From Pseudobacteriovorax antillogorgiicola (GTDB taxonomy: Bacteria; Bdellovibrionota_B; Oligoflexia; Oligoflexales; Oligoflexaceae): DNA of 64,000 nucleotides. Below are positions 1 through 64,000 of this stretch, one piece after another. The stretch spans positions 1 to 64,000 of the forward strand of contig NZ_FWZT01000005.1 in assembly GCF_900177345.1 (NCBI RefSeq), in the 5' to 3' direction. Under the pieces are notes generated by a model. The model did not search any database. It saw only the letters and a program-made list of their open reading frames with translations, and was not told where the DNA came from. How positions within the stretch are numbered: position 1 is the stretch's first letter; each line of letters starts with the position of its first letter. Both the position numbers and the translations under genes were made by a program.

Positions 1-354
1 GTGCTTGACGCTTTGAAGTCAGCTATGGCAAAGGTAGGGCCTGACGTTCAGGTGATCTTTCACTCTGATAGAGGGTCGCAATACGCTAGCGAAGCCTATC
101 GCTCCTTCTGTTCCTCTAACAGCGTCTTACCAAGTATGTCTCGTCGCGGGAACTGCTATGACAACTCGTATGTAGAATCTTGGTTCGGTGGGTTTAAGAA
201 AGAATGGCTCTATCGTCGTAAATATAGGAATGAAAGTGAGTTGAAAGCGATCGTTTTTGATTATATTGAAGTGTGGTATAACCGGAAGAGAAAACATTCA
301 GCATTAGGCTATCTTAGCCCCATGCAATTTGAAATAAACTGCGCTGTTCAGTAA
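1..354 (+). CDS. IS3-family transposase OrfB, C-terminal part (cut by window edge)
   Basis: This is the C-terminal half of a DDE integrase-core transposase of the IS3 family. It carries the second catalytic Asp in HSDRGSQY (about residues 21-28) and the catalytic Glu in NSYVESWF (about 55-62), followed by the usual WYNRKRKHSALGYLSP tail. The visible GTG at base 1 is probably internal, because full OrfB proteins are about 270-290 residues and the N-terminal part with the first Asp would lie left of the window. An IS-end-like sequence follows directly. Whether the element is active cannot be judged from this half. Confidence 0.87.
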   Translation: MLDALKSAMAKVGPDVQVIFHSDRGSQYASEAYRSFCSSNSVLPSMSRRGNCYDNSYVESWFGGFKKEWLYRRKYRNESELKAIVFDYIEVWYNRKRKHSALGYLSPMQFEINCAVQ

Positions 355-359
355 ACATT

Positions 360-384
360 TGTCCGCATTTTTTGGGGAATTCCA
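360..384 (+). repeat. probable right terminal inverted repeat of the IS3 element
   Basis: Starting a few bases after the transposase stop, this stretch begins TGTCCGCATT and ends GGGGAATTCCA. It resembles the IS51-type ends of IS3 elements in composition and position. The matching left end is outside the window, so the boundary at 384 is an estimate. Confidence 0.5.
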
Positions 385-504
385 CCGTCGATCTCAATAC
401 CTAGTGACTTTGAAGCAAAGAAGGGAAGTCCGTACATTGTAGGCATCATCACAGCGAATAGATCGAAAGCTAGCGCGTACACTCTATCTGCAACTGTTGC
501 ATGA
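385..504 (+). pseudogene. 3' remnant of a gene cut by the IS3 element
   Basis: Immediately after the proposed IS end, one forward frame stays open for 39 codons and stops with TGA at 502-504. The fragment contains KKGSPYIVGIITANRSK and ends YTLSATVA, a beta-strand-like pattern seen at the end of secreted beta-sandwich domains. It has no start codon or ribosome site of its own. The simplest reading is that the IS inserted into a secreted-protein gene and left this tail. It is short, so chance is possible. Confidence 0.33.
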
Positions 505-552
505 ATTCTATTTTGCATTCATCCTCCACCTGAAAAGTATAATGACATGATA

Positions 553-1005
553 TTAAAAAAGAGTAGCTCTCTTTTTGCAATTTTGTTCAACTACATCTTT
601 TAGAATCGAGTATTCTGTACCTTGACTAACTTCTATTGCAGAATATGAAAACTCTCCTCTCAGACCAATCTTGATAACGAGATTTTTTTTGATAACTTTC
701 TCAGATGTTAACTTAGATCTCGGGGAAACCGACTGTTTAGTATATAATTTCGTTTTCTCTATTACATCTGCAGTTGCCTTACTTTGAATCGAGTACCGGT
801 TGGGGTATCCAGGATCATATCTAATTGAGACTATATAGGGCCCAGACAATGAGCAAGTGGTGTCACTGTAGGAATCGTATATCAACTTTGTTCTACCGTT
901 GTGCTTAAGAACTGTCACTTCCATTCCTATAATTTTCTTCACTTCATCAACGATAGTACAACTAGATAAAAATAGTAGAGCAAGAATAGTTCCTAACCTT
1001 TCCAT
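553..1005 (-). CDS. small hypothetical lipoprotein
   Basis: This 150-residue protein has a lipoprotein signal: a short hydrophobic stretch ending in lipobox LSSC with Cys16. The rest has two Cys residues (CSL near the middle and NCKK near the end) and alternating beta-like hydrophobics. I recognise no family. It lies 50 bp downstream of the large Cys-rich secreted protein on the same strand and may share its transcript. Together with that gene it sits between two IS remnants, so it is probably accessory DNA. Confidence 0.68.
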   Translation of the reverse strand: MERLGTILALLFLSSCTIVDEVKKIIGMEVTVLKHNGRTKLIYDSYSDTTCSLSGPYIVSIRYDPGYPNRYSIQSKATADVIEKTKLYTKQSVSPRSKLTSEKVIKKNLVIKIGLRGEFSYSAIEVSQGTEYSILKDVVEQNCKKRATLF

Positions 1006-1055
1006 TTCGTTTCCTCACATTTGAGATTTGATGGAAGGCCGAAGCCTTCCTTAAA

Positions 1056-4000
1056 CTATTCACTTAGAATCATTCTTGGTAACTGACTTTCAAGTGTATT
1101 GTTAAGAAAGCCACTTCCTATTGGGGGTGGCAAGTCTCCTGGACCTGAATTACACTGACCTGGCATGTAGATTATGTATGGGTCATTACAGAAGTCGTAC
1201 TCAGTAACTACATCACTCAGCTGGCCATCATGATAGCAACTATCAGATGGGGTATAAGAATATGGGTCACAAAGGTCATCAGGCTTTACCGTGATAATTG
1301 GTCTTCCTGAGTATGTCTCGCTAGCGAGTGCAGGGTCAACGCATAGACCAACCTCTCCTCCCGGGCATTCGGTAATTACAGATTCGAAGTACTTGCCATT
1401 ACCACCAAAGTAGTACTGCATAGTGGAGTCATGTTGTTGCATAATGTCCCACATTTCTTCAGAAGTACATCCTTCACCCCCACTACCACCATAGGGGTCA
1501 CCATATGTGAACCTAGCTATAGGATCTGTCGCCCCACCAGGACCAGATCCGCAGTGTAAGTCAAATGAAACGTTATCCGACTGGTCAGGAACTGAACCAC
1601 CACAGTGTTCTGGTTGTGGATTCTGGTCACAGCCGTCTGAACTATCTGCATCTTCTTTCTCTTCAGCTTTCCTCCTCTCCTCTTCTTCTTTCCGTTTAGC
1701 CTCTTTCTCGGCTTCAGACTTTCTAGCTTCTTCTTTTGCCTTTTCGTATGCAGCATCGCGTCTAGCTTTGTCATTCTCTTCTCGCTTATCACGCTCATTT
1801 TCGGCTTCTTCCAACTCTTGCCGCGCCTCATCGCGATCATCAAACCAAGAGCCACCGGTGGGGTGGGGTTTGCCATCATGAATTGCTCTATCAATTTTAT
1901 CTAACTTGTCCCATGCTCTGTCTACTTCGCTATTGTAGAAATCCCTCGGCTCAGCTTCAGTATTCATACCTTCAGATTCAAATGCAGACTCAAGAATGTC
2001 TAAAAATGGAACAGCATTTTTAAACTTCTTCGCAGCATCTCCCAAATAGAAGTCCTTTTCAATGGCATCTGTAGCTTGCTTTTTTGCTTCATCAACCAAT
2101 GGCTTCCAAGTATCCTTAGACTTATTAAAGTCTCCCTTGAATTCTTCCCAGGTGTTATCGCTGGCAGACTGACAAACTCCTCCGCAAGGTGTTGTGCCAC
2201 CACTTGAGAAAGGGTCGGTAGGACCTTGTTTAAACATCCAATTATCTAAACTCCAAGTGGCAAACTCGGAAGGACTAATGCCAAACTCAATAGCTAGTGA
2301 AGTACCAATATTGCTGTCTACTCTATTTAGGATGGATAAAGAAGCAGTCATAGCACCACGATTGCCATCTTCAAAAGATCTTGCTGTCATGTAGTATAGA
2401 TTCTTGGCAATAGACCCTAAGCCGTATTCTTGATACATCTTGTTAATTGAAGCAAATGCGTCGAAGTAGTCGTGTCCTAGGTATTCAGCTAGTTTAGCAT
2501 ATTCTGAGAACACTTCGGAAAGTTGAGCTTCAGTAAGTTCTTGATAGCCGTTAGAATCCCGTATCTTCAAGCTCTGATCCCAAAGCTTGTAGTAGTTTTT
2601 CTTTAGTACAAGCTTGAGTTTTCCATATAGAACCCCACCTTCTTGTTTTGCAGCGACTCTCACGCTTCTATTGACGAAAACTATGTCTTTATCTCCGTCA
2701 CCATCGCTATCGGCGATGACCGGATGAAATGATCGCCAATCGCCGGACTGCTCGCTCCATAACCTAACACTATATCCTAAGCCTTCTCGTCGATAAATAT
2801 AAGTCGAGTTAAGCTTGTCCGAGAGAATAGAAATTGAAACATCAGCTTGACCATCAACATCAAAATCAATACCGGAGAAACGACAGCATCTCTTACCGGG
2901 CTCCACGATATCACGGCAGTAAGGTGGCTCTTCTACGAAAGCGATAGGAGGGTTGATGAAGTCTACACTATTCGAAAATCTCATTCCATCTTGCTGGTAA
3001 AAGACATTCATGATTCCAGATTTTTCTAGAACTAGATCCATCCTACCGTCTGAATCTACATCAGAAATGGATTGATTCCATAGATTCCATTTTGCACCCA
3101 CTTCGATGGAATCAAAAAAGACTGGATTACTAGTCAGTGATTTTGCTATCGCTATCTGAAACTTAGTATCAGATGCACAAGTGAAGAGAAACTCGTTAGA
3201 TCCATCTCCATCTAGGTCCACACTATCTCGATTAACTATACTGTTTGCTTCGCATTGATATCTTTTTTCACAGCTTGCATAGAACTGACCTGAAGGCTCG
3301 TAACTCGTTCGTGTTTGATTAATGCACCTTGTACTAATATCAGTTTGCTGGCACTGGGTACCTATCGTTTCTGTGATTCCCGTCGTATAAACCCTAGTGT
3401 AAGATAGCTCGCCATGAAGTTCCGTAGAAGAGCAGTTTGCGCCGAACCCATAGACAATATGGTCATTAGTGCCATAAAGGTAGAAGGGATTCGGTTGTGG
3501 CGGAGTTGTTGGAAACAAAGTCGGAGATGTCATATAAATATTCTGCGGTGTGCTATCACATGAATCAAATGAGAATTGAGATTCTTTTTCAACTTCAAAT
3601 TCTCCATCATAACAGTACCTTACTTCAGTATCCGACTCACATATTTCAGCTGAACTGGCTGACGAATCTTTATACTTTAATTCTACTACTTTTCTTCCAT
3701 GACCGATATGCCCACAGGACTTGGGAGGCAGGTTTTCACAGGAGCTAATATAGTCGGAGCTTGGATCTACCTCAATAGTCCCGTTATTACAGTAACCTAT
3801 GGTAACCTTTCTGGTGCAGATATCTTTATGAGCAACTACCTTGCTCTCGAATCCATAAAGCTCCACTTCGTCTCCGTGAGGTGTGTCGCCGCAGCTAAGA
3901 TAGCCAGCTTTGCAGCTGCTTGGTTTAGATGAGCTCCATTCAATGTTTCCACTTTCACATGTACCCACCTCGGTAACTTCAACACATTCACTTCCATAAG

Positions 4001-4502
4001 GAACCAGCTCACTCTCGAATGCAGTTCGTGTTATCGTTGACTCATGAGGAACTTCTCCACCTCTACAAGCAATCTTCAAAGCTGGTTCTTCAATTAAGTA
4101 TGGAAAGAAGTCAGTAGAAGCTACCTGTCCCGTCGAGTTTTGTGCCGTCAGGCGAACCATGAAACCTTCTGGAATAGGAAACATGTAAGGCTCACCCACA
4201 AAATATCCATTTTCGTTTTTAGAAAGAGGAAACGTCTCTCCAAACTGATTTTCCCCTGTCAAAATTTGGGCTTCGGCACTGATTTCGAATTCGTTTTCGG
4301 TAGATGAGATGAAAGATATTTTAGGGTTGTATACGTTGCACTCTTCGGAAAATGATCCTTGGTCCCATAGTATTGTTCCGTTTTCGCAAACTCCGTTCTG
4401 TACAACCCTTTCACAGGTATCTCCTTGAGACACAAGCTGAGATGTGAAACCCTCTCGCGACGTAGATTCACCATGACTCAACTCGTCTGAGCAGGATAAC
4501 AT
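1056..4502 (-). CDS. large modular Cys-rich / FG-GAP secreted protein (main frame)
   Basis: This 1148-residue frame has no signal peptide. Its true N-terminus almost certainly lies in the separate frame at 4523-4915 (see there). Four Cys-rich repeats at about residues 4-55, 146-197, 204-255 and 263-315 share the pattern C-x(4-6)-H-G/E, later C-x(7-8)-C, then G-x-I/F and a last Cys. Between repeats 1 and 2 (about 57-139) lies a domain with FPIPEGFMVRLTA. Residues about 425-630 hold FG-GAP/VCBS-type calcium-binding loops such as DLDGDGSNEF, DVDSDGRMDL and DSDGDGDKDI. About 900-965 is a highly charged Lys/Glu/Arg coiled coil. A Gly- and Cys-rich tail follows. I know no protein with this order. 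It looks like a surface or extracellular protein of unknown function. Confidence 0.75.
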   Translation of the reverse strand: MLSCSDELSHGESTSREGFTSQLVSQGDTCERVVQNGVCENGTILWDQGSFSEECNVYNPKISFISSTENEFEISAEAQILTGENQFGETFPLSKNENGYFVGEPYMFPIPEGFMVRLTAQNSTGQVASTDFFPYLIEEPALKIACRGGEVPHESTITRTAFESELVPYGSECVEVTEVGTCESGNIEWSSSKPSSCKAGYLSCGDTPHGDEVELYGFESKVVAHKDICTRKVTIGYCNNGTIEVDPSSDYISSCENLPPKSCGHIGHGRKVVELKYKDSSASSAEICESDTEVRYCYDGEFEVEKESQFSFDSCDSTPQNIYMTSPTLFPTTPPQPNPFYLYGTNDHIVYGFGANCSSTELHGELSYTRVYTTGITETIGTQCQQTDISTRCINQTRTSYEPSGQFYASCEKRYQCEANSIVNRDSVDLDGDGSNEFLFTCASDTKFQIAIAKSLTSNPVFFDSIEVGAKWNLWNQSISDVDSDGRMDLVLEKSGIMNVFYQQDGMRFSNSVDFINPPIAFVEEPPYCRDIVEPGKRCCRFSGIDFDVDGQADVSISILSDKLNSTYIYRREGLGYSVRLWSEQSGDWRSFHPVIADSDGDGDKDIVFVNRSVRVAAKQEGGVLYGKLKLVLKKNYYKLWDQSLKIRDSNGYQELTEAQLSEVFSEYAKLAEYLGHDYFDAFASINKMYQEYGLGSIAKNLYYMTARSFEDGNRGAMTASLSILNRVDSNIGTSLAIEFGISPSEFATWSLDNWMFKQGPTDPFSSGGTTPCGGVCQSASDNTWEEFKGDFNKSKDTWKPLVDEAKKQATDAIEKDFYLGDAAKKFKNAVPFLDILESAFESEGMNTEAEPRDFYNSEVDRAWDKLDKIDRAIHDGKPHPTGGSWFDDRDEARQELEEAENERDKREENDKARRDAAYEKAKEEARKSEAEKEAKRKEEEERRKAEEKEDADSSDGCDQNPQPEHCGGSVPDQSDNVSFDLHCGSGPGGATDPIARFTYGDPYGGSGGEGCTSEEMWDIMQQHDSTMQYYFGGNGKYFESVITECPGGEVGLCVDPALASETYSGRPIITVKPDDLCDPYSYTPSDSCYHDGQLSDVVTEYDFCNDPYIIYMPGQCNSGPGDLPPPIGSGFLNNTLESQLPRMILSE

Positions 4503-4522
4503 TTCTGGCTCTGTAAAAGGCT

Positions 4523-4915
4523 CTAAGTCGGGTTTTCTTCCAGATACCGAAAAAATTCTGTTCTTCTTACAATCCCAGTTTCACTGGTTGCGGTAAGTCT
4601 CACTAGAAACCCGCTTGGAATAGGGAATATGGGGAGATGATCGCCGGTAAAGTATCCGTCAGGATGTTTGGCTAGCATGAAGCTTTCACCGTATGTGTTC
4701 TCCCCAACAAGAGTGCTAGCATCAGCTAGTATCCGAAAAGAGCTTTCAGATGTATGCTCATCAATAAACGTAATATTGGGATCATAAGCTTCGCTTTGCG
4801 CAACTAAAGCTGTAGTTGCAACTGTCTGTAGAAAAACAAAGCAGACAACAAATGATAAATCGATATATTTTGCAAAATGGCTTACAAAGCCCATGAAGTA
4901 TCGTTGCACCTTCAT
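4523..4915 (-). CDS. 5' frame of the same Cys-rich secreted protein: signal peptide plus first FPIP domain
   Basis: This 130-residue frame starts with a signal peptide (hydrophobic core FVVCFVFLQTVATTALVAQ). It continues with an 85-residue domain, ITFID...GENTYGESF...FPIPSGFLVRLTA...EFFRYLEE, that closely matches residues about 60-139 of the next frame. It ends at TAG 4523-4525. In the -1 frame the protein continues without a stop through KPDLEPFTEPE into the MLSCSDELSHG start of the 1148-residue frame, which restores the FPIP-domain/Cys-repeat order seen in the second copy. The two frames are therefore one gene, either broken by a one-base change or joined by frameshifting. The start lies inside the truncated IS6 element, so its original promoter may be lost. 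Confidence 0.7.
   Translation of the reverse strand: MKVQRYFMGFVSHFAKYIDLSFVVCFVFLQTVATTALVAQSEAYDPNITFIDEHTSESSFRILADASTLVGENTYGESFMLAKHPDGYFTGDHLPIFPIPSGFLVRLTATSETGIVRRTEFFRYLEENPT
4529..4535 (-). other. frameshift site, A AAC CCG slippery-type heptamer
   Basis: On the minus strand the zero-frame codons read GAA GAA AAC CCG ACT TAG. The bases A-AAC-CCG fit the X-XXY-YYZ pattern for simultaneous -1 slippage, and the -1 frame is exactly the frame of the downstream 1148-codon ORF. The stop lies one codon after the heptamer. I see no strong stem-loop at the usual 5-9 base spacing and no strong upstream Shine-Dalgarno-like stimulator. A plain one-base deletion (for example in the A4 or C3 run) is equally compatible. 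Confidence 0.5.
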
Positions 4916-5488
4916 TGGAGTTTTCCCCTTAGATGGTTTGGCTTTATTGATAATGCGATTTTCTTGTTAGGTACAAAGCATATCGGTGAGACTTTTGACG
5001 ATTCGTGGAGGGTTGATGAGACTTACGTGAAAATTAAAGGTCGATGGAACTATTTATACAGAGCTGTCGACAAGGAAGGCTGCACCATCGACTTTAACCT
5101 CTCAGTGCATCGGGATCAGTTGGCGACAGCTAGATTCTTCAAAAAAGCCTTAAGAGCTGATCACAGTGAGGTCCCAAGGGTGATAAACGTTGACAAGAAT
5201 GCTTCTTACCCACCAGCTATCGAGTCTGCGAAGGAAGCCGGCTACCTGCCTGAGGGAACGGAACTCAGGCAAGTGAAATACTTAAATAATGGCGTCGAAT
5301 CGGATCACAGGAGGATCAAAAGACTCATTAACCATGGTCTTGGCTTCAAAGGCTTTTGGACAGCCCACAAAACGATTCGTGGGTACGAAACAATGCATAT
5401 GATTCGCAAGGGGCAGGTAACGGGGCCCCACGGATCTTATATGGAGCAAGTTAGATTTATCGAAGAAGTATTCGGAGTCGCTGCCTAA
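4877..5488 (+). pseudogene. IS6-family transposase, 5'-truncated
   Basis: From about residue 41 the frame is a typical IS6/IS26-type DDE transposase: WRVDETYVKIKGRW (first Asp), VDKNASYPPAI (second Asp) and NNGVESDHRRIKRLI (Glu). The family's N-terminal HTH region, about 70 residues ahead of WRVDET, is missing. The first 40 codons are unrelated sequence shared with the opposite-strand start at 4915, so the ATG at 4877 is not the native start. The catalytic triad is intact but the protein would lack its DNA-binding part, so this is a remnant left by a deletion or rearrangement. Confidence 0.78.
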
Positions 5489-5529
5489 GCCCACGTTTGA
5501 CCCAAGCATACTCTCAGCTCATTCGAATT

Positions 5530-5543
5530 GTTGCACCAGAACC
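5530..5543 (+). repeat. right terminal inverted repeat of the IS6 remnant
   Basis: The sequence GTTGCACCAGAACC, whose complement is GGTTCTGGTGCAAC, matches the usual form of IS6-family ends and lies about 40 bp after the transposase stop, as expected. No left partner is found between 4500 and 5000, which agrees with loss of the left end. Confidence 0.6.
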
Positions 5544-5706
5544 ATGTTAAGAACTGCTTATCTTTAAACCAGAGGTTGGGAAGGCGTCTCGCATGGGATT
5601 CGCTGAATTGGCCGAATAGCAAAAATCTTTTCCCGGCTGTTGAAGAGCCTCTAAAAATCCATTATCGTATTAGGAATCAATCTTAAAAAATGAATGAGGA
5701 GGCATT

Positions 5707-6327
5707 ATGATGAAAACGTCATATCAGTGTCTGTTTCTATTGTCTTCGTCTCTTGGTATCGGGGGACTTGCAGAGGCTGCCACCCGCATTCCCACTGATG
5801 GTACCATCACTACGATCAACGCTGAAAAACCTGAATCACCATACCAGGAAGACGATTACTACGTTTATAGTAAAAGCCCTTCATTCACCCGTTGGGTCTA
5901 TAGTCCTTGGGCTAAGCCAGAATTTAAGGACGACGGTCTTTCTATTCAAAATAGCCCTGAAAATAAGAAGCGAGCCATATTAATTTCTGAACTAACCATT
6001 CCTACAGACCAATTCAACACCCGAAAGGACTATGCTCTTTCCCTTCAGCAAGCTTATGAATGTCGCAATCAAATGGAAAGCAGTGAAGCCTGCAAGCTAA
6101 AAGTGATACTCCGCTGCTACGGAAAAACCTCGGACGCCCCCTGGGGGATCACCTTCGAGAAAACCCATAGTCAGGCTGCTTCGCCAAGCTCTTTACTGAA
6201 AAAAGAAGAAGTTCTTGAGGCAGAACGTTGCCAAAACGGTATTCATTTGTCTCTTGAGGCATCTGTCTTACCTGAATTGGCCAGCTACACATTCAAGTCG
6301 GTCAAAATTTCCTTAAAAGAAATCTAG
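5707..6327 (+). CDS. hypothetical secreted protein
   Basis: This 206-residue protein has a Sec signal peptide (LFLLSSSLGIGGLAEA, cleavage near residue 25). The start is ATGATG. The strong GAGGAGG at 5696-5702 fits the second ATG at 5710 best. The mature part is soluble, with four Cys (YECRNQ, EACKLK, ILRCYG, ERCQNG) that could form two disulfides. I recognise no family. It is monocistronic and followed by a strong hairpin terminator shared with the convergent protease gene. Likely periplasmic or extracellular. Confidence 0.78.
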   Translation: MMKTSYQCLFLLSSSLGIGGLAEAATRIPTDGTITTINAEKPESPYQEDDYYVYSKSPSFTRWVYSPWAKPEFKDDGLSIQNSPENKKRAILISELTIPTDQFNTRKDYALSLQQAYECRNQMESSEACKLKVILRCYGKTSDAPWGITFEKTHSQAASPSSLLKKEEVLEAERCQNGIHLSLEASVLPELASYTFKSVKISLKEI

Positions 6328-6396
6328 GGGTTTACCCCTTAGGCCCTCCTTCTTGGAGTCTCTCAGTTGCTATTCTTTGCCATGGCTACAAAAAAT

Positions 6397-6430
6397 GCCG
6401 TTCTCCTAATTAAGGGAGAACGGCTATTTT
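6397..6430 (+). terminator. bidirectional rho-independent terminator
   Basis: A perfect 10-bp stem, GCCGTTCTCC (6397-6406) with GGAGAACGGC (6415-6424), is followed by TATTTT on the plus strand and preceded by an A run that gives a T run on the minus strand. It sits between the converging genes at 5707-6327 and 6445-8031. Confidence 0.85.
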
Positions 6431-6444
6431 AGGAGTCGTAAGGG

Positions 6445-8031
6445 TTATTCAACCGTTAGCGTAAAGGCTCCTTCCCCGGATGCGGAGTAAACCACCCAGC
6501 GGTAATCACCGCTGCTACCACTATATTCGATCGTCTCATCAGAGCTAGCACCTTCGGAACGAGCCACTGTGCGCCATCCCCAGAACCAGCTATACTTTTG
6601 AAGCGATAGATCGAAGTCGGCTGATGCTGGGCCTTTTAGCTTCGCTACAAAGCTAGGGCTGCTGTAGTATTCCTCACCAGCGTACATGTAATCATCTGTG
6701 CCTGAAAGGCTATCGCTATAAATGTCACATCCTGAGCAGGGATCTGGATCAGGGTTCGGCTCTGGATCTGGGTCAGGCTCTGGATCTGGGGTGTCGCCAC
6801 CAGAAGGTGATGTGAACAAGAATAGGTTTGGCGAACCTGAGCCAACGCTTGAGATGGCTCCCGACGTTGCCTGTGCAATCATAGTGCGGGTCACCTGTGC
6901 TGCAGATGCCTTTGGGTCCGCTTCTAGAATCAAAGCCGCAGCCCCGGCTACGTGAGGTGAAGCCATGGAAGTACCACTTAAAGTGGCTGTAGCATTAGAT
7001 GATCGCGTCCCTGCGGATGTGATGCTCGATCCTGGAGCAAAAATATCAACACACGATCCATAGTTCGAAAATGATGATCGCCGATCGGAGCTATCTGTTG
7101 AACCCACAGTAATCGCATCGGCAACTCTTGCTGGCGAACTACCACAAGCATTTGCTGAGCTATTTCCAGCGGCAACAACGAATGTGATGCCGGCATCGAT
7201 AGCTTTCTCTACCGCACGATCTAGGGCTGATGATGCGCCACCACCTAGGCTCATATTTGCCACGGCTGGCTTGATTGCATTCTCTGCAACCCACTCAACA
7301 CCAGCAATCACACCTGAGTTCGAACCACTTCCGTTGCAACCTAAGACACGAACTCCGTGAATGGTAACTTCTTTTGCAACTCCATATGTGGAGCCACCAA
7401 CGGTACCAGCAACATGGGTGCCATGACCGTTGCAGTCTTCGCTTCCGCGACCATCACTGATCGACGAGTAGCCTTGCCCCATACGGCCTGAAAACTCGTT
7501 ATGGGATGATAGAACACCCGTGTCGATGATATAGGCGTGAACTCCTCTCCCAGTGTAGTTATAGTTATAAGCACCATCGCGACCTTCCCTAGAGTCGATA
7601 CGATCGATTCCCCAGGTAGCGCTTTTCTGAGTCGCATTGATAGAAACAATGCGATCCGCTTCCACAAACGCAACTTCGTCATCTGCTGCGATCTCTTCAA
7701 CATCCCATCGCGAGGCTTTTACAACAAACCCCCCTAGAAGTTTTTGGAACCGTTTTTGAATTCGAACACCAAACATGCCTTGCATCCGCTCTTGCATCGC
7801 TTCAAGGCGCTGCATGCGTATTTCCATCCGATCGCGAAGAGAAAATGTGCTCATGGCTTGCTGATCATCCTTCATCACAACGATGTACTGGTCTGGGATA
7901 CGATCTTTATGATCCAAACCTAGGATTTTCTGACCAACATCGCCAAAGGCTAGGCTGGACAGTAGGCTACTCGCCAAAAGAATTGCCAGCATCCGTGCGG
8001 CACCGTTGCAGACCCCTCTATGAAATCTCAT
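6445..8031 (-). CDS. subtilisin-like serine protease (S8, proteinase K/aqualysin type) with propeptide and C-terminal PPC-like domain
   Basis: This 528-residue secreted endopeptidase precursor begins with a signal peptide (about 1-30) and an inhibitor I9 propeptide (about 45-128, YIVVMKDD...VAFVEADRIV). The catalytic domain (about 138-405) has Asp170 in YIIDTGV, His203 in NGHGTHVAGT, oxyanion Asn290 in AAGN and Ser355 in SGTSMASPHVAG. A linker of repeated Asp-Pro-Glu units (about 414-432) leads to a beta-rich C-terminal domain resembling the prepeptidase C-terminal (PPC) fold, usual in proteases secreted by type II systems. All catalytic residues are present. No partner genes are adjacent. 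Start ATG at 8031 is preceded by AAGGAGATC. Confidence 0.93.
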   Translation of the reverse strand: MRFHRGVCNGAARMLAILLASSLLSSLAFGDVGQKILGLDHKDRIPDQYIVVMKDDQQAMSTFSLRDRMEIRMQRLEAMQERMQGMFGVRIQKRFQKLLGGFVVKASRWDVEEIAADDEVAFVEADRIVSINATQKSATWGIDRIDSREGRDGAYNYNYTGRGVHAYIIDTGVLSSHNEFSGRMGQGYSSISDGRGSEDCNGHGTHVAGTVGGSTYGVAKEVTIHGVRVLGCNGSGSNSGVIAGVEWVAENAIKPAVANMSLGGGASSALDRAVEKAIDAGITFVVAAGNSSANACGSSPARVADAITVGSTDSSDRRSSFSNYGSCVDIFAPGSSITSAGTRSSNATATLSGTSMASPHVAGAAALILEADPKASAAQVTRTMIAQATSGAISSVGSGSPNLFLFTSPSGGDTPDPEPDPDPEPNPDPDPCSGCDIYSDSLSGTDDYMYAGEEYYSSPSFVAKLKGPASADFDLSLQKYSWFWGWRTVARSEGASSDETIEYSGSSGDYRWVVYSASGEGAFTLTVE

Positions 8032-8436
8032 AAGGATCTCCTTTCCTTTAAAAATGAAATGTGTTTCTGAACCTGAGGAGAGAGAAGCAACTTCGATGCC
8101 ATGACTGGCCAGTCAGTCAAATAACTATTGGCCCAGTGACAGAAGCAAACTATGTAGCCGAAGTATCAGGGTTAGCTGCGGTTTCTTATGATTTTCTTAA
8201 ATACGTTGGTTTAGCATATACCTAAATTTCCTTTAAGATATCGAACATTTCTGTAGCTCAGGTAGGAACATCTTAGAAAATCTCAGCGAAATTCAGCGTC
8301 TCTACCCCTAAATTATCATAGCTTATTTTCACTAGGATTGGGCTATTCAACTGGACTTAAAACACCTATCCGGTAGTCTAGAAATCCTGTAATTTAAACC
8401 GCTTCTTTTATGTCAGCATGATGATGGGATGGCTGC
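8032..8436. promoter_or_regulatory. divergent intergenic region with a 14-bp perfect palindrome
   Basis: This 405-bp region separates the leftward protease from the rightward LysR gene and should hold both promoters. The clearest element is TGACTGGCCAGTCA at 8102-8115, a perfect palindrome followed by another GTCA. It lies about 70 bp upstream of the protease start, where an operator could act. No gene-like frame is seen. Confidence 0.4.
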
Positions 8437-9399
8437 TTGAAAACTTTAAAGGATATCAACTGGAATCAAGTCTATTGCTTTTACGAAGTGGCTCGCAAGC
8501 TCTCCATGAAAGAAGCTAGTCAGATATTGGGCGTCTCAAAACCCACTGTCAGTGAACAAATCAAAAAGCTTGAAGAGCTACTCGATGTCACTCTGTTTGT
8601 GAGATATCCCCGCAAAATCAAGCTTACCAACGAAGGGACCTCTCTATTTGCTTGTGCGAAAGAGATGTTTGAAGTTGGTGGGCGATTTTTAGATACCGTC
8701 TCACCTGATGCCATTGGTGGCTATTGCGTTCGAGTTGGAATTTTGGAGTCACAGACCGCTTCTGTTGGCCTCGACTTTGTGAGTCAGTACTGGGATATAT
8801 TCGCCCCATTCGGAACCGTGACTACAATCCGCGAAGTCATGCAAGAATCGTTGATGGAGAAGCTTATCCGTGGTCACTTCGATTGGGGAGTAGCCTTTCG
8901 AGATCCGGTATCCCCTAGGCTGGAGTGTCGCGAGATCGCCAAAACACGTCTGGTCTTCTGCTGCTCACCAAGAATTTATGCCAAGTTTAAGCACAAAGAA
9001 GACATCCTAAGAAGCATCCCTGTAGCTAAAAGCAGCTGGGATTCTCGACTCAATGAAGTGATCGATGATGCATTCCGTAAAGCGTCCATCTTTCCTGATG
9101 AGGTCATTGAAAGCGACCACCCACAGTTCATTATCAACCTCGCCCAGCGCGGTCGCTGCGTGGCCATCTTTCCCAGTGAAACCATCGATACGGCATCCTG
9201 GGGTAAGGAGCTTAAGGTTTTCGAGCTTGAACAGCCGGTGGAGATGACACTTTATGCCCTATGGCCTAAGGGCAATGAGCGAAGGGTATCCATCAGAAAA
9301 CTCATTGAGCTACTCGACATGAACAAGCGCCCCGAACAGATGCAAGACCCTGATCTTCAAATTAAAGTTGGTGATGTCAAAGACTCCATGCTCGAATAG
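8437..9399 (+). CDS. LysR-family transcriptional regulator (NhaR-like)
   Basis: This 320-residue protein has an N-terminal winged HTH (about residues 7-66; ASQILGVSKPTVSEQIKKLE is the helix-turn-helix) and a LysR substrate-binding domain (about 95-295). The opening DINWNQVYCFYEVARKLSMKEA resembles the NhaR subgroup more than classical LysR. The start is TTG at 8437. An in-frame TGA at 8422-8424 blocks any longer reading, and no ATG is available nearby. The gene is divergent from the protease and convergent with the transglycosylase. Its effector and targets are not evident. The palindrome at 8102-8115 is a possible binding site. Confidence 0.87.
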   Translation: MKTLKDINWNQVYCFYEVARKLSMKEASQILGVSKPTVSEQIKKLEELLDVTLFVRYPRKIKLTNEGTSLFACAKEMFEVGGRFLDTVSPDAIGGYCVRVGILESQTASVGLDFVSQYWDIFAPFGTVTTIREVMQESLMEKLIRGHFDWGVAFRDPVSPRLECREIAKTRLVFCCSPRIYAKFKHKEDILRSIPVAKSSWDSRLNEVIDDAFRKASIFPDEVIESDHPQFIINLAQRGRCVAIFPSETIDTASWGKELKVFELEQPVEMTLYALWPKGNERRVSIRKLIELLDMNKRPEQMQDPDLQIKVGDVKDSMLE

Positions 9400-9435
9400 G
9401 CGATTGGGCCCCCATCAGGCCGGATTCACAGTACA

Positions 9436-10476
9436 CTAACGAATCACGACCTTTAGTGATTGCCCTGGATGGAGTGTGGTCGACGAAAGATGATTCAAAT
9501 CAACAATCTCGTGAAGCTGATTACCAAATCGCCGGGCAATCATCGTGAGGTTCTCGCCACTTTTGACACGATATCGTTTGGTACGCTCTCCATCACGGAC
9601 CCTGCGTACCACATTCCGAACAGCAATCAGGCTGGGGTAGTAGTTCTTTGCAGCAAAGCGAAAAACTCTAGTCTTATGATAGCGGCGAATCTTAGAGTAG
9701 TCATAACCATACTTTCGAATCGCACGCCGCATGCCGTTAGTGCCATAGTTGTAGGCCGTGATTGCTAGAGACCACTTTCTGTGCTGACGTTTGAGGTCTT
9801 TCAAAAGCCTTAGAGCTGCAATCGTTGATCGATAGGGGTGAGTTCGTTCGTCTCGCCACCGGCTTACTCTGAGTCCCAGGTTGCGCGCGACTTCGGGGAT
9901 TAATTGCCAAAGACCACGGGCATTGGCTTTCGACCGAATACGGTTATGAAAACCACTTTCTAGGTAAGGCAGATACTTGAGATCCAAAGGCAGACGGTGT
10001 CGCTCAAGAGCTTTAATGATCATAGGCAAATACTTTCCAGAGCGCTCCAAGGGCTTTTGAAGGTCCACTCCTAGCTGACACCTCACTCGTCGACTCGCCT
10101 TTCGCCAGTATGAAGGCTTCTTTAAGTGACTAGGGGTTGCATCAAAGACCTTCTTTTCAATCCTGGTAGATGGTTTTCCGGTTCTTCCTAAGTTCACCAA
10201 GGCACGACTGATCAATCGTCTCTGTCGCCTGATCTTAGCTCGGCGATGGCGACCGCGATGAGGAATATTCCACACAGCAAACACCGCATCGAGATTTTGG
10301 GTATCGTGGTAAACACATTGGCTTGGTGAATAAACACTAAAAATCTTCTCCCAAAACCTAATATCTTTAGCAATATCCCGAGGCACATCCAATGGAGATG
10401 CGTCACTCGTTGCTGGGGTTAGGACGAAAGCAATACAAAATAGATTCTTAAGAGTTTTGAGACATGCAGATGACAC
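9436..10476 (-). CDS. membrane-bound lytic murein transglycosylase, MltD-like (SLT plus LysM)
   Basis: This 346-residue peptidoglycan hydrolase has a signal sequence (core LFCIAFVLTPATSDA) and a transglycosylase SLT domain at about residues 150-280. The catalytic Glu lies in YLPYLESGF, followed by the GLWQLIP motif and AITAYNYGTNGM. A single LysM repeat closes the protein (YRVKSGENLTMIARRFG...HPGQSLKVVI). MltD has two or more LysM, so this is a shorter form. It is very basic (many Arg/Lys). The start is GTG at 10476. It cleaves glycan strands in the periplasm to give anhydromuropeptides. Confidence 0.9.
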   Translation of the reverse strand: MSSACLKTLKNLFCIAFVLTPATSDASPLDVPRDIAKDIRFWEKIFSVYSPSQCVYHDTQNLDAVFAVWNIPHRGRHRRAKIRRQRRLISRALVNLGRTGKPSTRIEKKVFDATPSHLKKPSYWRKASRRVRCQLGVDLQKPLERSGKYLPMIIKALERHRLPLDLKYLPYLESGFHNRIRSKANARGLWQLIPEVARNLGLRVSRWRDERTHPYRSTIAALRLLKDLKRQHRKWSLAITAYNYGTNGMRRAIRKYGYDYSKIRRYHKTRVFRFAAKNYYPSLIAVRNVVRRVRDGERTKRYRVKSGENLTMIARRFGNQLHEIVDLNHLSSTTLHPGQSLKVVIR

Positions 10477-10878
10477 GGGGCTCGAAGCTCACTTGTGATT
10501 TGACATGTCTCTATTGTCTCTATACGTCATTTAGGCGTCAAACCCACTAGTAAAAATAGCCAGCCACGCCTAATAGAAACACATTTTGCAGCAAATAAGT
10601 TAGGTTTCCCCGTACCTAACTCCGCACTAGATCACTCATGCACCAAGATGATAAGCGAGCAATATGCCTTAAAGAGTGTGCAAAATTATCCATCAACTAA
10701 AATGTAAGGGTGTTCCCCTCCCAAATGTAAGGTTTAGTAATTTTTAGTTAGGGTAAACCTAATCGTATTCAAGCAGCTGCCGCAAACAGTATACCCATAG
10801 AAGCTCCTTATTGAGCGCCAAAGCAGCCTGTGCTAATAGAGATCAGGCCGAGATCGTCAACTACTGTAAGGAATTCCT
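10477..10878. promoter_or_regulatory. intergenic region rich in TTAGG/CCTAA repeats upstream of the racemase
   Basis: This 402-bp region between divergent genes contains an inverted repeat GTTAGGT (10599-10605)/ACCTAAC (10614-10620), a direct repeat AAATGTAAGG at 10700-10709 and 10723-10732 (23-bp period), and a second inverted repeat TTAGG (10748-10752)/CCTAA (10758-10762). The recurrence of TTAGG and its complement suggests operator sites controlling the racemase operon. No coding frame is seen. Confidence 0.45.
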
Positions 10879-11952
10879 GTGGCTCTTCTGCAAATGAATC
10901 GAGCGAAGCTGAGGAAAAATTATGAGGTACTGGAATCAAAGTTTGATAAAGCAGGGATAAGTTGGGGTGTCGTCAGCAAGCTACTGTGTGGTGATAAGTT
11001 ATTTCTCAAAGAAGTACTGTCACTCAAACCCAAGCAAGTATGTGACTCACGGGTAAAAAACCTGAGAGCCATTAAGCAACTTGACCCTGAAATCGAAACG
11101 GTTTACATCAAACCTCCTGCCAAGAAAAGCATCCGCAACATCGTACAGTTCGCCGACATCAGTTTCAATACAGAGCTTCGAACCATTCGAATGCTATCTG
11201 AAGAGGCGCAACTACAGTGCAAAACCCATAAAGTTGTCATCATGATTGAGTTGGGTGATTTACGAGAAGGGATATTAGGGGAAGACTTAATTGAGTTCTA
11301 TCAGGAGGTCTTTCGCCTCAAAGGCATTCGAGTCATCGGCATCGGAGCCAACTTAAATTGCTTAAATGGTGTGATGCCGTCTCAGGATAAGTTGATCCAA
11401 CTTGCTCTCTATAAGAACCTGATCGATGCGAAGTTTGGCCAACAGCTGCAATTGGTATCAGGGGGCTCCACCGTAACGCTACCTTTGCTATCGAAGCATA
11501 AGTTTCCAAAGAGCATCAATCACTTTCGCATTGGTGAAGCACTGTACTTTGGCATTAACTTATTTACCGGCAAAACTTTCAAGGGCATGCACGGTGATGT
11601 ATTTCAGCTCAGAGCAGAAATCATCGAACTAACCGAAAAGCCTTTCGCACCGGTAGGGGTCCTGGGAGCCAACCCCAGTGGCGAAACCCCTGAAATTGAA
11701 CCAGGAGACTTTCAAAAAACTGGGCTCCGCTGCATTATCGATGTGGGTCTTCTTGATATCGATCCCAAGTTCATGACTCCCTGTGACAAGGGCGTTGAGA
11801 TTTTGGGAGCAAGCTCTGATATGATCGTTATCGAACTGACGGACGATGCGAAACCTTATCGCGTCGGTGAAACCATTAACTTCAATCTTTCTTATATGGG
11901 AGTCCTAGGCCTAATGGCTTCCAAGTATATCGAGAAAGAAGTGATTGAATAG
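10879..11952 (+). CDS. PLP-dependent amino-acid racemase, ornithine/alanine racemase fold III type
   Basis: This 357-residue enzyme belongs to the fold-type III racemases and most resembles the ornithine racemase group. The PLP-binding Lys is Lys34 in VVSKLLCGDK. The strand VVIMIELGDLREGI and the motif HFRIGEALYFG (PLP phosphate region) are characteristic of that group. It would interconvert L- and D-forms of ornithine or a related amino acid in the cytoplasm. The start is GTG at 10879 with AAGGA six bases upstream. A GNAT acetyltransferase follows 77 bp later. Substrate cannot be read from sequence. Confidence 0.8.
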   Translation: MALLQMNRAKLRKNYEVLESKFDKAGISWGVVSKLLCGDKLFLKEVLSLKPKQVCDSRVKNLRAIKQLDPEIETVYIKPPAKKSIRNIVQFADISFNTELRTIRMLSEEAQLQCKTHKVVIMIELGDLREGILGEDLIEFYQEVFRLKGIRVIGIGANLNCLNGVMPSQDKLIQLALYKNLIDAKFGQQLQLVSGGSTVTLPLLSKHKFPKSINHFRIGEALYFGINLFTGKTFKGMHGDVFQLRAEIIELTEKPFAPVGVLGANPSGETPEIEPGDFQKTGLRCIIDVGLLDIDPKFMTPCDKGVEILGASSDMIVIELTDDAKPYRVGETINFNLSYMGVLGLMASKYIEKEVIE

Positions 11953-12029
11953 AGCCTTGTTGCCAAGCAAGGTACTCTAACTCTTCACAATCACAAGCTG
12001 AGATTTGAACCATTATTAAAGGATTACAC

Positions 12030-12470
12030 ATGAATATCTCCACGATCACGACGAAAGATGAATTAGAAAAGCATATTCCCCTGTCTCAATTTATAGAAGA
12101 ACTTCATGAAATGCTTAAGCCATATGAAGATAGTGTTGAAGAGATCACTGGCGGTATAGGCAAGTGCTTTAGCAGCGGTGGGAAAGTCGTTGTTGCAATG
12201 GAAGAAGAAAAGCTCCTTGGAACTGTTGTCATCCTAAAAACTGGAATGTCGGGTTATATCCCAGACAACCTCTTACTCTACGTTGCTGTAAAGCCAGAAA
12301 CTCGTGGCAAGGGCCTTGGCCGCAAGATTATTGAAACTGCCCTTGATGGACTAGAAGGTAGCGTCAAGCTTCATGTTGAACATGACAACCCTGCCTCAAG
12401 GCTCTACGAACGCTTAGGCTTCACAAGTAAATACCGCGAAATGCGCATATCCCTTCCGCTTAAGTCCTAA
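12030..12470 (+). CDS. GNAT-family N-acetyltransferase
   Basis: This 146-residue single-domain protein has the acetyl-CoA pyrophosphate loop RGKGLGRKII (Q/R-x-x-G-x-G/A motif) after the strand YVAVKPET, and the family's closing pattern HDNPASRLYERLGF. An AAAGGA ribosome site precedes the ATG. It follows the racemase on the same strand and may be co-transcribed, which makes an amino acid or its D-form a reasonable but unproven substrate. The gene ends at a strong hairpin. Confidence 0.87.
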   Translation: MNISTITTKDELEKHIPLSQFIEELHEMLKPYEDSVEEITGGIGKCFSSGGKVVVAMEEEKLLGTVVILKTGMSGYIPDNLLLYVAVKPETRGKGLGRKIIETALDGLEGSVKLHVEHDNPASRLYERLGFTSKYREMRISLPLKS

Positions 12471-12481
12471 GTTTCGAGATG

Positions 12482-12512
12482 GTTGAGCCGATTCTATCGA
12501 TATCGGCTCAAC
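12482..12512. terminator. strong hairpin between convergent genes
   Basis: A perfect 11-bp stem, GTTGAGCCGAT (12482-12492) and ATCGGCTCAAC (12502-12512), lies between the GNAT gene and the convergent barrel gene. The T run is poor, so termination strength is uncertain. Confidence 0.65.
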
Positions 12513-12563
12513 TTGATCTACAAGTTCAACGATACATGTAAAACGTTATGAGTCTAGATCAAA

Positions 12564-13298
12564 CTAAAATGCCCAACCTAGATGAAACCTCAATGCACTG
12601 AGTTGAACATTATCAGAGTTGTCCATAAACTTTTCAATGCTATTGATACTATTCTTGACTGCCTCCGCCTCAGTAGTGAAATCTTGAGTTCCTGCAATCG
12701 GCACCAATATACCAACCCAGCTTGTTCCCAGTGTAAAGGCTTCCCACTGCCACTGGTTGCCGATTTGAAACATTGCAGAAAGCTTAGAGTAAGAGCCTAA
12801 GTCTGTTTCTGAACGTTCAGAGAGAACTGTTTCATCGATGATAAAGCTACCTTCTACCATTGCATAATCGAGACCACCTTCGATATAGAAGCTATTACCG
12901 TAAAACTTCCGCAAGCTCACGCTCAAAGCCGAGCCCTTAACTTCCGTACTAACACCAACATAGACTAAGGTTTCCCCATCCTCATCCTCGCCCGCTTCCT
13001 CTTTAATAGTACTATCCATACTACTGTAATTCACAAGAATCTGAGAATTCGGGTCTAGGTAATGCTGATAGGCAATCGTACCTTCGGTAAGACCTTCTGT
13101 CCGGCCACCCACACCAAATAGAATGGCTCCTTGCTTTCCAAGCCTGAGTGCCTGGGAGCTATCAGATTCTAAGGGGCTATCGTCGGTGTTACCAGATTCA
13201 GTAGACTGAGTTTCTTCTTCGCTATCTATTTCCTGAGCATAGAGTGGCTGAATTACAAGCAAGTTTGTGAGCAAGAGTTTAGAAAGTAGCTTCAACAT
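12564..13298 (-). CDS. hypothetical outer-membrane beta-barrel protein (paralogue of 56896-57924)
   Basis: This 244-residue protein has a signal peptide (LLSKLLLTNLLVIQPLYAQ), a short acidic Ser/Thr-rich linker, then alternating hydrophobic strands ending in LRFHLGWAF with a C-terminal Phe, the usual mark of a BAM-assembled barrel. The segments YGNSFYIEGGLDY, FQIGNQWQWEAF and SWVGILVPI have close counterparts in the protein at 56896-57924. It is leftward between the two amino-acid gene groups. Function unknown. Confidence 0.72.
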   Translation of the reverse strand: MLKLLSKLLLTNLLVIQPLYAQEIDSEEETQSTESGNTDDSPLESDSSQALRLGKQGAILFGVGGRTEGLTEGTIAYQHYLDPNSQILVNYSSMDSTIKEEAGEDEDGETLVYVGVSTEVKGSALSVSLRKFYGNSFYIEGGLDYAMVEGSFIIDETVLSERSETDLGSYSKLSAMFQIGNQWQWEAFTLGTSWVGILVPIAGTQDFTTEAEAVKNSINSIEKFMDNSDNVQLSALRFHLGWAF

Positions 13299-13452
13299 CG
13301 TCTCCGTTTAAGTTTTGATTGGATTTTAGTCCTCAAATATTCGGTATCCAGTTCCAAAAACTTGACTAAGAATCTCATCCTGAAAGTAAGAATTCCAACG
13401 ACTCTATGGCTACTCCGATATCGAGAATCTGCTCTCATTAATGCGATAGGTT

Positions 13453-14592
13453 CTACTCTTCTAAAACCTTTTTAAGGATAAGACTTAGAAGCTCTGGATA
13501 GATCTCCAATGCCTTGTCGTCAAAATCATAGTGAGGGTCGTGAAGGGAAGGTTTATCTTTGCCTATCCCAAGGCCGAAGTAACTACCCTTAATCTTCTTT
13601 GTATAGTGACCAAAGTCTTCTGACCAGTAATACGGATAAGATCGTCGCTGTAGGGTGAGACTGCGCAACTCTTCTGTCGCTTCAGCGACTACCTGGGTCA
13701 TGACTTCGTCAATTCCCGTGCTAGGAAATGGCTCGATCAATTCGTGTTTATAACTAAGACCATACTCACGACAAAGCTCTTCGCAGGATTCTAGGAGCTG
13801 CTCCATATTTTTGTTAAGAAGCTCTTCATCAAAGGCACGTAGTGTAAATGAAAGGCGACCATCACCTGGTGTGATTCCAAAGTTCTCCTCGCCTATACGA
13901 ACCTGTACTGGGGTTGCCAGGAAAAACGATTCACTGGGGTAGCTCTGCTCTAAGGTTTCAGCAAGACTAAGAAGTTTCGGAATCACCTTCAATGCAGTCT
14001 TTGCCATCTCAGGGTGTGCCGCGTGGGAAGTCTGTCCTTCGATCGAAATCCTCAGCCCTGTAGATGCTGATGCAAAGACTTTATCACCCACCACAACTGT
14101 ACCTAAGTCTTCTCCAGGGATATTGTGAAAGCCAAAAATATGATCTGGCTTCCAGTCAAGGAAAGCCTCGTCAGCCATCACTTCAATCGCCCCCTCTCCC
14201 AACTCTTCCGCATGCTGGAAAAGCAATCCAAGCTTACCGTGGGTTAAAACATCCTGCCATCCACCGGCCAAGGAGGAAACGATAGTCATATGCCCATCGT
14301 GACCACACATGTGGGACACACCCTCGTTCTTTGAGCCATAGTCTTTGCCTGGCTTTTCCAGAATTGGCAGAGCATCTAAGTCTGCACGGAACACCACATG
14401 GGGTCCAGGTTTACCGCTATCAAAAATAGCCATAAATGCCTTACCGTCGCAGAGATCAATGATTGACTCGCAGCTCCTGTTCTTCAAAAAGTCTTTCAGC
14501 AATGTCTGAGTTGTAGACTCATGATGGGACAGTTCAGCGTTTTCGTGCAGCTGACGCCTCAATGTGATGAGTTCAGAACTAGGTACTGGCAT
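13453..14592 (-). CDS. M20-family amidohydrolase (N-acyl-amino-acid deacylase / hippurate-hydrolase type)
   Basis: This is a 379-residue metallopeptidase-fold hydrolase. Metal ligands are seen in HMCGHDGHM, FQHAEELGEGA (catalytic Glu pair), the later GFHNIPGE, and near the C-terminus in LHDPHYDFDD. The family removes acyl groups from N-acyl amino acids. I chose ATG 14592 (MPVPSSEL) because AGGGAGG precedes it at proper spacing. The longer TTG start at 14607 would include that site. It overlaps the symporter gene by 14 bp and lies in an alr-symporter-deacylase operon, suggesting uptake and deacylation of an N-acyl or D-amino acid. Confidence 0.88.
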   Translation of the reverse strand: MPVPSSELITLRRQLHENAELSHHESTTQTLLKDFLKNRSCESIIDLCDGKAFMAIFDSGKPGPHVVFRADLDALPILEKPGKDYGSKNEGVSHMCGHDGHMTIVSSLAGGWQDVLTHGKLGLLFQHAEELGEGAIEVMADEAFLDWKPDHIFGFHNIPGEDLGTVVVGDKVFASASTGLRISIEGQTSHAAHPEMAKTALKVIPKLLSLAETLEQSYPSESFFLATPVQVRIGEENFGITPGDGRLSFTLRAFDEELLNKNMEQLLESCEELCREYGLSYKHELIEPFPSTGIDEVMTQVVAEATEELRSLTLQRRSYPYYWSEDFGHYTKKIKGSYFGLGIGKDKPSLHDPHYDFDDKALEIYPELLSLILKKVLEE

Positions 14593-16006
14593 GGGTCCTC
14601 CCTGCAAACGTTGTCGTAGTCACAAAAACAATGACAGCGCAGAGTATACCAAAGAAGTTGCCGTCAAGACCAAAGGGAATCCCTACCTGCAGCAAGCTAA
14701 GGCTTACTGTAACCACGCCACCTATGATCATACTCAAACCAGCCGCCAGAGGGTTCGTTTTCTTGAAAAACAATGCCCCCATGAGAGGCACAAGCAGCCC
14801 AGAAACCATAAAACTGTATGAGTATAGCATCAGCGAGAGAACATTCTCGAACATACCCGCCAAGAACAGGGCCACGATACCTAAAATCAGGGTTGCCACT
14901 TGAGAAAACTTAAGGTGTCCCTTCGTTGAGCTAGGTTTGACGATATCAGAAACAAAACTACCAGATGCAGCCATCAAGCAGCTATCCGCTGTAGATAGGA
15001 TGGCTGAGAAGTAGGCAGCCAAAACCAAACCAATCAAGCCAGTGGGCAGCACAGTTTTAAGAAGGAGAGGCATTCCCAGCTCGCTATCCAAAGCTGAGCC
15101 TGCGGCATAGCCCAGTTCGGCGAAGACTCCCGACTCTAATGCAACTCTTGAGTACATGCCCAAGAGAACCCCCATCAATGCCATGATCGGGAACTCAAGC
15201 AGGCCTGCAAAAAACCAAGCTCTCTTAGCTGTTTTGACATCAGCGCAGGCATAGATACGCTGATAAAGAGTCATACCAATAAACCAGATTGGAATAATGG
15301 TTATGGCCCAGTTAAAAAACTGCTGCCACGATAGGTTGGTCCAGGAAAGATGTCCCGAGGGTAGATAAGTTTTTAAAGCTTCAAAACCACCTAGGCTAAT
15401 ATGAGCACAAGGGATAGCCACTAGGATCAAGCCAGCCATGAGGATGATCCACTGCACCGTATCTGTATAAATTACAGCCTTGATACCACCGATGGCAGTA
15501 TAAACCACTGCGATCACTCCCATGGCGATTAAGGCTGCATTGAGAGATAAGCCATCAAACGTTGCCGATGCAAGCTTGGCACCTGCTAGCAACTGTGACG
15601 AGGTGAAGCCAATATATCCCAGTGTTGTAATAATGGCTGCAATCAAAGCGACTTTTGGGCCGAAAAAATGGTCGAAGATCTGGGGAAAGGTAAGAAGTTT
15701 TTTTTGATTTTCGAGGACCTTGATTTTAGGAATCAGAATGACCGCTGAAATCCAGGCACCCAATAAGCCGGTGAACAGCATCCAGGAGCCAGAGATCCCC
15801 ATGGCGAAGCCAAGCCCGCCCAGCCCAATAGAAAAGCCGCCTCCCACGTCTGTCGCAACTACTGAGAGGCCGATATGCAAACTGCCCATGGAGCGACCAC
15901 CGACATAGTAGTCGTCAAGCTCGTCGTTTTTCGTTAAAAAGTAAACTCCAACTGCCAGCATGATCAGCAGATAGATAACCAGAATACCAATGTCTAGTGA
16001 ACTCAT
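14579..16006 (-). CDS. sodium:solute symporter (SSS family)
   Basis: This 475-residue polytopic inner-membrane protein has about 12-13 hydrophobic segments. It opens with IGILVIYLLIMLAVGVYF, then the family's YYVGGRSMG motif and the GGGFSIGLGGLGF substrate/sodium region. SSS proteins couple sodium entry to import of amino acids, sugars or other organics. The substrate is not readable. The neighbours alr (31 bp upstream) and the M20 deacylase (overlapping downstream) point to an amino acid or acyl-amino acid. Confidence 0.9.
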   Translation of the reverse strand: MSSLDIGILVIYLLIMLAVGVYFLTKNDELDDYYVGGRSMGSLHIGLSVVATDVGGGFSIGLGGLGFAMGISGSWMLFTGLLGAWISAVILIPKIKVLENQKKLLTFPQIFDHFFGPKVALIAAIITTLGYIGFTSSQLLAGAKLASATFDGLSLNAALIAMGVIAVVYTAIGGIKAVIYTDTVQWIILMAGLILVAIPCAHISLGGFEALKTYLPSGHLSWTNLSWQQFFNWAITIIPIWFIGMTLYQRIYACADVKTAKRAWFFAGLLEFPIMALMGVLLGMYSRVALESGVFAELGYAAGSALDSELGMPLLLKTVLPTGLIGLVLAAYFSAILSTADSCLMAASGSFVSDIVKPSSTKGHLKFSQVATLILGIVALFLAGMFENVLSLMLYSYSFMVSGLLVPLMGALFFKKTNPLAAGLSMIIGGVVTVSLSLLQVGIPFGLDGNFFGILCAVIVFVTTTTFAGRTHAST

Positions 16007-16036
16007 AAGTCTCCAGAATGTGATTCGTTAAACAAA

Positions 16037-17185
16037 CTACACAATGATGCGCGGAATATCTTTGGGGAGGCGGGTCAGTAATTCATAATTGAGCTGACTA
16101 CTATAGTCACTGAATGAAGACACAGAAATCGCCTGATCTTCTTGAGTTCCAATCAATACCACCTCGTCGCCTATTTCAACTCCGGGGATATCAGTGATAT
16201 CAACGCTGATGGCATTCATGTTGACGATTCCCGCCACGGGAGCAAGCTTCCCTCGAACAAGAACTCGCCCTTGATTGCTCAAGGATCGGGAGAAACCATC
16301 AGCATAGCCCACAGGAACAGTGGCTAGCACCTTGTCCGCCTCAGCCAAAAACGAGGTTCCGTACCCCACATACTGACCCATCGGAACCGCCTTGAGAGAC
16401 ATCACCCGACTCTTCCAGGTGATAATCCGCTGCAATGGACTGACTTTATTCTGACGGTCCATAATGTATTCGATGAAGGTTTCCTGGCTTGGCCAGAAAC
16501 CATATTGTAGAATGCCGATACGAACCATGTCGTAGCGAGTTTTCTTCAAGCGAATAGCCCCAGCAGAGCATGCAGCGTGAATCTGTTGCGACTCAATACC
16601 AAGATTTCGAAGACCTTGCACAGCTCGATCAAACTCTTTCAGCTGTTTCTTCACTCGAACGAAGTTTGTGATACTTTCGGCACCTGCTAGATGGGTACAT
16701 ACACCCATGACCTCGATCTTGTGTTGAAACTCATTGAGCAAATTCGCTAGAAAGTGGAAGTCCCGTGGGTCGATTCCTAAACGGTTCATACCCGTTTCCA
16801 CTTCTAGATGCACCTTGGCTTTAAAGGGGCTTTTTGGGGCAGTTTCAAGGACTTTTTGCAGAAGTGTTAGGTTATGAACAAAGAATTCGACATTGTTTTC
16901 CATTGCCCACTCTAACTGCGGAAAATCTATCTCACCCATTATAATGAGTCGCGAGTCTTTGTTTAGCACACTTAGCACATCGAGCGCTTCGGCTGCATTA
17001 AACACCGCAAATGTTGACTCGCCCAGATCCTGAGCGACCTCCATAATCTGACGTGCGCCATGACCGTAGCCATTGCCTTTAATGACGAGGCAAAGTTCGG
17101 ACTTTGATGCCACAGTTTTTCGTAGAAATTTAAGGTTGCTAGCGTACTTTTTCCGGTCAATCTCAATAGTAGAGGTCTCGAACAT
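16037..17185 (-). CDS. alr: alanine racemase (or related broad amino-acid racemase)
   Basis: This 382-residue fold-III PLP enzyme has the cofactor Lys36 in VIKGNGYGHG, the catalytic Tyr275 in GYGTSF and the conserved PVGYADGFSR. Usual alanine racemases have KANAYGHG and VCMDQ; here these read KGNGYGHG and VNMNAIS, so substrate range may differ from strict L/D-alanine. It is the first gene of an operon with a symporter and an M20 deacylase. ATG 17185 is preceded by AAAGGGG. In the cytoplasm it would supply D-alanine for peptidoglycan or racemise imported amino acids. Confidence 0.88.
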   Translation of the reverse strand: MFETSTIEIDRKKYASNLKFLRKTVASKSELCLVIKGNGYGHGARQIMEVAQDLGESTFAVFNAAEALDVLSVLNKDSRLIIMGEIDFPQLEWAMENNVEFFVHNLTLLQKVLETAPKSPFKAKVHLEVETGMNRLGIDPRDFHFLANLLNEFQHKIEVMGVCTHLAGAESITNFVRVKKQLKEFDRAVQGLRNLGIESQQIHAACSAGAIRLKKTRYDMVRIGILQYGFWPSQETFIEYIMDRQNKVSPLQRIITWKSRVMSLKAVPMGQYVGYGTSFLAEADKVLATVPVGYADGFSRSLSNQGRVLVRGKLAPVAGIVNMNAISVDITDIPGVEIGDEVVLIGTQEDQAISVSSFSDYSSQLNYELLTRLPKDIPRIIV

Positions 17186-17509
17186 GGTGCCCCTTTAATA
17201 GACTTAAGCCGAACACAGACGTTCGGTGAACTGAGGGTAATTCCCTCTAGGCGCTCTCTGCCTAGCGACCTTAATGCTTGTTATAAGATAGCAGCGGTCA
17301 CAGAAATTTCCAGACCCCCACCGACCAGTTAGGCAAAACCTATCCTTAATACGAAAGCTCTTGTAAATCAAAACTAATGTCTTAGACTTTGTTAATGAGT
17401 ATTTTTACCAGTGCTTTACTCAATTTTTCTCTTAGAGTTCCGATGGAACGATACAGTGTTTATAACCGTTTTTCCAAGGTAAAGCCGACATCATTACGAG
17501 GGCCAATTC
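17186..17509. promoter_or_regulatory. divergent intergenic region with adjacent inverted repeats
   Basis: This 324-bp gap between alr and the TPR gene holds two neighbouring inverted repeats: GAGGG/CCCTC (17233-17247) and CTAGGC/GCCTAG (17247-17265). Both lie within 80 bp upstream of alr and could be operator or leader structure. Nothing coding is seen. Confidence 0.35.
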
Positions 17510-18409
17510 ATGTCCAGAATTTTATTTTTGGTCGCCATCCTAGGGTTGGCAGGCGTTGCAAGAGGGCAGGATAAGGCTGACAAGCAAGAACCTCTGGACA
17601 TTGACAAACCAATCTTTAAGCCATTCATCGAACGCTACATACTCGACGAATTGAAAAACATCCGAGCTGATCAACAGCACCTCAAAGCTGAAACCTATCA
17701 GCTTCTATCGTCTACGGAGCTTAAAGCTTCCGATCGAGCGATTCGATACACTACCGACACAGTGAACAACGTATTTTTTATCATCACCGCAGCTGCATCC
17801 CTGGTTGTTCTTCTAGGTTGGCGCTCTATCAAAGATATTCGCGAAAATGTAGCAGATACCGTAGAAAATCGTGTTCTAAAACTCACTCAGGAGTACGAGC
17901 AGAGGCTGGACAAACTAGAGCAGAAACTTAAGACGCGCTCAGAGCAGATCATAGCCACTCAACAGGAAGTGGCTAACGCCAATCAGATTCACGCTCTTTG
18001 GATGCGGTCTGGCTTAGAAGAAAACCCGCAGCGAAAGATTGATATTTACGATAAAATTTTAGCAATTCACCCAGAAGATGTGGAAGCACTTACCTATAAA
18101 GCCGACACACTGCTCGACTTAGGCGAAGTTCGGTGGGCATACTCCCTAACCAATCGTGCTGTGGACCTCGATGACAAATACCCGCTAGCCTACTGGCAAC
18201 GAGCCTGTGCACATACTGGTTTAAATCGCTACGACGCGGCAATCGATGACATCGATCGAGCCATAGCCCTTTCCCCTGGACTCAAAAAGGATCTCGCGGA
18301 TGAACAGGCTTTTGAAAAGCTAGCGACTCATCATCGCTTTAAGGAAATCATTGCCTCAATTCCACCTGAAACTACTGAATCCCCAAGGCAAGCTATGACT
18401 ACATCGTGA
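17510..18409 (+). CDS. membrane-anchored TPR protein
   Basis: This 299-residue protein has an N-terminal signal peptide (ILFLVAILGLAGVARG), a periplasmic stretch, one transmembrane segment at about 88-105 (VFFIITAAASLVVLLGW), a coiled coil at about 110-155, and tetratricopeptide repeats at about 165-270 including ALTYKADTLLDLGE and AYWQRACAHTGLNRYDAAI. TPRs bind partner proteins; none is identified here. GAGGG eight bases before the ATG supports the start. It is monocistronic and ends facing eda. Confidence 0.78.
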   Translation: MSRILFLVAILGLAGVARGQDKADKQEPLDIDKPIFKPFIERYILDELKNIRADQQHLKAETYQLLSSTELKASDRAIRYTTDTVNNVFFIITAAASLVVLLGWRSIKDIRENVADTVENRVLKLTQEYEQRLDKLEQKLKTRSEQIIATQQEVANANQIHALWMRSGLEENPQRKIDIYDKILAIHPEDVEALTYKADTLLDLGEVRWAYSLTNRAVDLDDKYPLAYWQRACAHTGLNRYDAAIDDIDRAIALSPGLKKDLADEQAFEKLATHHRFKEIIASIPPETTESPRQAMTTS

Positions 18410-18432
18410 GCCTTAGCATGCCTCCTAGGCCC

Positions 18433-19089
18433 TTACTTCCCAGCTGCTGTAACCGCATCTCTTGAAAGGTTCTCAATTACTTCCCAATTTTCGTTGGCAA
18501 TAGCGTCTTTTGGGGCAACCCAAGACCCACCAACACAGAGGGTGTTCGGCAGGCTGAGATAGTTTTGATAGTTTTCCCGGTTGATGCCACCAGTTGGGCA
18601 GAACCGCACCTGAGAAAACGGCCCAGAGAACGACTTAAGAGCCTTAACTCCACCAGATGCCGCAGCAGGGAAGAACTTGAAGACTTCATAGCCTTCATTC
18701 AAACCTGTCATCAATTCTGAAACACTAGTGATTCCAGGCAGATAAGGCATTCCCAGATCACGAGCTTTCTTTAAAAGCTCTGGAGTAATCCCCGGACTCA
18801 CTGCGAAATGAGCCCCTACAGCTGTCAGCTTCTCAAGGTGTTCGACAGTTGTCACAGTACCACCACCGACAACGGCTTCGGGAACCTCTTCACGAATTTT
18901 TTCTATGGCATCATAAGCACAGTCTGTTCGCAGCGTAACCTCAAGAATACTGAGACCACCACGAACCAAAGCTCGCGCTAGAGGGACAGCTTCGTGAATG
19001 CTGTTGATGGTTAGTACAGGAATCACAGGACTCTTCTTAAGTAATTCTTCCATTTCCTGAGAGTTCCTCGCGCTAGGGTTCTTCGTCAC
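18433..19089 (-). CDS. eda: 2-keto-3-deoxy-6-phosphogluconate (KDPG) aldolase
   Basis: This 218-residue enzyme splits KDPG into pyruvate and glyceraldehyde-3-phosphate, the last Entner-Doudoroff step. The Schiff-base Lys is in VFKFFPAAASGG, the catalytic Glu in ILEVTLRT, and the phosphate-binding region in CPTGGI. The start is GTG at 19089, overlapping the glk stop by four bases (GTGA), so translation is probably coupled. It is the last gene of zwf-pgl-edd-glk-eda. Confidence 0.95.
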   Translation of the reverse strand: MTKNPSARNSQEMEELLKKSPVIPVLTINSIHEAVPLARALVRGGLSILEVTLRTDCAYDAIEKIREEVPEAVVGGGTVTTVEHLEKLTAVGAHFAVSPGITPELLKKARDLGMPYLPGITSVSELMTGLNEGYEVFKFFPAAASGGVKALKSFSGPFSQVRFCPTGGINRENYQNYLSLPNTLCVGGSWVAPKDAIANENWEVIENLSRDAVTAAGK

Positions 19090-20045
19090 CTTGCTTCTCC
19101 TTCGTTCTCAAAAACCGCCGCAGCCCCAATCAGGCCTGGCTGATCTGCTGACACCACAAATGTCGCTATACCTTCCAGATAACTTCTGTAATCACCCTTA
19201 GCTTCAAAGCGTGATCGGAAGTCGCTGTCGTTCAATGCGGACATGTACCTTGGGGCGATCCCCCCGGAAATATAAACGCCACCTAAGGCTCCCGTTTGCA
19301 TGGCATAATCCCCAGCAACAGAACCTAAGACGGCCCAAAAGATCTGAAATGCTTCGACGGAAACATCTTCTGTTTTATGAATCGCTGCCTCACAGATCTG
19401 CGCTGCTGAAACTGGCGACACACCTTTGCCATCCAACTGCGAAAGAGCCCACCGAATATTGATCAAGCCTTGACCGGATAGAAGAGATTCGTTGGACACA
19501 AATCCATCCCGTTTTTCAAGCACCTTGGATAGAGCCCACTCACGCTCATTGCTTGCCGCAAACCTTGCGTGACCACCCTCTGTGGCAAGAGGATGATAAA
19601 CACCATTCTGATCCTCAAGCAAGGCTGCCATCCCTAAGCCTGTTCCAGGCCCTAAGATAGCCTTCGTTTGGCTCGCTTTCACTTGGCCGCCTCCGACTTT
19701 CGTCACATCAGCTGCTTTCAAATGGGGTAAGCATCGCGCCATCGCTTCGAAATCATTGATGACCCGAATATCCTGAATATTCAACTGCAAGCGCAGCTCA
19801 GCGACCGAAAAACTCCACGGATTATTCGTGAAGGACACTCGCTCATCGTTGATGGGGGCCGCAACGGCAAAACATGCCTTGCTTGGTTTTACATCGAGAC
19901 GCTGCAAATAAGTGAGGACTGCCTCGTCAAAGGACGCAAAAGATTGAGTAGGCAGGGTTTGCATATGCTCAAGCTTCAGAGAAGCATCTTTGACGAGGGC
20001 TAAGCGTGCGTTTGTCCCTCCGATATCACCTACGAGTATCGTCAT
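19086..20045 (-). CDS. glk: glucokinase
   Basis: This 319-residue enzyme of the bacterial Glk family phosphorylates glucose with ATP. The N-terminal phosphate loop is [13 protein letters not shown], the ATP/sugar region has [12 protein letters not shown], and the active-site part TEGGHARFA binds glucose. ATG overlaps the edd stop (ATGA). It supplies glucose-6-phosphate to the Zwf enzyme coded by the first gene of the same operon. With the GH15 enzyme across the divergent promoter, it would capture glucose freed inside the cell. Confidence 0.95.
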
Positions 20046-21862
20046 GACTCTACCTTAAAAAAAACTGAAGCTCCCTGCTCCGCTGAAGACACTTGATCGC
20101 GAAATACAGAAAACAGCTCTCGCCCCATACCAAAGTCAGATCTGAACTGACGCTCCGCCTGAGTGCGACGAGCCCATTCGCTTGGCTCAACGAGCACATT
20201 CAATTCCCCTGATTTAGCATCAAAGCGAATCATGTCTCCGTTCTGAATTTTACCTATGGGCCCCTGATCAAGGGCTTCTGGCCAAAGGTGGATGGCTGCT
20301 GGTACTTTACCGGAAGCTCCAGACATTCGTCCATCGGTGATCAAAGCAACTTTATGACCAAGCGTCTGAAGAACACCAAGTGGTGGGGTCAGTTTATGGA
20401 GTTCCGGCATACCATTGGCCTTTGGCCCTTGGAATCTCACCACCACGATACAATCCTTGTGAAGCTCACCGGCTTTAAATGCGTCTTGCATAGCAGCCTG
20501 ACTTTCGAAGACCACAGCCGGAGCTTCGATCACCAAATGCTCTTCCGCTACTGCAGACGTCTTCACCACAGAGCGCCCTAAATTGCCTTCCATCAGCATG
20601 ATACCACCATGTTGAGAGAATGGCTCTGCAAGAGGGCTAACAATCTCACGATCTAAGGAAGCCTTCGTTCCTTGGCTCCATTGAACTTTGTTTCCTTCCA
20701 CCAGCTGAGGCTCCTTTGCATAGTCTTCTAAGCCAGAGCCAAAAACAGTCTCAACATCATTGCAAAGGAGGCCACCATCCAGCAGCTGCCCTATAATGTA
20801 GCCTAAGCCACCTGCTGCGTGAAAGTGGTTCACATCAGCGGCACCATTGGGGTAAACCCTCGCCAAAAGGGGGATAATTTCTGATAATTCAGCCATATCA
20901 TCCCAGTTAACTTCAATGCCAGCAGCTTTCGCAATGGCGATAATATGAAGAGTGTGGTTTGTAGAACCACCAGTTGCTAATAAACCGATAATACCATTGA
21001 TGATAGCTTCTGCTGTAATAACCTTGTAAAGAGGCTTGTAGTCCTTTCCTAGCTGGGTTTGGCTCGCAATCAGCTGCGCTCCATGATAAGTCAGCGCGTG
21101 ACGCATCTCGGTGCCCGGATTCACAAACGAGGTTCCAGGAAGATGAAGTCCCATAAACTCCATCAACATTTGATTGCTGTTGGCTGTGCCATAGAAGGTG
21201 CACGTGCCCGGACTATGATAAGATTTCGACTCGCATTCAAGTAGCTCATCGCGACCTATTTCACCCTTCGCATAAAGCTCTCGGATACGGGCTTTTTCTT
21301 TGTTAGGGAGACCAGACTCCATTGGTCCCGCCGGCAAAAATATCACGGGCAGGTGACCAAAACTCAGTGCTCCCATCAACATCCCAGGAACGATCTTGTC
21401 GCAAACCCCTAGACAAACAGCAGCATCGAACATGTTGTGGGAAAGTGCAACTCCCGTCGCCATAGCAATGTTATCACGGCTAAATAAGCTCAACTCCATT
21501 CCCGGTTGGCCTTGGGTCACACCATCACACATAGCTGGCACACCACCTGCAAATTGAGCGACACCGCCCGCATCTTGCAAGGCTTCTTTGATCACCTCTG
21601 GAAAGCTCTGAAACGGTTGATGGGCAGATAGCATATCATTGTACGCTGACACGATCGCAACATTGACCTTACTCCCTGCCAAGGCAGCCTTGTCTTCCTT
21701 ACCGCAGGCAGCAAAACCATGGGCTAAGTTCCCACAAGAAAGCACCTTCCGATTTGGTCCGTCTTGGCTTGCAGCTACCATGCGCGCTTCGTATGCTTCA
21801 CGGGTGGCAGCGCTCCGCTGCTTCACTCGATCTAAAATTTTCTTCAGTGTAGCATTCATCAT
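20042..21862 (-). CDS. edd: 6-phosphogluconate dehydratase
   Basis: This enzyme of about 606 residues (E. coli Edd has 603) belongs to the IlvD/Edd iron-sulfur dehydratases. Cluster Cys residues appear in the family motifs [11 protein letters not shown] and [10 protein letters not shown], and the C-terminal part contains [13 protein letters not shown]. It converts 6-phosphogluconate to KDPG. I place the start at ATG 21862, which overlaps the pgl stop as TAATG. A longer start at 21880 would add six residues inside pgl. It is overlapped by glk on the other side. Confidence 0.96.
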
Positions 21863-22560
21863 TAGTCCTTTGGCGCCCAATAAACTTGAAGTGGCACTCG
21901 TTTCTGGCGAATAAAATATCGAATTGGCATCTGAGCCTCGTCCCCAGGTTCACATGCAGTCTTATAAACCTCTTTCTTATCGTCACCCGCGATCTGTAGG
22001 AATAAGGCCCGACTATTGAGGAGCACAGGCAGGGTCAGCGTCATTCGCTGATAGGGTGCAGTCTTAGGAACAACACCCTGGCAAACCAGATTCGAGCCTT
22101 CCACAGCTTTCCCTAACTCTTCTGCGCAAGGAAATAGTGAAGCTGTATGACCGTCCGCCCCCATCCCTAGAAGGGTCACATCGAATGGCTGGCTTGCGAT
22201 GTCTTGTAACTTTTGATGACAGGCGTTTGCACCATCGAAGGGGTTGTCCGCTGGTGTTTTAAGGCCAATAAAAGTGGCAAAACGCGCCTTGTTTAGGAGA
22301 AGGTTGTCATTAACCAAATGCTCGTTGCTATCCTTATGGTCCGGATCAACCCAGCGATCATCAGCCAAGGTAATCCAAACCTTGGCCCAATCTAAGTCGC
22401 AATCGGCAAGAATTTGAAACAAACGCTTTGGCGTGCTACCGCCGGAAAGCACTAAGCTAGCTCGCCCTCTGTCACGGATAGCAGACGACAGGTGCTTGGT
22501 AATCTCTTTTGCTAGTGCCTGCTGCATCTCTTCATTGGTTTGGAAAAGCTGCTCTGTCAT
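21862..22560 (-). CDS. pgl: 6-phosphogluconolactonase
   Basis: This 232-residue member of the DevB/NagB-like family hydrolyses 6-phosphogluconolactone. It has [14 protein letters not shown] near the N-terminus, [18 protein letters not shown] and [15 protein letters not shown], all signatures of the Pgl group. It lies 11 bp after zwf and overlaps edd by one base, so it is co-transcribed with both. Confidence 0.95.
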
Positions 22561-22571
22561 AAATCATCTCC

Positions 22572-24056
22572 CTAATCATGCCAATTCTGACCATCCCGAA
22601 CAATCAGCGCAACTGCCGCAGCCGGTCCCCAGCTTCCTGCTGTATACGACTTTGGTCGATCCATAGTCACCCGCCAACCGTGATGAATCTGGTCGATCCA
22701 TCGCCAAGCGGCTTCAATTTCATCCCGTCGCATAAATAAGGTTTGATTATCGCGGATCACATCCAAGAGCAAGCGTTCGTATGCCGCTGGAGTTCTTGGA
22801 TTATCAAATGCCTCTGTCAGGCTAAGGTTGAGCGGCACAGCCCTCAGCTTCATTGACTCTTCCAAACCCGGCACCTTGTTCATCATGACAAGCTGGATAC
22901 TTTCTTCCGGCTGTAATCGAATAATGAGCTTATTCTGTGCGATTGCATTGCCGTCGTCATTAAAAATCGAATGAGGTACAGATTTGAATTGGATAACAAT
23001 CTCTGAGTAACGAACCGGCATACGCTTGCCGGTTCTGAGGTAAAACGGCACCCCGGCCCACCGCCAATTATCAATCTCTGCCCTGAGTGCAACAAAGGTT
23101 TCGGTATTGGAATCCGCTCCATCACCACCTTCATCGATATAGCCCGGCACGGGCTTGCCATTGACTGCTCCAGGTCGGTATTGGCCGCGGACGGTTTTCT
23201 GATTGACTTCATCGGATGTGATGGTTCTCAGCGACTTTAGGACCTTCAGTTTCTCATCGCGGACAGCATCGGCGTCCATAGAGCTCGGAGGCTCCATTGC
23301 GACAAGACATAGTAGTTGAAGCAGGTGGTTTTGCACCATGTCTCGGAGCGCTCCTGCTCGATCGTAGTAAGACCAACGACCTTCCACTCCAACTGTTTCA
23401 GCGACTGTGATCTGAACGTGATCGATGGCATTGGAGTTCCATAGTGGCTCGAACAAAGCGTTAGCAAAGCGAACTGAGAGCAGGTTTTGCACCGTTTCCT
23501 TGCCAAGGTAATGGTCGATTCGATAGATCTGACACTCTTCAAAATACTTCGCGACCTCGTCATTGATCACCTGAGAACTAGCAAGATCTTCACCGATCGG
23601 CTTTTCTAGCACGACCCGCGAGTGACGATCCACCAAACCAGAGGTGTTGAGGTTCGAACAAATACTGCCGAATAAACTCGGAGACGTTGAAAAGTAGTAC
23701 ATATTTCGCTGAACAGCGCTGTCCTGGGTCATCGCTTTAAGCACGTCGAAGCTACTTCGATCATTTGCATCGACTCTGGCATAGCGTAGCTTTTGCCGAA
23801 AACCCTCCCATTTGACAGGATCAAGTTCATCGGTATCCAGATGGATCTGAAGATTCCTATGAACCAGGTCCTCATATTCAGTACGACTCAGTTCAGTTCT
23901 TGAAGCGCCAATAATACACCCTTCAAGGGTTAGGTTGTTATAAGAATAAAGGCGATACAACGCGGGAAGTAGCTTCCGCATGGCTAAATCGCCATTGCCG
24001 CCGAAAAGAACGATATTGTAGGAGCCTACGTAGCCTTCTGTAAGCATGTCCATCAC
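22572..24056 (-). CDS. zwf: glucose-6-phosphate 1-dehydrogenase
   Basis: This 494-residue enzyme oxidises glucose-6-phosphate with NAD(P)+. The nucleotide loop is VLFGGNGDLAMRKLLPALY, and the substrate-binding signature RIDHYLGKE contains the key Lys and His. It is the first gene of zwf-pgl-edd-glk-eda. The start is GTG 24056 or the adjacent ATG 24053. The upstream divergent region has a HexR-box match about 120 bp away, so repression by HexR relieved by KDPG is likely from family knowledge. Confidence 0.96.
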   Translation of the reverse strand: MMDMLTEGYVGSYNIVLFGGNGDLAMRKLLPALYRLYSYNNLTLEGCIIGASRTELSRTEYEDLVHRNLQIHLDTDELDPVKWEGFRQKLRYARVDANDRSSFDVLKAMTQDSAVQRNMYYFSTSPSLFGSICSNLNTSGLVDRHSRVVLEKPIGEDLASSQVINDEVAKYFEECQIYRIDHYLGKETVQNLLSVRFANALFEPLWNSNAIDHVQITVAETVGVEGRWSYYDRAGALRDMVQNHLLQLLCLVAMEPPSSMDADAVRDEKLKVLKSLRTITSDEVNQKTVRGQYRPGAVNGKPVPGYIDEGGDGADSNTETFVALRAEIDNWRWAGVPFYLRTGKRMPVRYSEIVIQFKSVPHSIFNDDGNAIAQNKLIIRLQPEESIQLVMMNKVPGLEESMKLRAVPLNLSLTEAFDNPRTPAAYERLLLDVIRDNQTLFMRRDEIEAAWRWIDQIHHGWRVTMDRPKSYTAGSWGPAAAVALIVRDGQNWHD

Positions 24057-24114
24057 CTAGCAATTGATGAAACTGTCCCTTAAGCAATTATCCGATTCAT
24101 CCCTCGGGGTCAAT

Positions 24115-24124
24115 GTAATATTAC
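24115..24124. promoter_or_regulatory. GTAATATTAC palindrome, possible minor HexR half-site pair
   Basis: This perfect 10-bp palindrome shares TGTAAT and ATTAC with the HexR box but has no 3-bp spacer between halves, so binding by HexR is doubtful. It lies 60 bp upstream of zwf. Confidence 0.3.
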
Positions 24125-24173
24125 TAGATAGTTAAGGAGTATTCCCGAGAATGGCGGCATCAATCGGTGAATT

Positions 24174-24188
24174 TGTAGTTATATTACT
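24174..24188. promoter_or_regulatory. HexR operator candidate
   Basis: TGTAGTTATATTACT matches the HexR box known from gammaproteobacteria (TGTAATTAAATTACA) at 12 of 15 positions, with both half-sites in register. It lies between the divergent zwf and hexR genes, where HexR operators are usually found. Confidence 0.65.
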
Positions 24189-24315
24189 TCCTTATTCCCT
24201 TTTCTGCTTGAATCAAAGCTAGCTCTATTGAAAGTTCCGAAATCACCCCTTCCATGAGGTCTAGAACTTTCTAGTAAGATTACATCATTGTCGTGAATTA
24301 ATCCCTTGTGCTAGG

Positions 24316-24349
24316 GTACGTTTGTTTTATATATAACGGCAAAACGTAC
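24316..24349. promoter_or_regulatory. inverted repeat GTACGTTT/AAACGTAC flanking a TATATA box upstream of hexR
   Basis: Perfect 8-bp arms at 24316-24323 and 24342-24349 flank an 18-base spacer containing TTATATATAA, a plausible -10 region. It lies 27 bp before the proposed hexR start. It could be an operator over the promoter or a leader hairpin. Confidence 0.4.
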
Positions 24350-24375
24350 AATCGCCAGCCACATGGAGTAGAGCC

Positions 24376-25242
24376 ATTAACATCTTACAGAAAATCAGTA
24401 AGGCCAGGACATCCCTAAGCAAGTCTGAACTTAAGGTTGCTGACGTCGTTTTGGCTGATCCAAACACCACGATTAGGTCAAGTATTGCTAGCTTGGCACG
24501 CTCTGCCGAGGTTAGCGAACCCACAGTCAACCGCTTTTGCCGTAGCCTTGATTGCACAGGCTTCCCAGACTTCAAACTGAGGGTGGCCCAGAGCCTGGCA
24601 AATGGAACACCTTACGTCAATAGCAACGTAGAACCCAATGACACCGTGGAAGACTACGCCAACAAGATTTTCGAGATGACCATGGCGAGCCTAGAAGACG
24701 CTCGTAGCAATCTAGACTACCATTTGATTGGTCGCGCGGTGGACGCACTGGCCCAAGCGAAGAAAATTGAATTCTACGGCCTTGGTGCTTCAGCATCAGT
24801 AGCCATAGATGCTCAGCATAAATTTTTCCGCCTCAATACTCCTGTCGTAGCCTACACAGACATCATGATGCAACGGATGTCAGCAGCAGCGATAGGCCGT
24901 GGCGATGTGGTTGTCGTCGTCAGCTATACTGGCAGAACGATCGCGACAGTCGAAGCCGCAAGGCTTGCTAAAGAAGCAGGCGCAACGGTGATTGGCATCA
25001 CCACCCCTGGCTCACCGCTAGCGCAACACTGCAGTATTACACTCGGGGTTGAAACAGCCGAAGATACTGACGTATATACTCCAGCGATATCGCGGCTTGT
25101 CCACCTTACCATCGTCGATGTACTTGCGACTGGCGTGACACTTCGTCGAGGGCCGGACTTTTTGGATCACCTCAAAAGGGTGAAAGATTCACTGGTCGAA
25201 ACGCGTTTTTCTCGGGACATACCGCCATCGCTACCTAATTGA
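24376..25242 (+). CDS. hexR: HexR-type transcriptional regulator (RpiR family), probable ATT start
   Basis: This regulator of about 288 residues has an N-terminal HTH_6 domain ([20 protein letters not shown]) and a C-terminal SIS sugar-phosphate domain ([44 protein letters not shown]). It closely resembles HexR, the KDPG-responsive repressor of Entner-Doudoroff genes. The first common start codon is TTG 24451, but that would remove 25 residues of the HTH domain ([19 protein letters not shown]). The frame is open upstream to a stop at 24334-24336 and holds no ATG, GTG or TTG there. ATT 24376 has GGAG at 24365-24368 with a 7-base gap and gives the usual family length. It heads the rightward sugar-uptake group. 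Confidence 0.9.
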
Positions 25243-25267
25243 CATCAGTTGCAGCAGAAGGGTTTTC

Positions 25268-26389
25268 ATGGAAGCACAGCTAAAGATTGACGGACTACAA
25301 AAGATTTATGACAACAAGGTTCAAGTCCTTAACGACATTAACCTTGAAATCGAGAAGAATGAGTTTCTGGTGCTGGTAGGCCCTTCGGGCTGCGGAAAGT
25401 CTACCCTTCTTCGTACCATTGCAGGCCTAGAGACTGTAACGCAAGGAAAGATCTCTATTGCGGGACGGGAAGTTACCAAGCTAGCCCCAGCGGATCGCAA
25501 TATTGCAATGGTATTTCAGGACTACGCTCTTTACCCTCATATGTCGGTTCGCGACAACCTCGCGTTTGGCCTGAAGATGCGCAAACGCCCCAAAGATGAA
25601 ATTGAATCCGAGATCATGAGAGCTGCTAAGATTCTTGATATCGAACACCTTCTGGATCGTAAGCCTTCCCAGCTTTCTGGGGGCCAACGGCAGAGGGTTG
25701 CTATCGGTCGGGCCATCGTCCGTCGTGCAAGTTTATTTTTATTTGATGAGCCCCTCTCAAACCTTGATGCTAAACTACGAACCCAGACAAGGATCGAGCT
25801 CGCCGATCTTCACCAAAAAATTGGCGCAACATCCGTTTATGTCACCCATGATCAAGTGGAAGCGATGACTCTTGCAGATCGGATCGTAGTCTTAGATGGC
25901 GGCGACATTCAGCAAATTGGCTCGCCTATGGAGCTTTACGATCGTCCCGCCAATAAGTTTGTTGCATCCTTTATTGGTAGCCCCAACATGAACTTCTTCG
26001 ACGGCACCTTGAAAATTAGCGGTAGCCAGAAGGTCTTTGAATTCGAAGGTGGACACTTCGATTTCAGTGATGCTGAAACTCCAATGGAAGAAGGCCGCTT
26101 CTGCTTAGGTTTACGACCTGAAGCCATGAAGGTTCTGACTCAAGAAGGCCGTGAGGCTCAAGGCGCAGAAGATTTTAAAATGATTGTGACTCTTCAAGAG
26201 CCCCACGGTCATGAAACTCATATGGTCGGACTGATTGGTGAGAAGCAAGTTATTATTCGGAGTGCGAACCCTAAGCGACTGGCTGTCATGAATCGAGCAA
26301 AAAAGGGAGATACGCTGACCCTTTCTGTCGATCGCAAAGCCCTCCACTGGTTTGAGGATACGGATTTCGGACGCCGCATCGACGTATAG
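25268..26389 (+). CDS. ABC transporter ATP-binding protein, MalK/UgpC/MsmK-like
   Basis: This 373-residue ATPase has Walker [13 protein letters not shown], signature [14 protein letters not shown], Walker [14 protein letters not shown], and the H-loop in [15 protein letters not shown]. It has the CUT1-type C-terminal TOBE/OB extension (about 235-370) with LGLRPEAM. It would energise uptake by the MalF/MalG-like permeases coded 4 kb downstream. It lies 25 bp after hexR and is separated from the glucoamylase gene by 200 bp that starts with a T run after the stop. Confidence 0.93.
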
Positions 26390-26589
26390 ATTTTTTTTAT
26401 CTGGCAAGCTCGGATTATTACTAGCTTTACCAGAACAGGCTCCCTGCTCCACCGTTATCGATCGTGGCAATCAACCAAGATTTGCGAAGGAAAGCTAAAC
26501 CAAGCGTTCCAGGGAGCTGTTCGAGCCCGCCTTACCCAGAAATGTCAGGGTAGGCTATATAGAAACCCTAATCCAAGGAGAGTAGCACC

Positions 26590-28779
26590 ATGCTACAATC
26601 ATTGTTAGCGAGAGGACGTTTGATGGTTGGCTTCGGTACCAACCTTGATCCTAGCGAAGATCTTTTACATTCTGGAAAACGCGGACATGGATGCCGACCA
26701 ACGATTTTCTTCGGCCCCAAGCGTGATGCCCTCAGTTTGATTACTCGTCAAGTTCATACAAGCATCATTTTAAAACCAAGACGTCATAAGGACTTCGAAA
26801 CTAAGGTCTTTGTTCTCGACTTTCCTGCCGGTGACCCAGAGACATCGAAGCAGTGGCGCGAGGCGACCGATGACTTCGGTGGCCAAATTTTCCCTAAAGC
26901 TGAATACCTGCCTCTCAAAGAAGCGTCCAGCCAATTGATGCCTGACGCTGACGTCTATCGACAGGCATTTGAAATTCTAGACGCCCACAGCTCATGGCAG
27001 AATAAGCTGAAGATCCATATTGAAACCTTCGTTTGGAATGATCAACTTCGTGAACGCCTATCTATCGAAGGTGCACAAGATTTCCAAGCTTGGCTTATTC
27101 ATTGGCATAAGCCTGAAATCGGCGCTGCAAACCTGCTGCAAAGTACTCATGTCGACGAAGATCAGGGAGCGCTCACATCGTTTCGCCATCAAGTATTTTT
27201 CAGCGTGAAAGGCTACCATGGCTCGCAAGCCGCAGATCTAGCTTTTGCAGAATGCGGCTGGAATCAGCAGGGTCACTTTGCAAGAGATCGTTTCAAGGAC
27301 ATCTTAAGCAGTATTTCTCATCGAGACGATGTCCTGGGCTACTACTACGCATCCGAAAGCAAGACTGGAAATAGCAAACTTTCCCTGGAACCGAAGTCCC
27401 TAGATGCGATCGGACAAACTGACGGCCTTGCAGTTTGGAGTTGGAACACTAATGAAAGCTTTGAACTGGCATACTCCCTAGACAATAGCCTCGACTCCTT
27501 CGCAGAGCGCAGCGCCAAACCATTTGCCAAAGACCTTGAGCTTGCTCTAGATACCGACAGAAAGTGGCTAGCCAGTAAAACAGCTGCTCCTGAATACTTA
27601 GACAGCCGGGCGAAGGAAATTTACCAGCGCACCCTCTTAACGTTAAAGCAAATGCAAGACCCCGAAGGTGGGATCATAGCCGCTCCAGAGTTTCACTACC
27701 CATTTACCCATTGTGGTGGATATGGCTACTGCTGGGGCCGTGACGCTGGATTTATATCCTACGCGATGGATGTTTGCGGGATGCACGAAGAATCCGCTGA
27801 ATTCTATCGCTATATGGCAAAGTGCCAAAGCGCGGATGGTAGCTTCCTCCACCGTCACGACATGGATGGCAACCTCGGTGCCAGTTGGGGTCATTTGCAA
27901 CCTGACGAAACCGGTAGCGTGGTATTTGGGATTTGGCAGCATGTAAAGCTAGCCAACAATAAAGACCTCGCTGAAGAGTTGCGAAGCATGGTGGAAAGAG
28001 CAACTAACTGGCTCGTTGAAAGCAAGCATAGCACCGATCCAGAACTACCGATCGAAGGTCACGACCTTTGGGAAGAGCGCATTGGTGTTCACTACTACGC
28101 AGTCGGAGCCATGGCCGCGGGAATCAAAGCAGGTATTGACCTTTACAACTTCATGTCGTGGGATGCTCCTCAAACTTGGCAACAAGCCTTTGATAACCTG
28201 AAAGCCTTGGCACACTCAGATCGCTTTATTGAGCGGAGAGACCAGCAAGCGTTCTTCGCGCGTACCCTGCTTCGCAAGCTGGACCGCGCTACCAAATCAA
28301 ATATGGATCAGGTCGGGGCCAAAACTCTTACCCAAACAAACAAGGCAGGGCGAGATGAATACCTTCTAGAGCGAGATTTCGTCACTGATATCTCGCAGCT
28401 TGGCGCGGGTTACCCATATGGGGTTTTCGATTACGAAAACAATGGCAGCGAATGGGATCAACTCATCGATGTTACCTTCGAGCAGCTGTGGCGACCAGGT
28501 GTTGGAGGCATCGGACGATACGAGGCTGATCATTACCGAGACGGTAATCCTTGGGTTCTCGCCACATTGTGGCTAGCCCTCGCTGCAGACGAGCGTGGCA
28601 AAACTGATATGGCCCGTCAATGCTGGCAGTGGGTCTACGAACATGCAAGCCCGGAAGGCTTGCTGGCCGAACAAATCGATCCCAAGACAGGCAAACCCGC
28701 ATGGGTGATGCCTTTAACTTGGTCCCATGCAATGTATGGATTAGCAGTTCACCAATTGAGGGAAGAGGTGGTCAAATGA
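26590..28779 (+). CDS. glucoamylase-type glycoside hydrolase family 15
   Basis: This 729-residue enzyme has an N-terminal beta-sandwich region (about 1-290) and a C-terminal (alpha/alpha)6 barrel with GYGYCWGRDAGFISYAMDVC at about 375-395. Likely catalytic Glu residues lie in GHDLWEERIGVHYY (about 495) and GIGRYEADHYRDGNPW (about 640). GH15 includes glucan 1,4-alpha-glucosidase and some trehalases. The maltodextrin-type transporter in the same operon favours release of glucose from malto-oligosaccharides. No signal peptide is seen, so it should act in the cytoplasm after import. The AAGGAG ribosome site fits ATG 26590. The stop overlaps the next start (ATGA). Confidence 0.9.
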   Translation: MLQSLLARGRLMVGFGTNLDPSEDLLHSGKRGHGCRPTIFFGPKRDALSLITRQVHTSIILKPRRHKDFETKVFVLDFPAGDPETSKQWREATDDFGGQIFPKAEYLPLKEASSQLMPDADVYRQAFEILDAHSSWQNKLKIHIETFVWNDQLRERLSIEGAQDFQAWLIHWHKPEIGAANLLQSTHVDEDQGALTSFRHQVFFSVKGYHGSQAADLAFAECGWNQQGHFARDRFKDILSSISHRDDVLGYYYASESKTGNSKLSLEPKSLDAIGQTDGLAVWSWNTNESFELAYSLDNSLDSFAERSAKPFAKDLELALDTDRKWLASKTAAPEYLDSRAKEIYQRTLLTLKQMQDPEGGIIAAPEFHYPFTHCGGYGYCWGRDAGFISYAMDVCGMHEESAEFYRYMAKCQSADGSFLHRHDMDGNLGASWGHLQPDETGSVVFGIWQHVKLANNKDLAEELRSMVERATNWLVESKHSTDPELPIEGHDLWEERIGVHYYAVGAMAAGIKAGIDLYNFMSWDAPQTWQQAFDNLKALAHSDRFIERRDQQAFFARTLLRKLDRATKSNMDQVGAKTLTQTNKAGRDEYLLERDFVTDISQLGAGYPYGVFDYENNGSEWDQLIDVTFEQLWRPGVGGIGRYEADHYRDGNPWVLATLWLALAADERGKTDMARQCWQWVYEHASPEGLLAEQIDPKTGKPAWVMPLTWSHAMYGLAVHQLREEVVK

Positions 28780-30014
28780 AGATTATGAACCGAATGACAG
28801 TTCTCTGTTCGCTTTGGCTTGCAGGTAGCAGCGCCATGGCGGAAACCATCAAAATCGACTTATGGGAGCAGGATTCTCCCGAAGCAGCAAAGGAAATGGA
28901 CAAGTGGATCAGCGTTTTTGCAAAGCGAAATCCCAATATCAAGGTCGTTCGTCAACACTATGAAAATGAGGAGCTTCGAGCAAAGTTCTTGCGCTCATCT
29001 GTGACTGGTGATGGCGCTGATCTCGTTTATGGCCCTAATGATCTTGCTGGAGTCTTCAAAACAGCATCGGTCATTCAACCAGTGGATGAGTGGCTGAAAA
29101 AAGACCAGTTCAATCCCACAGCACTTGGGGTGATGAGTCTCGAAGGTAAAACATGGGGTGTGCCAGTCAGTGAAGGCAACCACCTCATGCTTTTCTACAA
29201 CAAAGCAATGGTTAGCCAAGCTCCCGACTCATTTGATGCCTTGATCAAAGAGGGCAAAAAGCACACCAATCCCAAGGAAAATAAGTATGGCCTCGCCATG
29301 TTCCAATCGGAACCTTTTTGGTTTATGCCTATCCTAGGTGGGCACGGTGGCTGGCCACTTTCTGAGTCTGGCAACAAGACCAATGTTACAATCAACAATG
29401 ACAAGACGAAGGCAGCTCTTCAGTTTCTAGTCGACCTTAAAAACAAGCACCAGATCCTCCCCAAAGACTGCGACTACGATTGCGCTAAATCAATGTTCCT
29501 CGCAGGAAAGGCTCCTTATCACATCAATGGAGACTGGGAAGTCAAGACTCTACGGGAAAAGCTTGGCAAAAACTTAGGAATCGCTCCGATCCCTAAAATT
29601 GCTAGCACCGGCAAGTGGTCAACGCCATTGCTCGGTGGACGCTTTGTCTTCATTAACAAGGCTGCCACTGGCAAGCGTCTGGAAGCAGCGAAGGCCTTCA
29701 TCAAGTTTATCACCGAAGAGCAAGTTCAGCTCCGTATGGCAACCAAGCTGGATAGAATTCCAGCTACCATTAAAGTTCGAAGCTCTAAGAAAGTTCAATC
29801 CCTCGATAGCTTGCAGCCGTTGATCGATGCTGCAGCACACGCGAAGCCGTCTCCTAGCCAAGTCGAAATGCGTGCCGCTTGGGATGGCATGCGCATCATG
29901 GTGCAACGAGCCCTTTCTGGCAAGGAAACTGTCGCACAGGCCGTAGCTACGGGTCAGAAAGCTGCTGATGAAGCCTTGGGCGCGATTCGTGAAAAAGGTG
30001 AGAAGTCCCACTAA
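28776..30014 (+). CDS. MalE-like periplasmic sugar-binding protein
   Basis: This 412-residue extracellular solute-binding protein (family 1) has a signal peptide (TVLCSLWLAGSSAMA) and features of maltose/maltodextrin binders: IKIDLWEQDSPEA, PNIKVV, DLVYGPNDLAGVF, a GVPVSEGNHLMLFYNK region and INGDWEV. The real start is ATG 28776, overlapping the GH15 stop by four bases; the frame is open further upstream but only inside GH15. It delivers sugar to the permeases coded next. Two hairpins follow before the malF-like gene. Confidence 0.93.
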   Translation: MKIMNRMTVLCSLWLAGSSAMAETIKIDLWEQDSPEAAKEMDKWISVFAKRNPNIKVVRQHYENEELRAKFLRSSVTGDGADLVYGPNDLAGVFKTASVIQPVDEWLKKDQFNPTALGVMSLEGKTWGVPVSEGNHLMLFYNKAMVSQAPDSFDALIKEGKKHTNPKENKYGLAMFQSEPFWFMPILGGHGGWPLSESGNKTNVTINNDKTKAALQFLVDLKNKHQILPKDCDYDCAKSMFLAGKAPYHINGDWEVKTLREKLGKNLGIAPIPKIASTGKWSTPLLGGRFVFINKAATGKRLEAAKAFIKFITEEQVQLRMATKLDRIPATIKVRSSKKVQSLDSLQPLIDAAAHAKPSPSQVEMRAAWDGMRIMVQRALSGKETVAQAVATGQKAADEALGAIREKGEKSH

Positions 30015-30024
30015 ATTGATGACC

Positions 30025-30053
30025 AGCAGCGGCATCAGGGAGAAGCCGCTGCT
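30025..30053 (+). promoter_or_regulatory. first malE-malF intergenic stem-loop
   Basis: Stem AGCAGCGGC (30025-30033) with GCCGCTGCT (30045-30053), 9 bp perfect, loop 11 bases, directly after the binding-protein gene. It could stabilise the upstream message or reduce read-through, as intergenic repeats do after malE in enterobacteria. Confidence 0.6.
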
Positions 30054-30087
30054 TAGATCTAAACTGTGGTTACGCACACTGACTGAT

Positions 30088-30113
30088 TTGTGCTCAGCCT
30101 AAGCTGGGCACAA
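30088..30113 (+). promoter_or_regulatory. second malE-malF intergenic stem-loop
   Basis: Stem TTGTGCTCAGC (30088-30098) with GCTGGGCACAA (30103-30113), 11 pairs with one G-T, and a CTAA tetraloop. It is very stable and has no T run, which favours an mRNA-processing or attenuation role over full termination. Confidence 0.6.
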
Positions 30114-30137
30114 ACCCACCGGAACATAGAGGATTGA

Positions 30138-31355
30138 ATGAGCGTCTCCGTATTACCAGCCTTAAGTGAACTGCTATTCCTGCTAGCTATTCTTTTTGGA
30201 ATTGTAGCCCTGGGTATTAGCTACCTGTGGCTCAATTTTAGAGTTTGGCACTACCCCATGTACCTGCCGTTTAAAATTCTTATTGGCTTAAGCCTAGGAG
30301 GTTTTATCTATGCAAGCGGTGGATCTGGGCTAACGAGTAGCTTTTTCGCATCGATACCGATGTTTATCGGGTTGTATTATAAGATGGGTCTTAAGGGTGA
30401 GTATCGTTCGCCTCTTTATTTCATGGCCCCCGCCCTATTCGGCATCATATTCTTGTTTCTTTACCCCCTTGTCTATGAGTTCTATCTCTCATTTACAGAT
30501 CTCAGTTTGAAGACTTTCGCCGACTGGATTCAAACAGGGAGTGTGCCATTCGCTGGCATTCAAAACTATATCGATGTATTCAAAGATAGAGCTACTGGAC
30601 AATCCTTTGTTTTTGTCCTTTGGCGAACCATGGTGTGGACCTTCGTCAACCTATTCTTCCATCTCAGTATCGGTCTCGCTCTAGCACTGCTCCTCAATGC
30701 AAAAGGGCTCAAGGGTGTGGGCGTATACCGCACGATTCTGACATTACCATGGGTGATTCCTCAGGTCATTGCTGTTCTCGTATGGCGCGCTGACTTCAAC
30801 GAGAGCGTGGGATTCATCAATCAATTTATTAAGGTTATGAATCAACTCGTTTCATTTGAGTGGAATGGTTCTATCATAGCTCCATTGACTTGGTTTGGAT
30901 TCGAGCCTCAGGCCTGGTTCCTTGATGAAGATGCGCTCTTCGCCGCAGCTTGCATCGTTAACATCTGGCTCGGTATTCCATTCATGATGATCAATTGCTT
31001 AGGCGCTTTACAGTCCATTCCAGGCAGCGTGTATGAAGCATCATCGATCGATGGTGCAAGCTGGCTACAAAAATTCAGGCATATCACTTTACCTCTACTT
31101 AAACCAGTCATGGTACCTGCAGCGATGCTAGGCGCTATATGGACTTTCAACAACCTCAATGTCATTTATCTGATGACCGACCAAGGGCGATACGAGGGCG
31201 CTGATATCCTAGTCACGGATCTTTTCAAACAGAGCTTCACATACTATCGTTATGGTTTCGCAGCAGCCTACTCCTTCGTTATTTTTGCGATTCTATGCGT
31301 TTTAACGGTAATCCAAGTGAAGGTTTCTCGAAGCAACGAAGCAAAGGCGGCATGA
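30138..31355 (+). CDS. MalF-like ABC sugar permease
   Basis: This 405-residue inner-membrane protein has three N-terminal hydrophobic segments before the core permease domain. The conserved cytoplasmic EAA loop reads EASSIDGASWLQKFRHITLP, the coupling site for the ATPase. The PRFK-type extra N-terminal helices are also seen in MalF of enterobacteria. It forms the channel with the next gene product and works with the MalK-like ATPase and MalE-like protein. GAGGATTG precedes the ATG. Confidence 0.92.
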   Translation: MSVSVLPALSELLFLLAILFGIVALGISYLWLNFRVWHYPMYLPFKILIGLSLGGFIYASGGSGLTSSFFASIPMFIGLYYKMGLKGEYRSPLYFMAPALFGIIFLFLYPLVYEFYLSFTDLSLKTFADWIQTGSVPFAGIQNYIDVFKDRATGQSFVFVLWRTMVWTFVNLFFHLSIGLALALLLNAKGLKGVGVYRTILTLPWVIPQVIAVLVWRADFNESVGFINQFIKVMNQLVSFEWNGSIIAPLTWFGFEPQAWFLDEDALFAAACIVNIWLGIPFMMINCLGALQSIPGSVYEASSIDGASWLQKFRHITLPLLKPVMVPAAMLGAIWTFNNLNVIYLMTDQGRYEGADILVTDLFKQSFTYYRYGFAAAYSFVIFAILCVLTVIQVKVSRSNEAKAA

Positions 31356-31358
31356 TCA

Positions 31359-32429
31359 ATGTTAGGAATAGGAAACCGAATAAGCAGTATGATTAAAATC
31401 GGAAAGACCGGCCCAGCGAGGGTTTTACTAGTCCATCTTGCCTTAAGTTTTGCATGTATCATTGCAACGTTTCCGGTATTTCGCGTGGTAGCAATATCGT
31501 TTCGCAACACTGATACTGTAGCAAGCACCGAGACGCTCAAATTCCCTCCTCGTGGAGAGGCTAGCTTTGGAGACTACGTGCAGTTCTTCGGGGATGCAGT
31601 CATTCCTTATGAGCTATTTCGATCTCCAGATATTCCAGAGGGAATGGATACTGTCGATGAGGGTGACGCTGCACCGACGGACGAAGACCTCGATGATTTC
31701 GAAGATGAGTTTGCCTCCTTGGACGCCGAGGACGAAAAGCCAAAGATCCGCTACTGGTATTCGAACTACGTGGATCTTTTTACGGAATACCTTTTCCTCC
31801 AGTGGATCTATAACTCTTTGATCATCGCCTTCTCCGCATCCTTTATCGGGGTATTTTTAGCTGCTACAACAGCCTATGCCTTCGCTCGTTTTAACTTTCC
31901 AGGCAAGCAGTTTGCCAACGGCTTTCTCTTCACCACACAGATGATTCCCGCACCGATGATGATCATTCCAGTGTATCTCGTAGTGAAAAGCTTGAACTTA
32001 GGCAACACCTATGCCGGCCTTGTGCTCGCAATGTCCGTCACAACGCTACCATTCTCCATCATGGTCCTTCGAGGATATTTTGAAACGATCCCTAAAAGCC
32101 TAGAAGATGCCGCTCGGGTCGATGGCTGCAACCCCATATCAACCTTCTTCCGCATCTTACTACCGCTTTCAACTCCGGCCCTCGCGATCGCATTCCTATT
32201 CAGCTTCACATCAGCCTGGACCGAATTCCTGCTCGCCTCGACTCTTATCGATGACGTTGAGCTACGACCTTGGACTTTAGGCTTAATGGAATTCAGTGGA
32301 AGTTTCGACTCCCGATGGGGTCTTTTTGCGGCAGGTAGTGTTGTGATCGCTATCCCAAGCATGATGCTCTTCCTGTACTCCTCTAAATATGTCGTCAGTG
32401 GTCTCACTGTTGGCAGCGTTAAAGGCTAG
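31359..32429 (+). CDS. MalG-like ABC sugar permease with an acidic loop insertion
   Basis: This 356-residue permease is the MalF partner and begins three bases after its stop. The EAA loop reads EDAARVDGCNPISTFFRILLP and the C-terminus carries GSVKG. Between the first transmembrane helix (about 22-46) and the second (about 146-170) lies an unusual stretch at 91-127 with about 18 Asp/Glu residues. MalG proteins are usually near 280-300 residues and lack it. By topology this loop faces the periplasm, next to where the binding protein docks. Confidence 0.92.
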   Translation: MLGIGNRISSMIKIGKTGPARVLLVHLALSFACIIATFPVFRVVAISFRNTDTVASTETLKFPPRGEASFGDYVQFFGDAVIPYELFRSPDIPEGMDTVDEGDAAPTDEDLDDFEDEFASLDAEDEKPKIRYWYSNYVDLFTEYLFLQWIYNSLIIAFSASFIGVFLAATTAYAFARFNFPGKQFANGFLFTTQMIPAPMMIIPVYLVVKSLNLGNTYAGLVLAMSVTTLPFSIMVLRGYFETIPKSLEDAARVDGCNPISTFFRILLPLSTPALAIAFLFSFTSAWTEFLLASTLIDDVELRPWTLGLMEFSGSFDSRWGLFAAGSVVIAIPSMMLFLYSSKYVVSGLTVGSVKG

Positions 32430-32469
32430 TGTTTTAACGCCAGCCTTTGCTCTCAGATCTCGGGAGCCT

Positions 32470-32492
32470 CCCTTCCCTATTTTAGGGAAGGG
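32470..32492 (+). terminator. hairpin after the sugar-uptake operon
   Basis: A 10-bp perfect stem, CCCTTCCCTA (32470-32479) and TAGGGAAGGG (32483-32492), with a 3-base loop, 40 bp after the malG-like stop. The T run is weak, but position and stability suit a terminator. Confidence 0.65.
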
Positions 32493-32952
32493 GATTCACT
32501 TTGCACAAAATAATGAAATAAATGGGGGAATTATTTGTTGTCCTGACTAGGGGTTGAGCATGGTTAGGGGGGCAAAAAGCTAGATATGCTGCAAAGTGAA
32601 AGCTCCATTAGATCTTTTTAATTGGAACATCCAGATCCCTCTTCGTAGACATAGTTTGCCCAATCAACCTACAAAGTCAACACGAGCAACTCAAATTACT
32701 TTCCATGGTGACAGTTGATTTTTCACAGTGGAAAAACCGAGCTCAAACCCCTTTTGTCATCACTAGTTTTAAGAATCCTTAACTTCACTCTTCTAAATTA
32801 ATTAACCGTACTTGAGTAGTCGTTCTTAAAATTGAGAACGTAACCTGGCTTTCATTATGATTTCTTAACTCCTAAACTAGTTTTTATTGCGTGACAATTC
32901 TGCACAATACTGCGTAGAATTTAGGAAACGCTGAAAACAGGAGACACTTGCG
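32493..32952. promoter_or_regulatory. long AT-rich leader with a 20-bp near-palindrome
   Basis: This non-coding stretch is AT-rich. At 32821-32840 arms CGTTCT and AGAACG enclose a TAAAATTG core, pairing at all but the centre and one G-T position. A related half, TTTTAAGAA, is at 32767-32775 in the other orientation. These lie 110-190 bp upstream of the HTH gene and may be its operators. No gene is seen. Confidence 0.4.
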
Positions 32953-33711
32953 ATGGCTAATAAGGCCCTCTTAGCGGATCTGCAATCTGCGCTTTCCGAG
33001 TATCTGGAAACCCATCGGAATCTAAGCATTCAGTCTGTTTCCAACAAAGCGAATGTCAGTTACTCAACGATTCGACGCATTCTACAAAACGAAGCCAATG
33101 ATGTGCGGGATGAAACCATTCTCTCATTGATCCAAGTCATCATGTCTAGGCCGCGACGGATTGCGTTTCTTAATAAATTCTATCCAGCGTTAGGGTCGTT
33201 AATTATCGATAGTCGCCCCGATGAACCAGATTTCGATCAAGAGAAGCTTAGGCTGTATCGATACAAAGACCCCCACAACTACATTCTGAAAATGGCGCTG
33301 ACTAACCACGGAACCTGCCGGGCGACCATTCAGAGAATCTTAGGGGACCGCGGAACTGCTGCACTCGATGAGATGATTGAAGATCACTTCTTAGTTGAGG
33401 ATAGTTCCGGTAGCGTTCAGCACACAGCATCAAGTTCATCTCTGATGAATGCAAGCGATATTCTCCATCAGATAAAGAAAGACTCCGATTACTTCGACAA
33501 ATCCTTAGTCGGCACCAATCTATCTCGGCTAGCCCATCTATCAGCATCGCTCAACCCAGAAGCCTATATGCGCCTCATTAAATTAGTTAACGATTTTATC
33601 AAAGAGGCCGATAGTCTGAAAGAAGCACCAGAGAGCACTGGTCAGATTCCCATGTATATCGACCTTATGGTCAGTACCTATGATCGAGAATCCTTAGAGG
33701 GAGTGATCTAA
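32953..33711 (+). CDS. HTH regulator of unknown family
   Basis: This 252-residue cytoplasmic protein has a helix-turn-helix at about residues 22-42 (IQSVSNKANVSYSTIRRIL). The rest is mostly helical. It does not match a regulator family I can name with confidence; it resembles HTH proteins of the TIGR02147 sort found in related predatory and marine lineages. GGAG precedes ATG at good spacing. The next gene, a small secreted protein, starts one base after its stop, so the two are co-expressed. Confidence 0.72.
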   Translation: MANKALLADLQSALSEYLETHRNLSIQSVSNKANVSYSTIRRILQNEANDVRDETILSLIQVIMSRPRRIAFLNKFYPALGSLIIDSRPDEPDFDQEKLRLYRYKDPHNYILKMALTNHGTCRATIQRILGDRGTAALDEMIEDHFLVEDSSGSVQHTASSSSLMNASDILHQIKKDSDYFDKSLVGTNLSRLAHLSASLNPEAYMRLIKLVNDFIKEADSLKEAPESTGQIPMYIDLMVSTYDRESLEGVI

Positions 33712-33712
33712 C

Positions 33713-34021
33713 ATGCGTCTTTTTTCCATTTTACTTTGGACCCTAGCGTCTGGAACATGCCTTGCCAATGGCGAGACTGGAGTGCTGATCAGTGCTCAAT
33801 CGGTTCCATCGAACGTACCAGTCCCTTTTCAAGTAGAGGATCATTCTTCTTTTGAAGTCTGTGAGGACGACTATGATCTCGCCTTGGATCTTCTGATCTA
33901 CAAGGAAAGCAAAGTCTTTCTAGCCCTAGACGAGAAGATCCACCTACCTGTCGATTTGGATGAAGTAGAGCTAACAGCTCACGGTATCGCTATCAGACCC
34001 ATCACATGCGAACTTCCTTAA
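33713..34021 (+). CDS. small secreted hypothetical protein
   Basis: This 102-residue protein has a signal peptide (LFSILLWTLASGTCLA). The mature part of about 82 residues has two Cys (EVCEDDY and ITCELP, the latter near the end) and many acidic residues. No family recognised. It follows the HTH gene by one base and ends at a strong terminator. It may be an exported partner or target of that regulator. Confidence 0.7.
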   Translation: MRLFSILLWTLASGTCLANGETGVLISAQSVPSNVPVPFQVEDHSSFEVCEDDYDLALDLLIYKESKVFLALDEKIHLPVDLDEVELTAHGIAIRPITCELP

Positions 34022-34027
34022 CCACTT

Positions 34028-34067
34028 CCTCGCATCGAGGGTAGGCTACCCACGATGCGAGGGTTTT
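34028..34067 (+). terminator. rho-independent terminator
   Basis: Stem CCTCGCATCG (34028-34037) with CGATGCGAGG (34053-34062), an inner GGGTAG/CTACCC pairing, then GTTTTCT. It ends the HTH/secreted-protein operon. Confidence 0.88.
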
Positions 34068-34132
34068 CTGGACGAATCCAAAATCCTCACGCATAATACA
34101 CCCTAAGTTTCGCAACTTAGTAGGTGTTATCA

Positions 34133-35545
34133 ATGATATCAATCATGCTTTCCGAGCCGTTTGAACTCAGCGGCGATGATACGTTTGCTTACCTACAAGA
34201 GGTCTCCCGGTACTCAGAATGGGATGATCATGTACTGGAAAGCCATCAGGTAGATCGCGGCCCTATCCAAATTGGGACAAAGTTCAATGTTACCTACAGA
34301 ATTTTACGCCAAGAACTGACCCTTTATTTCGTATTGTCAGCCTTAAAGCCTGGCCGAGACGTGCTTTTAGAAGCTCAACATGATCACTTTCAAGTTCAAA
34401 CTCGCTTCACTATAGACAACCAAGCCAAACGGCTTAGCTGGCAGACTAGTGTTCATTTCGATGGTATTTGGAATAATGCGTCGCCGGTTTTGAAGACCAT
34501 ATTGAAGAGCGAACTTAGTCGTTCATTTCAAAAGCTCGTTCGCGCCCTAAACCCCTCTAAGCAAGTTCCAGACCTTCCAGACCTTAAAACTCAAATTGAA
34601 GATCATCTGTTGATACCAGGACTTTTGCGTTTCTCACGACTTGGCTACCAGTGGGAAACAAACTGTCGCTACCCAGTGATTCGCAAGCTAAACAAGCATC
34701 ATATTGTCATCACCGGAGCCAGCTCTGGAATTGGCGAAGCCGCGGCAAGGCAACTGGCACTTCTAGGTGCTGACATCACCATCATTGCTCGCAACGAGAT
34801 CAAAGCCAAGGCAAGCGTCAACAGGCTTCGCCAAGAAAGCCATAGCCGCAAGAAGCATCGCTATATCCTTGCAGATCTGAGTCTCGCTCGGGACGTTGAT
34901 CGAACCATTGGAGAACTCGTCAAGCTTGATCGCCCTATCGATTGCCTGATCAATAATGCCGGCTACCTGTATCAAGAAAGGCAGGAAACGGACGAAGGCA
35001 TTGAGAAGTCCTTTGCCCTGCTGCTGATGGCACCCTATCGTCTGACACTAGGGGTCAAGAATTTGCTAAAAAGAGCCCCCCTTGCCCAGGTGATCAACGT
35101 TTCTTCTGGAGGCATGTATACCCAAAGACTCAAAGCCGATCACCTCACCCAAGGATTAATGCCCTACGATGGCACCCGAACCTATGCCCAGCTGAAACGA
35201 GCCCTAGTCATGCTTTCTGAGCTATGGGCTCAGGAATGGGAGCCAGATGGTATTCTAGTTCACGCCATGCACCCTGGCTGGGCCGACACCAAATCCGTTG
35301 CCGAGACATTGCCGCGATTTTACCAGATCACAAAAGCTATATTACGCACTCCAGACGAAGGCGCTGATACGATCACCTGGCTCGCCTCCCATCCTGACCT
35401 GAGCCGTACCAACGGCCGATTCTGGATGGATCGCCGAGTTCATCCCACAGTACTAATTCCCGGAACGAACCCGCGAAAAACGGACTATCAAATTCTAAAA
35501 GAGACCTTGCAAAATTTTGAACCAGAGACCCCACTGCCACAGTGA
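34133..35545 (+). CDS. SRPBCC (START-like) domain fused to a short-chain dehydrogenase
   Basis: This 470-residue protein has two parts. Residues about 3-145 match the SRPBCC/polyketide-cyclase fold (VSRYSEWDDHV, IQIGTKFNVTYRI, RFTIDNQAKRLSWQ), which binds hydrophobic ligands. From about residue 185 an SDR follows with the cofactor loop TGASSGIGEAA, NNAGYLY, the catalytic Ser in NVSSGGM and YAQLKRA (catalytic Tyr and Lys). ATG 34133 is chosen because AGG lies 8 bases upstream; a GTG at 34124 is the alternative. The fusion suggests oxidation or reduction of a lipid-like substrate held by the first domain. Monocistronic as far as seen. Confidence 0.87.
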   Translation: MISIMLSEPFELSGDDTFAYLQEVSRYSEWDDHVLESHQVDRGPIQIGTKFNVTYRILRQELTLYFVLSALKPGRDVLLEAQHDHFQVQTRFTIDNQAKRLSWQTSVHFDGIWNNASPVLKTILKSELSRSFQKLVRALNPSKQVPDLPDLKTQIEDHLLIPGLLRFSRLGYQWETNCRYPVIRKLNKHHIVITGASSGIGEAAARQLALLGADITIIARNEIKAKASVNRLRQESHSRKKHRYILADLSLARDVDRTIGELVKLDRPIDCLINNAGYLYQERQETDEGIEKSFALLLMAPYRLTLGVKNLLKRAPLAQVINVSSGGMYTQRLKADHLTQGLMPYDGTRTYAQLKRALVMLSELWAQEWEPDGILVHAMHPGWADTKSVAETLPRFYQITKAILRTPDEGADTITWLASHPDLSRTNGRFWMDRRVHPTVLIPGTNPRKTDYQILKETLQNFEPETPLPQ

Positions 35546-35666
35546 AACCTTGAGGCATTTGATTTTTACGATGATTGCCCTATGATCGATTCAACATAGG
35601 CGCATCAGATTGCTAAACATCATATTGACAGTTTCGGCTTAACACTCACAATAATAGGATTTTTCT

Positions 35667-36656
35667 ATGGAATATCGACGACTCGGTGGCTCAGGCCTTA
35701 AGGTAAGCACACTATCTCTCGGTTCTTGGGTCACGTTCAAAAACCAAGTCGACACCAAACAAGCCATCGACATGATGTCGCTTGCCTACGAGCACGGTGT
35801 GAACTTTTTCGACAACGCTGAAGTTTATGCAGCAGGTCAATCGGAAGTCATCATGGGTGAGGCTCTCCAAGAACTCAAATGGAGTCGAGACAGCTACACA
35901 ATATCAAGCAAGGTTTTTTGGGGTGGTGATAAACCAACTCAACGAGGCCTCAGTCGGAAGCATGTTCATGACGCCTGTCATGGAGCACTAAAGCGCCTCC
36001 AGGTGGACTATCTCGATTTGTTCTTCTGCCATCGGCCCGATGGTCAAACTCCCATTGAAGAAACCGTTCGGGCTATGGATACCCTGATTCAACAAGGGAA
36101 GGTACTCTATTGGGGAACTTCAGAGTGGTCCGCCCAGCAGATTATGGAAGCCTACAGCATAGCTCGCCAGTTTAACCTAACACCCCCTACTATGGAGCAG
36201 CCCCAGTACAACATGCTCCACAGAGATCGAGTTGAGGAAGAGTATCGCCGTCTTTATAGCGAAATCGGACTTGGCACCACGATTTGGTCACCACTGGCCT
36301 CGGGACTACTAACAGGCAAGTACAATGACGGCATTCCCGAGGGCTCTCGATTCAGTCTCAAAGGCTTTGAGTGGCTCAAGGATATGCACGAATCAGAAGA
36401 AGGTCAGAAGAAACTAACCATCGTCAAAAACTTGGCCGATTTCTGCAAAAAGGAAGATATGGCCATGACTCAGCTGGCGATCGCCTGGTGTGCTGCCAAC
36501 CCCAATGTAAGTACAGTAATTCTTGGAGCATCAAGCACCAAGCAACTCAAAGACAACTTAGAAGCTATCAAGTTGTTGGAGCGCTTGGACGAGTCGATGA
36601 TGACGAAACTCGATCAATTGCTAGGGAATAAACCTCCTGCACCACCTGAATACTAA
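35667..36656 (+). CDS. aldo/keto reductase, Kv-beta-like (AKR6/YghZ type)
   Basis: This 329-residue NADPH-dependent TIM-barrel reductase has active-site Asp and Tyr in FFDNAEVYAAG, Lys in SSKVFWGG, and His in LFFCHRPDG. The cofactor motifs WSPLASGLLTGKY and ILGASSTKQL are typical of voltage-gated potassium channel beta-subunit relatives, which reduce aldehydes. ATG 35667 is the first plausible start. No clear operon partner; a hairpin follows. Confidence 0.92.
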   Translation: MEYRRLGGSGLKVSTLSLGSWVTFKNQVDTKQAIDMMSLAYEHGVNFFDNAEVYAAGQSEVIMGEALQELKWSRDSYTISSKVFWGGDKPTQRGLSRKHVHDACHGALKRLQVDYLDLFFCHRPDGQTPIEETVRAMDTLIQQGKVLYWGTSEWSAQQIMEAYSIARQFNLTPPTMEQPQYNMLHRDRVEEEYRRLYSEIGLGTTIWSPLASGLLTGKYNDGIPEGSRFSLKGFEWLKDMHESEEGQKKLTIVKNLADFCKKEDMAMTQLAIAWCAANPNVSTVILGASSTKQLKDNLEAIKLLERLDESMMTKLDQLLGNKPPAPPEY

Positions 36657-36705
36657 ATTAACTCCTCATCTAAGAAAACAATGTACACGAATGCGATGAT
36701 AATAT

Positions 36706-36726
36706 GGCGGAGGTCGAGACTCCGCC
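36706..36726 (+). terminator. hairpin after the aldo/keto reductase gene
   Basis: Stem GGCGGAG (36706-36712) and CTCCGCC (36720-36726), 7 bp perfect with a 7-base loop, 50 bp after the stop. The T run is weak (AATTT). Confidence 0.55.
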
Positions 36727-36736
36727 GAATTTACAG

Positions 36737-36753
36737 AACCTGGCCTTCAGGTT
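36737..36753. promoter_or_regulatory. inverted repeat upstream of the TetR-type gene
   Basis: AACCTG (36737-36742) and CAGGTT (36748-36753) with a 5-base spacer, 37 bp before the preferred start of the regulator. TetR proteins often bind such sites at their own promoters. Confidence 0.4.
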
Positions 36754-36789
36754 ACAATGGGAAGAGACACTCACTGCACCGGACGGCTC

Positions 36790-37392
36790 ATGAACTTGAC
36801 AAGTTTCACTGATGCAAGCCCTCGCGGGATTTTTCTCCTCCATGCCCTGGAAGACCTGACGGCAAATGGTTCCAAGAATCTTTGCCCCCAAAGAATTTCC
36901 CGCAAAAGCGGGATCAAGAACTATTTTGAAGACGCTGATGATCTGCGCCTTGCACTGGCCGAAGTTGGCTTCCAAGAGCTTGAAGAGCGAATGCGGGCTG
37001 CGACACCACCAACCTTGCCATTTGAAGAACGGCTCTATCAAGCTTGTAAGGCCTATCTTGAGATGGTGATGGAAAGCCCAGCATTGCTCCAGCTCATGTT
37101 TGGACTTAAAGAGCAAGCACATACCCGCGCCCCCGAACCTATTCGCGAAGCAGGGGATGCTGCATTTTCTGTATTAGAGCATATGATGAAAGATGCTATC
37201 GCCCAAGACTTCCTCAAAACAAATGATAGTCGCTCAGCAGCACTGGCCACCTGGTCTTTCATCCATGGCTTTTCGTTCCTCATGATTCGATCAGGAAAGA
37301 CCATTGATGATCACCCGGAAGAATTGTTTGAAATGTACCAAAAGCTACATCGACTCTTGAGCAAAGGTTTGATCTCTGCTAAGCCCAACTAA
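36790..37392 (+). CDS. TetR-type transcriptional regulator, divergent HTH
   Basis: This protein of about 200 residues is all helical. The N-terminal 50 residues (FLLHALEDLTANGSKNL...RISRKSGIKNYFEDADDLRLAL) follow the TetR HTH pattern, but the recognition helix is unusual. The C-terminal part (about 75-190, ERLYQACKAYLEMVMESPALLQLMF ... ATWSFIHGFSFLM) matches TetR C-terminal ligand domains of the WHG type. ATG 36790 is preferred; the earlier ATG 36757 follows an inverted repeat by three bases and has no ribosome site. Target and ligand unknown. The FKBP gene follows closely. Confidence 0.72.
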   Translation: MNLTSFTDASPRGIFLLHALEDLTANGSKNLCPQRISRKSGIKNYFEDADDLRLALAEVGFQELEERMRAATPPTLPFEERLYQACKAYLEMVMESPALLQLMFGLKEQAHTRAPEPIREAGDAAFSVLEHMMKDAIAQDFLKTNDSRSAALATWSFIHGFSFLMIRSGKTIDDHPEELFEMYQKLHRLLSKGLISAKPN

Positions 37393-37419
37393 TCGAAAAT
37401 GTTTTTCAAAGGATCGACC

Positions 37420-37845
37420 ATGCTCAAACAAACGATGATCTGCCTATCCCTCGCCTTCCTTCCGGTGATCAGCTGTACTAAGAAAGAGTCAAACAAAGAC
37501 ACAAGCGAAACTGTTGATGAAGGCAAGCTGAAGATAGAGGAAGTGAAAGAAGGTACGGGCACCGAAGCAGTAGCTGGAAAAACGGTCGTTGTTCATTACA
37601 CAGGAATGTTTCTAGATGGCAAGAAGTTTGACAGTTCACTTGATCGAAACCAGCCTTTCTCTTTTGTTCTTGGCTCAGGCCAAGTTATTAAGGGTTGGGA
37701 TATGGGCGTCTTAGGCATGAAGGTTGGCGGCAAACGCCAGCTAACGATTCCTGCTGCTCTTGCCTACGGTGAACGAGGTGCCGGTGGAGTGATTCCTCCG
37801 AATACTACTCTGAAGTTTGATGTAGAGCTTCTCGAAGTGAAGTGA
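37420..37845 (+). CDS. FKBP-type peptidyl-prolyl isomerase, lipoprotein
   Basis: This 141-residue protein has lipobox PVISC and one FKBP domain (about 40-141): [45 protein letters not shown] and [13 protein letters not shown], with the residues that form the prolyl pocket present. It would assist folding in the periplasm, anchored to a membrane. ATG 37420 is chosen because AAAGGA precedes it; an earlier ATG at 37399 would place extra residues before the signal. Confidence 0.93.
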
Positions 37846-37879
37846 GTTGGAGTTGTAACTCAAAGCTCCCGGCTCAGTT

Positions 37880-38416
37880 CTAAAGGGAGCCTGGTCGTTC
37901 CTCGTCTATTCCCACAGGCCCGACATCAACATCAGGATCATTAAAAAGATCGATGTCTTGTAAGATACTTCCCATGGGAGACCTAAACGTCAGAGTCTCG
38001 TCTCCAATGGGTAGATCAAGACTAATTTCAGTATCCTTCACCAGCTGGTCAACCACTGCCTGAGAGCTACCACGAATCTGATAAAAGACATGCCAGGTAG
38101 GGTGATCGACCACTGCCTGCGTAATGAGTTCATTGGGGGTATAAGCCCAGGTTTCGGCGTAGGGCTCTAAATCTAGTTTTTCACCACTCTGCTGATTCAA
38201 CCGACAACCCATCTCCTGTACTTGCTGGCTTTCCTGCCACTCCTCTCGCACCGCACAGGTGAGAAACGCACCTGTCACATTGGATGGGATATTCACCTTT
38301 TCATCTTCGTCACGACCGTCAAAGGACGAGCCGGTATCCGATTGTCCGAGATCTTCCTCAGGTTGCTGGCAAGCGAGTACCTGCAATACAATGAACATTG
38401 CGGTGTAGAACCTCAT
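37880..38416 (-). CDS. hypothetical lipoprotein, partner of the LRR protein
   Basis: This 178-residue protein has lipobox LQVLAC (Cys16), an acidic linker, and a soluble domain with two more Cys (FLTCAV and EMGCRL). No family recognised. Its ATG overlaps the stop of the LRR gene (ATGA), so the two are translated together and may act together at the cell surface. A GCTCCC/GGGAGC hairpin at 37865-37890 spans its end and the FKBP gene's end. Confidence 0.7.
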   Translation of the reverse strand: MRFYTAMFIVLQVLACQQPEEDLGQSDTGSSFDGRDEDEKVNIPSNVTGAFLTCAVREEWQESQQVQEMGCRLNQQSGEKLDLEPYAETWAYTPNELITQAVVDHPTWHVFYQIRGSSQAVVDQLVKDTEISLDLPIGDETLTFRSPMGSILQDIDLFNDPDVDVGPVGIDEERPGSL

Positions 38417-40389
38417 GTTCCACCCCCACTACAAAATTCTCGAATGGCTATGCTCTTAGCCTGTACCGGACAATTGCCCTCATTAAAGGGTACAGCTGTT
38501 CCCAATGGATTTTGGCCTAGATAAACCTGTTGTAAAGAGCCTAGGTCCACCAAAGGGGCAATGGACTGAATCTGATTGTTAACTAAATTTAGAGACTGCA
38601 GATTGATCAAGTCTTTGATGGGAGTGACATCGCTAATCTGATTGGCTGAAATTGCCAACGTCTCTAGGTTGATAAGCTGGGCGATGGGCCCCAGATCTGC
38701 AATGCTATTTGCCTGAGCAAGAAATGTCCGAAGATTACCAAGCCCAGCAACGCAGTTTATATCCGTAACAACATTGCGACTCAGCTCCAGTGTATGAAGG
38801 CTTGTAAGACCAGCTACGGGGGAGCAATCTCCAAGTCCAATATTGTTGGCCTTCAAGCTTTGAAGCAAGCTTAATCCAGCGATCGGACTAAGGTCTTGCG
38901 CGGGATTTCCACTTAATACCAACTCTTTGAGGCCCAGCATCCCACCAACGACCTGCCAGTCGCTGATACCATTACCAGAAAGGTCGAGAACCTCAAGAGC
39001 GAGAGCTTGCAATGGGGATAGATCACTCACTTGGTTAGCTCCAAGATCGAGTCTCTTCAACTGGGCCATATTCGAAAGAGGCGCCACCGAACTTATCTGA
39101 TTCACATAAAGGTTCAGTTCCTTCATGGCAGTCAGGCCTGCTAGCGGGCTAAGATCTAAAATTCCCATGCCACTTAATGCGAGGGCTTCCAGTTTCGTTA
39201 AATTTTGTAGAGGACTCAAATCAGGCACTTGATTCTCTGACAGATCAACAGTCAAGAGATTCACAAGGCTTGTCATAAACCCAATATCGACCAACCCTGT
39301 TTGGACCATATTTAAATGCTTCAGGCCTACAAGGGTTGCCAAAGGGCTTGGATCAGTAATGAGATTGAAGTTTAAGTTAAGTGTTTCCAGGGTCGTTAAG
39401 CCCGCGAGAAAGCCAAGGTCGCTCACCCCTTGGTTGATCACACGAATGCCCTTGAGCTGAGTCAAAGTTGATAGAACACCGGCATCGAAGTTACCAGCTC
39501 CCAGAGACAAGCCGTTATCAATCTCAAACTTTTCCAAGGCAGACAGGCTGCTAATTGGCTGATATGTCAATTCTGGTGACGATGTTATAAAAAGCTCTTT
39601 TAATCCCAAAAGGCCTTCGAGAAAATCAAGACTCTGAACTCCTGTTCCTTGGATATCTAAGAACTGTAGATTGCTATATCCAGCCAGGCCTCCAAAGTCG
39701 ACCAAATCTGGATTGTTCTGAATGGAAAGTAGCTGCAATGAACCAGCAGCGGCCAAAGCAGAGATGTCTTGCAGCTGATTTTGATTTACCCGTAAGACTT
39801 CTAGCGAACTCAATAGTTCGATCCCCGCAAGGCTTGCTAAATTATTCTGCGAAATCTGTAGAACCCGCAGGCCCTGGGACGACTGAATCGGCGAAAGGCT
39901 GGTGATACGATTCCCTGTAAGACCCAGTTCCTCTATGCTCGCTAGCTTGGCGAGTGGTGAAAGGTCCACAATATTGTTGTTTGTAGCCTGCAGAAATCGA
40001 AGAGCCGTGAGGTACTGAATCGGCCCCAAATCTTCTATCTGATTATCGTTCAAATTGAGTGCTATCAATGAACGCGCACTGACAAGAGGACTAAGGTCCT
40101 GGATACCGGTACGGGATAAGTCTAATTCAGTAACTCTTGCTAAAGCAAAATCTGCTTCGTCACAATCGCTTAATTGTAGCGTAGTGAGAATGATGTCGAC
40201 TGTTGCACGTGTTTCTGGAGGTAAATCGGAAGACAGACAAAGATTGCTAAAGTTTCCATTGGCGGCAAGAATTTGATCGCTCCCACCCTCGGTGGGCTTC
40301 GACTCTTTTCGACCAGGGAAATATGACCATTGGCTGCAAGCTGATAGCACAAGGCCCAGCAGCACCCAAAGAATCTGAGTTTGACCCAT
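38413..40389 (-). CDS. leucine-rich-repeat lipoprotein (internalin/SDS22-like)
   Basis: This 658-residue protein has a lipoprotein signal (ILWVLLGLVLSAC) and about 22-25 tandem LRRs of about 22 residues, with units such as LTALRFLQATNNNIVDLSPL and LQSLNLVNNQIQSIAPL, the SDS22-type consensus also found in internalins. LRRs form a curved surface for protein binding. I chose ATG 40389 (MGQTQIL) with GAGGAAG just upstream, not the longer frame from 40452, which would put 21 charged residues before the signal. It is the first gene of a two-lipoprotein operon. Confidence 0.88.
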   Translation of the reverse strand: MGQTQILWVLLGLVLSACSQWSYFPGRKESKPTEGGSDQILAANGNFSNLCLSSDLPPETRATVDIILTTLQLSDCDEADFALARVTELDLSRTGIQDLSPLVSARSLIALNLNDNQIEDLGPIQYLTALRFLQATNNNIVDLSPLAKLASIEELGLTGNRITSLSPIQSSQGLRVLQISQNNLASLAGIELLSSLEVLRVNQNQLQDISALAAAGSLQLLSIQNNPDLVDFGGLAGYSNLQFLDIQGTGVQSLDFLEGLLGLKELFITSSPELTYQPISSLSALEKFEIDNGLSLGAGNFDAGVLSTLTQLKGIRVINQGVSDLGFLAGLTTLETLNLNFNLITDPSPLATLVGLKHLNMVQTGLVDIGFMTSLVNLLTVDLSENQVPDLSPLQNLTKLEALALSGMGILDLSPLAGLTAMKELNLYVNQISSVAPLSNMAQLKRLDLGANQVSDLSPLQALALEVLDLSGNGISDWQVVGGMLGLKELVLSGNPAQDLSPIAGLSLLQSLKANNIGLGDCSPVAGLTSLHTLELSRNVVTDINCVAGLGNLRTFLAQANSIADLGPIAQLINLETLAISANQISDVTPIKDLINLQSLNLVNNQIQSIAPLVDLGSLQQVYLGQNPLGTAVPFNEGNCPVQAKSIAIREFCSGGGT

Positions 40390-40668
40390 TGCTTCCTCTA
40401 TAACCTGCTTGTGATGCTTCGGTATCGTATCGTCATGAAGCTTTCCAAACATTACAAATAGCTATTATCTATCTGTAATTATTGCCTTAAATGAGACTAA
40501 TTTTAAGACTACCAAGCCAGCCTTACCTAACTCTAAGCCTAAACCTAAGCCAAAGGAATGATGTCTCCCCTTGACAATCGCTCAAAAGAAATCACCTTTT
40601 TATTGGCAGACGAATTCGTACACGACGGCCCTAATCAAGAACCCAGCATTCCTTACGAAGGGGGAGCA

Positions 40669-42810
40669 ATGTACGCACAACAAGCAGAACAAGTAAAAAA
40701 CCCACTAGAAGAGTACGGATCGAATCTGGTTGAACGGGTTAAATCTGGCAAACTCGACCCGGTCATTGGTCGCGATCAAGAAATCAATCGTGTGATTCGT
40801 ATCCTTAGTCGCAAGTCGAAAAATAACCCAGTTCTTATAGGAGAACCTGGGGTTGGTAAAACTGCTATCGCCGAAGGTTTAGCTCACCGGATAGTCAACG
40901 GTGACGTTCCTGAAGGTTTAAAAGACAAAACGATTTTTAGCCTCGATATGGGAGCCCTCATCGCTGGGGCCAAATTTAGGGGCGAGTTTGAAGAACGGTT
41001 GAAGGCTGTCCTTGATGCGGTGCGAGGCAGCGAAGGCCGCATCTTGCTGTTCATCGATGAGCTGCACACAATCGTCGGAGCCGGCAAAGTCGATGGTGCG
41101 CTCGATGCAGGAAACATGCTTAAACCAATGCTGGCTCGGGGCGAGCTTCACTGTATCGGAGCCACGACCCTCGATGAATACCGCAAGTATATCGAAAGCG
41201 ATGCCGCCTTGGAGAGACGTTTCCAGACAGTGCTTGTGGACCAACCTTCAGTAGAGGACACCATTTCTATCTTGCGAGGATTGAAAGAACGGTTTGAAGT
41301 ATTCCATGGTATTCGAATCAAGGATAATGCCTTGGTTGCAGCAGCTACCTTATCCCATCGCTATATAACCGATCGATTCCTGCCAGACAAGGCCATCGAC
41401 TTGGTGGATGAATGCGGAGCCATGATTCGCACTGAGATCGACTCGGTACCGGAAGAATTGGATAAGCAACGCCGCCAGCTGATGCGTTTGCAAATTGAAG
41501 AGGCGGCCTTGAAGAAGGAAAAAGATGCCGCTAGCAAAGAGCGACTGTCCGCACTCCAGCAGGAACTTCACGACATCCAAGGCCACGTCAGCGAGCTAGA
41601 GCGAGTTTACGCCAAAGAAAAAGATGCGATTCGACACTTGCAATCGATACGCAAAGACATTGAGGCGACCAATCAAAGGATTGTTCAAGCAGAGCGTGAC
41701 TACGATCTCGAAACAGTCGCCAAGCTTCGCCATGGTGAACTACCTAAGCTAGAGCAAACTCTCAAGGAGGCTGAAGCTAAAGCCGAAGCTGAAGGTTCAA
41801 AACAACTTCTGCGGGAGGATGTCACTGAAGAAGAAGTTGCCCAGGTTGTGAGTCGCTGGACCGGAATTCCAGTGCAAAAACTGGTTCAAGGTGAACGAGA
41901 AAAACTTCTCGATCTAGAAGAGACCCTTCACCAAAGGGTTGTTGGACAAGACGAGGCGGTGACCTTAGTCAGCGACGCGATCATTCGTGCCCGAGCCGAT
42001 ATCAAGGACCCAAGACGCCCCATTGGCTCTTTCATCTTCCTGGGGCCTACCGGGGTTGGGAAAACAGAGCTGGCTAAAACCCTCGCAGAAGCACTCTTCG
42101 ACTCGGAAGATAATATGGTACGCATCGACATGTCTGAGTACATGGAGAAACATGCGGTTTCCCGCCTAATCGGTGCACCTCCCGGATATGTAGGCTATGA
42201 TGAAGGGGGCCAACTGACTGAAGCTGTGCGCAGAAAGCCATACTCAGTACTGCTCTTCGATGAGGTGGAGAAAGCCCATCCCGAAGTTTTTAACCTACTT
42301 CTTCAGCTTTTGGATGACGGTCACCTTACCGATAGCCAAGGCAGACAAGTGAGCTTTAAAAACTGTGTCGTGATCATGACCAGCAACATCGGTGCTGCTC
42401 ATCTCATCGAAGGAATTCAATCGGACGGCAGCATCCCAGACACTGCGAAAGATTCTGTTGAACGAGATCTGCGCGGACACTTTAGGCCAGAGTTCTTAAA
42501 CCGAGTGGATGACATCGTCTTGTTCAAACCGCTTCAGCGCCAGCAAGTTGAGCAGATCGTTGGACTCATGACCCAGTCCTTAGAAACTCGCTTAAAGCAA
42601 CAGGAACTTGCCCTTGAAATCAGCAACGAGGCGATTGGAGCCATCGCAACAGCAGCTTATGACCCCCTCTACGGAGCACGTCCCTTGAGTCGCTACATCC
42701 AGCGCCATGTGGAGACCCCGATCGCCCGGGCCATTGTTGCTGGTAAGTACCCCCCTAAAAGCACGATCCATGTCAGCTGGGATCAGACCAGCGGCTTAAC
42801 ACTAGGCTAA
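40669..42810 (+). CDS. clpB: ClpB-type AAA+ disaggregase lacking the N-terminal domain
   Basis: This protein has two AAA+ modules: NBD1 with [13 protein letters not shown] and [12 protein letters not shown], a middle coiled-coil domain (about 280-420), and NBD2 with [17 protein letters not shown] and [13 protein letters not shown]. The order and the coiled coil are those of ClpB, which with DnaK dissolves aggregates. The roughly 145-residue Clp N-domain is missing: the protein begins just before [13 protein letters not shown]. Start ATG 40669 follows GAAGGGGGAG at proper distance. A longer in-frame ATG at 40558 adds 37 residues unlike any Clp domain. In E. coli a shorter ClpB arises from an internal start; here only the short form can be made. 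Confidence 0.93.
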
Positions 42811-42832
42811 GCCGAGGCTCAACATCCCATAG

Positions 42833-42849
42833 GAGGCCCTTGGGGCCTC
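42833..42849 (+). terminator. terminator after clpB
   Basis: Stem GAGGCCC (42833-42839) with GGGCCTC (42843-42849) and a TTG loop, followed by ACCTTTTCC. Confidence 0.75.
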
Positions 42850-42912
42850 ACCTTTTCCTCTTCAAAATCAGCGAGAAACCAGTTACCTTTAAGTATAGGA
42901 GGAGGGACTGGC

Positions 42913-44277
42913 ATGGATAGAATTAGCAAACTTTTCTTGCTCGGCAAGCGGGATTCCTATGACCGATTGCCGGGACCGATTGCCTTACCAATCTTAGGCC
43001 TTGCTCCCCAGTTCCGAAGCTATTCGGTTCCATACATCGTACGCCTGTCGCGAACCTATGGAGACTTTGTCAGGTTTCCCATGCCTAGTGTTCGAGGGGT
43101 TCTGGTATCCGACCCTAACTTTATCAAGATGGCTCTTGCCCAAACTGAAAGAAATTTTTACAAGGGCAAGCTTTATGAGCGAATGAAACCTTTTGGGGGC
43201 AATGGCTTGGTAACAGCCAAAGGCAAGCCGTGGCGATCTCACCGCAAGCTTGCCAATCCCGCGTTTACTGAAAAATCCCTCAAAACTTACGAGCCACTGA
43301 TCCACCGGGCAACAGAAACCTGCATTGGCAAAATTAATAGTCATCTGGGGGAAGAAGTTGACTCAACCAGCATGATGATGGATCTCACCTTCGATGTTGT
43401 TGCTATGTCTTTATTCTCTGAAGAAATAAAGGATCAAGGCCCTCAGTTGGCAGCATGGTTTCGCGAGGGCCAAGACTACTTGGGATGGGCGTTCTGGACT
43501 CCCGTTGAGATTCCACTTTGGATTCCATCCCCCCGCAATCGACGTTTTAATAAGGCGAAAGAAGGCCTTGATACCTATATCCGGGAGATGATTCAGGATC
43601 GTCGACAAGGTCCGTCAAAAGACGATCTTTTGCAGAAGCTCATCGATGCCAACGACGACGATAACGAAGGTTTTGCCGAGGCACAGATCATCGACGAAGT
43701 TGTCACTCTTATGGTCGCTGGCCATGATACCACTGCCTTAACCCTATGTTATGGGCTGCTCCTGCTTGCCAATCACCCGAATGTAGTGAAAAAGCTTAGG
43801 CTAGAGATTCAGCAGCAATGCCCGGATCGCCCTGTTTCAATCCAAGATTTATCGAACCTAAAGTACCTTCACTACACCCTTCAGGAAATCATGAGACTTT
43901 ACCCGGCGGTATATATGGTGAATCGAACCAATCATGAAACCGTCACCTATCAAAATTACGAGTTTAAGGGCGGAACTACGTTTTTTCTGTCTCAATATGC
44001 AGTCCATCGCCACCCTCGGTATTGGAAAAAGCCTGACAGCTTTATTCCTGAACGATGGCAGGACCCTGAATCAATCGCACCTGGTAGCTACTTTCCTTTT
44101 GGAGGTGGCCCACGAACGTGCATCGGCAATCACCTGGCAAGCTTTGAGGCCAGCCTAGCCCTCCCTGAAATCATCCGTCGATTCGATGTTCAAGATAGCA
44201 ACAAAAAGTTTCGCTTTGACCCTAATGCAACCATGACTCCAACACCCGGTGTTAAACTTACATTTAGTAAAATCTAA
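42913..44277 (+). CDS. cytochrome P450
   Basis: This 454-residue P450 has the I-helix oxygen motif AGHDTTA (about 275), the K-helix ExxR in EIMRLYP, and the heme loop FPFGGGPRTCIGNHLASFE with the axial Cys. It lacks a membrane anchor and has no fused reductase, so it needs separate redox partners, none of which is nearby. The length and F-x-x-G-x-R-x-C-I-G pattern resemble the CYP4/CYP102-like fatty-acid group. A strong GGAGGAGGG precedes ATG. The next gene begins 11 bp after the stop. Confidence 0.94.
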   Translation: MDRISKLFLLGKRDSYDRLPGPIALPILGLAPQFRSYSVPYIVRLSRTYGDFVRFPMPSVRGVLVSDPNFIKMALAQTERNFYKGKLYERMKPFGGNGLVTAKGKPWRSHRKLANPAFTEKSLKTYEPLIHRATETCIGKINSHLGEEVDSTSMMMDLTFDVVAMSLFSEEIKDQGPQLAAWFREGQDYLGWAFWTPVEIPLWIPSPRNRRFNKAKEGLDTYIREMIQDRRQGPSKDDLLQKLIDANDDDNEGFAEAQIIDEVVTLMVAGHDTTALTLCYGLLLLANHPNVVKKLRLEIQQQCPDRPVSIQDLSNLKYLHYTLQEIMRLYPAVYMVNRTNHETVTYQNYEFKGGTTFFLSQYAVHRHPRYWKKPDSFIPERWQDPESIAPGSYFPFGGGPRTCIGNHLASFEASLALPEIIRRFDVQDSNKKFRFDPNATMTPTPGVKLTFSKI

Positions 44278-44288
44278 AGGAATAACTT

Positions 44289-45071
44289 ATGGCCAACAAA
44301 GGACTCGAAAATACTCATCCCATTATCATCAAGTGTGCTGCGTTTACCACTGGAGTCACGCTGAAGTCATTTCGAGCCAAAGACGTCTTGTTCCATATCG
44401 AATTGATCAAAAACATCGTATCACCAGCTCCATCTGCCCATGACTTCGATGTGCAGTACACGCAAGTAATGAGGCTCTTTGAAAAGTACCATGATCGAGG
44501 TTGGGTAGAAAAAGACTCCACAGGCTCAGGGAAGCCGCTCTTCTCATTTCACGCCAAGGGACTCTTGGCTCTCATTGATTCTATGGTTCACCTTGACCGT
44601 CAGCTTCCTGTTTCGGAAGTTCTGTTCACACAATCATTTTTAGACTCATATAAAGACTATATTATAAATGTTGTCTTCAATGAAGATTCCATTGATCACA
44701 ACGATCGGCAGTCGATCAATGATATATTTTCCCCATCTTATCTTATCAAGCAGCAAATGAAGATTATTGACCAAGGCATCCAAGATCTTGAGTATCGGAT
44801 CAAAGAGTCAGATAAGCTTCTGGCCTATATAGATAGTCACAAAGGCAAGACCGCCCAAGATATGGTCGATGCTCTTCCTTCCGAATTCAGCTACCGCATG
44901 TCGTACTTGAAGCCATTCCGCGAATGGCTGGGAAACCTCCCAGATCGACTGTTGGAGCATGAGTTTAACACGGGGTTTGAGACCAGAAATAAAGGTTACT
45001 ATAAGAAAAATCTGAATCATTTGAAAGGTCTCAAGCAGTTTTACGAAGATGCCTGCGAAGCTACGCCCTAA
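44289..45071 (+). CDS. hypothetical protein, probable winged-helix N-terminus, paired with the P450
   Basis: This 260-residue soluble, mainly helical protein has an N-terminal 90 residues with a winged-helix-like layout (ITRLFEKYHDRGWVEKD-like segment, then PLFSFHAKGLLALIDSM). A charged helical region with QQMKIIDQGIQDLEYRIKE suggests a coiled coil. No family is recognised. It is 11 bp after the P450 with AAAGGA before ATG, so they form an operon. A regulator of the P450 is one possibility; an accessory protein is another. Confidence 0.7.
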   Translation: MANKGLENTHPIIIKCAAFTTGVTLKSFRAKDVLFHIELIKNIVSPAPSAHDFDVQYTQVMRLFEKYHDRGWVEKDSTGSGKPLFSFHAKGLLALIDSMVHLDRQLPVSEVLFTQSFLDSYKDYIINVVFNEDSIDHNDRQSINDIFSPSYLIKQQMKIIDQGIQDLEYRIKESDKLLAYIDSHKGKTAQDMVDALPSEFSYRMSYLKPFREWLGNLPDRLLEHEFNTGFETRNKGYYKKNLNHLKGLKQFYEDACEATP

Positions 45072-45530
45072 ACCCAGCAGGTTTGAAATGAAGCAAAGAC
45101 TTTCCGCAAAATAAATTAGAAAAAGTATCGACCGAACTGCAGAAAACTGAAGTCTTGATGGTAAGCAGGCTAAACAGTTGTAGGTTCGAGAAGTAATAAT
45201 CCCCTCTCTTACAAATGCCGTTGTACGGTTGCAGTTTTGGAGGGGACGCCCAGCCGCAATATTCAACCTAGGTCAACTTTGAGGTCGACGTGTATAAAGC
45301 TGTCACTATTCAACGACAGCCTTGCCCTGCTTGGCCTAGAAAATACGAGATCGATATAGCGTTTCTCGGTTAACAAAAATTTTTAGATGAACTCCAAATT
45401 TTAAATTTACGAACAACTAGATCAAGTGTTAATCGATTGCTAGCTTTTTATGTAAAGGCCTCATGAGAATGCCCCGACTATTAATTCAAAATTAGCGCAG
45501 CTGCAATTCAAAACTAGTTGGGAGTCACAA
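45072..45530. promoter_or_regulatory. intergenic region with nested hairpin and a 22-bp-period direct repeat
   Basis: The 459-bp region shows two structures. At 45201-45245, CCCCTC pairs with GAGGGG around an inner CCGT-TGT-ACGG hairpin. At 45483-45495 and 45505-45517 AATTCAAAATTAG and AATTCAAAACTAG form a direct repeat with a 22-bp period, ending 13 bp before the next start, so a bound regulator would block or overlap the ribosome site or a nearby promoter. No coding frame is convincing. Confidence 0.4.
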
Positions 45531-46142
45531 ATGGGAATCTTTTTTCGCTATCGCATTCGGTACCTGAAGAATCTTCAGGAGTATTCTGAGTATAATCGCA
45601 GATACGTGAACAATGGTGGCGATCAGAGCATAGATATCAGTTGGATGAGATCAAGCAAAGTAATTGGAGTATTCGCAGGTAATGACCTTGTTGCGGGGTT
45701 TGTTGAGTCAAGCCCGCCAACCCGTAGCGTAGCAGATATTCCCGATCAGATCCGTCATCAGCTCCTTGAAAGCGAATGCCAAAGTCTCGCAAATGTTCAA
45801 GAAAATGCTGCGTTTTGGATATCACGTTCTGTTCAGGGGAAACGATCTCTCCAAGCCTTTGTTTGGGCAGCAATCGTGTTTAGAAGTGTATTTTGTACCC
45901 GATGCAAGTACACTCTGGGAGCTTCAAACCGCCTATCTATCACAAAACTCTACCAGTTCTTTTGTGGTAACACCATCTACGAAGCTCCTAGCAAGCTAAA
46001 TCCTGGAGAGCGCTACCATGTATTTATATGGAGTAAAACTCAACTTCTTACCGTCGGATTTCAAATTGTAAGACGCCTTCTTGAAAGAAGCACGAGTAAG
46101 GCTACTGAAACCAATGCCACAACTGAGTTACCCTCAGTTTAG
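45531..46142 (+). CDS. hypothetical protein, possible GNAT-like fold
   Basis: This 203-residue protein matches no family I can name. The order of elements recalls N-acyltransferases: a strand with VIGVFAGNDLVAGFVES, a central segment AFWISRSVQGKRSLQAFVWAA, and a later CKYTLGASNRLSITKLYQFF resembling the C-terminal tyrosine region of GNATs. The usual acetyl-CoA loop is not clear. GGGAG precedes ATG. The methyltransferase-like membrane gene follows after 16 bp, so the two form an operon. Start and frame are sound; function is inference. Confidence 0.65.
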   Translation: MGIFFRYRIRYLKNLQEYSEYNRRYVNNGGDQSIDISWMRSSKVIGVFAGNDLVAGFVESSPPTRSVADIPDQIRHQLLESECQSLANVQENAAFWISRSVQGKRSLQAFVWAAIVFRSVFCTRCKYTLGASNRLSITKLYQFFCGNTIYEAPSKLNPGERYHVFIWSKTQLLTVGFQIVRRLLERSTSKATETNATTELPSV

Positions 46143-46158
46143 ACAAGGAGACCCTATT

Positions 46159-46755
46159 ATGGAACATCAATACACCATTGGATCGATATACCTCATACTT
46201 GCAATGATCTCGATCTATTCGTACGATAAGAAGAAGCTAAGTCCTGAAAAGGACCAAAGAGCTAAGCAGAACAAGTCCGTCACGTCATTCAAGTACTTCT
46301 ACCGATTTTCTCAGCTAGTTTGTCTTAGTACCATCGCCATGTTTTTTATGGCCAGCCCTACACCTTTGCAGGGAACCTGGAGCCAAGAGCCGACGTTTCT
46401 ATATCTTGGCGCGGCCTTTTCGATCTTGGGAGTTCTTATCTTTGTAGGCGCTAAAATGGAACTCGGGAACGATAATTATAGCCACTGTAGCAATATGTTC
46501 CTCCCGAAAGACATCATTCGAACGGGTCTCTATAAATACATCCGGCACCCTATTTACACTGCGAACCTGGTGATGATTCTCGGTCTTTTCATTTCTTCTG
46601 GAAATTATCTTGTCTTGGCGACTTGGCTTGTTATGGGCTTGTACTACAATCATTCAGCCCGCATCGAAGAGCAATGCCTGGAGCACGCCTTTACCGAGTA
46701 CAAGGACTACAAAAAATCTACTGGCCGGTTCCTTCCTTGGCGAGAACTAGCTTAA
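46159..46755 (+). CDS. isoprenylcysteine carboxyl methyltransferase-like membrane protein
   Basis: This 198-residue protein has four to five transmembrane helices. It carries the ICMT/PEMT signature: RTGLYKYIRHPIYTANL, then NHSARIEEQCLEHAF and EYKDYKKSTGRFLPW, which bind S-adenosylmethionine at the membrane face. Bacterial members methylate small lipophilic or isoprenoid acids; the substrate here is unknown. ATG 46159 is supported by AAGGAG eight bases upstream; the frame is open further upstream only within the previous gene. Likely co-transcribed with it. Confidence 0.82.
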   Translation: MEHQYTIGSIYLILAMISIYSYDKKKLSPEKDQRAKQNKSVTSFKYFYRFSQLVCLSTIAMFFMASPTPLQGTWSQEPTFLYLGAAFSILGVLIFVGAKMELGNDNYSHCSNMFLPKDIIRTGLYKYIRHPIYTANLVMILGLFISSGNYLVLATWLVMGLYYNHSARIEEQCLEHAFTEYKDYKKSTGRFLPWRELA

Positions 46756-46762
46756 GAAGGGT

Positions 46763-46785
46763 CTACAATTCATCAACGATTGTAG
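46763..46785. terminator. hairpin between convergent genes
   Basis: Stem CTACAAT (46763-46769) with ATTGTAG (46779-46785). A second stem CGAAGGCT/AGCCTTCG (46789-46813) overlaps the end of the histidine kinase gene. Neither has a long T run. Confidence 0.5.
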
Positions 46786-46796
46786 CGCCGAAGGCT

Positions 46797-48209
46797 TTAC
46801 ACCACAGCCTTCGCGCCACCATCGGCTCCAAGTACCTCATTTTTTGCTATGGGGAGTCTTATTGTAAATGTCGTACCGTGGTCTGTAGGGTAGTCGTCGA
46901 TCGTACGAGTTTCAACCTTTATCGAACCATGAAAGCGATCAAGATAGGCCTTTACCAGCGGCATTCCAAATCCCGTACCCTTTTCTCCTCCAGTTCCCAT
47001 TCGGTTGGTCGTCTTTGAATCGCTAAACAAATTTCTCAAAATACGATCAGGTATGCCGATACCATGATCAATTACTTGAATCTCAGCCACATCACTTTGT
47101 TGGCTCACGATTATTTCGATCACTTGACCAGTAGCGGAAAACTTTAGGGCATTGGTCAGTAAATTCACCAGGACTTGATGGGTTAGATTAGTTTCGTCGG
47201 CCATGCAAAAAATATCCTCATCGCCTATTTTTGCGACAATGGTTATATCCTTGGCTTGCGCCCGTTCTTCAATCATGAGCATGGCTTGGTCGATACAACT
47301 CCGCACCGAACATCTTGCAATCTGTAGTGGCTTTTTACCTGAACGAACAGCCTCGTAATCCCGCACGTGCTTGATGATGCCATTGATCGACATGGTGGCC
47401 TGCTGGATCTTTTTCAATTTCTCGATCAGTTCAGGATTATCGGCAGCAAGCTTGCTTAGCATCATCTCGTTGCCCATGATTACAGTGAGGGGGTTCGAGA
47501 TATCGTGCATCAGAACCCGAAGCAAGGTTTCTTTATCCTTAAGCGATGTTTCTATGTTCTTTGACTGCTGTTTGATCGTCTCAGCCTGGAGTTTGATCAA
47601 GTAGTCTTTCTGAAGTGACTTATAGAATACCCGACGAAAGTAGACGGCTATGACGAAGAAGCTCGCATGGCCGATGTAAATTGAAATAAGGTGTTCCCGC
47701 CAAACTTCTGAAAAGAGAAACGGCGGCAGGATAATAATGGCAAAGACTGTGCTGAAAAGTAAGTGGCTGCGGCGAAACCGATGGAGAAAAAAGTGGGTTC
47801 CAATGTTTGCAGTGAGACAGGCAACTGTAACCGCTAGGCGGTAACTAGGGTTCATGGTGAGTAAGAAGTAGAGAAATAAACCGTTCATCACCAGAGTTGT
47901 TTCAGCCAGAAACCCATGGTAGAGAGCCCTTATTCTAGGGTCCGTCGCCCGTGATTTGATTTGGAATAGAAGAAGCAGGTTTAGCAGAAAAATGCCTATG
48001 GCGATAAATCTTGTTCGAATGGTTTCCCAGGCTAGTTCTTCAGGAAAACTCAAAAGATCAGTGGGGGCTATCAGCAACAAGAGCATGATACACATCAAGT
48101 TGGCATCGCGAACGAATAGGCGCAGGTGGCTTTCTTCCCAGCGCCTCCGAAGGAACTTGGCTTCACCTAACTTTTCCGCAAATTCGCGCACTTTTACCAC
48201 TTCATTCAA
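46797..48209 (-). CDS. membrane sensor histidine kinase
   Basis: This 470-residue kinase has an N-terminal membrane domain of about six helices (about 34-200) without a large periplasmic loop. A HisKA domain follows with the phospho-acceptor His in LMHDISNPLTVI, then the ATPase domain with N-box HQVLVNLLTNALKFS, G1 DHGIGIP and G2 GEKGTGFGMPLV. The membrane-embedded sensor without loop recalls kinases that sense lipophilic signals, such as CqsS/LqsS-type receptors, but no homology is claimed. No response regulator gene is adjacent. Confidence 0.9.
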   Translation of the reverse strand: MNEVVKVREFAEKLGEAKFLRRRWEESHLRLFVRDANLMCIMLLLLIAPTDLLSFPEELAWETIRTRFIAIGIFLLNLLLLFQIKSRATDPRIRALYHGFLAETTLVMNGLFLYFLLTMNPSYRLAVTVACLTANIGTHFFLHRFRRSHLLFSTVFAIIILPPFLFSEVWREHLISIYIGHASFFVIAVYFRRVFYKSLQKDYLIKLQAETIKQQSKNIETSLKDKETLLRVLMHDISNPLTVIMGNEMMLSKLAADNPELIEKLKKIQQATMSINGIIKHVRDYEAVRSGKKPLQIARCSVRSCIDQAMLMIEERAQAKDITIVAKIGDEDIFCMADETNLTHQVLVNLLTNALKFSATGQVIEIIVSQQSDVAEIQVIDHGIGIPDRILRNLFSDSKTTNRMGTGGEKGTGFGMPLVKAYLDRFHGSIKVETRTIDDYPTDHGTTFTIRLPIAKNEVLGADGGAKAVV

Positions 48210-48449
48210 ATGCTTACCTGATCGCTATATTGTTACACGATTCTCTTCGAGGCGCCTATGGACAGTTATTCACAATTCTTGAACCCTGAACGCTTTATCG
48301 TCTTAAACCCTGAAAAATTTACAGTAAATATCTACTCTTTGAGCGCGGAGATGCGCAGCATTTGCTGTGTCGGGCTTAATCTGATTGACGAACCCATGGC
48401 GATAAAGGCATAAAGGGCAGTCCAGAACACTACTTGGAAGGAGTTCTTC

Positions 48450-49343
48450 TTGATTTCTCCCATTTTCGAGAGCAGCCAGTGGCGCGAGGTTCCTGGCTTC
48501 GAATTTAATGATATCACCTACCATCGGGCAGTGGACCAAGGCACCGTTCGCATTGCGTTCAACCGACCCGAAGTTCGTAACGCCTTTCGTCCGCAGACTG
48601 TTGACGAACTTTATACAGCTTTGGAACATGCTCGCATTAGCAGCGACGTTGGAGTTGTTCTCATCACTGGTAATGGCCCTTCACCAAAAGATGGCGGCTG
48701 GGCTTTCTGTGCAGGCGGCGATCAACGGATTCGCGGCAAAGACGGTTACCAATATCAAGATGCAGATGGCACGGTGGACAAAGCCAAGCTCGGCCGCTTG
48801 CATATTCTTGAAGTACAACGCTTAATTCGCTTTATGCCTAAAATTGTTATGGCCGTGGTTCCGGGTTGGGCAGTTGGCGGTGGTCATAGTCTACATGTAG
48901 TCTGCGATATGACTCTCGCGAGCCGTGAACATGCCGTGTTTAAACAAACAGATCCTGATGTGGCCAGCTTCGATGGAGGCTACGGCTCGGCTTATCTTGC
49001 CCGGCAAGTGGGCCAGAAGCGTGCTAGAGAAATCTTTTTTCTAGGCGCGAACTACTCTGCTCAGGAGGCATATGAAATGGGAATGGTGAATAAAGTCGTT
49101 CCCCATGAAGACTTAGAAAAAGAAGCCCTCGCTTGGGCAAAGGTTATGAACAATAAGTCACCTACAGCAATGAGAATGCTAAAATACTCATTCAATATGA
49201 TTGACGACGGCTTAGTTGGGCAGCAACTCTTTGCTGGTGAAGCAACGCGCCTCGCTTATAGCACTGACGAAGCAGCAGAAGGTCGCGATGCCTTTGTAGA
49301 AAAGCGAGACCAGGACTTTAGCCAATTTCCTTGGCACTATTGA
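48450..49343 (+). CDS. menB: 1,4-dihydroxy-2-naphthoyl-CoA synthase
   Basis: This 297-residue crotonase-fold enzyme catalyses ring closure of O-succinylbenzoyl-CoA in menaquinone synthesis. MenB-specific features are visible: FCAGGDQRIRG, GWAVGGGHSLHVVCDMTLAS (oxyanion hole), and the catalytic-region KQTDPDVASFDGGYG, which distinguish it from fatty-acid enoyl-CoA hydratases. The start is TTG at 48450, with GGAAGGAG ending six bases before. No other men gene is in the window. Confidence 0.95.
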   Translation: MISPIFESSQWREVPGFEFNDITYHRAVDQGTVRIAFNRPEVRNAFRPQTVDELYTALEHARISSDVGVVLITGNGPSPKDGGWAFCAGGDQRIRGKDGYQYQDADGTVDKAKLGRLHILEVQRLIRFMPKIVMAVVPGWAVGGGHSLHVVCDMTLASREHAVFKQTDPDVASFDGGYGSAYLARQVGQKRAREIFFLGANYSAQEAYEMGMVNKVVPHEDLEKEALAWAKVMNNKSPTAMRMLKYSFNMIDDGLVGQQLFAGEATRLAYSTDEAAEGRDAFVEKRDQDFSQFPWHY

Positions 49344-49531
49344 GCACTTATGCTGGGTGAGGTGGATACCACTCGCATTCCTTGCGAAGGGTATGATTCC
49401 ACCTTCCCGAAATTCTTTCTTTTCAAAACCCCTGCTATTTTCTATTTTATTTCCAACCCTTACTCCCCTTAGGCCTCTCCATCCCAAGAAATGCCGATAT
49501 GGAAGCATGGAGAAACATAGGGGAATAGATT

Positions 49532-51520
49532 TTGACAAAGCCATCCAGGTTTAAGGTCTTGCATCGTCTAGACCAAAGCCATAGCGACCATCAAACGCTC
49601 CAATCTCTCTTTGATCAACTTCCCAAAGATCAGAAAACAGTTTTGACATTAAAGTTTAAATTTGGACTGAGCTACAAGACCATCAGCCGAGCCACTGGCA
49701 TTGATCGACAAGATGTCGCACGGCTGATACCAATTGGAATGGATCACTTGCGAGGTGATTCTAGACCAGAGTCATCGACGATCGTGGCCCCTCACCTAAT
49801 GGTCGCCTATACCATCGATCATTTAACCAAAAATCAAAAATCAAAAATTGAAGCACTGATCAGCAAAGACAAAAGCGCGCGGTATGCTTATCAAGCGACT
49901 CTTCAGTGGTCTCGAATCCTGCATGGCGAATTTCAAAGCAAAATTAGGTGCAAGGTTTCCCAATCACTGCTGATGAAGGCACATTCCGAACCGCCTCATC
50001 GTCGATGGGCTCCGTATGTACCCCACGGGATTCTATCTATCATGGTCCTTACCTTCCTCATTTTCTTGGGCCGATACTATCAGACCAGATTTGAATCCCA
50101 AGACTCAGGGGTGTCAAGCACTTCATCAAGGAAGGGCAGCTCATCCATAGTTCCAGAAGGCGTTCGCGGCAATAGTTTCATCCGTTCCACGACTTTAAAC
50201 CCACTCATCAAAGTTAATGAGAATTTATCGAAAACCCAAAAGCCTGCTGTAGTCATAGCACCACCCAATATTAATCTTGCCAAAAAAATTCCTAAGCTTC
50301 TGGAAGTCAAGTCTCGCTTCAATAAGCTGAGTATCGATGGCTACAATATAAAGGCTGCTCCTTGGAACCGTGATCACAAGCTTTTGAACTTAAGAATTCG
50401 TGTTCAAAAACCCAAGACGCAAAAGGTGAGCAAGCCTTCACGTAACCTCGTCTATATATTTGATACATCGGGATCGATGTTTCTCAGCCACAAGCTTCCA
50501 GCATTTAAGGCCGATTTTTATCGTATTCTTGAGCATCTCGATGCAAGTGATACGATTAGCTTTCTTCTCTATAGCAGCAGGTCACATATTCTCTTGCCAC
50601 CTACAGCGGGAGATCAAAAAGACCTGATCAGGAATGTGCTTGAGACACTTCAACCCTTGAAAAGCAAACCAGGAAAAAAAGTGGTGGATCTTCGGCTCGC
50701 CCAAGACCTACTAGCCAAGCACCAACAGTCCAGCGATGTTTCTAGAATATTGGTCATCAGTGACGGGGATCTAAGTCTTCCAAACAACGGTTTCTTTGAA
50801 GGCCACTCGGTCTCCCTTTTTAACCTGGATCGCCGGAACCACCGAGAGATCCATTCCAGTAGGAGTAATATAGAGCCATATACCATCAATACTTTATTTC
50901 GCGTTCACCACATACAGCAAAAAGATTTTTGGCAAGAACCTACTTTGGCAGTAAACATCAACCCAAGCAATATCGATGCTTGGCGGGTCCTGAGATATCA
51001 GTTGCTAGACCAGAGCGGTGCTGCCATCAGCTCGAAGGGAACTCCTCTATTCCCTGGAGAATCCATTGACCTATCTTTGGAACTCGTACCTAAATCTAAA
51101 GGTGCAGATTTGAAGGTAAACGATGTTCGGTTTCTAGCCTTCGATCAACCCTCTTACGACCACTTTCAAACAAACCCTCAACCACAGGTAACCCTAGCAT
51201 CCGCTCCCTACGTTCCAAACTCTAGCCGGAATAAATGGCCTGGTTTTCAAAAAATCAAAACGGAATTCAAGCAACATAGAGGCGCCTTTCGTCGCTGCTA
51301 TGAGCACCTCCTAAAAGAGACGCCACAGGCTAAAGGCTACGTTTCACTACTGATCCAAACCAGCTCTTATAAGTCATCCCAAGTGAAAACCCTTGAATCA
51401 GATTTTAGCGATCCAGGCTTCCAAGCCTGTATCAATCGCTCAGCAGGGCACCTTAGGCACCATCAACTGCCCCAGGGCTCAGTTTCCTATATCTTGCCAC
51501 TAAAATTCTTTAGCAACTAA
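49532..51520 (+). CDS. sigma-region-4-like HTH / TM / VWA / AgmX-PglI C-terminal protein
   Basis: This 662-residue protein has an unusual order of domains. Residues about 22-75 look like sigma-70 region 4 (LPKDQKTVLTLKFKFGLSYKT). A transmembrane segment lies at about 163-181. A von Willebrand A domain at about 303-460 has the metal site DTSGS (311-315). About 475-535 resembles the C-terminal part of YfbK-type VWA proteins (NINPSNIDAWRVLRYQL). The last 85 residues match AgmX/PglI C-terminal domains (FRRCYEHLLKETPQAKGYVSL). The start is TTG with AGGGGA seven bases upstream. A cytoplasmic DNA- or sigma-like part joined to a periplasmic VWA part suggests transmembrane signalling. No partner sigma or anti-sigma gene is adjacent. 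Confidence 0.78.
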   Translation: MTKPSRFKVLHRLDQSHSDHQTLQSLFDQLPKDQKTVLTLKFKFGLSYKTISRATGIDRQDVARLIPIGMDHLRGDSRPESSTIVAPHLMVAYTIDHLTKNQKSKIEALISKDKSARYAYQATLQWSRILHGEFQSKIRCKVSQSLLMKAHSEPPHRRWAPYVPHGILSIMVLTFLIFLGRYYQTRFESQDSGVSSTSSRKGSSSIVPEGVRGNSFIRSTTLNPLIKVNENLSKTQKPAVVIAPPNINLAKKIPKLLEVKSRFNKLSIDGYNIKAAPWNRDHKLLNLRIRVQKPKTQKVSKPSRNLVYIFDTSGSMFLSHKLPAFKADFYRILEHLDASDTISFLLYSSRSHILLPPTAGDQKDLIRNVLETLQPLKSKPGKKVVDLRLAQDLLAKHQQSSDVSRILVISDGDLSLPNNGFFEGHSVSLFNLDRRNHREIHSSRSNIEPYTINTLFRVHHIQQKDFWQEPTLAVNINPSNIDAWRVLRYQLLDQSGAAISSKGTPLFPGESIDLSLELVPKSKGADLKVNDVRFLAFDQPSYDHFQTNPQPQVTLASAPYVPNSSRNKWPGFQKIKTEFKQHRGAFRRCYEHLLKETPQAKGYVSLLIQTSSYKSSQVKTLESDFSDPGFQACINRSAGHLRHHQLPQGSVSYILPLKFFSN

Positions 51521-51738
51521 GTCGTTCCCATTTTGCCCTTTCCCCGAAGGTGACTTAATCAACTTGTGGGTAAAAGTCAGACCTGAAGGAAAGAGGTTTC
51601 CTGGAAAGAGCTGATGAATCACGCTGCGATCGCTGCTAATATATTTGCTTAGATCATTCATATTTTCGAGCAGAGGTACGAAGCCGTCCAAGTGGATTCT
51701 GTACCCTAAGTTTCTATGACTAGCATATGGAGTCAGGC

Positions 51739-52524
51739 ATGGTTCTTTGGCGAGTGCTGATGAGTTGTTTAGTTTTCAGTCACCTTATTCCGGAGGCCTA
51801 CGCACAACGCTCCCGAAAAGCCCGCAATCCAGATTTTATTCGTACCATTAATCAAGGACGCAGGCTTGACCCTTACAACCCCAAGGTTAGGCCAAGCACC
51901 TTTGTCGGAGGGCTCCAAGTGGGAACCCATGCCGAATATACATTAGATGATCCCGAATTGTTGTTTCTCCGCTACTACCATACTCCGAAAGTAAAGTTCT
52001 ATCTGAACATCCCGCAGATCGACGCAGACTACCTAGCTCTTGGCGCTGAATATAGGCTCGGACCCATTTTAGGGGACCGGTCTTGGATTGGCGTTGAGCT
52101 GAGACCAGAAAACACCGATATCAACATTTACTTTCGAGGAATCAGCAAACAGAGCCGGACAGCCAAGATTCACTATACCGCCTATGGGACAGTGGGTGAT
52201 GGCCTAACGGTCTTTGGCGCCAACGCTGGCTACTACACAAGGCCATTCCGTCGCTCCAAGAACACCTTTGTCGATAGTAAGTTTGCCTACCAATTGGTCA
52301 ACACAGATGACGACGTGACAATAAACTCGCTGAACTTGCGCGGTGAAATCGGTCACGGCTGGGCTAACTTTGCAGAGGTGAAAGGGCTCGAACTTTATGG
52401 CTCTCTTGGGTTAGAATATGCGTCCATTAACGTGTCGACGAGCGTTGCTGAGCAAGCCGACACCAGCGAAAGCGACGTCGATCTAAGAATTGTGCTAGGC
52501 GTACTGTATCATACACCAATCTAA
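51739..52524 (+). CDS. hypothetical secreted or outer-membrane protein
   Basis: This protein of about 261 residues has a signal peptide (LWRVLMSCLVFSHLIPEAYA) and a mature part with many alternating hydrophobic/aromatic strands (VKFYLNIPQIDADYLALGAEYRL, WIGVELRPE), fitting a small beta-barrel. The C-terminus IVLGVLYHTPI lacks the usual terminal Phe. ATG 51739 fits GGAG at 51729-51732; an earlier ATG at 51727 is possible. The cupin gene follows closely, so an operon is possible. No function assigned. Confidence 0.68.
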   Translation: MVLWRVLMSCLVFSHLIPEAYAQRSRKARNPDFIRTINQGRRLDPYNPKVRPSTFVGGLQVGTHAEYTLDDPELLFLRYYHTPKVKFYLNIPQIDADYLALGAEYRLGPILGDRSWIGVELRPENTDINIYFRGISKQSRTAKIHYTAYGTVGDGLTVFGANAGYYTRPFRRSKNTFVDSKFAYQLVNTDDDVTINSLNLRGEIGHGWANFAEVKGLELYGSLGLEYASINVSTSVAEQADTSESDVDLRIVLGVLYHTPI

Positions 52525-52538
52525 CCAAGGATTTGCCC

Positions 52539-53042
52539 ATGAGCCTCAATGCGGCGCAGATTATTAAGAGCCTTGAACTGACTGCCCACCCCGAAGGTGG
52601 TTACTTCCGAGAAACCTACCGCTCCTTAGGAGATATCCACAAAGACTCAGTAGAACCGGGAATGACTGGCTCTCGAAGCTATAGCACCGCGATTTATTTC
52701 TTGCTCGATCGAAATAGGCCTTCAAAATTTCATCGAATCAAATCCGATGAGATCTGGCACTTCCACCTTGGCTCCGCCATAGATATCGTGGAAATCGACG
52801 AATCTGGACAAGCTATCGTCACCACCCTCGGGGCTGGTATCGACCAAGGTCAAACCCTTCAGCACGTAGTTGCGAAAAATCGATGGTTTGGTGCAAGGCT
52901 TCACCCAAGTGGCCGCGAAGACTTTGGATTGGTAAGCTGCACCGTAGCTCCAGGTTTTGACTTCGCCGACTTTGCGATGGCTACCAAAGAGGACTTAGGG
53001 ACTGCCAATGGCTTGAACGATCATCAAGACCTCATCCCATGA
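52539..53042 (+). CDS. cupin-fold protein, DUF985 family
   Basis: This 167-residue protein is a DUF985-type cupin, the family of yeast Yml079w. Visible motifs are HPEGGYFRETYRS, FLLDRNRPSKFHRIKSDEIW and the HFHLGSAIDI metal/ligand strand, then WFGARL and FGLVSCTVAPGFDFADF at the end. The biochemical role is unknown. ATG 52539 is preferred over TTG 52533 because AAGGA lies upstream at good spacing. Its stop overlaps the next gene's start (ATGA). Confidence 0.88.
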   Translation: MSLNAAQIIKSLELTAHPEGGYFRETYRSLGDIHKDSVEPGMTGSRSYSTAIYFLLDRNRPSKFHRIKSDEIWHFHLGSAIDIVEIDESGQAIVTTLGAGIDQGQTLQHVVAKNRWFGARLHPSGREDFGLVSCTVAPGFDFADFAMATKEDLGTANGLNDHQDLIP

Positions 53043-53653
53043 CCAAATACGAAAAAAAATTGGGTTCACTCCAATGTGGGCCTATGACCTTACGCTATGA
53101 AAGTTTTGCCGACTTTGATACTGAGGTGTCCAAAGCCTTGGATCAGATTGAACACGATGACCAAGCGCCTCTCTTTGGCGATTTATGGCCATCAGCAGAA
53201 GCCCTTTGTCATTATCTTTTAGAGGAGTCTCTTCAGGCAAAGTCAGTTTTAGAAATTGGCTGCGGCCTTGGCCTGCCAAGCATCCTCGCGAGTAAGCTAG
53301 GGGCAAAGGTGATTGCTAGCGACTATCATCCTCATAGCGAGGCCTTCGTGCTACGCAACAGGGAACTAAATGATGCCAAAGTTGAATTCAAGCAGATTGA
53401 CTGGCGCTCCCCGAGCGAGCTTCCTCCTCAAGACATGATAATAGCCAGCGATATTCTCTACGAACCACAGACCTACCCTGACTTGGCTCTATTCATCCAG
53501 CTGCATTGCCACAAACGGACCAAAGTGCTCATTGCCGACCCCGAGCGAGTCTTCTCAAGCCAGTTTGAAGCTGTCATGGAAAATTGTGGCCTGAAATTAC
53601 TACGGAAATGGCACGATGGTAACATCATTTTGAAGGTGTGGGAACTCGCTTGA
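53039..53653 (+). CDS. SAM-dependent methyltransferase, METTL21/Nnt1-like
   Basis: This 204-residue class I methyltransferase has motif I VLEIGCGLGLPSI, the acidic end of strand 2 in IASDYHPH and the post-II motif ASDILYEPQTYPDL. The last motif marks the methyltransferase-16 group, which methylates protein Lys or N-termini in eukaryotes. The target here is unknown. It overlaps the cupin gene by four bases, so the two are translationally coupled. Confidence 0.83.
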   Translation: MTKYEKKLGSLQCGPMTLRYESFADFDTEVSKALDQIEHDDQAPLFGDLWPSAEALCHYLLEESLQAKSVLEIGCGLGLPSILASKLGAKVIASDYHPHSEAFVLRNRELNDAKVEFKQIDWRSPSELPPQDMIIASDILYEPQTYPDLALFIQLHCHKRTKVLIADPERVFSSQFEAVMENCGLKLLRKWHDGNIILKVWELA

Positions 53654-53699
53654 GGGTTCTCTTTTACAAATTCAGATTTGAGATGATTTAGAAAAGAAA

Positions 53700-53777
53700 T
53701 GGCATCTCCAGCGGGATTTGAACCCGCGTCGCCGCCGTGAAAGGGCGGTGTCCTAGGCCAGGCTAGACGATGGAGAC
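53700..53777 (-). tRNA. tRNA-Glu (UUC), with encoded CCA
   Basis: On the minus strand: acceptor GTCTCCA/TGGAGAT, anticodon stem CCGCC/GGCGG around loop CTTTCAC (anticodon TTC), T arm GCGGG-TTCAAAT-CCCGC, discriminator G, then CCA. Identical to the copy at 53799-53876. Confidence 0.97.
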
Positions 53778-53798
53778 ATATTGTAGCTAAAAAGAGAG

Positions 53799-53876
53799 TG
53801 GCATCTCCAGCGGGATTTGAACCCGCGTCGCCGCCGTGAAAGGGCGGTGTCCTAGGCCAGGCTAGACGATGGAGAC
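53799..53876 (-). tRNA. tRNA-Glu (UUC), second identical copy
   Basis: Same sequence as 53700-53777 including the CCA end, 21 bp upstream of it on the same strand, so the tRNA genes probably share one transcript. Confidence 0.97.
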
Positions 53877-53882
53877 ACATAG

Positions 53883-53955
53883 TGAGCCCTGATGGATTCG
53901 AACCATCGACCCGCACATTAAAAGTGTGCTGCTCTACCAGCTGAGCTAAGAGCCC
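53883..53955 (-). tRNA. tRNA-Lys (UUU)
   Basis: Minus strand: acceptor GGGCTCT/AGGGCTC, D arm with AGCTGGTAGA, anticodon stem GCACA/TGTGC around CTTTTAA (anticodon TTT), T arm GATGG-TTCGAAT-CCATC, discriminator A. CCA is not encoded, unlike the two Glu genes. It is the promoter-proximal gene of the group. Confidence 0.97.
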
Positions 53956-54172
53956 ACATGATCCTCGTTTCCGAGGTGAGGATTCTTTTACGCAAGTACC
54001 TCCCTAAGGTCAAGAAAAAATTAATCGAAAATACTCAAGAGATGAATTTTTTTGTAATTCGCTTGCATTAAGCCATATTTACACCCTAGCTGTACAACAT
54101 AGGTGTTATCATGCAACACAACCCATTAGCTTTCGTAAATCGACCAAGTTTCCTTAGGGATCGCCAGATTTT

Positions 54173-54201
54173 TTGGCATAGCCAACGGCAGGGTATATAA
54201 T
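54173..54201 (+). promoter_or_regulatory. sigma70-type promoter for the OmpA-family gene
   Basis: TTGGCA (54173-54178), a 17-bp spacer, then TATAAT (54196-54201), 26 bp before the GTG start. It is one base from the consensus in the -35 box and perfect in the -10 box. Confidence 0.8.
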
Positions 54202-54227
54202 AGAACCATGTCTATACGGAGGTTGGT

Positions 54228-55652
54228 GTGTTGAGGCTATTCCTTCTCATTTTCGCAATAATCCCCATTCGCCCGACATGGGCCAATGTTACCGGAAGCG
54301 ACCTACAAAATTTTAATGCCATTACCAGTGGTCTTGATTTTGTCACAGTTCACTCGTCTGAGACTCTGATTCCAGGCATAGCAAACTTTGGCTTCTTCGC
54401 TAATTATGCGGTCAACACACTACCCCGCTATAGTAACGAAGTGGACGCCGCAGCCAGAACCAACGAGATTAACGACTCTATTTTGGCAACTGACTTCAAC
54501 TTTGGCTTAGGAATAACCAAAACTCTAGACATTGGCTTCAGCCTGCCATTTGTGGTCTCCCAAGAGGTGAACTTGGAAGGGGCGCGAGGAGAGTTTGAAA
54601 GCACAGGCCTTACCGAAATCAGAGGCAACCTAAAGTACCGCCTGATCGGAGGCGCCAGCGGCGGTATCGCCACGATCGTCTCGTTCAATCAAAACCTGAC
54701 GGAAAACAACCCTTTCACCGGCACCGACCCGGGACCGATCCTAAACTTCGAACTGGCCTTTGATACCACGCTCTACACCACTGCAATGGCGCTTAATATT
54801 GGTTATCGTATGAGAAACTCTGGCGATGCCGTGCCTGGATTCCCCATCGAGCCTCTGGAAGACCAGTTCATCGCCTCAGCAGCAGTTAGCCAGTTGTTTT
54901 CGTCTATTGATACGAAGATCATTTTAGAGGTCTTTACAGCGACTCCTGTCTCTGAGTCGGACACCACCGCCAACCGATCTGTTTCAGCATCCGAAGCCTT
55001 GCTAGGATTTAAGTTTGACTGGAACCGCAACACCGCAATCCACCTAGGTGCTTCGACCGAGCTAGATAACGGCACAGCATCTCCAGATTGGCGAGCGTAC
55101 ACGGGGATTAACTATGTGACAGGCAACTATAAAAACAAGAAGGTCAAACTTGTTTCTAAGAAAAAGAAGAAGAAAAAGAAGAAGCCGAAGAAAACAGGGC
55201 AGCAACCCATCCCGATTCCGGAGCCAGAACCCCCACAGCTTCCAACCAACTTGAGTATGGGTGGCGATGACTACCCGCCGGAGCTACCAGGCATAGGGGA
55301 TGATGTATTTGTCTTGCGAGATGTCAACTTCGCCTTTGACTCGGCCTACAAGGTGCTCGCCGGAGCGAAAACGGCAATCTCTAGCCTGGCTCAGCACTTA
55401 AGAGCGCGGGGTTACCGCAAGATTATTATCGAAGGCCATACAGACTCGATCGGCAGCGAAGATTACAACATCAAGCTCGGCAGGAGGCGCTCTGAAACCA
55501 TCAAACGCTATATGGTAGAGGTGGAGAAGATCGACCCATCGAAAATTAAGGTACTCACCTACGGCGAGTATCGGCCTGTGGCTGACAACGGCAACTACCA
55601 GGGTCGTCAGTTGAATCGTCGGGTGGTGTTCAGGATTCTATATCCCAAGTAG
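54228..55652 (+). CDS. OmpA-family outer-membrane protein with Lys-rich linker
   Basis: This 474-residue protein has a signal peptide (LFLLIFAIIPIRPTWA), a beta-barrel-like N-terminal region (about 25-300; FNFGLGITKTLDIGFSLPF), a linker with a run of about nine Lys followed by Pro/Glu repeats (about 305-340), and a C-terminal OmpA domain that binds peptidoglycan (DVNFAFDSAYKVL, EGHTDSIGSEDYNIKLG, QLNRRVVF). It ties the outer membrane to the cell wall. The start is GTG 54228 with GGAGG five bases upstream; the promoter at 54173-54201 serves it. Monocistronic. Confidence 0.9.
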   Translation: MLRLFLLIFAIIPIRPTWANVTGSDLQNFNAITSGLDFVTVHSSETLIPGIANFGFFANYAVNTLPRYSNEVDAAARTNEINDSILATDFNFGLGITKTLDIGFSLPFVVSQEVNLEGARGEFESTGLTEIRGNLKYRLIGGASGGIATIVSFNQNLTENNPFTGTDPGPILNFELAFDTTLYTTAMALNIGYRMRNSGDAVPGFPIEPLEDQFIASAAVSQLFSSIDTKIILEVFTATPVSESDTTANRSVSASEALLGFKFDWNRNTAIHLGASTELDNGTASPDWRAYTGINYVTGNYKNKKVKLVSKKKKKKKKKPKKTGQQPIPIPEPEPPQLPTNLSMGGDDYPPELPGIGDDVFVLRDVNFAFDSAYKVLAGAKTAISSLAQHLRARGYRKIIIEGHTDSIGSEDYNIKLGRRRSETIKRYMVEVEKIDPSKIKVLTYGEYRPVADNGNYQGRQLNRRVVFRILYPK

Positions 55653-55673
55653 GAAGCTTTTTGGAGAGCAAGA

Positions 55674-56618
55674 TCAAGCCCCCTTTATGAAAAAGACAAG
55701 ATCTCTGACGATGGATTCACTCATACGATGGGAGGCAGTACATGGCACTGACTGCCATCCATTGCCTTCAAATAGATCCACAACAGCATCTTTCCTAGTA
55801 ATCGACTGATTAAAAGCCAAAGACAAAGCCGCACCCTCATTTGCCAATTGCCCCCAGGCTGAGGCAGACGCTTCTAAGGCCCCTAAAGGGTTTCTGGTTT
55901 TCTGGCCAGAAAAGTGCTGCACTCCATAAGGTAAGTCAGCCAAGATCACATCGAACTTTTCCCCTTGCAGCAGGTGGTTCGCTTGCTGGGAATCACCAAT
56001 CACCATTTTGAGCCGGGTCTCGTCATGAGTCACCTCAAAAAATCGACCCTGACCTTGCTTGGATTTCTTTCCTACCGAGCCATTTCGAAACTTAAGACCG
56101 GTGTCATGGACCGTATTCCATTTCTTTACGATCTGCTGCACATCACCAAGCGCCTTGCTATCTTGTTCAACCCCACGACATTCTAAGCCATAAGCCATCG
56201 CCCAGAGCAGGCTGGTACCACGACCGCACATGGGATCGAGTACCTTAGGCTTTGGTTTTTTAACAAGGGCGAGCGCTACGTTGAGCATCATTTGGGTTAG
56301 CCGTTCATTAGTCTTGCCCTTAAATTTGGAACCAAAAATATAATCTCTAGGAATCGCTAACGACAGCGACTCTGCTAGGGGGAGCCAACCTTGTGGACCA
56401 ATACGAAATACAGCTTGGCAAAATGATAGCCGAACTAGCTCCGAAGCCATCTCTTCAGAGGCATTCACAATGAGAACATCAAGCCCTCCGTAAGCCCGGT
56501 GTTCTCCATCCAGATCAGGGTGAATCAAGCGAAGCTCTTCCCGCGCGACCTTGATAAAGCTGTGAAAGTAGGCCCCACGAGCTTCAGGGCTAATGATTAT
56601 AGCTAGTTGCTGCGTCAT
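55674..56618 (-). CDS. RNA methyltransferase, Trm11/UPF0020-like
   Basis: This 314-residue SAM-dependent methyltransferase has DPMCGRGTSLLWAMAYG (SAM loop), EQDSKAL and the catalytic motif ADLPYG, the (N/D)-P-P-Y variant of RNA guanine-N2 methylases. The N-terminal 120 residues lack an obvious complete THUMP domain. It probably modifies RNA, most likely tRNA, but the target is not shown by sequence. I prefer ATG 56618 (MTQQLAI) to TTG 56630; neither has a strong ribosome site. It converges on the OmpA-family gene. Confidence 0.82.
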   Translation of the reverse strand: MTQQLAIIISPEARGAYFHSFIKVAREELRLIHPDLDGEHRAYGGLDVLIVNASEEMASELVRLSFCQAVFRIGPQGWLPLAESLSLAIPRDYIFGSKFKGKTNERLTQMMLNVALALVKKPKPKVLDPMCGRGTSLLWAMAYGLECRGVEQDSKALGDVQQIVKKWNTVHDTGLKFRNGSVGKKSKQGQGRFFEVTHDETRLKMVIGDSQQANHLLQGEKFDVILADLPYGVQHFSGQKTRNPLGALEASASAWGQLANEGAALSLAFNQSITRKDAVVDLFEGNGWQSVPCTASHRMSESIVRDLVFFIKGA

Positions 56619-56895
56619 AAGTTCGTCCAATAGAAAAACATCCGGTCAATTCCGGCGCTCATCAGTAACACAGAAAAGGACCAGGGTCGAGACGATCCGT
56701 GCGAGGGTCATCCCTCCTCTACAGTCCCTGTCAGAATTAAAAAGTATCGAAATTCCCCCTGATTTATCTAAATATAATAGCTAGCTACAAGAACTAGTCA
56801 TTTCGACCTCATTACGCACCGATGAAAAACATATGAGGGGAATTGGGGCTATTAGAGGCAGTCCCAAGGATAGAAAGAATCTGAGGGGACTAGCT

Positions 56896-57924
56896 ATGCA
56901 CGTCATTTCACACGTGATTGCGGTAGCATTTATCATTTTCGCTGCCGAAGGATTTTCAGCCACCATCGCTAAAATAACCACGGGGCCACAACCACGACTC
57001 GAACTACTCATGAGTCGCTCCGAAGCCCGGGATTTCAAGCCCGGAGACAAAGCCAAACTCATCATCGATAAACAAGAGTTTTCAGGAACTGTGAAAACGG
57101 TTCGTCGCCAAAAAGTGATGATCGCCATCACCAGTGGTAAGAACAAGGTCGCTAGGCTTCGCAAAGGCGTTCTTGCAAGAGTCACCAACAAGGAGAGCAA
57201 GCCTGATCGCCGAAAGACGGTGGCTAGAGCTAGCCGCAAAAAATCTAAAAAGAACCCTTACAAACTTAGCTACACAGCCCGCGGCAGCGAGAGGGAGCGA
57301 CTGGATAACTCAATTTCTTTGGACCTTGAAGGGGGCTTAGCTGGTGGTCCATCACAGATCGTGCCAGCAACTGGAGTCACTTTAGGTGCATTCGTATCTC
57401 ACAATACCGTAATGGAATTTAACTACATCCGTGGTGGCGCGAATGTGGGTGAGGATGAGACCATCCCTGGGCAACTGGAATTGCAAAAGTTAGTCGACAC
57501 CGAGGCTGCTTCCCTTCGATTCAAGAACTTCTTTGGTAACAGCTTCTACACCAACACAGGGATTGGCGCCAGGCGCACAACACTCACGGCATACCCTCTA
57601 GGGGTTGCTGAAACTGTGGTGATTGAAGATGGCCCCGTCTACTCTAAAACGCAGGCTGATGCTGTGTTCGAGTTTGCCATCGGCAACAAATGGGAGATCT
57701 CATTTTTTAATATTGGCATCGATTGGGTAGGCCTGATGGCGCCACTATCTAAGATTCGACTGCCCAATGGTGGCAATAACCTAGATGAATCACCCCAGGA
57801 AGGTCTACAGGCCATTGTCGAAGCCAACAACTTTCAAAGCAATTCGGACTTTGATTTGTCTGAACTGGATAAGGAGCCAGAGGCTACCTTTACCAGCAAA
57901 ATCTACATAGGTTTTTCATTTTAA
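56896..57924 (+). CDS. outer-membrane beta-barrel protein, paralogue of 12564-13298
   Basis: This protein of about 342 residues has a signal peptide (ISHVIAVAFIIFAAEGFSA), a basic SH3-like or KOW-like small domain (about 25-110; FKPGDKAKLIIDKQEFSGTVKTVRR), then a barrel region ending FTSKIYIGFSF. FGNSFYTNTGIG, FAIGNKWEISFFNIG and DWVGLMAPL match segments of the 12.6-kb protein. ATG 56896 is chosen because GAGGGG lies seven bases before and a signal peptide begins there; the longer frame from 56833 does not fit. Function unknown. Confidence 0.75.
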   Translation: MHVISHVIAVAFIIFAAEGFSATIAKITTGPQPRLELLMSRSEARDFKPGDKAKLIIDKQEFSGTVKTVRRQKVMIAITSGKNKVARLRKGVLARVTNKESKPDRRKTVARASRKKSKKNPYKLSYTARGSERERLDNSISLDLEGGLAGGPSQIVPATGVTLGAFVSHNTVMEFNYIRGGANVGEDETIPGQLELQKLVDTEAASLRFKNFFGNSFYTNTGIGARRTTLTAYPLGVAETVVIEDGPVYSKTQADAVFEFAIGNKWEISFFNIGIDWVGLMAPLSKIRLPNGGNNLDESPQEGLQAIVEANNFQSNSDFDLSELDKEPEATFTSKIYIGFSF

Positions 57925-57995
57925 TTGACGTCTCTTTCTTGCCAGGGGCAGCCAACAGGACGGAGCCACTGTCGAGGGATACGTCATGCCTCTTG

Positions 57996-58013
57996 AGCCA
58001 CATCATAGTGGCT
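57996..58013 (+). terminator. weak hairpin after the barrel gene
   Basis: AGCCAC (57996-58001) and GTGGCT (58008-58013) with a 6-base loop, without a T run. A terminator role is only possible. Confidence 0.3.
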
Positions 58014-58051
58014 GATGAAATTCAATAGTCGCTGCAAATTCACCAAAAAAC

Positions 58052-58062
58052 GTATAGTATAC
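58052..58062. promoter_or_regulatory. GTATAGTATAC palindrome upstream of the ABC operon
   Basis: A perfect 11-bp palindrome 28 bp before the ABC ATPase start. It could be an operator; its AT-rich symmetrical form loosely recalls Zur boxes, but the match is too poor to name the protein. Confidence 0.4.
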
Positions 58063-58090
58063 CCGCAAGATTCACTTGAGGAAGAGACTA

Positions 58091-58777
58091 ATGGATTCCG
58101 TTATTGCTATTAAAGACCTAGAGTTTTCCTACACAGCAGCTGCCGACCCCATACTGAGAATTGCTGCGTTTCAGGTGAAGCATCAAGAACACGTTTTCCT
58201 CCATGGCCCCAGCGGCAGTGGTAAAACCACCCTGCTCGGCTTAATCACAGGAATACTCACTAGCCGGCGGGGACAGCTCGCAGTTTTAGGGACTCAGCTT
58301 TCAGATTTATCCCTTAGGCAGAGGGATAAGTTTAGAGGTAGTCACCTGGGCTATATTTTTCAAATGTTTAACTTGATTCCCTATCTGAATGTTGAAGAAA
58401 ACATACTTCTTCCGCTCAAAATGAATCGCTCAAAGCGAGAGGCCTGCCCAGAGCCTGAGCGAGAACTATCTGAGTTACTAAGTGAGCTAAGGATCGAAGC
58501 CTTGCGAAAGCAGCCGGTGCATAGCTTAAGCATCGGCCAACAACAGCGTGTGGCAGCTGCTCGCAGCCTGATGGGCCAACCAAAGCTTATCGTTGCCGAC
58601 GAACCGACCTCGGCCCTTGACTACGATAGTCGAGAAGCTTTTTTACAATTACTTTTCCGCTCCGCAGATCGACATAACTCGACCATTCTCTTTGTTAGCC
58701 ACGATCATAGCCTCGCTTCGCTATTTCCGAGACACGTAGCATTAAAAGACATCAATTCTGCGGGAGGTTCCCAGTGA
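58091..58777 (+). CDS. ABC transporter ATP-binding protein, LolD/MacB-like
   Basis: This 228-residue ATPase has Walker A GPSGSGKTTLLGL, Q-loop QMFNLIPYLNV, signature LSIGQQQRVAAARS and Walker B LIVADEPTSALD. This is the LolD/FtsE/MacB class that works with FtsX-like permeases on lipoproteins, peptides or envelope processes, not the sugar-import class. ATG 58091 is supported by GAGGAAGAG. Its stop overlaps the permease start (GTGA). Confidence 0.9.
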   Translation: MDSVIAIKDLEFSYTAAADPILRIAAFQVKHQEHVFLHGPSGSGKTTLLGLITGILTSRRGQLAVLGTQLSDLSLRQRDKFRGSHLGYIFQMFNLIPYLNVEENILLPLKMNRSKREACPEPERELSELLSELRIEALRKQPVHSLSIGQQQRVAAARSLMGQPKLIVADEPTSALDYDSREAFLQLLFRSADRHNSTILFVSHDHSLASLFPRHVALKDINSAGGSQ

Positions 58778-60024
58778 TACTCCATATTGTAGTGAAGTCT
58801 TTACTCAATCGTAAATTCACGGCCATGCTCACCATTCTATCGATCGCCCTCAGCGTCTCACTCTTACTTTCAGTGGAACGGATCCGCATGGGTGCGCGGG
58901 AAGGCTTTACCAACACCATCACCAATACCGACTTAATTGTCGGCGCTAAGGGCAGCCCTATTAATCTACTGCTCTATACGATCTTCCACCTTGGTACCCC
59001 TATGGAAAACATCCCGTGGGAAGCCTATCAAGAGATAGCTAATCGTAAAGATATCGATTGGACAATCCCTATCTCATTGGGGGACTCCCATGAAAGCTTC
59101 AGAGTCGTTGGTACTAACGAGGATATGTATCGCTATTATCAATACGGCAACCGGCAGAAGCTTGCCTTTGCCAGTGGTAAGGCCCCATCGGGTACCTACG
59201 AAGCAGCTATTGGCTGGGATGTTGCCAGATCTCTTGGCTATAATGTGGGATCTAAATTGACTCTTAGCCACGGTGCAGCAGGTAATATTTCCTTTCAGAA
59301 TCACAATGACTCCCCCTTTACCCTAGCTGGAATATTAGAACAGACCGGAACACCTATCGATCGTTCAGTGTTTGTGAGTTTGGCAGGTATCGAAGCAATC
59401 CATGAAGGCTGGGAAGATGGTGCTCCACCCATGGGTGACGTGGTGAAGCGTGAGGCTAGCGAACTAGTGCCAAAAGAGATTACTGCCTTCCTATTGCGCA
59501 CCAAGTCTCGCATCGGCACCCTTCACCTTCAGCGTTGGGTCAATGAGTATGAGTCAGCTCCCTTAATGGCAATCATTCCGGGTATCACCCTAACCGAACT
59601 CTGGCAAGGACTCAGTTATGTTGAAAAATCTCTATCCATCATCAGTGTCCTCGTCGTCGTTATCGGTTTACTAGGAATGCTGATTGCGATTTACAATACC
59701 CTTAATGAACGCCGGCGCGAGATCGCTATCCTAAGATCACTGGGAGCCTCACCCGTCACAGTATTTAGCGCACTAATGTTAGAGTCGATGATCCTTTCTG
59801 TGCTGGGCATCGTTTCGGCTGTAGTTCTGACTCACAGCACCTTGCTTCTGAGTCAAGAGTGGTTGCTCCGAGAATTCTCTGTTAATCTAGACTTGCCGAT
59901 ACTCACTTCGCTAGAGCTTTGGTACCTCCTTGCCGTGATCGGCTTATCCGCGTTCCTGGGCTTTTTACCAGCAGCCCGCGCCTATCGACAAACACTTGCT
60001 GACGGCCTAACTATAAAACTATAA
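58774..60024 (+). CDS. FtsX/MacB-type ABC permease
   Basis: This 416-residue protein has one N-terminal transmembrane helix (about 15-30), a large periplasmic domain (about 40-275), and three C-terminal helices (about 285-315, 335-360, 385-405), with LGMLIAIYNTLNERRREIAILRSLG-type coupling sequence. The start is GTG 58774, overlapping the ATPase stop. It forms a transporter with that ATPase. In Pseudomonas a similar ATPase-permease pair sits next to a DUF3299 gene in a zinc-responsive operon, and a DUF3299 gene follows here as well. Confidence 0.9.
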   Translation: MILHIVVKSLLNRKFTAMLTILSIALSVSLLLSVERIRMGAREGFTNTITNTDLIVGAKGSPINLLLYTIFHLGTPMENIPWEAYQEIANRKDIDWTIPISLGDSHESFRVVGTNEDMYRYYQYGNRQKLAFASGKAPSGTYEAAIGWDVARSLGYNVGSKLTLSHGAAGNISFQNHNDSPFTLAGILEQTGTPIDRSVFVSLAGIEAIHEGWEDGAPPMGDVVKREASELVPKEITAFLLRTKSRIGTLHLQRWVNEYESAPLMAIIPGITLTELWQGLSYVEKSLSIISVLVVVIGLLGMLIAIYNTLNERRREIAILRSLGASPVTVFSALMLESMILSVLGIVSAVVLTHSTLLLSQEWLLREFSVNLDLPILTSLELWYLLAVIGLSAFLGFLPAARAYRQTLADGLTIKL

Positions 60025-60034
60025 GGATGTGATT

Positions 60035-60628
60035 ATGAAACTTGTTATCGCTGCAGTCCTGACCTTTGTCGCTGTGCTTTTGAGCCTTAACTTTTTGCCT
60101 CGCAATGAAGCCCCCCATCAGGAGGTTGCCAACAAAGTAGAACTTTTGCGCCAGAGCACTTCAGAGGCTGGTCCAGCCACACAGATAGCTGGCCGTTCAG
60201 ACTCCTCCCCCGTGCCTCCTCCCCCCCCAACAAAAAAGGCCGACAATAAGGAGGCCGACAAATCAGGCCTTCGCTGGGAGACTCTTAGGGGCTTAGACTA
60301 TAAAACAGGAAAGGCTGACAAAACGGTTAAAAAGTTTCTGAAAACAACGGTTCGCATTCCTGGCTTCGTAGTCCCCCTAGATCTTTATGCAAAAGAGGCC
60401 AAGGAATTCTTACTCGTTCCCACATACGGAGCCTGCATTCACACACCTCCTCCCCCTGCCAATCAAATGATTCTGGTGAAGATGAAGCAAGGCCTCGCAC
60501 CGCGACGTGAGGCAGGGCCAGTATGGGTTACAGGTCAGCTTGAACTTTTTAAAACCGAGACACAATGGGGAAAAGCTGGCTATCGCATCCGAGCAGATAT
60601 GACTGAACCATATAAAGGCGGCTATTAA
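60035..60628 (+). CDS. DUF3299-family secreted protein
   Basis: This protein of about 197 residues has an N-terminal membrane anchor or signal (LVIAAVLTFVAVLLSLNFLP), a Pro- and Lys-rich linker, and a DUF3299 domain (about 85-197) with VRIPGFVVPLDL, LLVPTYGACIHTPPPPANQ and VTGQL. The Cys-His pair in GACIH could bind a metal, but this is not shown. ATG 60035 has AAGGA seven bases upstream; GTG 60029 is less likely. It is the third gene of the ABC operon and converges, after six bases, with the 742-residue orphan. Confidence 0.85.
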   Translation: MKLVIAAVLTFVAVLLSLNFLPRNEAPHQEVANKVELLRQSTSEAGPATQIAGRSDSSPVPPPPPTKKADNKEADKSGLRWETLRGLDYKTGKADKTVKKFLKTTVRIPGFVVPLDLYAKEAKEFLLVPTYGACIHTPPPPANQMILVKMKQGLAPRREAGPVWVTGQLELFKTETQWGKAGYRIRADMTEPYKGGY

Positions 60629-60634
60629 GTGGTT

Positions 60635-62863
60635 TTAGAGCCACTCAACAGGAGTGCGCGCCTTCCTAGACTTACTGACATTAATAGTCGAGAATTCAGG
60701 CTTTGTCGTATCGATCTCGACACGCAAAGCCTTCAAACCCTTCACACCTTTAACATCCTCAAGCTCAAACTCTTCGATCTCACCTTTGAGATAGCCTTGT
60801 TCAATCAGATGTAAGATATAATCTAAGTACTCTACTCGTTCAGACTCTTGGGAGTAGACTATCGAAAGGTGGGAAGCCTTGGTTAAACGCTCATCAGTTC
60901 CTTTGATAAGGGCCTTTTCAACTCTCTTCTTAAGAATTTTATAGCGGACGCTTTCAGTATTCAAAAATACGAACTGCTTCTCATCATAATCAAAGCGAAT
61001 CGTCATTGGTGAGTCTTGTACGAGTATGAGATGGGTCGTCGCCAGCGGGTAGAGCAAGCTTTCCGATAGTTTAGCTACTCGACGTGCACAGCCGCACATC
61101 ACGAGCATCTGCCAAATTCGCAAGTTTAGGAGGTGGGCACGGTGAAAGCCATGCTCCTCTCTTAACAAACTCTGACCAATATAGATCGTATGATCCACAC
61201 CGTCGGTGGCATGCTTCTCGAAATAATGGGGAATGATATTCTGAGCACCAGCCTGCTCTTGATGCAGATATAAGCTGATCGCCTCATTGATCATCGCAAC
61301 ACTTCGATCAAACTGAGACCTCTGCTCCACCACGATCTGTGAGTCTTTGTTTACATGCTCAAGGTAGTGCTGAACCTCTCTATCCAGAGACAAAGACATC
61401 CCTTCAAACACATCAAGTGCCGGATGAATCCTATCTCTGATAAAGTTTAAAATCCCAATTTCATCGGCTGAGCTTAAACTCGTTTCAATCTGAGCCAAGC
61501 GGTGATTGATATCTCCGAGCATCTGCTCAAGGTAGGGCATCCGATGAATGGCTAGGGCATGCTTAAAGATAGCTTGCAATTCACTAAGTTGCTGATAAAA
61601 ATCCATCTGGATAGCTTTGTTACGATGAACCGAGGAGTCTTGGATATCCGTGACCCCAAAAAGGGGATAAACATCCTTGAAGATGATGGGAGGCATCCTC
61701 ATGCCCTTGCTAGGCGAATTGTTGTAGATCTTCGCAACCTCATGGAGCTTCCACTCATAGACAGGGTGAATCGCCGTGCACTGCTTACGGATGATCGATT
61801 CGATTTCATTCTCTTCTTGGGTTTTTTGGAAAGAGATAATAAGCCTAAGAGCTGCGTGAACCTCTCTGAGATGACTCATCAATGGCACGCTTAGCCGAAA
61901 CTCTTCCTGATAGCAGAGAAACATAAAAGCCATAAGATCATCGTCTTGATACCACATAGGAAGCAGAGAGATCATATCTTTCTTGCCCTTATTGAGGGTA
62001 TCTAGCCATGCATAGGTTCCTACTAATTCCAGGTGGTTGAGTGTGGTACAGCCATCTTTTTGAAATAAAGACTCAGTATTCTCATTGAATACATCTTCCG
62101 TTTGCAGACGTCCCTTCTTCGAGGCTCCATGAGATCGTTTCCAAAAATAATGCACCCTTTCGTTATGGATCACTCCAATACCCATGTCAAAAGCCTTTAG
62201 CCTGGGGTCTTGGCTGAGCCATGATAAAACAATATCCATCACCTTAGCCTCCCCTTTGGCCACCTGACGAGCGAGCATAGGGTTAAAGCGAAAAAGATCG
62301 AAGGGCTCTCTAGTCCAGATCGAAAAGCCCTTGAATTTAAAATGATCAAGGGGAAGATGCTCCTGGATCATATCCAGTCGGGGGGTGCGTTTCAGTTCAG
62401 TGAGGAGTGCTTGATCAAGTACCCGGAGTGAAGGCTCCAAAAGCTCAACCGACAGAAATTCTGGAAAGCAAAGATAGCGGTACAGCCAATAAGAATCCCC
62501 TTCCTTAACTAGTATCCCTGGAAAGCTTCCCTGCGAGGAATAGCGAGTTTCAGCCTTATAAATGGATTCAAAGATCTGATTATAAATAGCCATCTGCTGG
62601 CTTTTATCCGCAACTATCTCTTGCTGCCGGCTTTCTAGTTCAGATAAAAATGCGTCGGATAGGGATCCACGGGTTTGTTTGATCTCGTGGGCTTGAAATG
62701 GATTTGTGATGGCAACAACAGTTGCTCCGGCATGAAGCGATAGCTCGTCCCAAAGTGCAACAGGGTCTAGGAGACCTTTTGGATAGTAAACTTCAAGAGC
62801 AAGTTCACTCCAAATTTCGTCGGTCTTAGACCTCGAAAGTTTACTTGGCGAAGTTGTTGACAT
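60635..62863 (-). CDS. large hypothetical protein, no family recognised
   Basis: This 742-residue protein has no signal peptide or transmembrane segment. It is mixed alpha/beta with long helical stretches at about 330-520. I see no nucleotide-binding, helicase, protease or nuclease motif. Two His residues in VDHTIYIGQSLLREEHGFHRAHLL stand out, without a known motif. It stands alone, converging on the DUF3299 gene with only six bases between stops. Most of its length could be a lineage-specific cytoplasmic protein. Confidence 0.72.
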   Translation of the reverse strand: MSTTSPSKLSRSKTDEIWSELALEVYYPKGLLDPVALWDELSLHAGATVVAITNPFQAHEIKQTRGSLSDAFLSELESRQQEIVADKSQQMAIYNQIFESIYKAETRYSSQGSFPGILVKEGDSYWLYRYLCFPEFLSVELLEPSLRVLDQALLTELKRTPRLDMIQEHLPLDHFKFKGFSIWTREPFDLFRFNPMLARQVAKGEAKVMDIVLSWLSQDPRLKAFDMGIGVIHNERVHYFWKRSHGASKKGRLQTEDVFNENTESLFQKDGCTTLNHLELVGTYAWLDTLNKGKKDMISLLPMWYQDDDLMAFMFLCYQEEFRLSVPLMSHLREVHAALRLIISFQKTQEENEIESIIRKQCTAIHPVYEWKLHEVAKIYNNSPSKGMRMPPIIFKDVYPLFGVTDIQDSSVHRNKAIQMDFYQQLSELQAIFKHALAIHRMPYLEQMLGDINHRLAQIETSLSSADEIGILNFIRDRIHPALDVFEGMSLSLDREVQHYLEHVNKDSQIVVEQRSQFDRSVAMINEAISLYLHQEQAGAQNIIPHYFEKHATDGVDHTIYIGQSLLREEHGFHRAHLLNLRIWQMLVMCGCARRVAKLSESLLYPLATTHLILVQDSPMTIRFDYDEKQFVFLNTESVRYKILKKRVEKALIKGTDERLTKASHLSIVYSQESERVEYLDYILHLIEQGYLKGEIEEFELEDVKGVKGLKALRVEIDTTKPEFSTINVSKSRKARTPVEWL

Positions 62864-63128
62864 ACCACTACCTTATTGGCCGATTTCAATTTTGGTATCG
62901 AACAAAAACGCTAGAATCTTGAGATAAAATAGTGAGGCACCTCCGCTCGCAGCAGAGCAGATGAGACCACTAGCAAAAGCGGTCACTTGGAGCAAGCAAG
63001 GGCCTCAAGCAATCAAGTATAACATGCTAAATTTATTCGTTTTTACAATCTATCCAAAGATTTTTTGACATATTATTAAATTTCAGTATGATCGTAGCCC
63101 ACACGAGGATCAACGACCGAGGGCCGCC

Positions 63129-63914
63129 ATGAGCGAGAATTCACATTATTCGGACCGTTTTTCGGGAATTTCCCGACTTTATGGGCAGAGCCAAGCCAAG
63201 GGTCTGCAAGAAGCTCACGTTGCGGTTATCGGCATCGGCGGTGTCGGCTCGTGGTCGGCTGAAGCTATCGCACGATCTGGAGTTGGCAAGATCACCTTGA
63301 TCGATCTTGATGATATTTGTATTACCAACAGCAACCGGCAGATCCACACTCTTCATAGCACCATTGGTCAGCAAAAAGTTGATGCGATGGCCACCAGAAT
63401 TCAAGGGATCAACCCTGAGTGTAACGTGAGAGTCATTCATGACTTCTTTACAGCCAGCACGGCTGAAGAAATTCTTAGCCTAAATTTCGACTTCGTGATC
63501 GATGCCATTGATAGCTTGAACAGCAAGGTGTCCTTGCTAAGTCTTTGCCATCAAAAAAAGATTCCCGTGGTCACCGTCGGCGGTGCCGGTGGCCGCCGCA
63601 ACCCGTCTGCGATCAAGCAAGACGATTTGAGTGAAAGCTTTAATGATGGCCTGCTTCGTCGCGTTCGCAAGAAATTGCGCGCGGAGCACGGCTTCCCTGA
63701 TACCGGGTCGTTCGGAATTCCATCCGTATTTAGCATCGAGAGGCTTTGGTTACCGACACCAGAGGGTGAAGTTTGCTTGGTTCCTAAGAAGCAAAAACTA
63801 TCTTACAATCTGGATTGTAACTCGGGATTTGGCACGGCTAGCTTTGTAACCGGAACTTTCGGCTTCACAGCCGCCGCTATTGCTATGGCCCACTTAACTG
63901 GAACTACATTATAG
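63129..63914 (+). CDS. tcdA: tRNA threonylcarbamoyladenosine dehydratase (TcdA/CsdL-like)
   Basis: This 261-residue E1-like enzyme has the ATP loop VIGIGGVGSWSAEAIARSG, then LIDLDDICITNSNRQ and DAIDSLNSKVSLL. VGGAGGRRNPSAIKQDDLSES is typical of TcdA and separates it from MoeB and ThiF. It uses ATP to cyclise t6A37 to ct6A in tRNAs. ATG 63129 is the first start. The next gene begins eight bases after its stop. Confidence 0.93.
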   Translation: MSENSHYSDRFSGISRLYGQSQAKGLQEAHVAVIGIGGVGSWSAEAIARSGVGKITLIDLDDICITNSNRQIHTLHSTIGQQKVDAMATRIQGINPECNVRVIHDFFTASTAEEILSLNFDFVIDAIDSLNSKVSLLSLCHQKKIPVVTVGGAGGRRNPSAIKQDDLSESFNDGLLRRVRKKLRAEHGFPDTGSFGIPSVFSIERLWLPTPEGEVCLVPKKQKLSYNLDCNSGFGTASFVTGTFGFTAAAIAMAHLTGTTL

Positions 63915-63921
63915 GCGAGCC

Positions 63922-64000
63922 ATGTTCGCTGATAGCCTTTGTCACTTAACCGCACCGGAGATTGATCAGCCAAGTGTGATCGTTGATCAAAGCCTGAAAA
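63922..64000 (+). CDS. 5' end of a probable TatD-family deoxyribonuclease (cut by window edge)
   Basis: The frame opens with ATG 63922 and reads MFADSLCHLTAPEI, close to the TatD opening motif (D-x-H-C-H-L) that holds two metal ligands, although the first His reads Leu here. It runs open to the window edge. GGCGAG precedes ATG. It lies just after tcdA and may share its transcript. Only 26 codons are visible. Confidence 0.45.
   Translation, partial: MFADSLCHLTAPEIDQPSVIVDQSLK

Follow-up and report, generated by a model that had tools for sequence, protein, structure and literature searches.

On the minus strand of the first contig part of Pseudobacteriovorax antillogorgiicola analysed here (NZ_FWZT01000005.1, positions 1 to 64,000; this whole stretch of 64,000 nucleotides is called the window), an ORF that starts with a signal peptide stops one codon after a heptamer of the slippery type, and the -1 frame continues into an ORF of 1148 codons. 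This raises the question of whether the locus holds one gene disrupted by an indel, one gene read by ribosomal frameshifting or two separately translated genes. The layout itself is not in dispute: both ORFs, the in-frame heptamer next to the stop and the -1 frame that stays open into the long ORF had been described in the initial annotation, and all were recovered (Table 1).

Table 1. Features of the split gene and its surroundings (positions in the window).
Feature	Position	Strand	Remarks
IS3-family element, right end, at contig edge	1..384	+	
Small putative lipoprotein gene, downstream of the split gene	553..1005	-	150 aa; no family match
-1 open frame	1056..4580	-	first ATG 4502; ORF 1056-4502 = 1148 aa
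Contents of the -1 frame		-	Cys repeats, second FPIP domain (~4343-4074), FG-GAP repeats, charged region, C-terminal Cys/Gly region
ORF 1: signal peptide and first FPIP beta-sandwich domain	4523..4915	-	130 aa; ATG 4915 preceded by SD-like AAGGGG
A_AAC_CCG heptamer at the frame break	4529..4535	-	extended site is single copy in the genome
IS6-family remnant without its left part; keeps the right end and a C-terminal portion of the transposase	4996..5543	+	

The start of the open -1 frame at 4580 and the zero-frame stop at 4523 delimit an overlap of 58 nt, in which the transition between the two must lie. Here, AAACCCG (4535-4529) is read in the phase A_AAC_CCG and is followed by ACT and the stop codon TAG (4525-4523). 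It is the only in-frame XXXYYYZ motif of the 130-codon ORF; five others occur in the 1148-codon ORF.

The position of the break can be narrowed down further by homology. The split gene contains two copies of the FPIP domain that are ~51-52% identical (ORF 1 residues 40-129 versus 4343-4083), and the order of FPIP domain followed by Cys repeat indeed recurs further on, as had been proposed. At the end of the first copy, the zero-frame TEFFRYLEE aligns with TDFFPYLIEEP of the second FPIP domain, and likewise with TEYFAYLDEEP and TKYFRYLVDEP of a Pseudobacteriovorax relative. These comparison copies (the second domain and the two domains of the relative) continue in a single frame. As all four FPIP copies compared end in (F/Y)FxYLxxxP, the zero frame must be the right one up to and including FFRYLEE, which leaves 4540-4523 for the break; there it coincides with the end of the FPIP domain. 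Judged from these alignments, the -1 frame shows itself to be the correct one after FFRYLEE. The homology is thus continuous across both frames, and the two ORFs are one gene that is broken within 4540-4523. The split near 4529-4540 in the initial annotation is supported by this homology as well as by codon usage, whose score around the junction drops for the zero frame and climbs for the -1 frame (a weak signal over ~150 nt on each side). By codon usage, the two parts are both rated as coding, with scores (0.15 and 0.13) within the range of the other genes (0.09-0.26). The T6 run (4555-4550) was also considered as the site of the break, but was rejected because homology holds the zero frame through YLEE.

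The first FPIP domain was modeled with AlphaFold2 as a beta-sandwich (pLDDT 81, pTM 0.73), so the 130-residue product would contain one whole domain after the signal peptide. A fold search with this domain yielded weak immunoglobulin-like and expansin-like matches only (none at E <= 0.001), and no matching model was found in Pfam and NCBIfam.

Relatives were searched in a set with one genome per species, in which the genus was represented by no further genome. Neither the 58 genomes of the class and phylum nor the GTDB contigs, plasmids and viral contigs yielded an orthologue or an intact homologue of full length; the same collections contained distant Cys-repeat or FPIP-domain proteins only. 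The split gene is an orphan. The relative compared above belongs to the same family and is named Pseudobacteriovorax sp. DT_89 in the contig scan; its secreted protein of 493 residues (L042, JABSRP010000010.1) has two FPIP-type domains, ending in xYFxYLxxEP. Identity is 29-32%, the protein differs otherwise in architecture, and its frame is unbroken. Elsewhere in the P. antillogorgiicola genome, a Cys-repeat paralogue of 954 residues (L023 1272-4136) has an intact frame and a different C-terminal domain.

Very probably, then, the locus represents a gene for one secreted multidomain Cys-rich protein that was disrupted by an indel. The homology runs continuously over two frames, and the first ATG of the second ORF lies 20 nt past the stop, without a clear SD or a signal peptide. 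The gene is located between IS remnants, and no sigma-70-like promoter was found upstream of it on the same strand (only this promoter type being searched). Singleton frame breaks in the GeneTack scheme are usually indels, sequencing errors or overlapping gene pairs (PMC3711429). Originally, a single gene would have encoded the whole protein. The loss of a single base after the YLEE codons and before the TAG (4540-4523) would then have separated the reading frame of the first ~127 codons from that of the remainder. In this state, the cell would make only a secreted fragment of 130 residues (signal peptide and one beta domain); from the present sequence, the large part would be neither made nor exported. 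A recent real mutation, and thus a pseudogene, is more likely than an assembly error. If it is a mutation, the remainder of 1148 codons without further damage suggests that the break is recent. Some observations stand against the indel: the genomes searched offered neither an intact orthologue nor a second strain with an uninterrupted frame, the break lies precisely where a domain ends, and a heptamer is present there.

The surroundings of the gene are marked by decayed mobile elements, which fits with a loss of selection on the split gene but does not prove it. The IS6 remnant lies ~80 bp upstream of the gene's ATG, and its homology to other copies extends from ~4996-5000 to ~5540. A transposase ORF of 203 residues (4877-5543) is part of this truncated element; its first ~40 codons extend, on the opposite strand, into the part of the split gene that encodes the signal peptide, and no transposase match was found there. 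Two facing IS6 right ends were observed ~1.4 kb apart at another locus (L014 30-141 and 1501-1610; G000 C2 160333-161913); the interval contains no full transposase match. Directly 3' of the split gene's stop is a strong hairpin (GGAAGGC-TTCG-GCCTTCC, 1030-1050), which is terminator-like without a T run. The remaining pairs of adjacent frames in the window mostly resemble ordinary overlapping gene pairs, as far as can be said without gene-by-gene confirmation. No widespread frame errors were thus seen in the window, which speaks against general sequencing trouble.

How surprising is the heptamer at the break? In-frame heptamers occur in the window at 0.0036 per codon, which gives a chance of ~2% for six codons and of 6.6% for the 19-codon overlap. 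When one-base losses were simulated in the real genes of the window, an in-frame heptamer was found at <=9 nt in 2% of the cases overall and in ~8% of the losses that hit a run of four or five bases. With chance rates of 2-8%, the motif is mildly but not strongly surprising, and, as losses favor runs, the heptamer constitutes weak evidence. It is probably there by chance.

The rival explanation that would give the heptamer a role is programmed -1 ribosomal frameshifting at A_AAC_CCG, which would yield the full-length protein in addition to a short secreted domain. The perfect heptamer lies in frame within the overlap, one codon before the stop and inside the only stretch that homology permits; the downstream frame is the -1 frame, is long and is intact, and the short product would, according to the model, comprise one whole domain. 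The motif class, however, is unfavorable. By the rules given in a survey that covered all 64 heptamers in E. coli (PMC4066793), CCN and GGN codons in the A-site shift less than AAN and UUN, and mixed purine/pyrimidine ZZN codons as well as mixed X/Z motifs also shift less. A_AAC_CCG is mixed on both counts and by these rules falls into the poor class; the related A_AAC_CCA is given there as not reaching the threshold in E. coli even when combined with the IS3 pseudoknot. Stimulatory elements were not found either. Starting with the CCC of the heptamer, a stretch of 83 nt folds with -16.1 kcal/mol versus a shuffle mean of -18.2 (z +0.77), so that among nested structures no stable downstream fold was found. 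A stimulatory SD is spaced about 10-14 nt upstream of the slippery motif; none was found at this spacing, and the SD-like GGAAG directly abuts the heptamer. Moreover, the motif could be a coincidence at the rates above, no conservation was seen (no orthologue being found) and the split gene does not belong to a class of genes known for recoding. Programmed frameshifting is therefore considered very unlikely, and so is a low-efficiency use of the site that supplies a short secreted domain next to a full-length surface protein. Between the two readings of the initial annotation, mutation (or error) is thus favored, and recoding had the motif as its sole support.

Gene fission, with two separately translated proteins and a coupled restart of the second ORF at ATG 4502, is very unlikely as well. 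The short distance between TAG and ATG and the break at a domain boundary would suit such a restart, but 4502 lacks a clear SD, and the Cys-rich product would lack a signal peptide. Furthermore, the -1 frame from the break to the ATG reads as a linker, which a restart at 4502 would leave untranslated. Least credible is reversible phase variation via slipped-strand mispairing: the protein is of the secreted, surface type and A4, C3 and T6 runs are nearby, but all of these runs are short, and homology assigns residues downstream of the T6 to the zero frame.

Disruption by an indel thus remains the preferred reading, and in that case the split matters for annotation only: the two ORFs should be treated as one disrupted gene, and the 1148-residue protein without signal peptide should be viewed with caution. 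Should recoding prove true after all, it would extend -1 frameshifting to a gene that encodes a secreted protein, is not mobile and carries a motif regarded as a poor one in bacteria. The known genes with programmed -1 frameshifting (dnaX and the IS3/IS1 transposases) also contain an in-frame X_XXY_YYZ in the overlap and continue in the -1 frame; the split gene differs from them by its weak motif class, by the stimulators that were not found and by not being a mobile-element gene. From the frameshifted pseudogenes and singleton fs-genes of the GeneTack classes (PMC3711429) it differs as an orphan without a full-length intact homologue for comparison, but it is like them in having no conserved frameshift cluster, two overlapping frames and a break at short runs.
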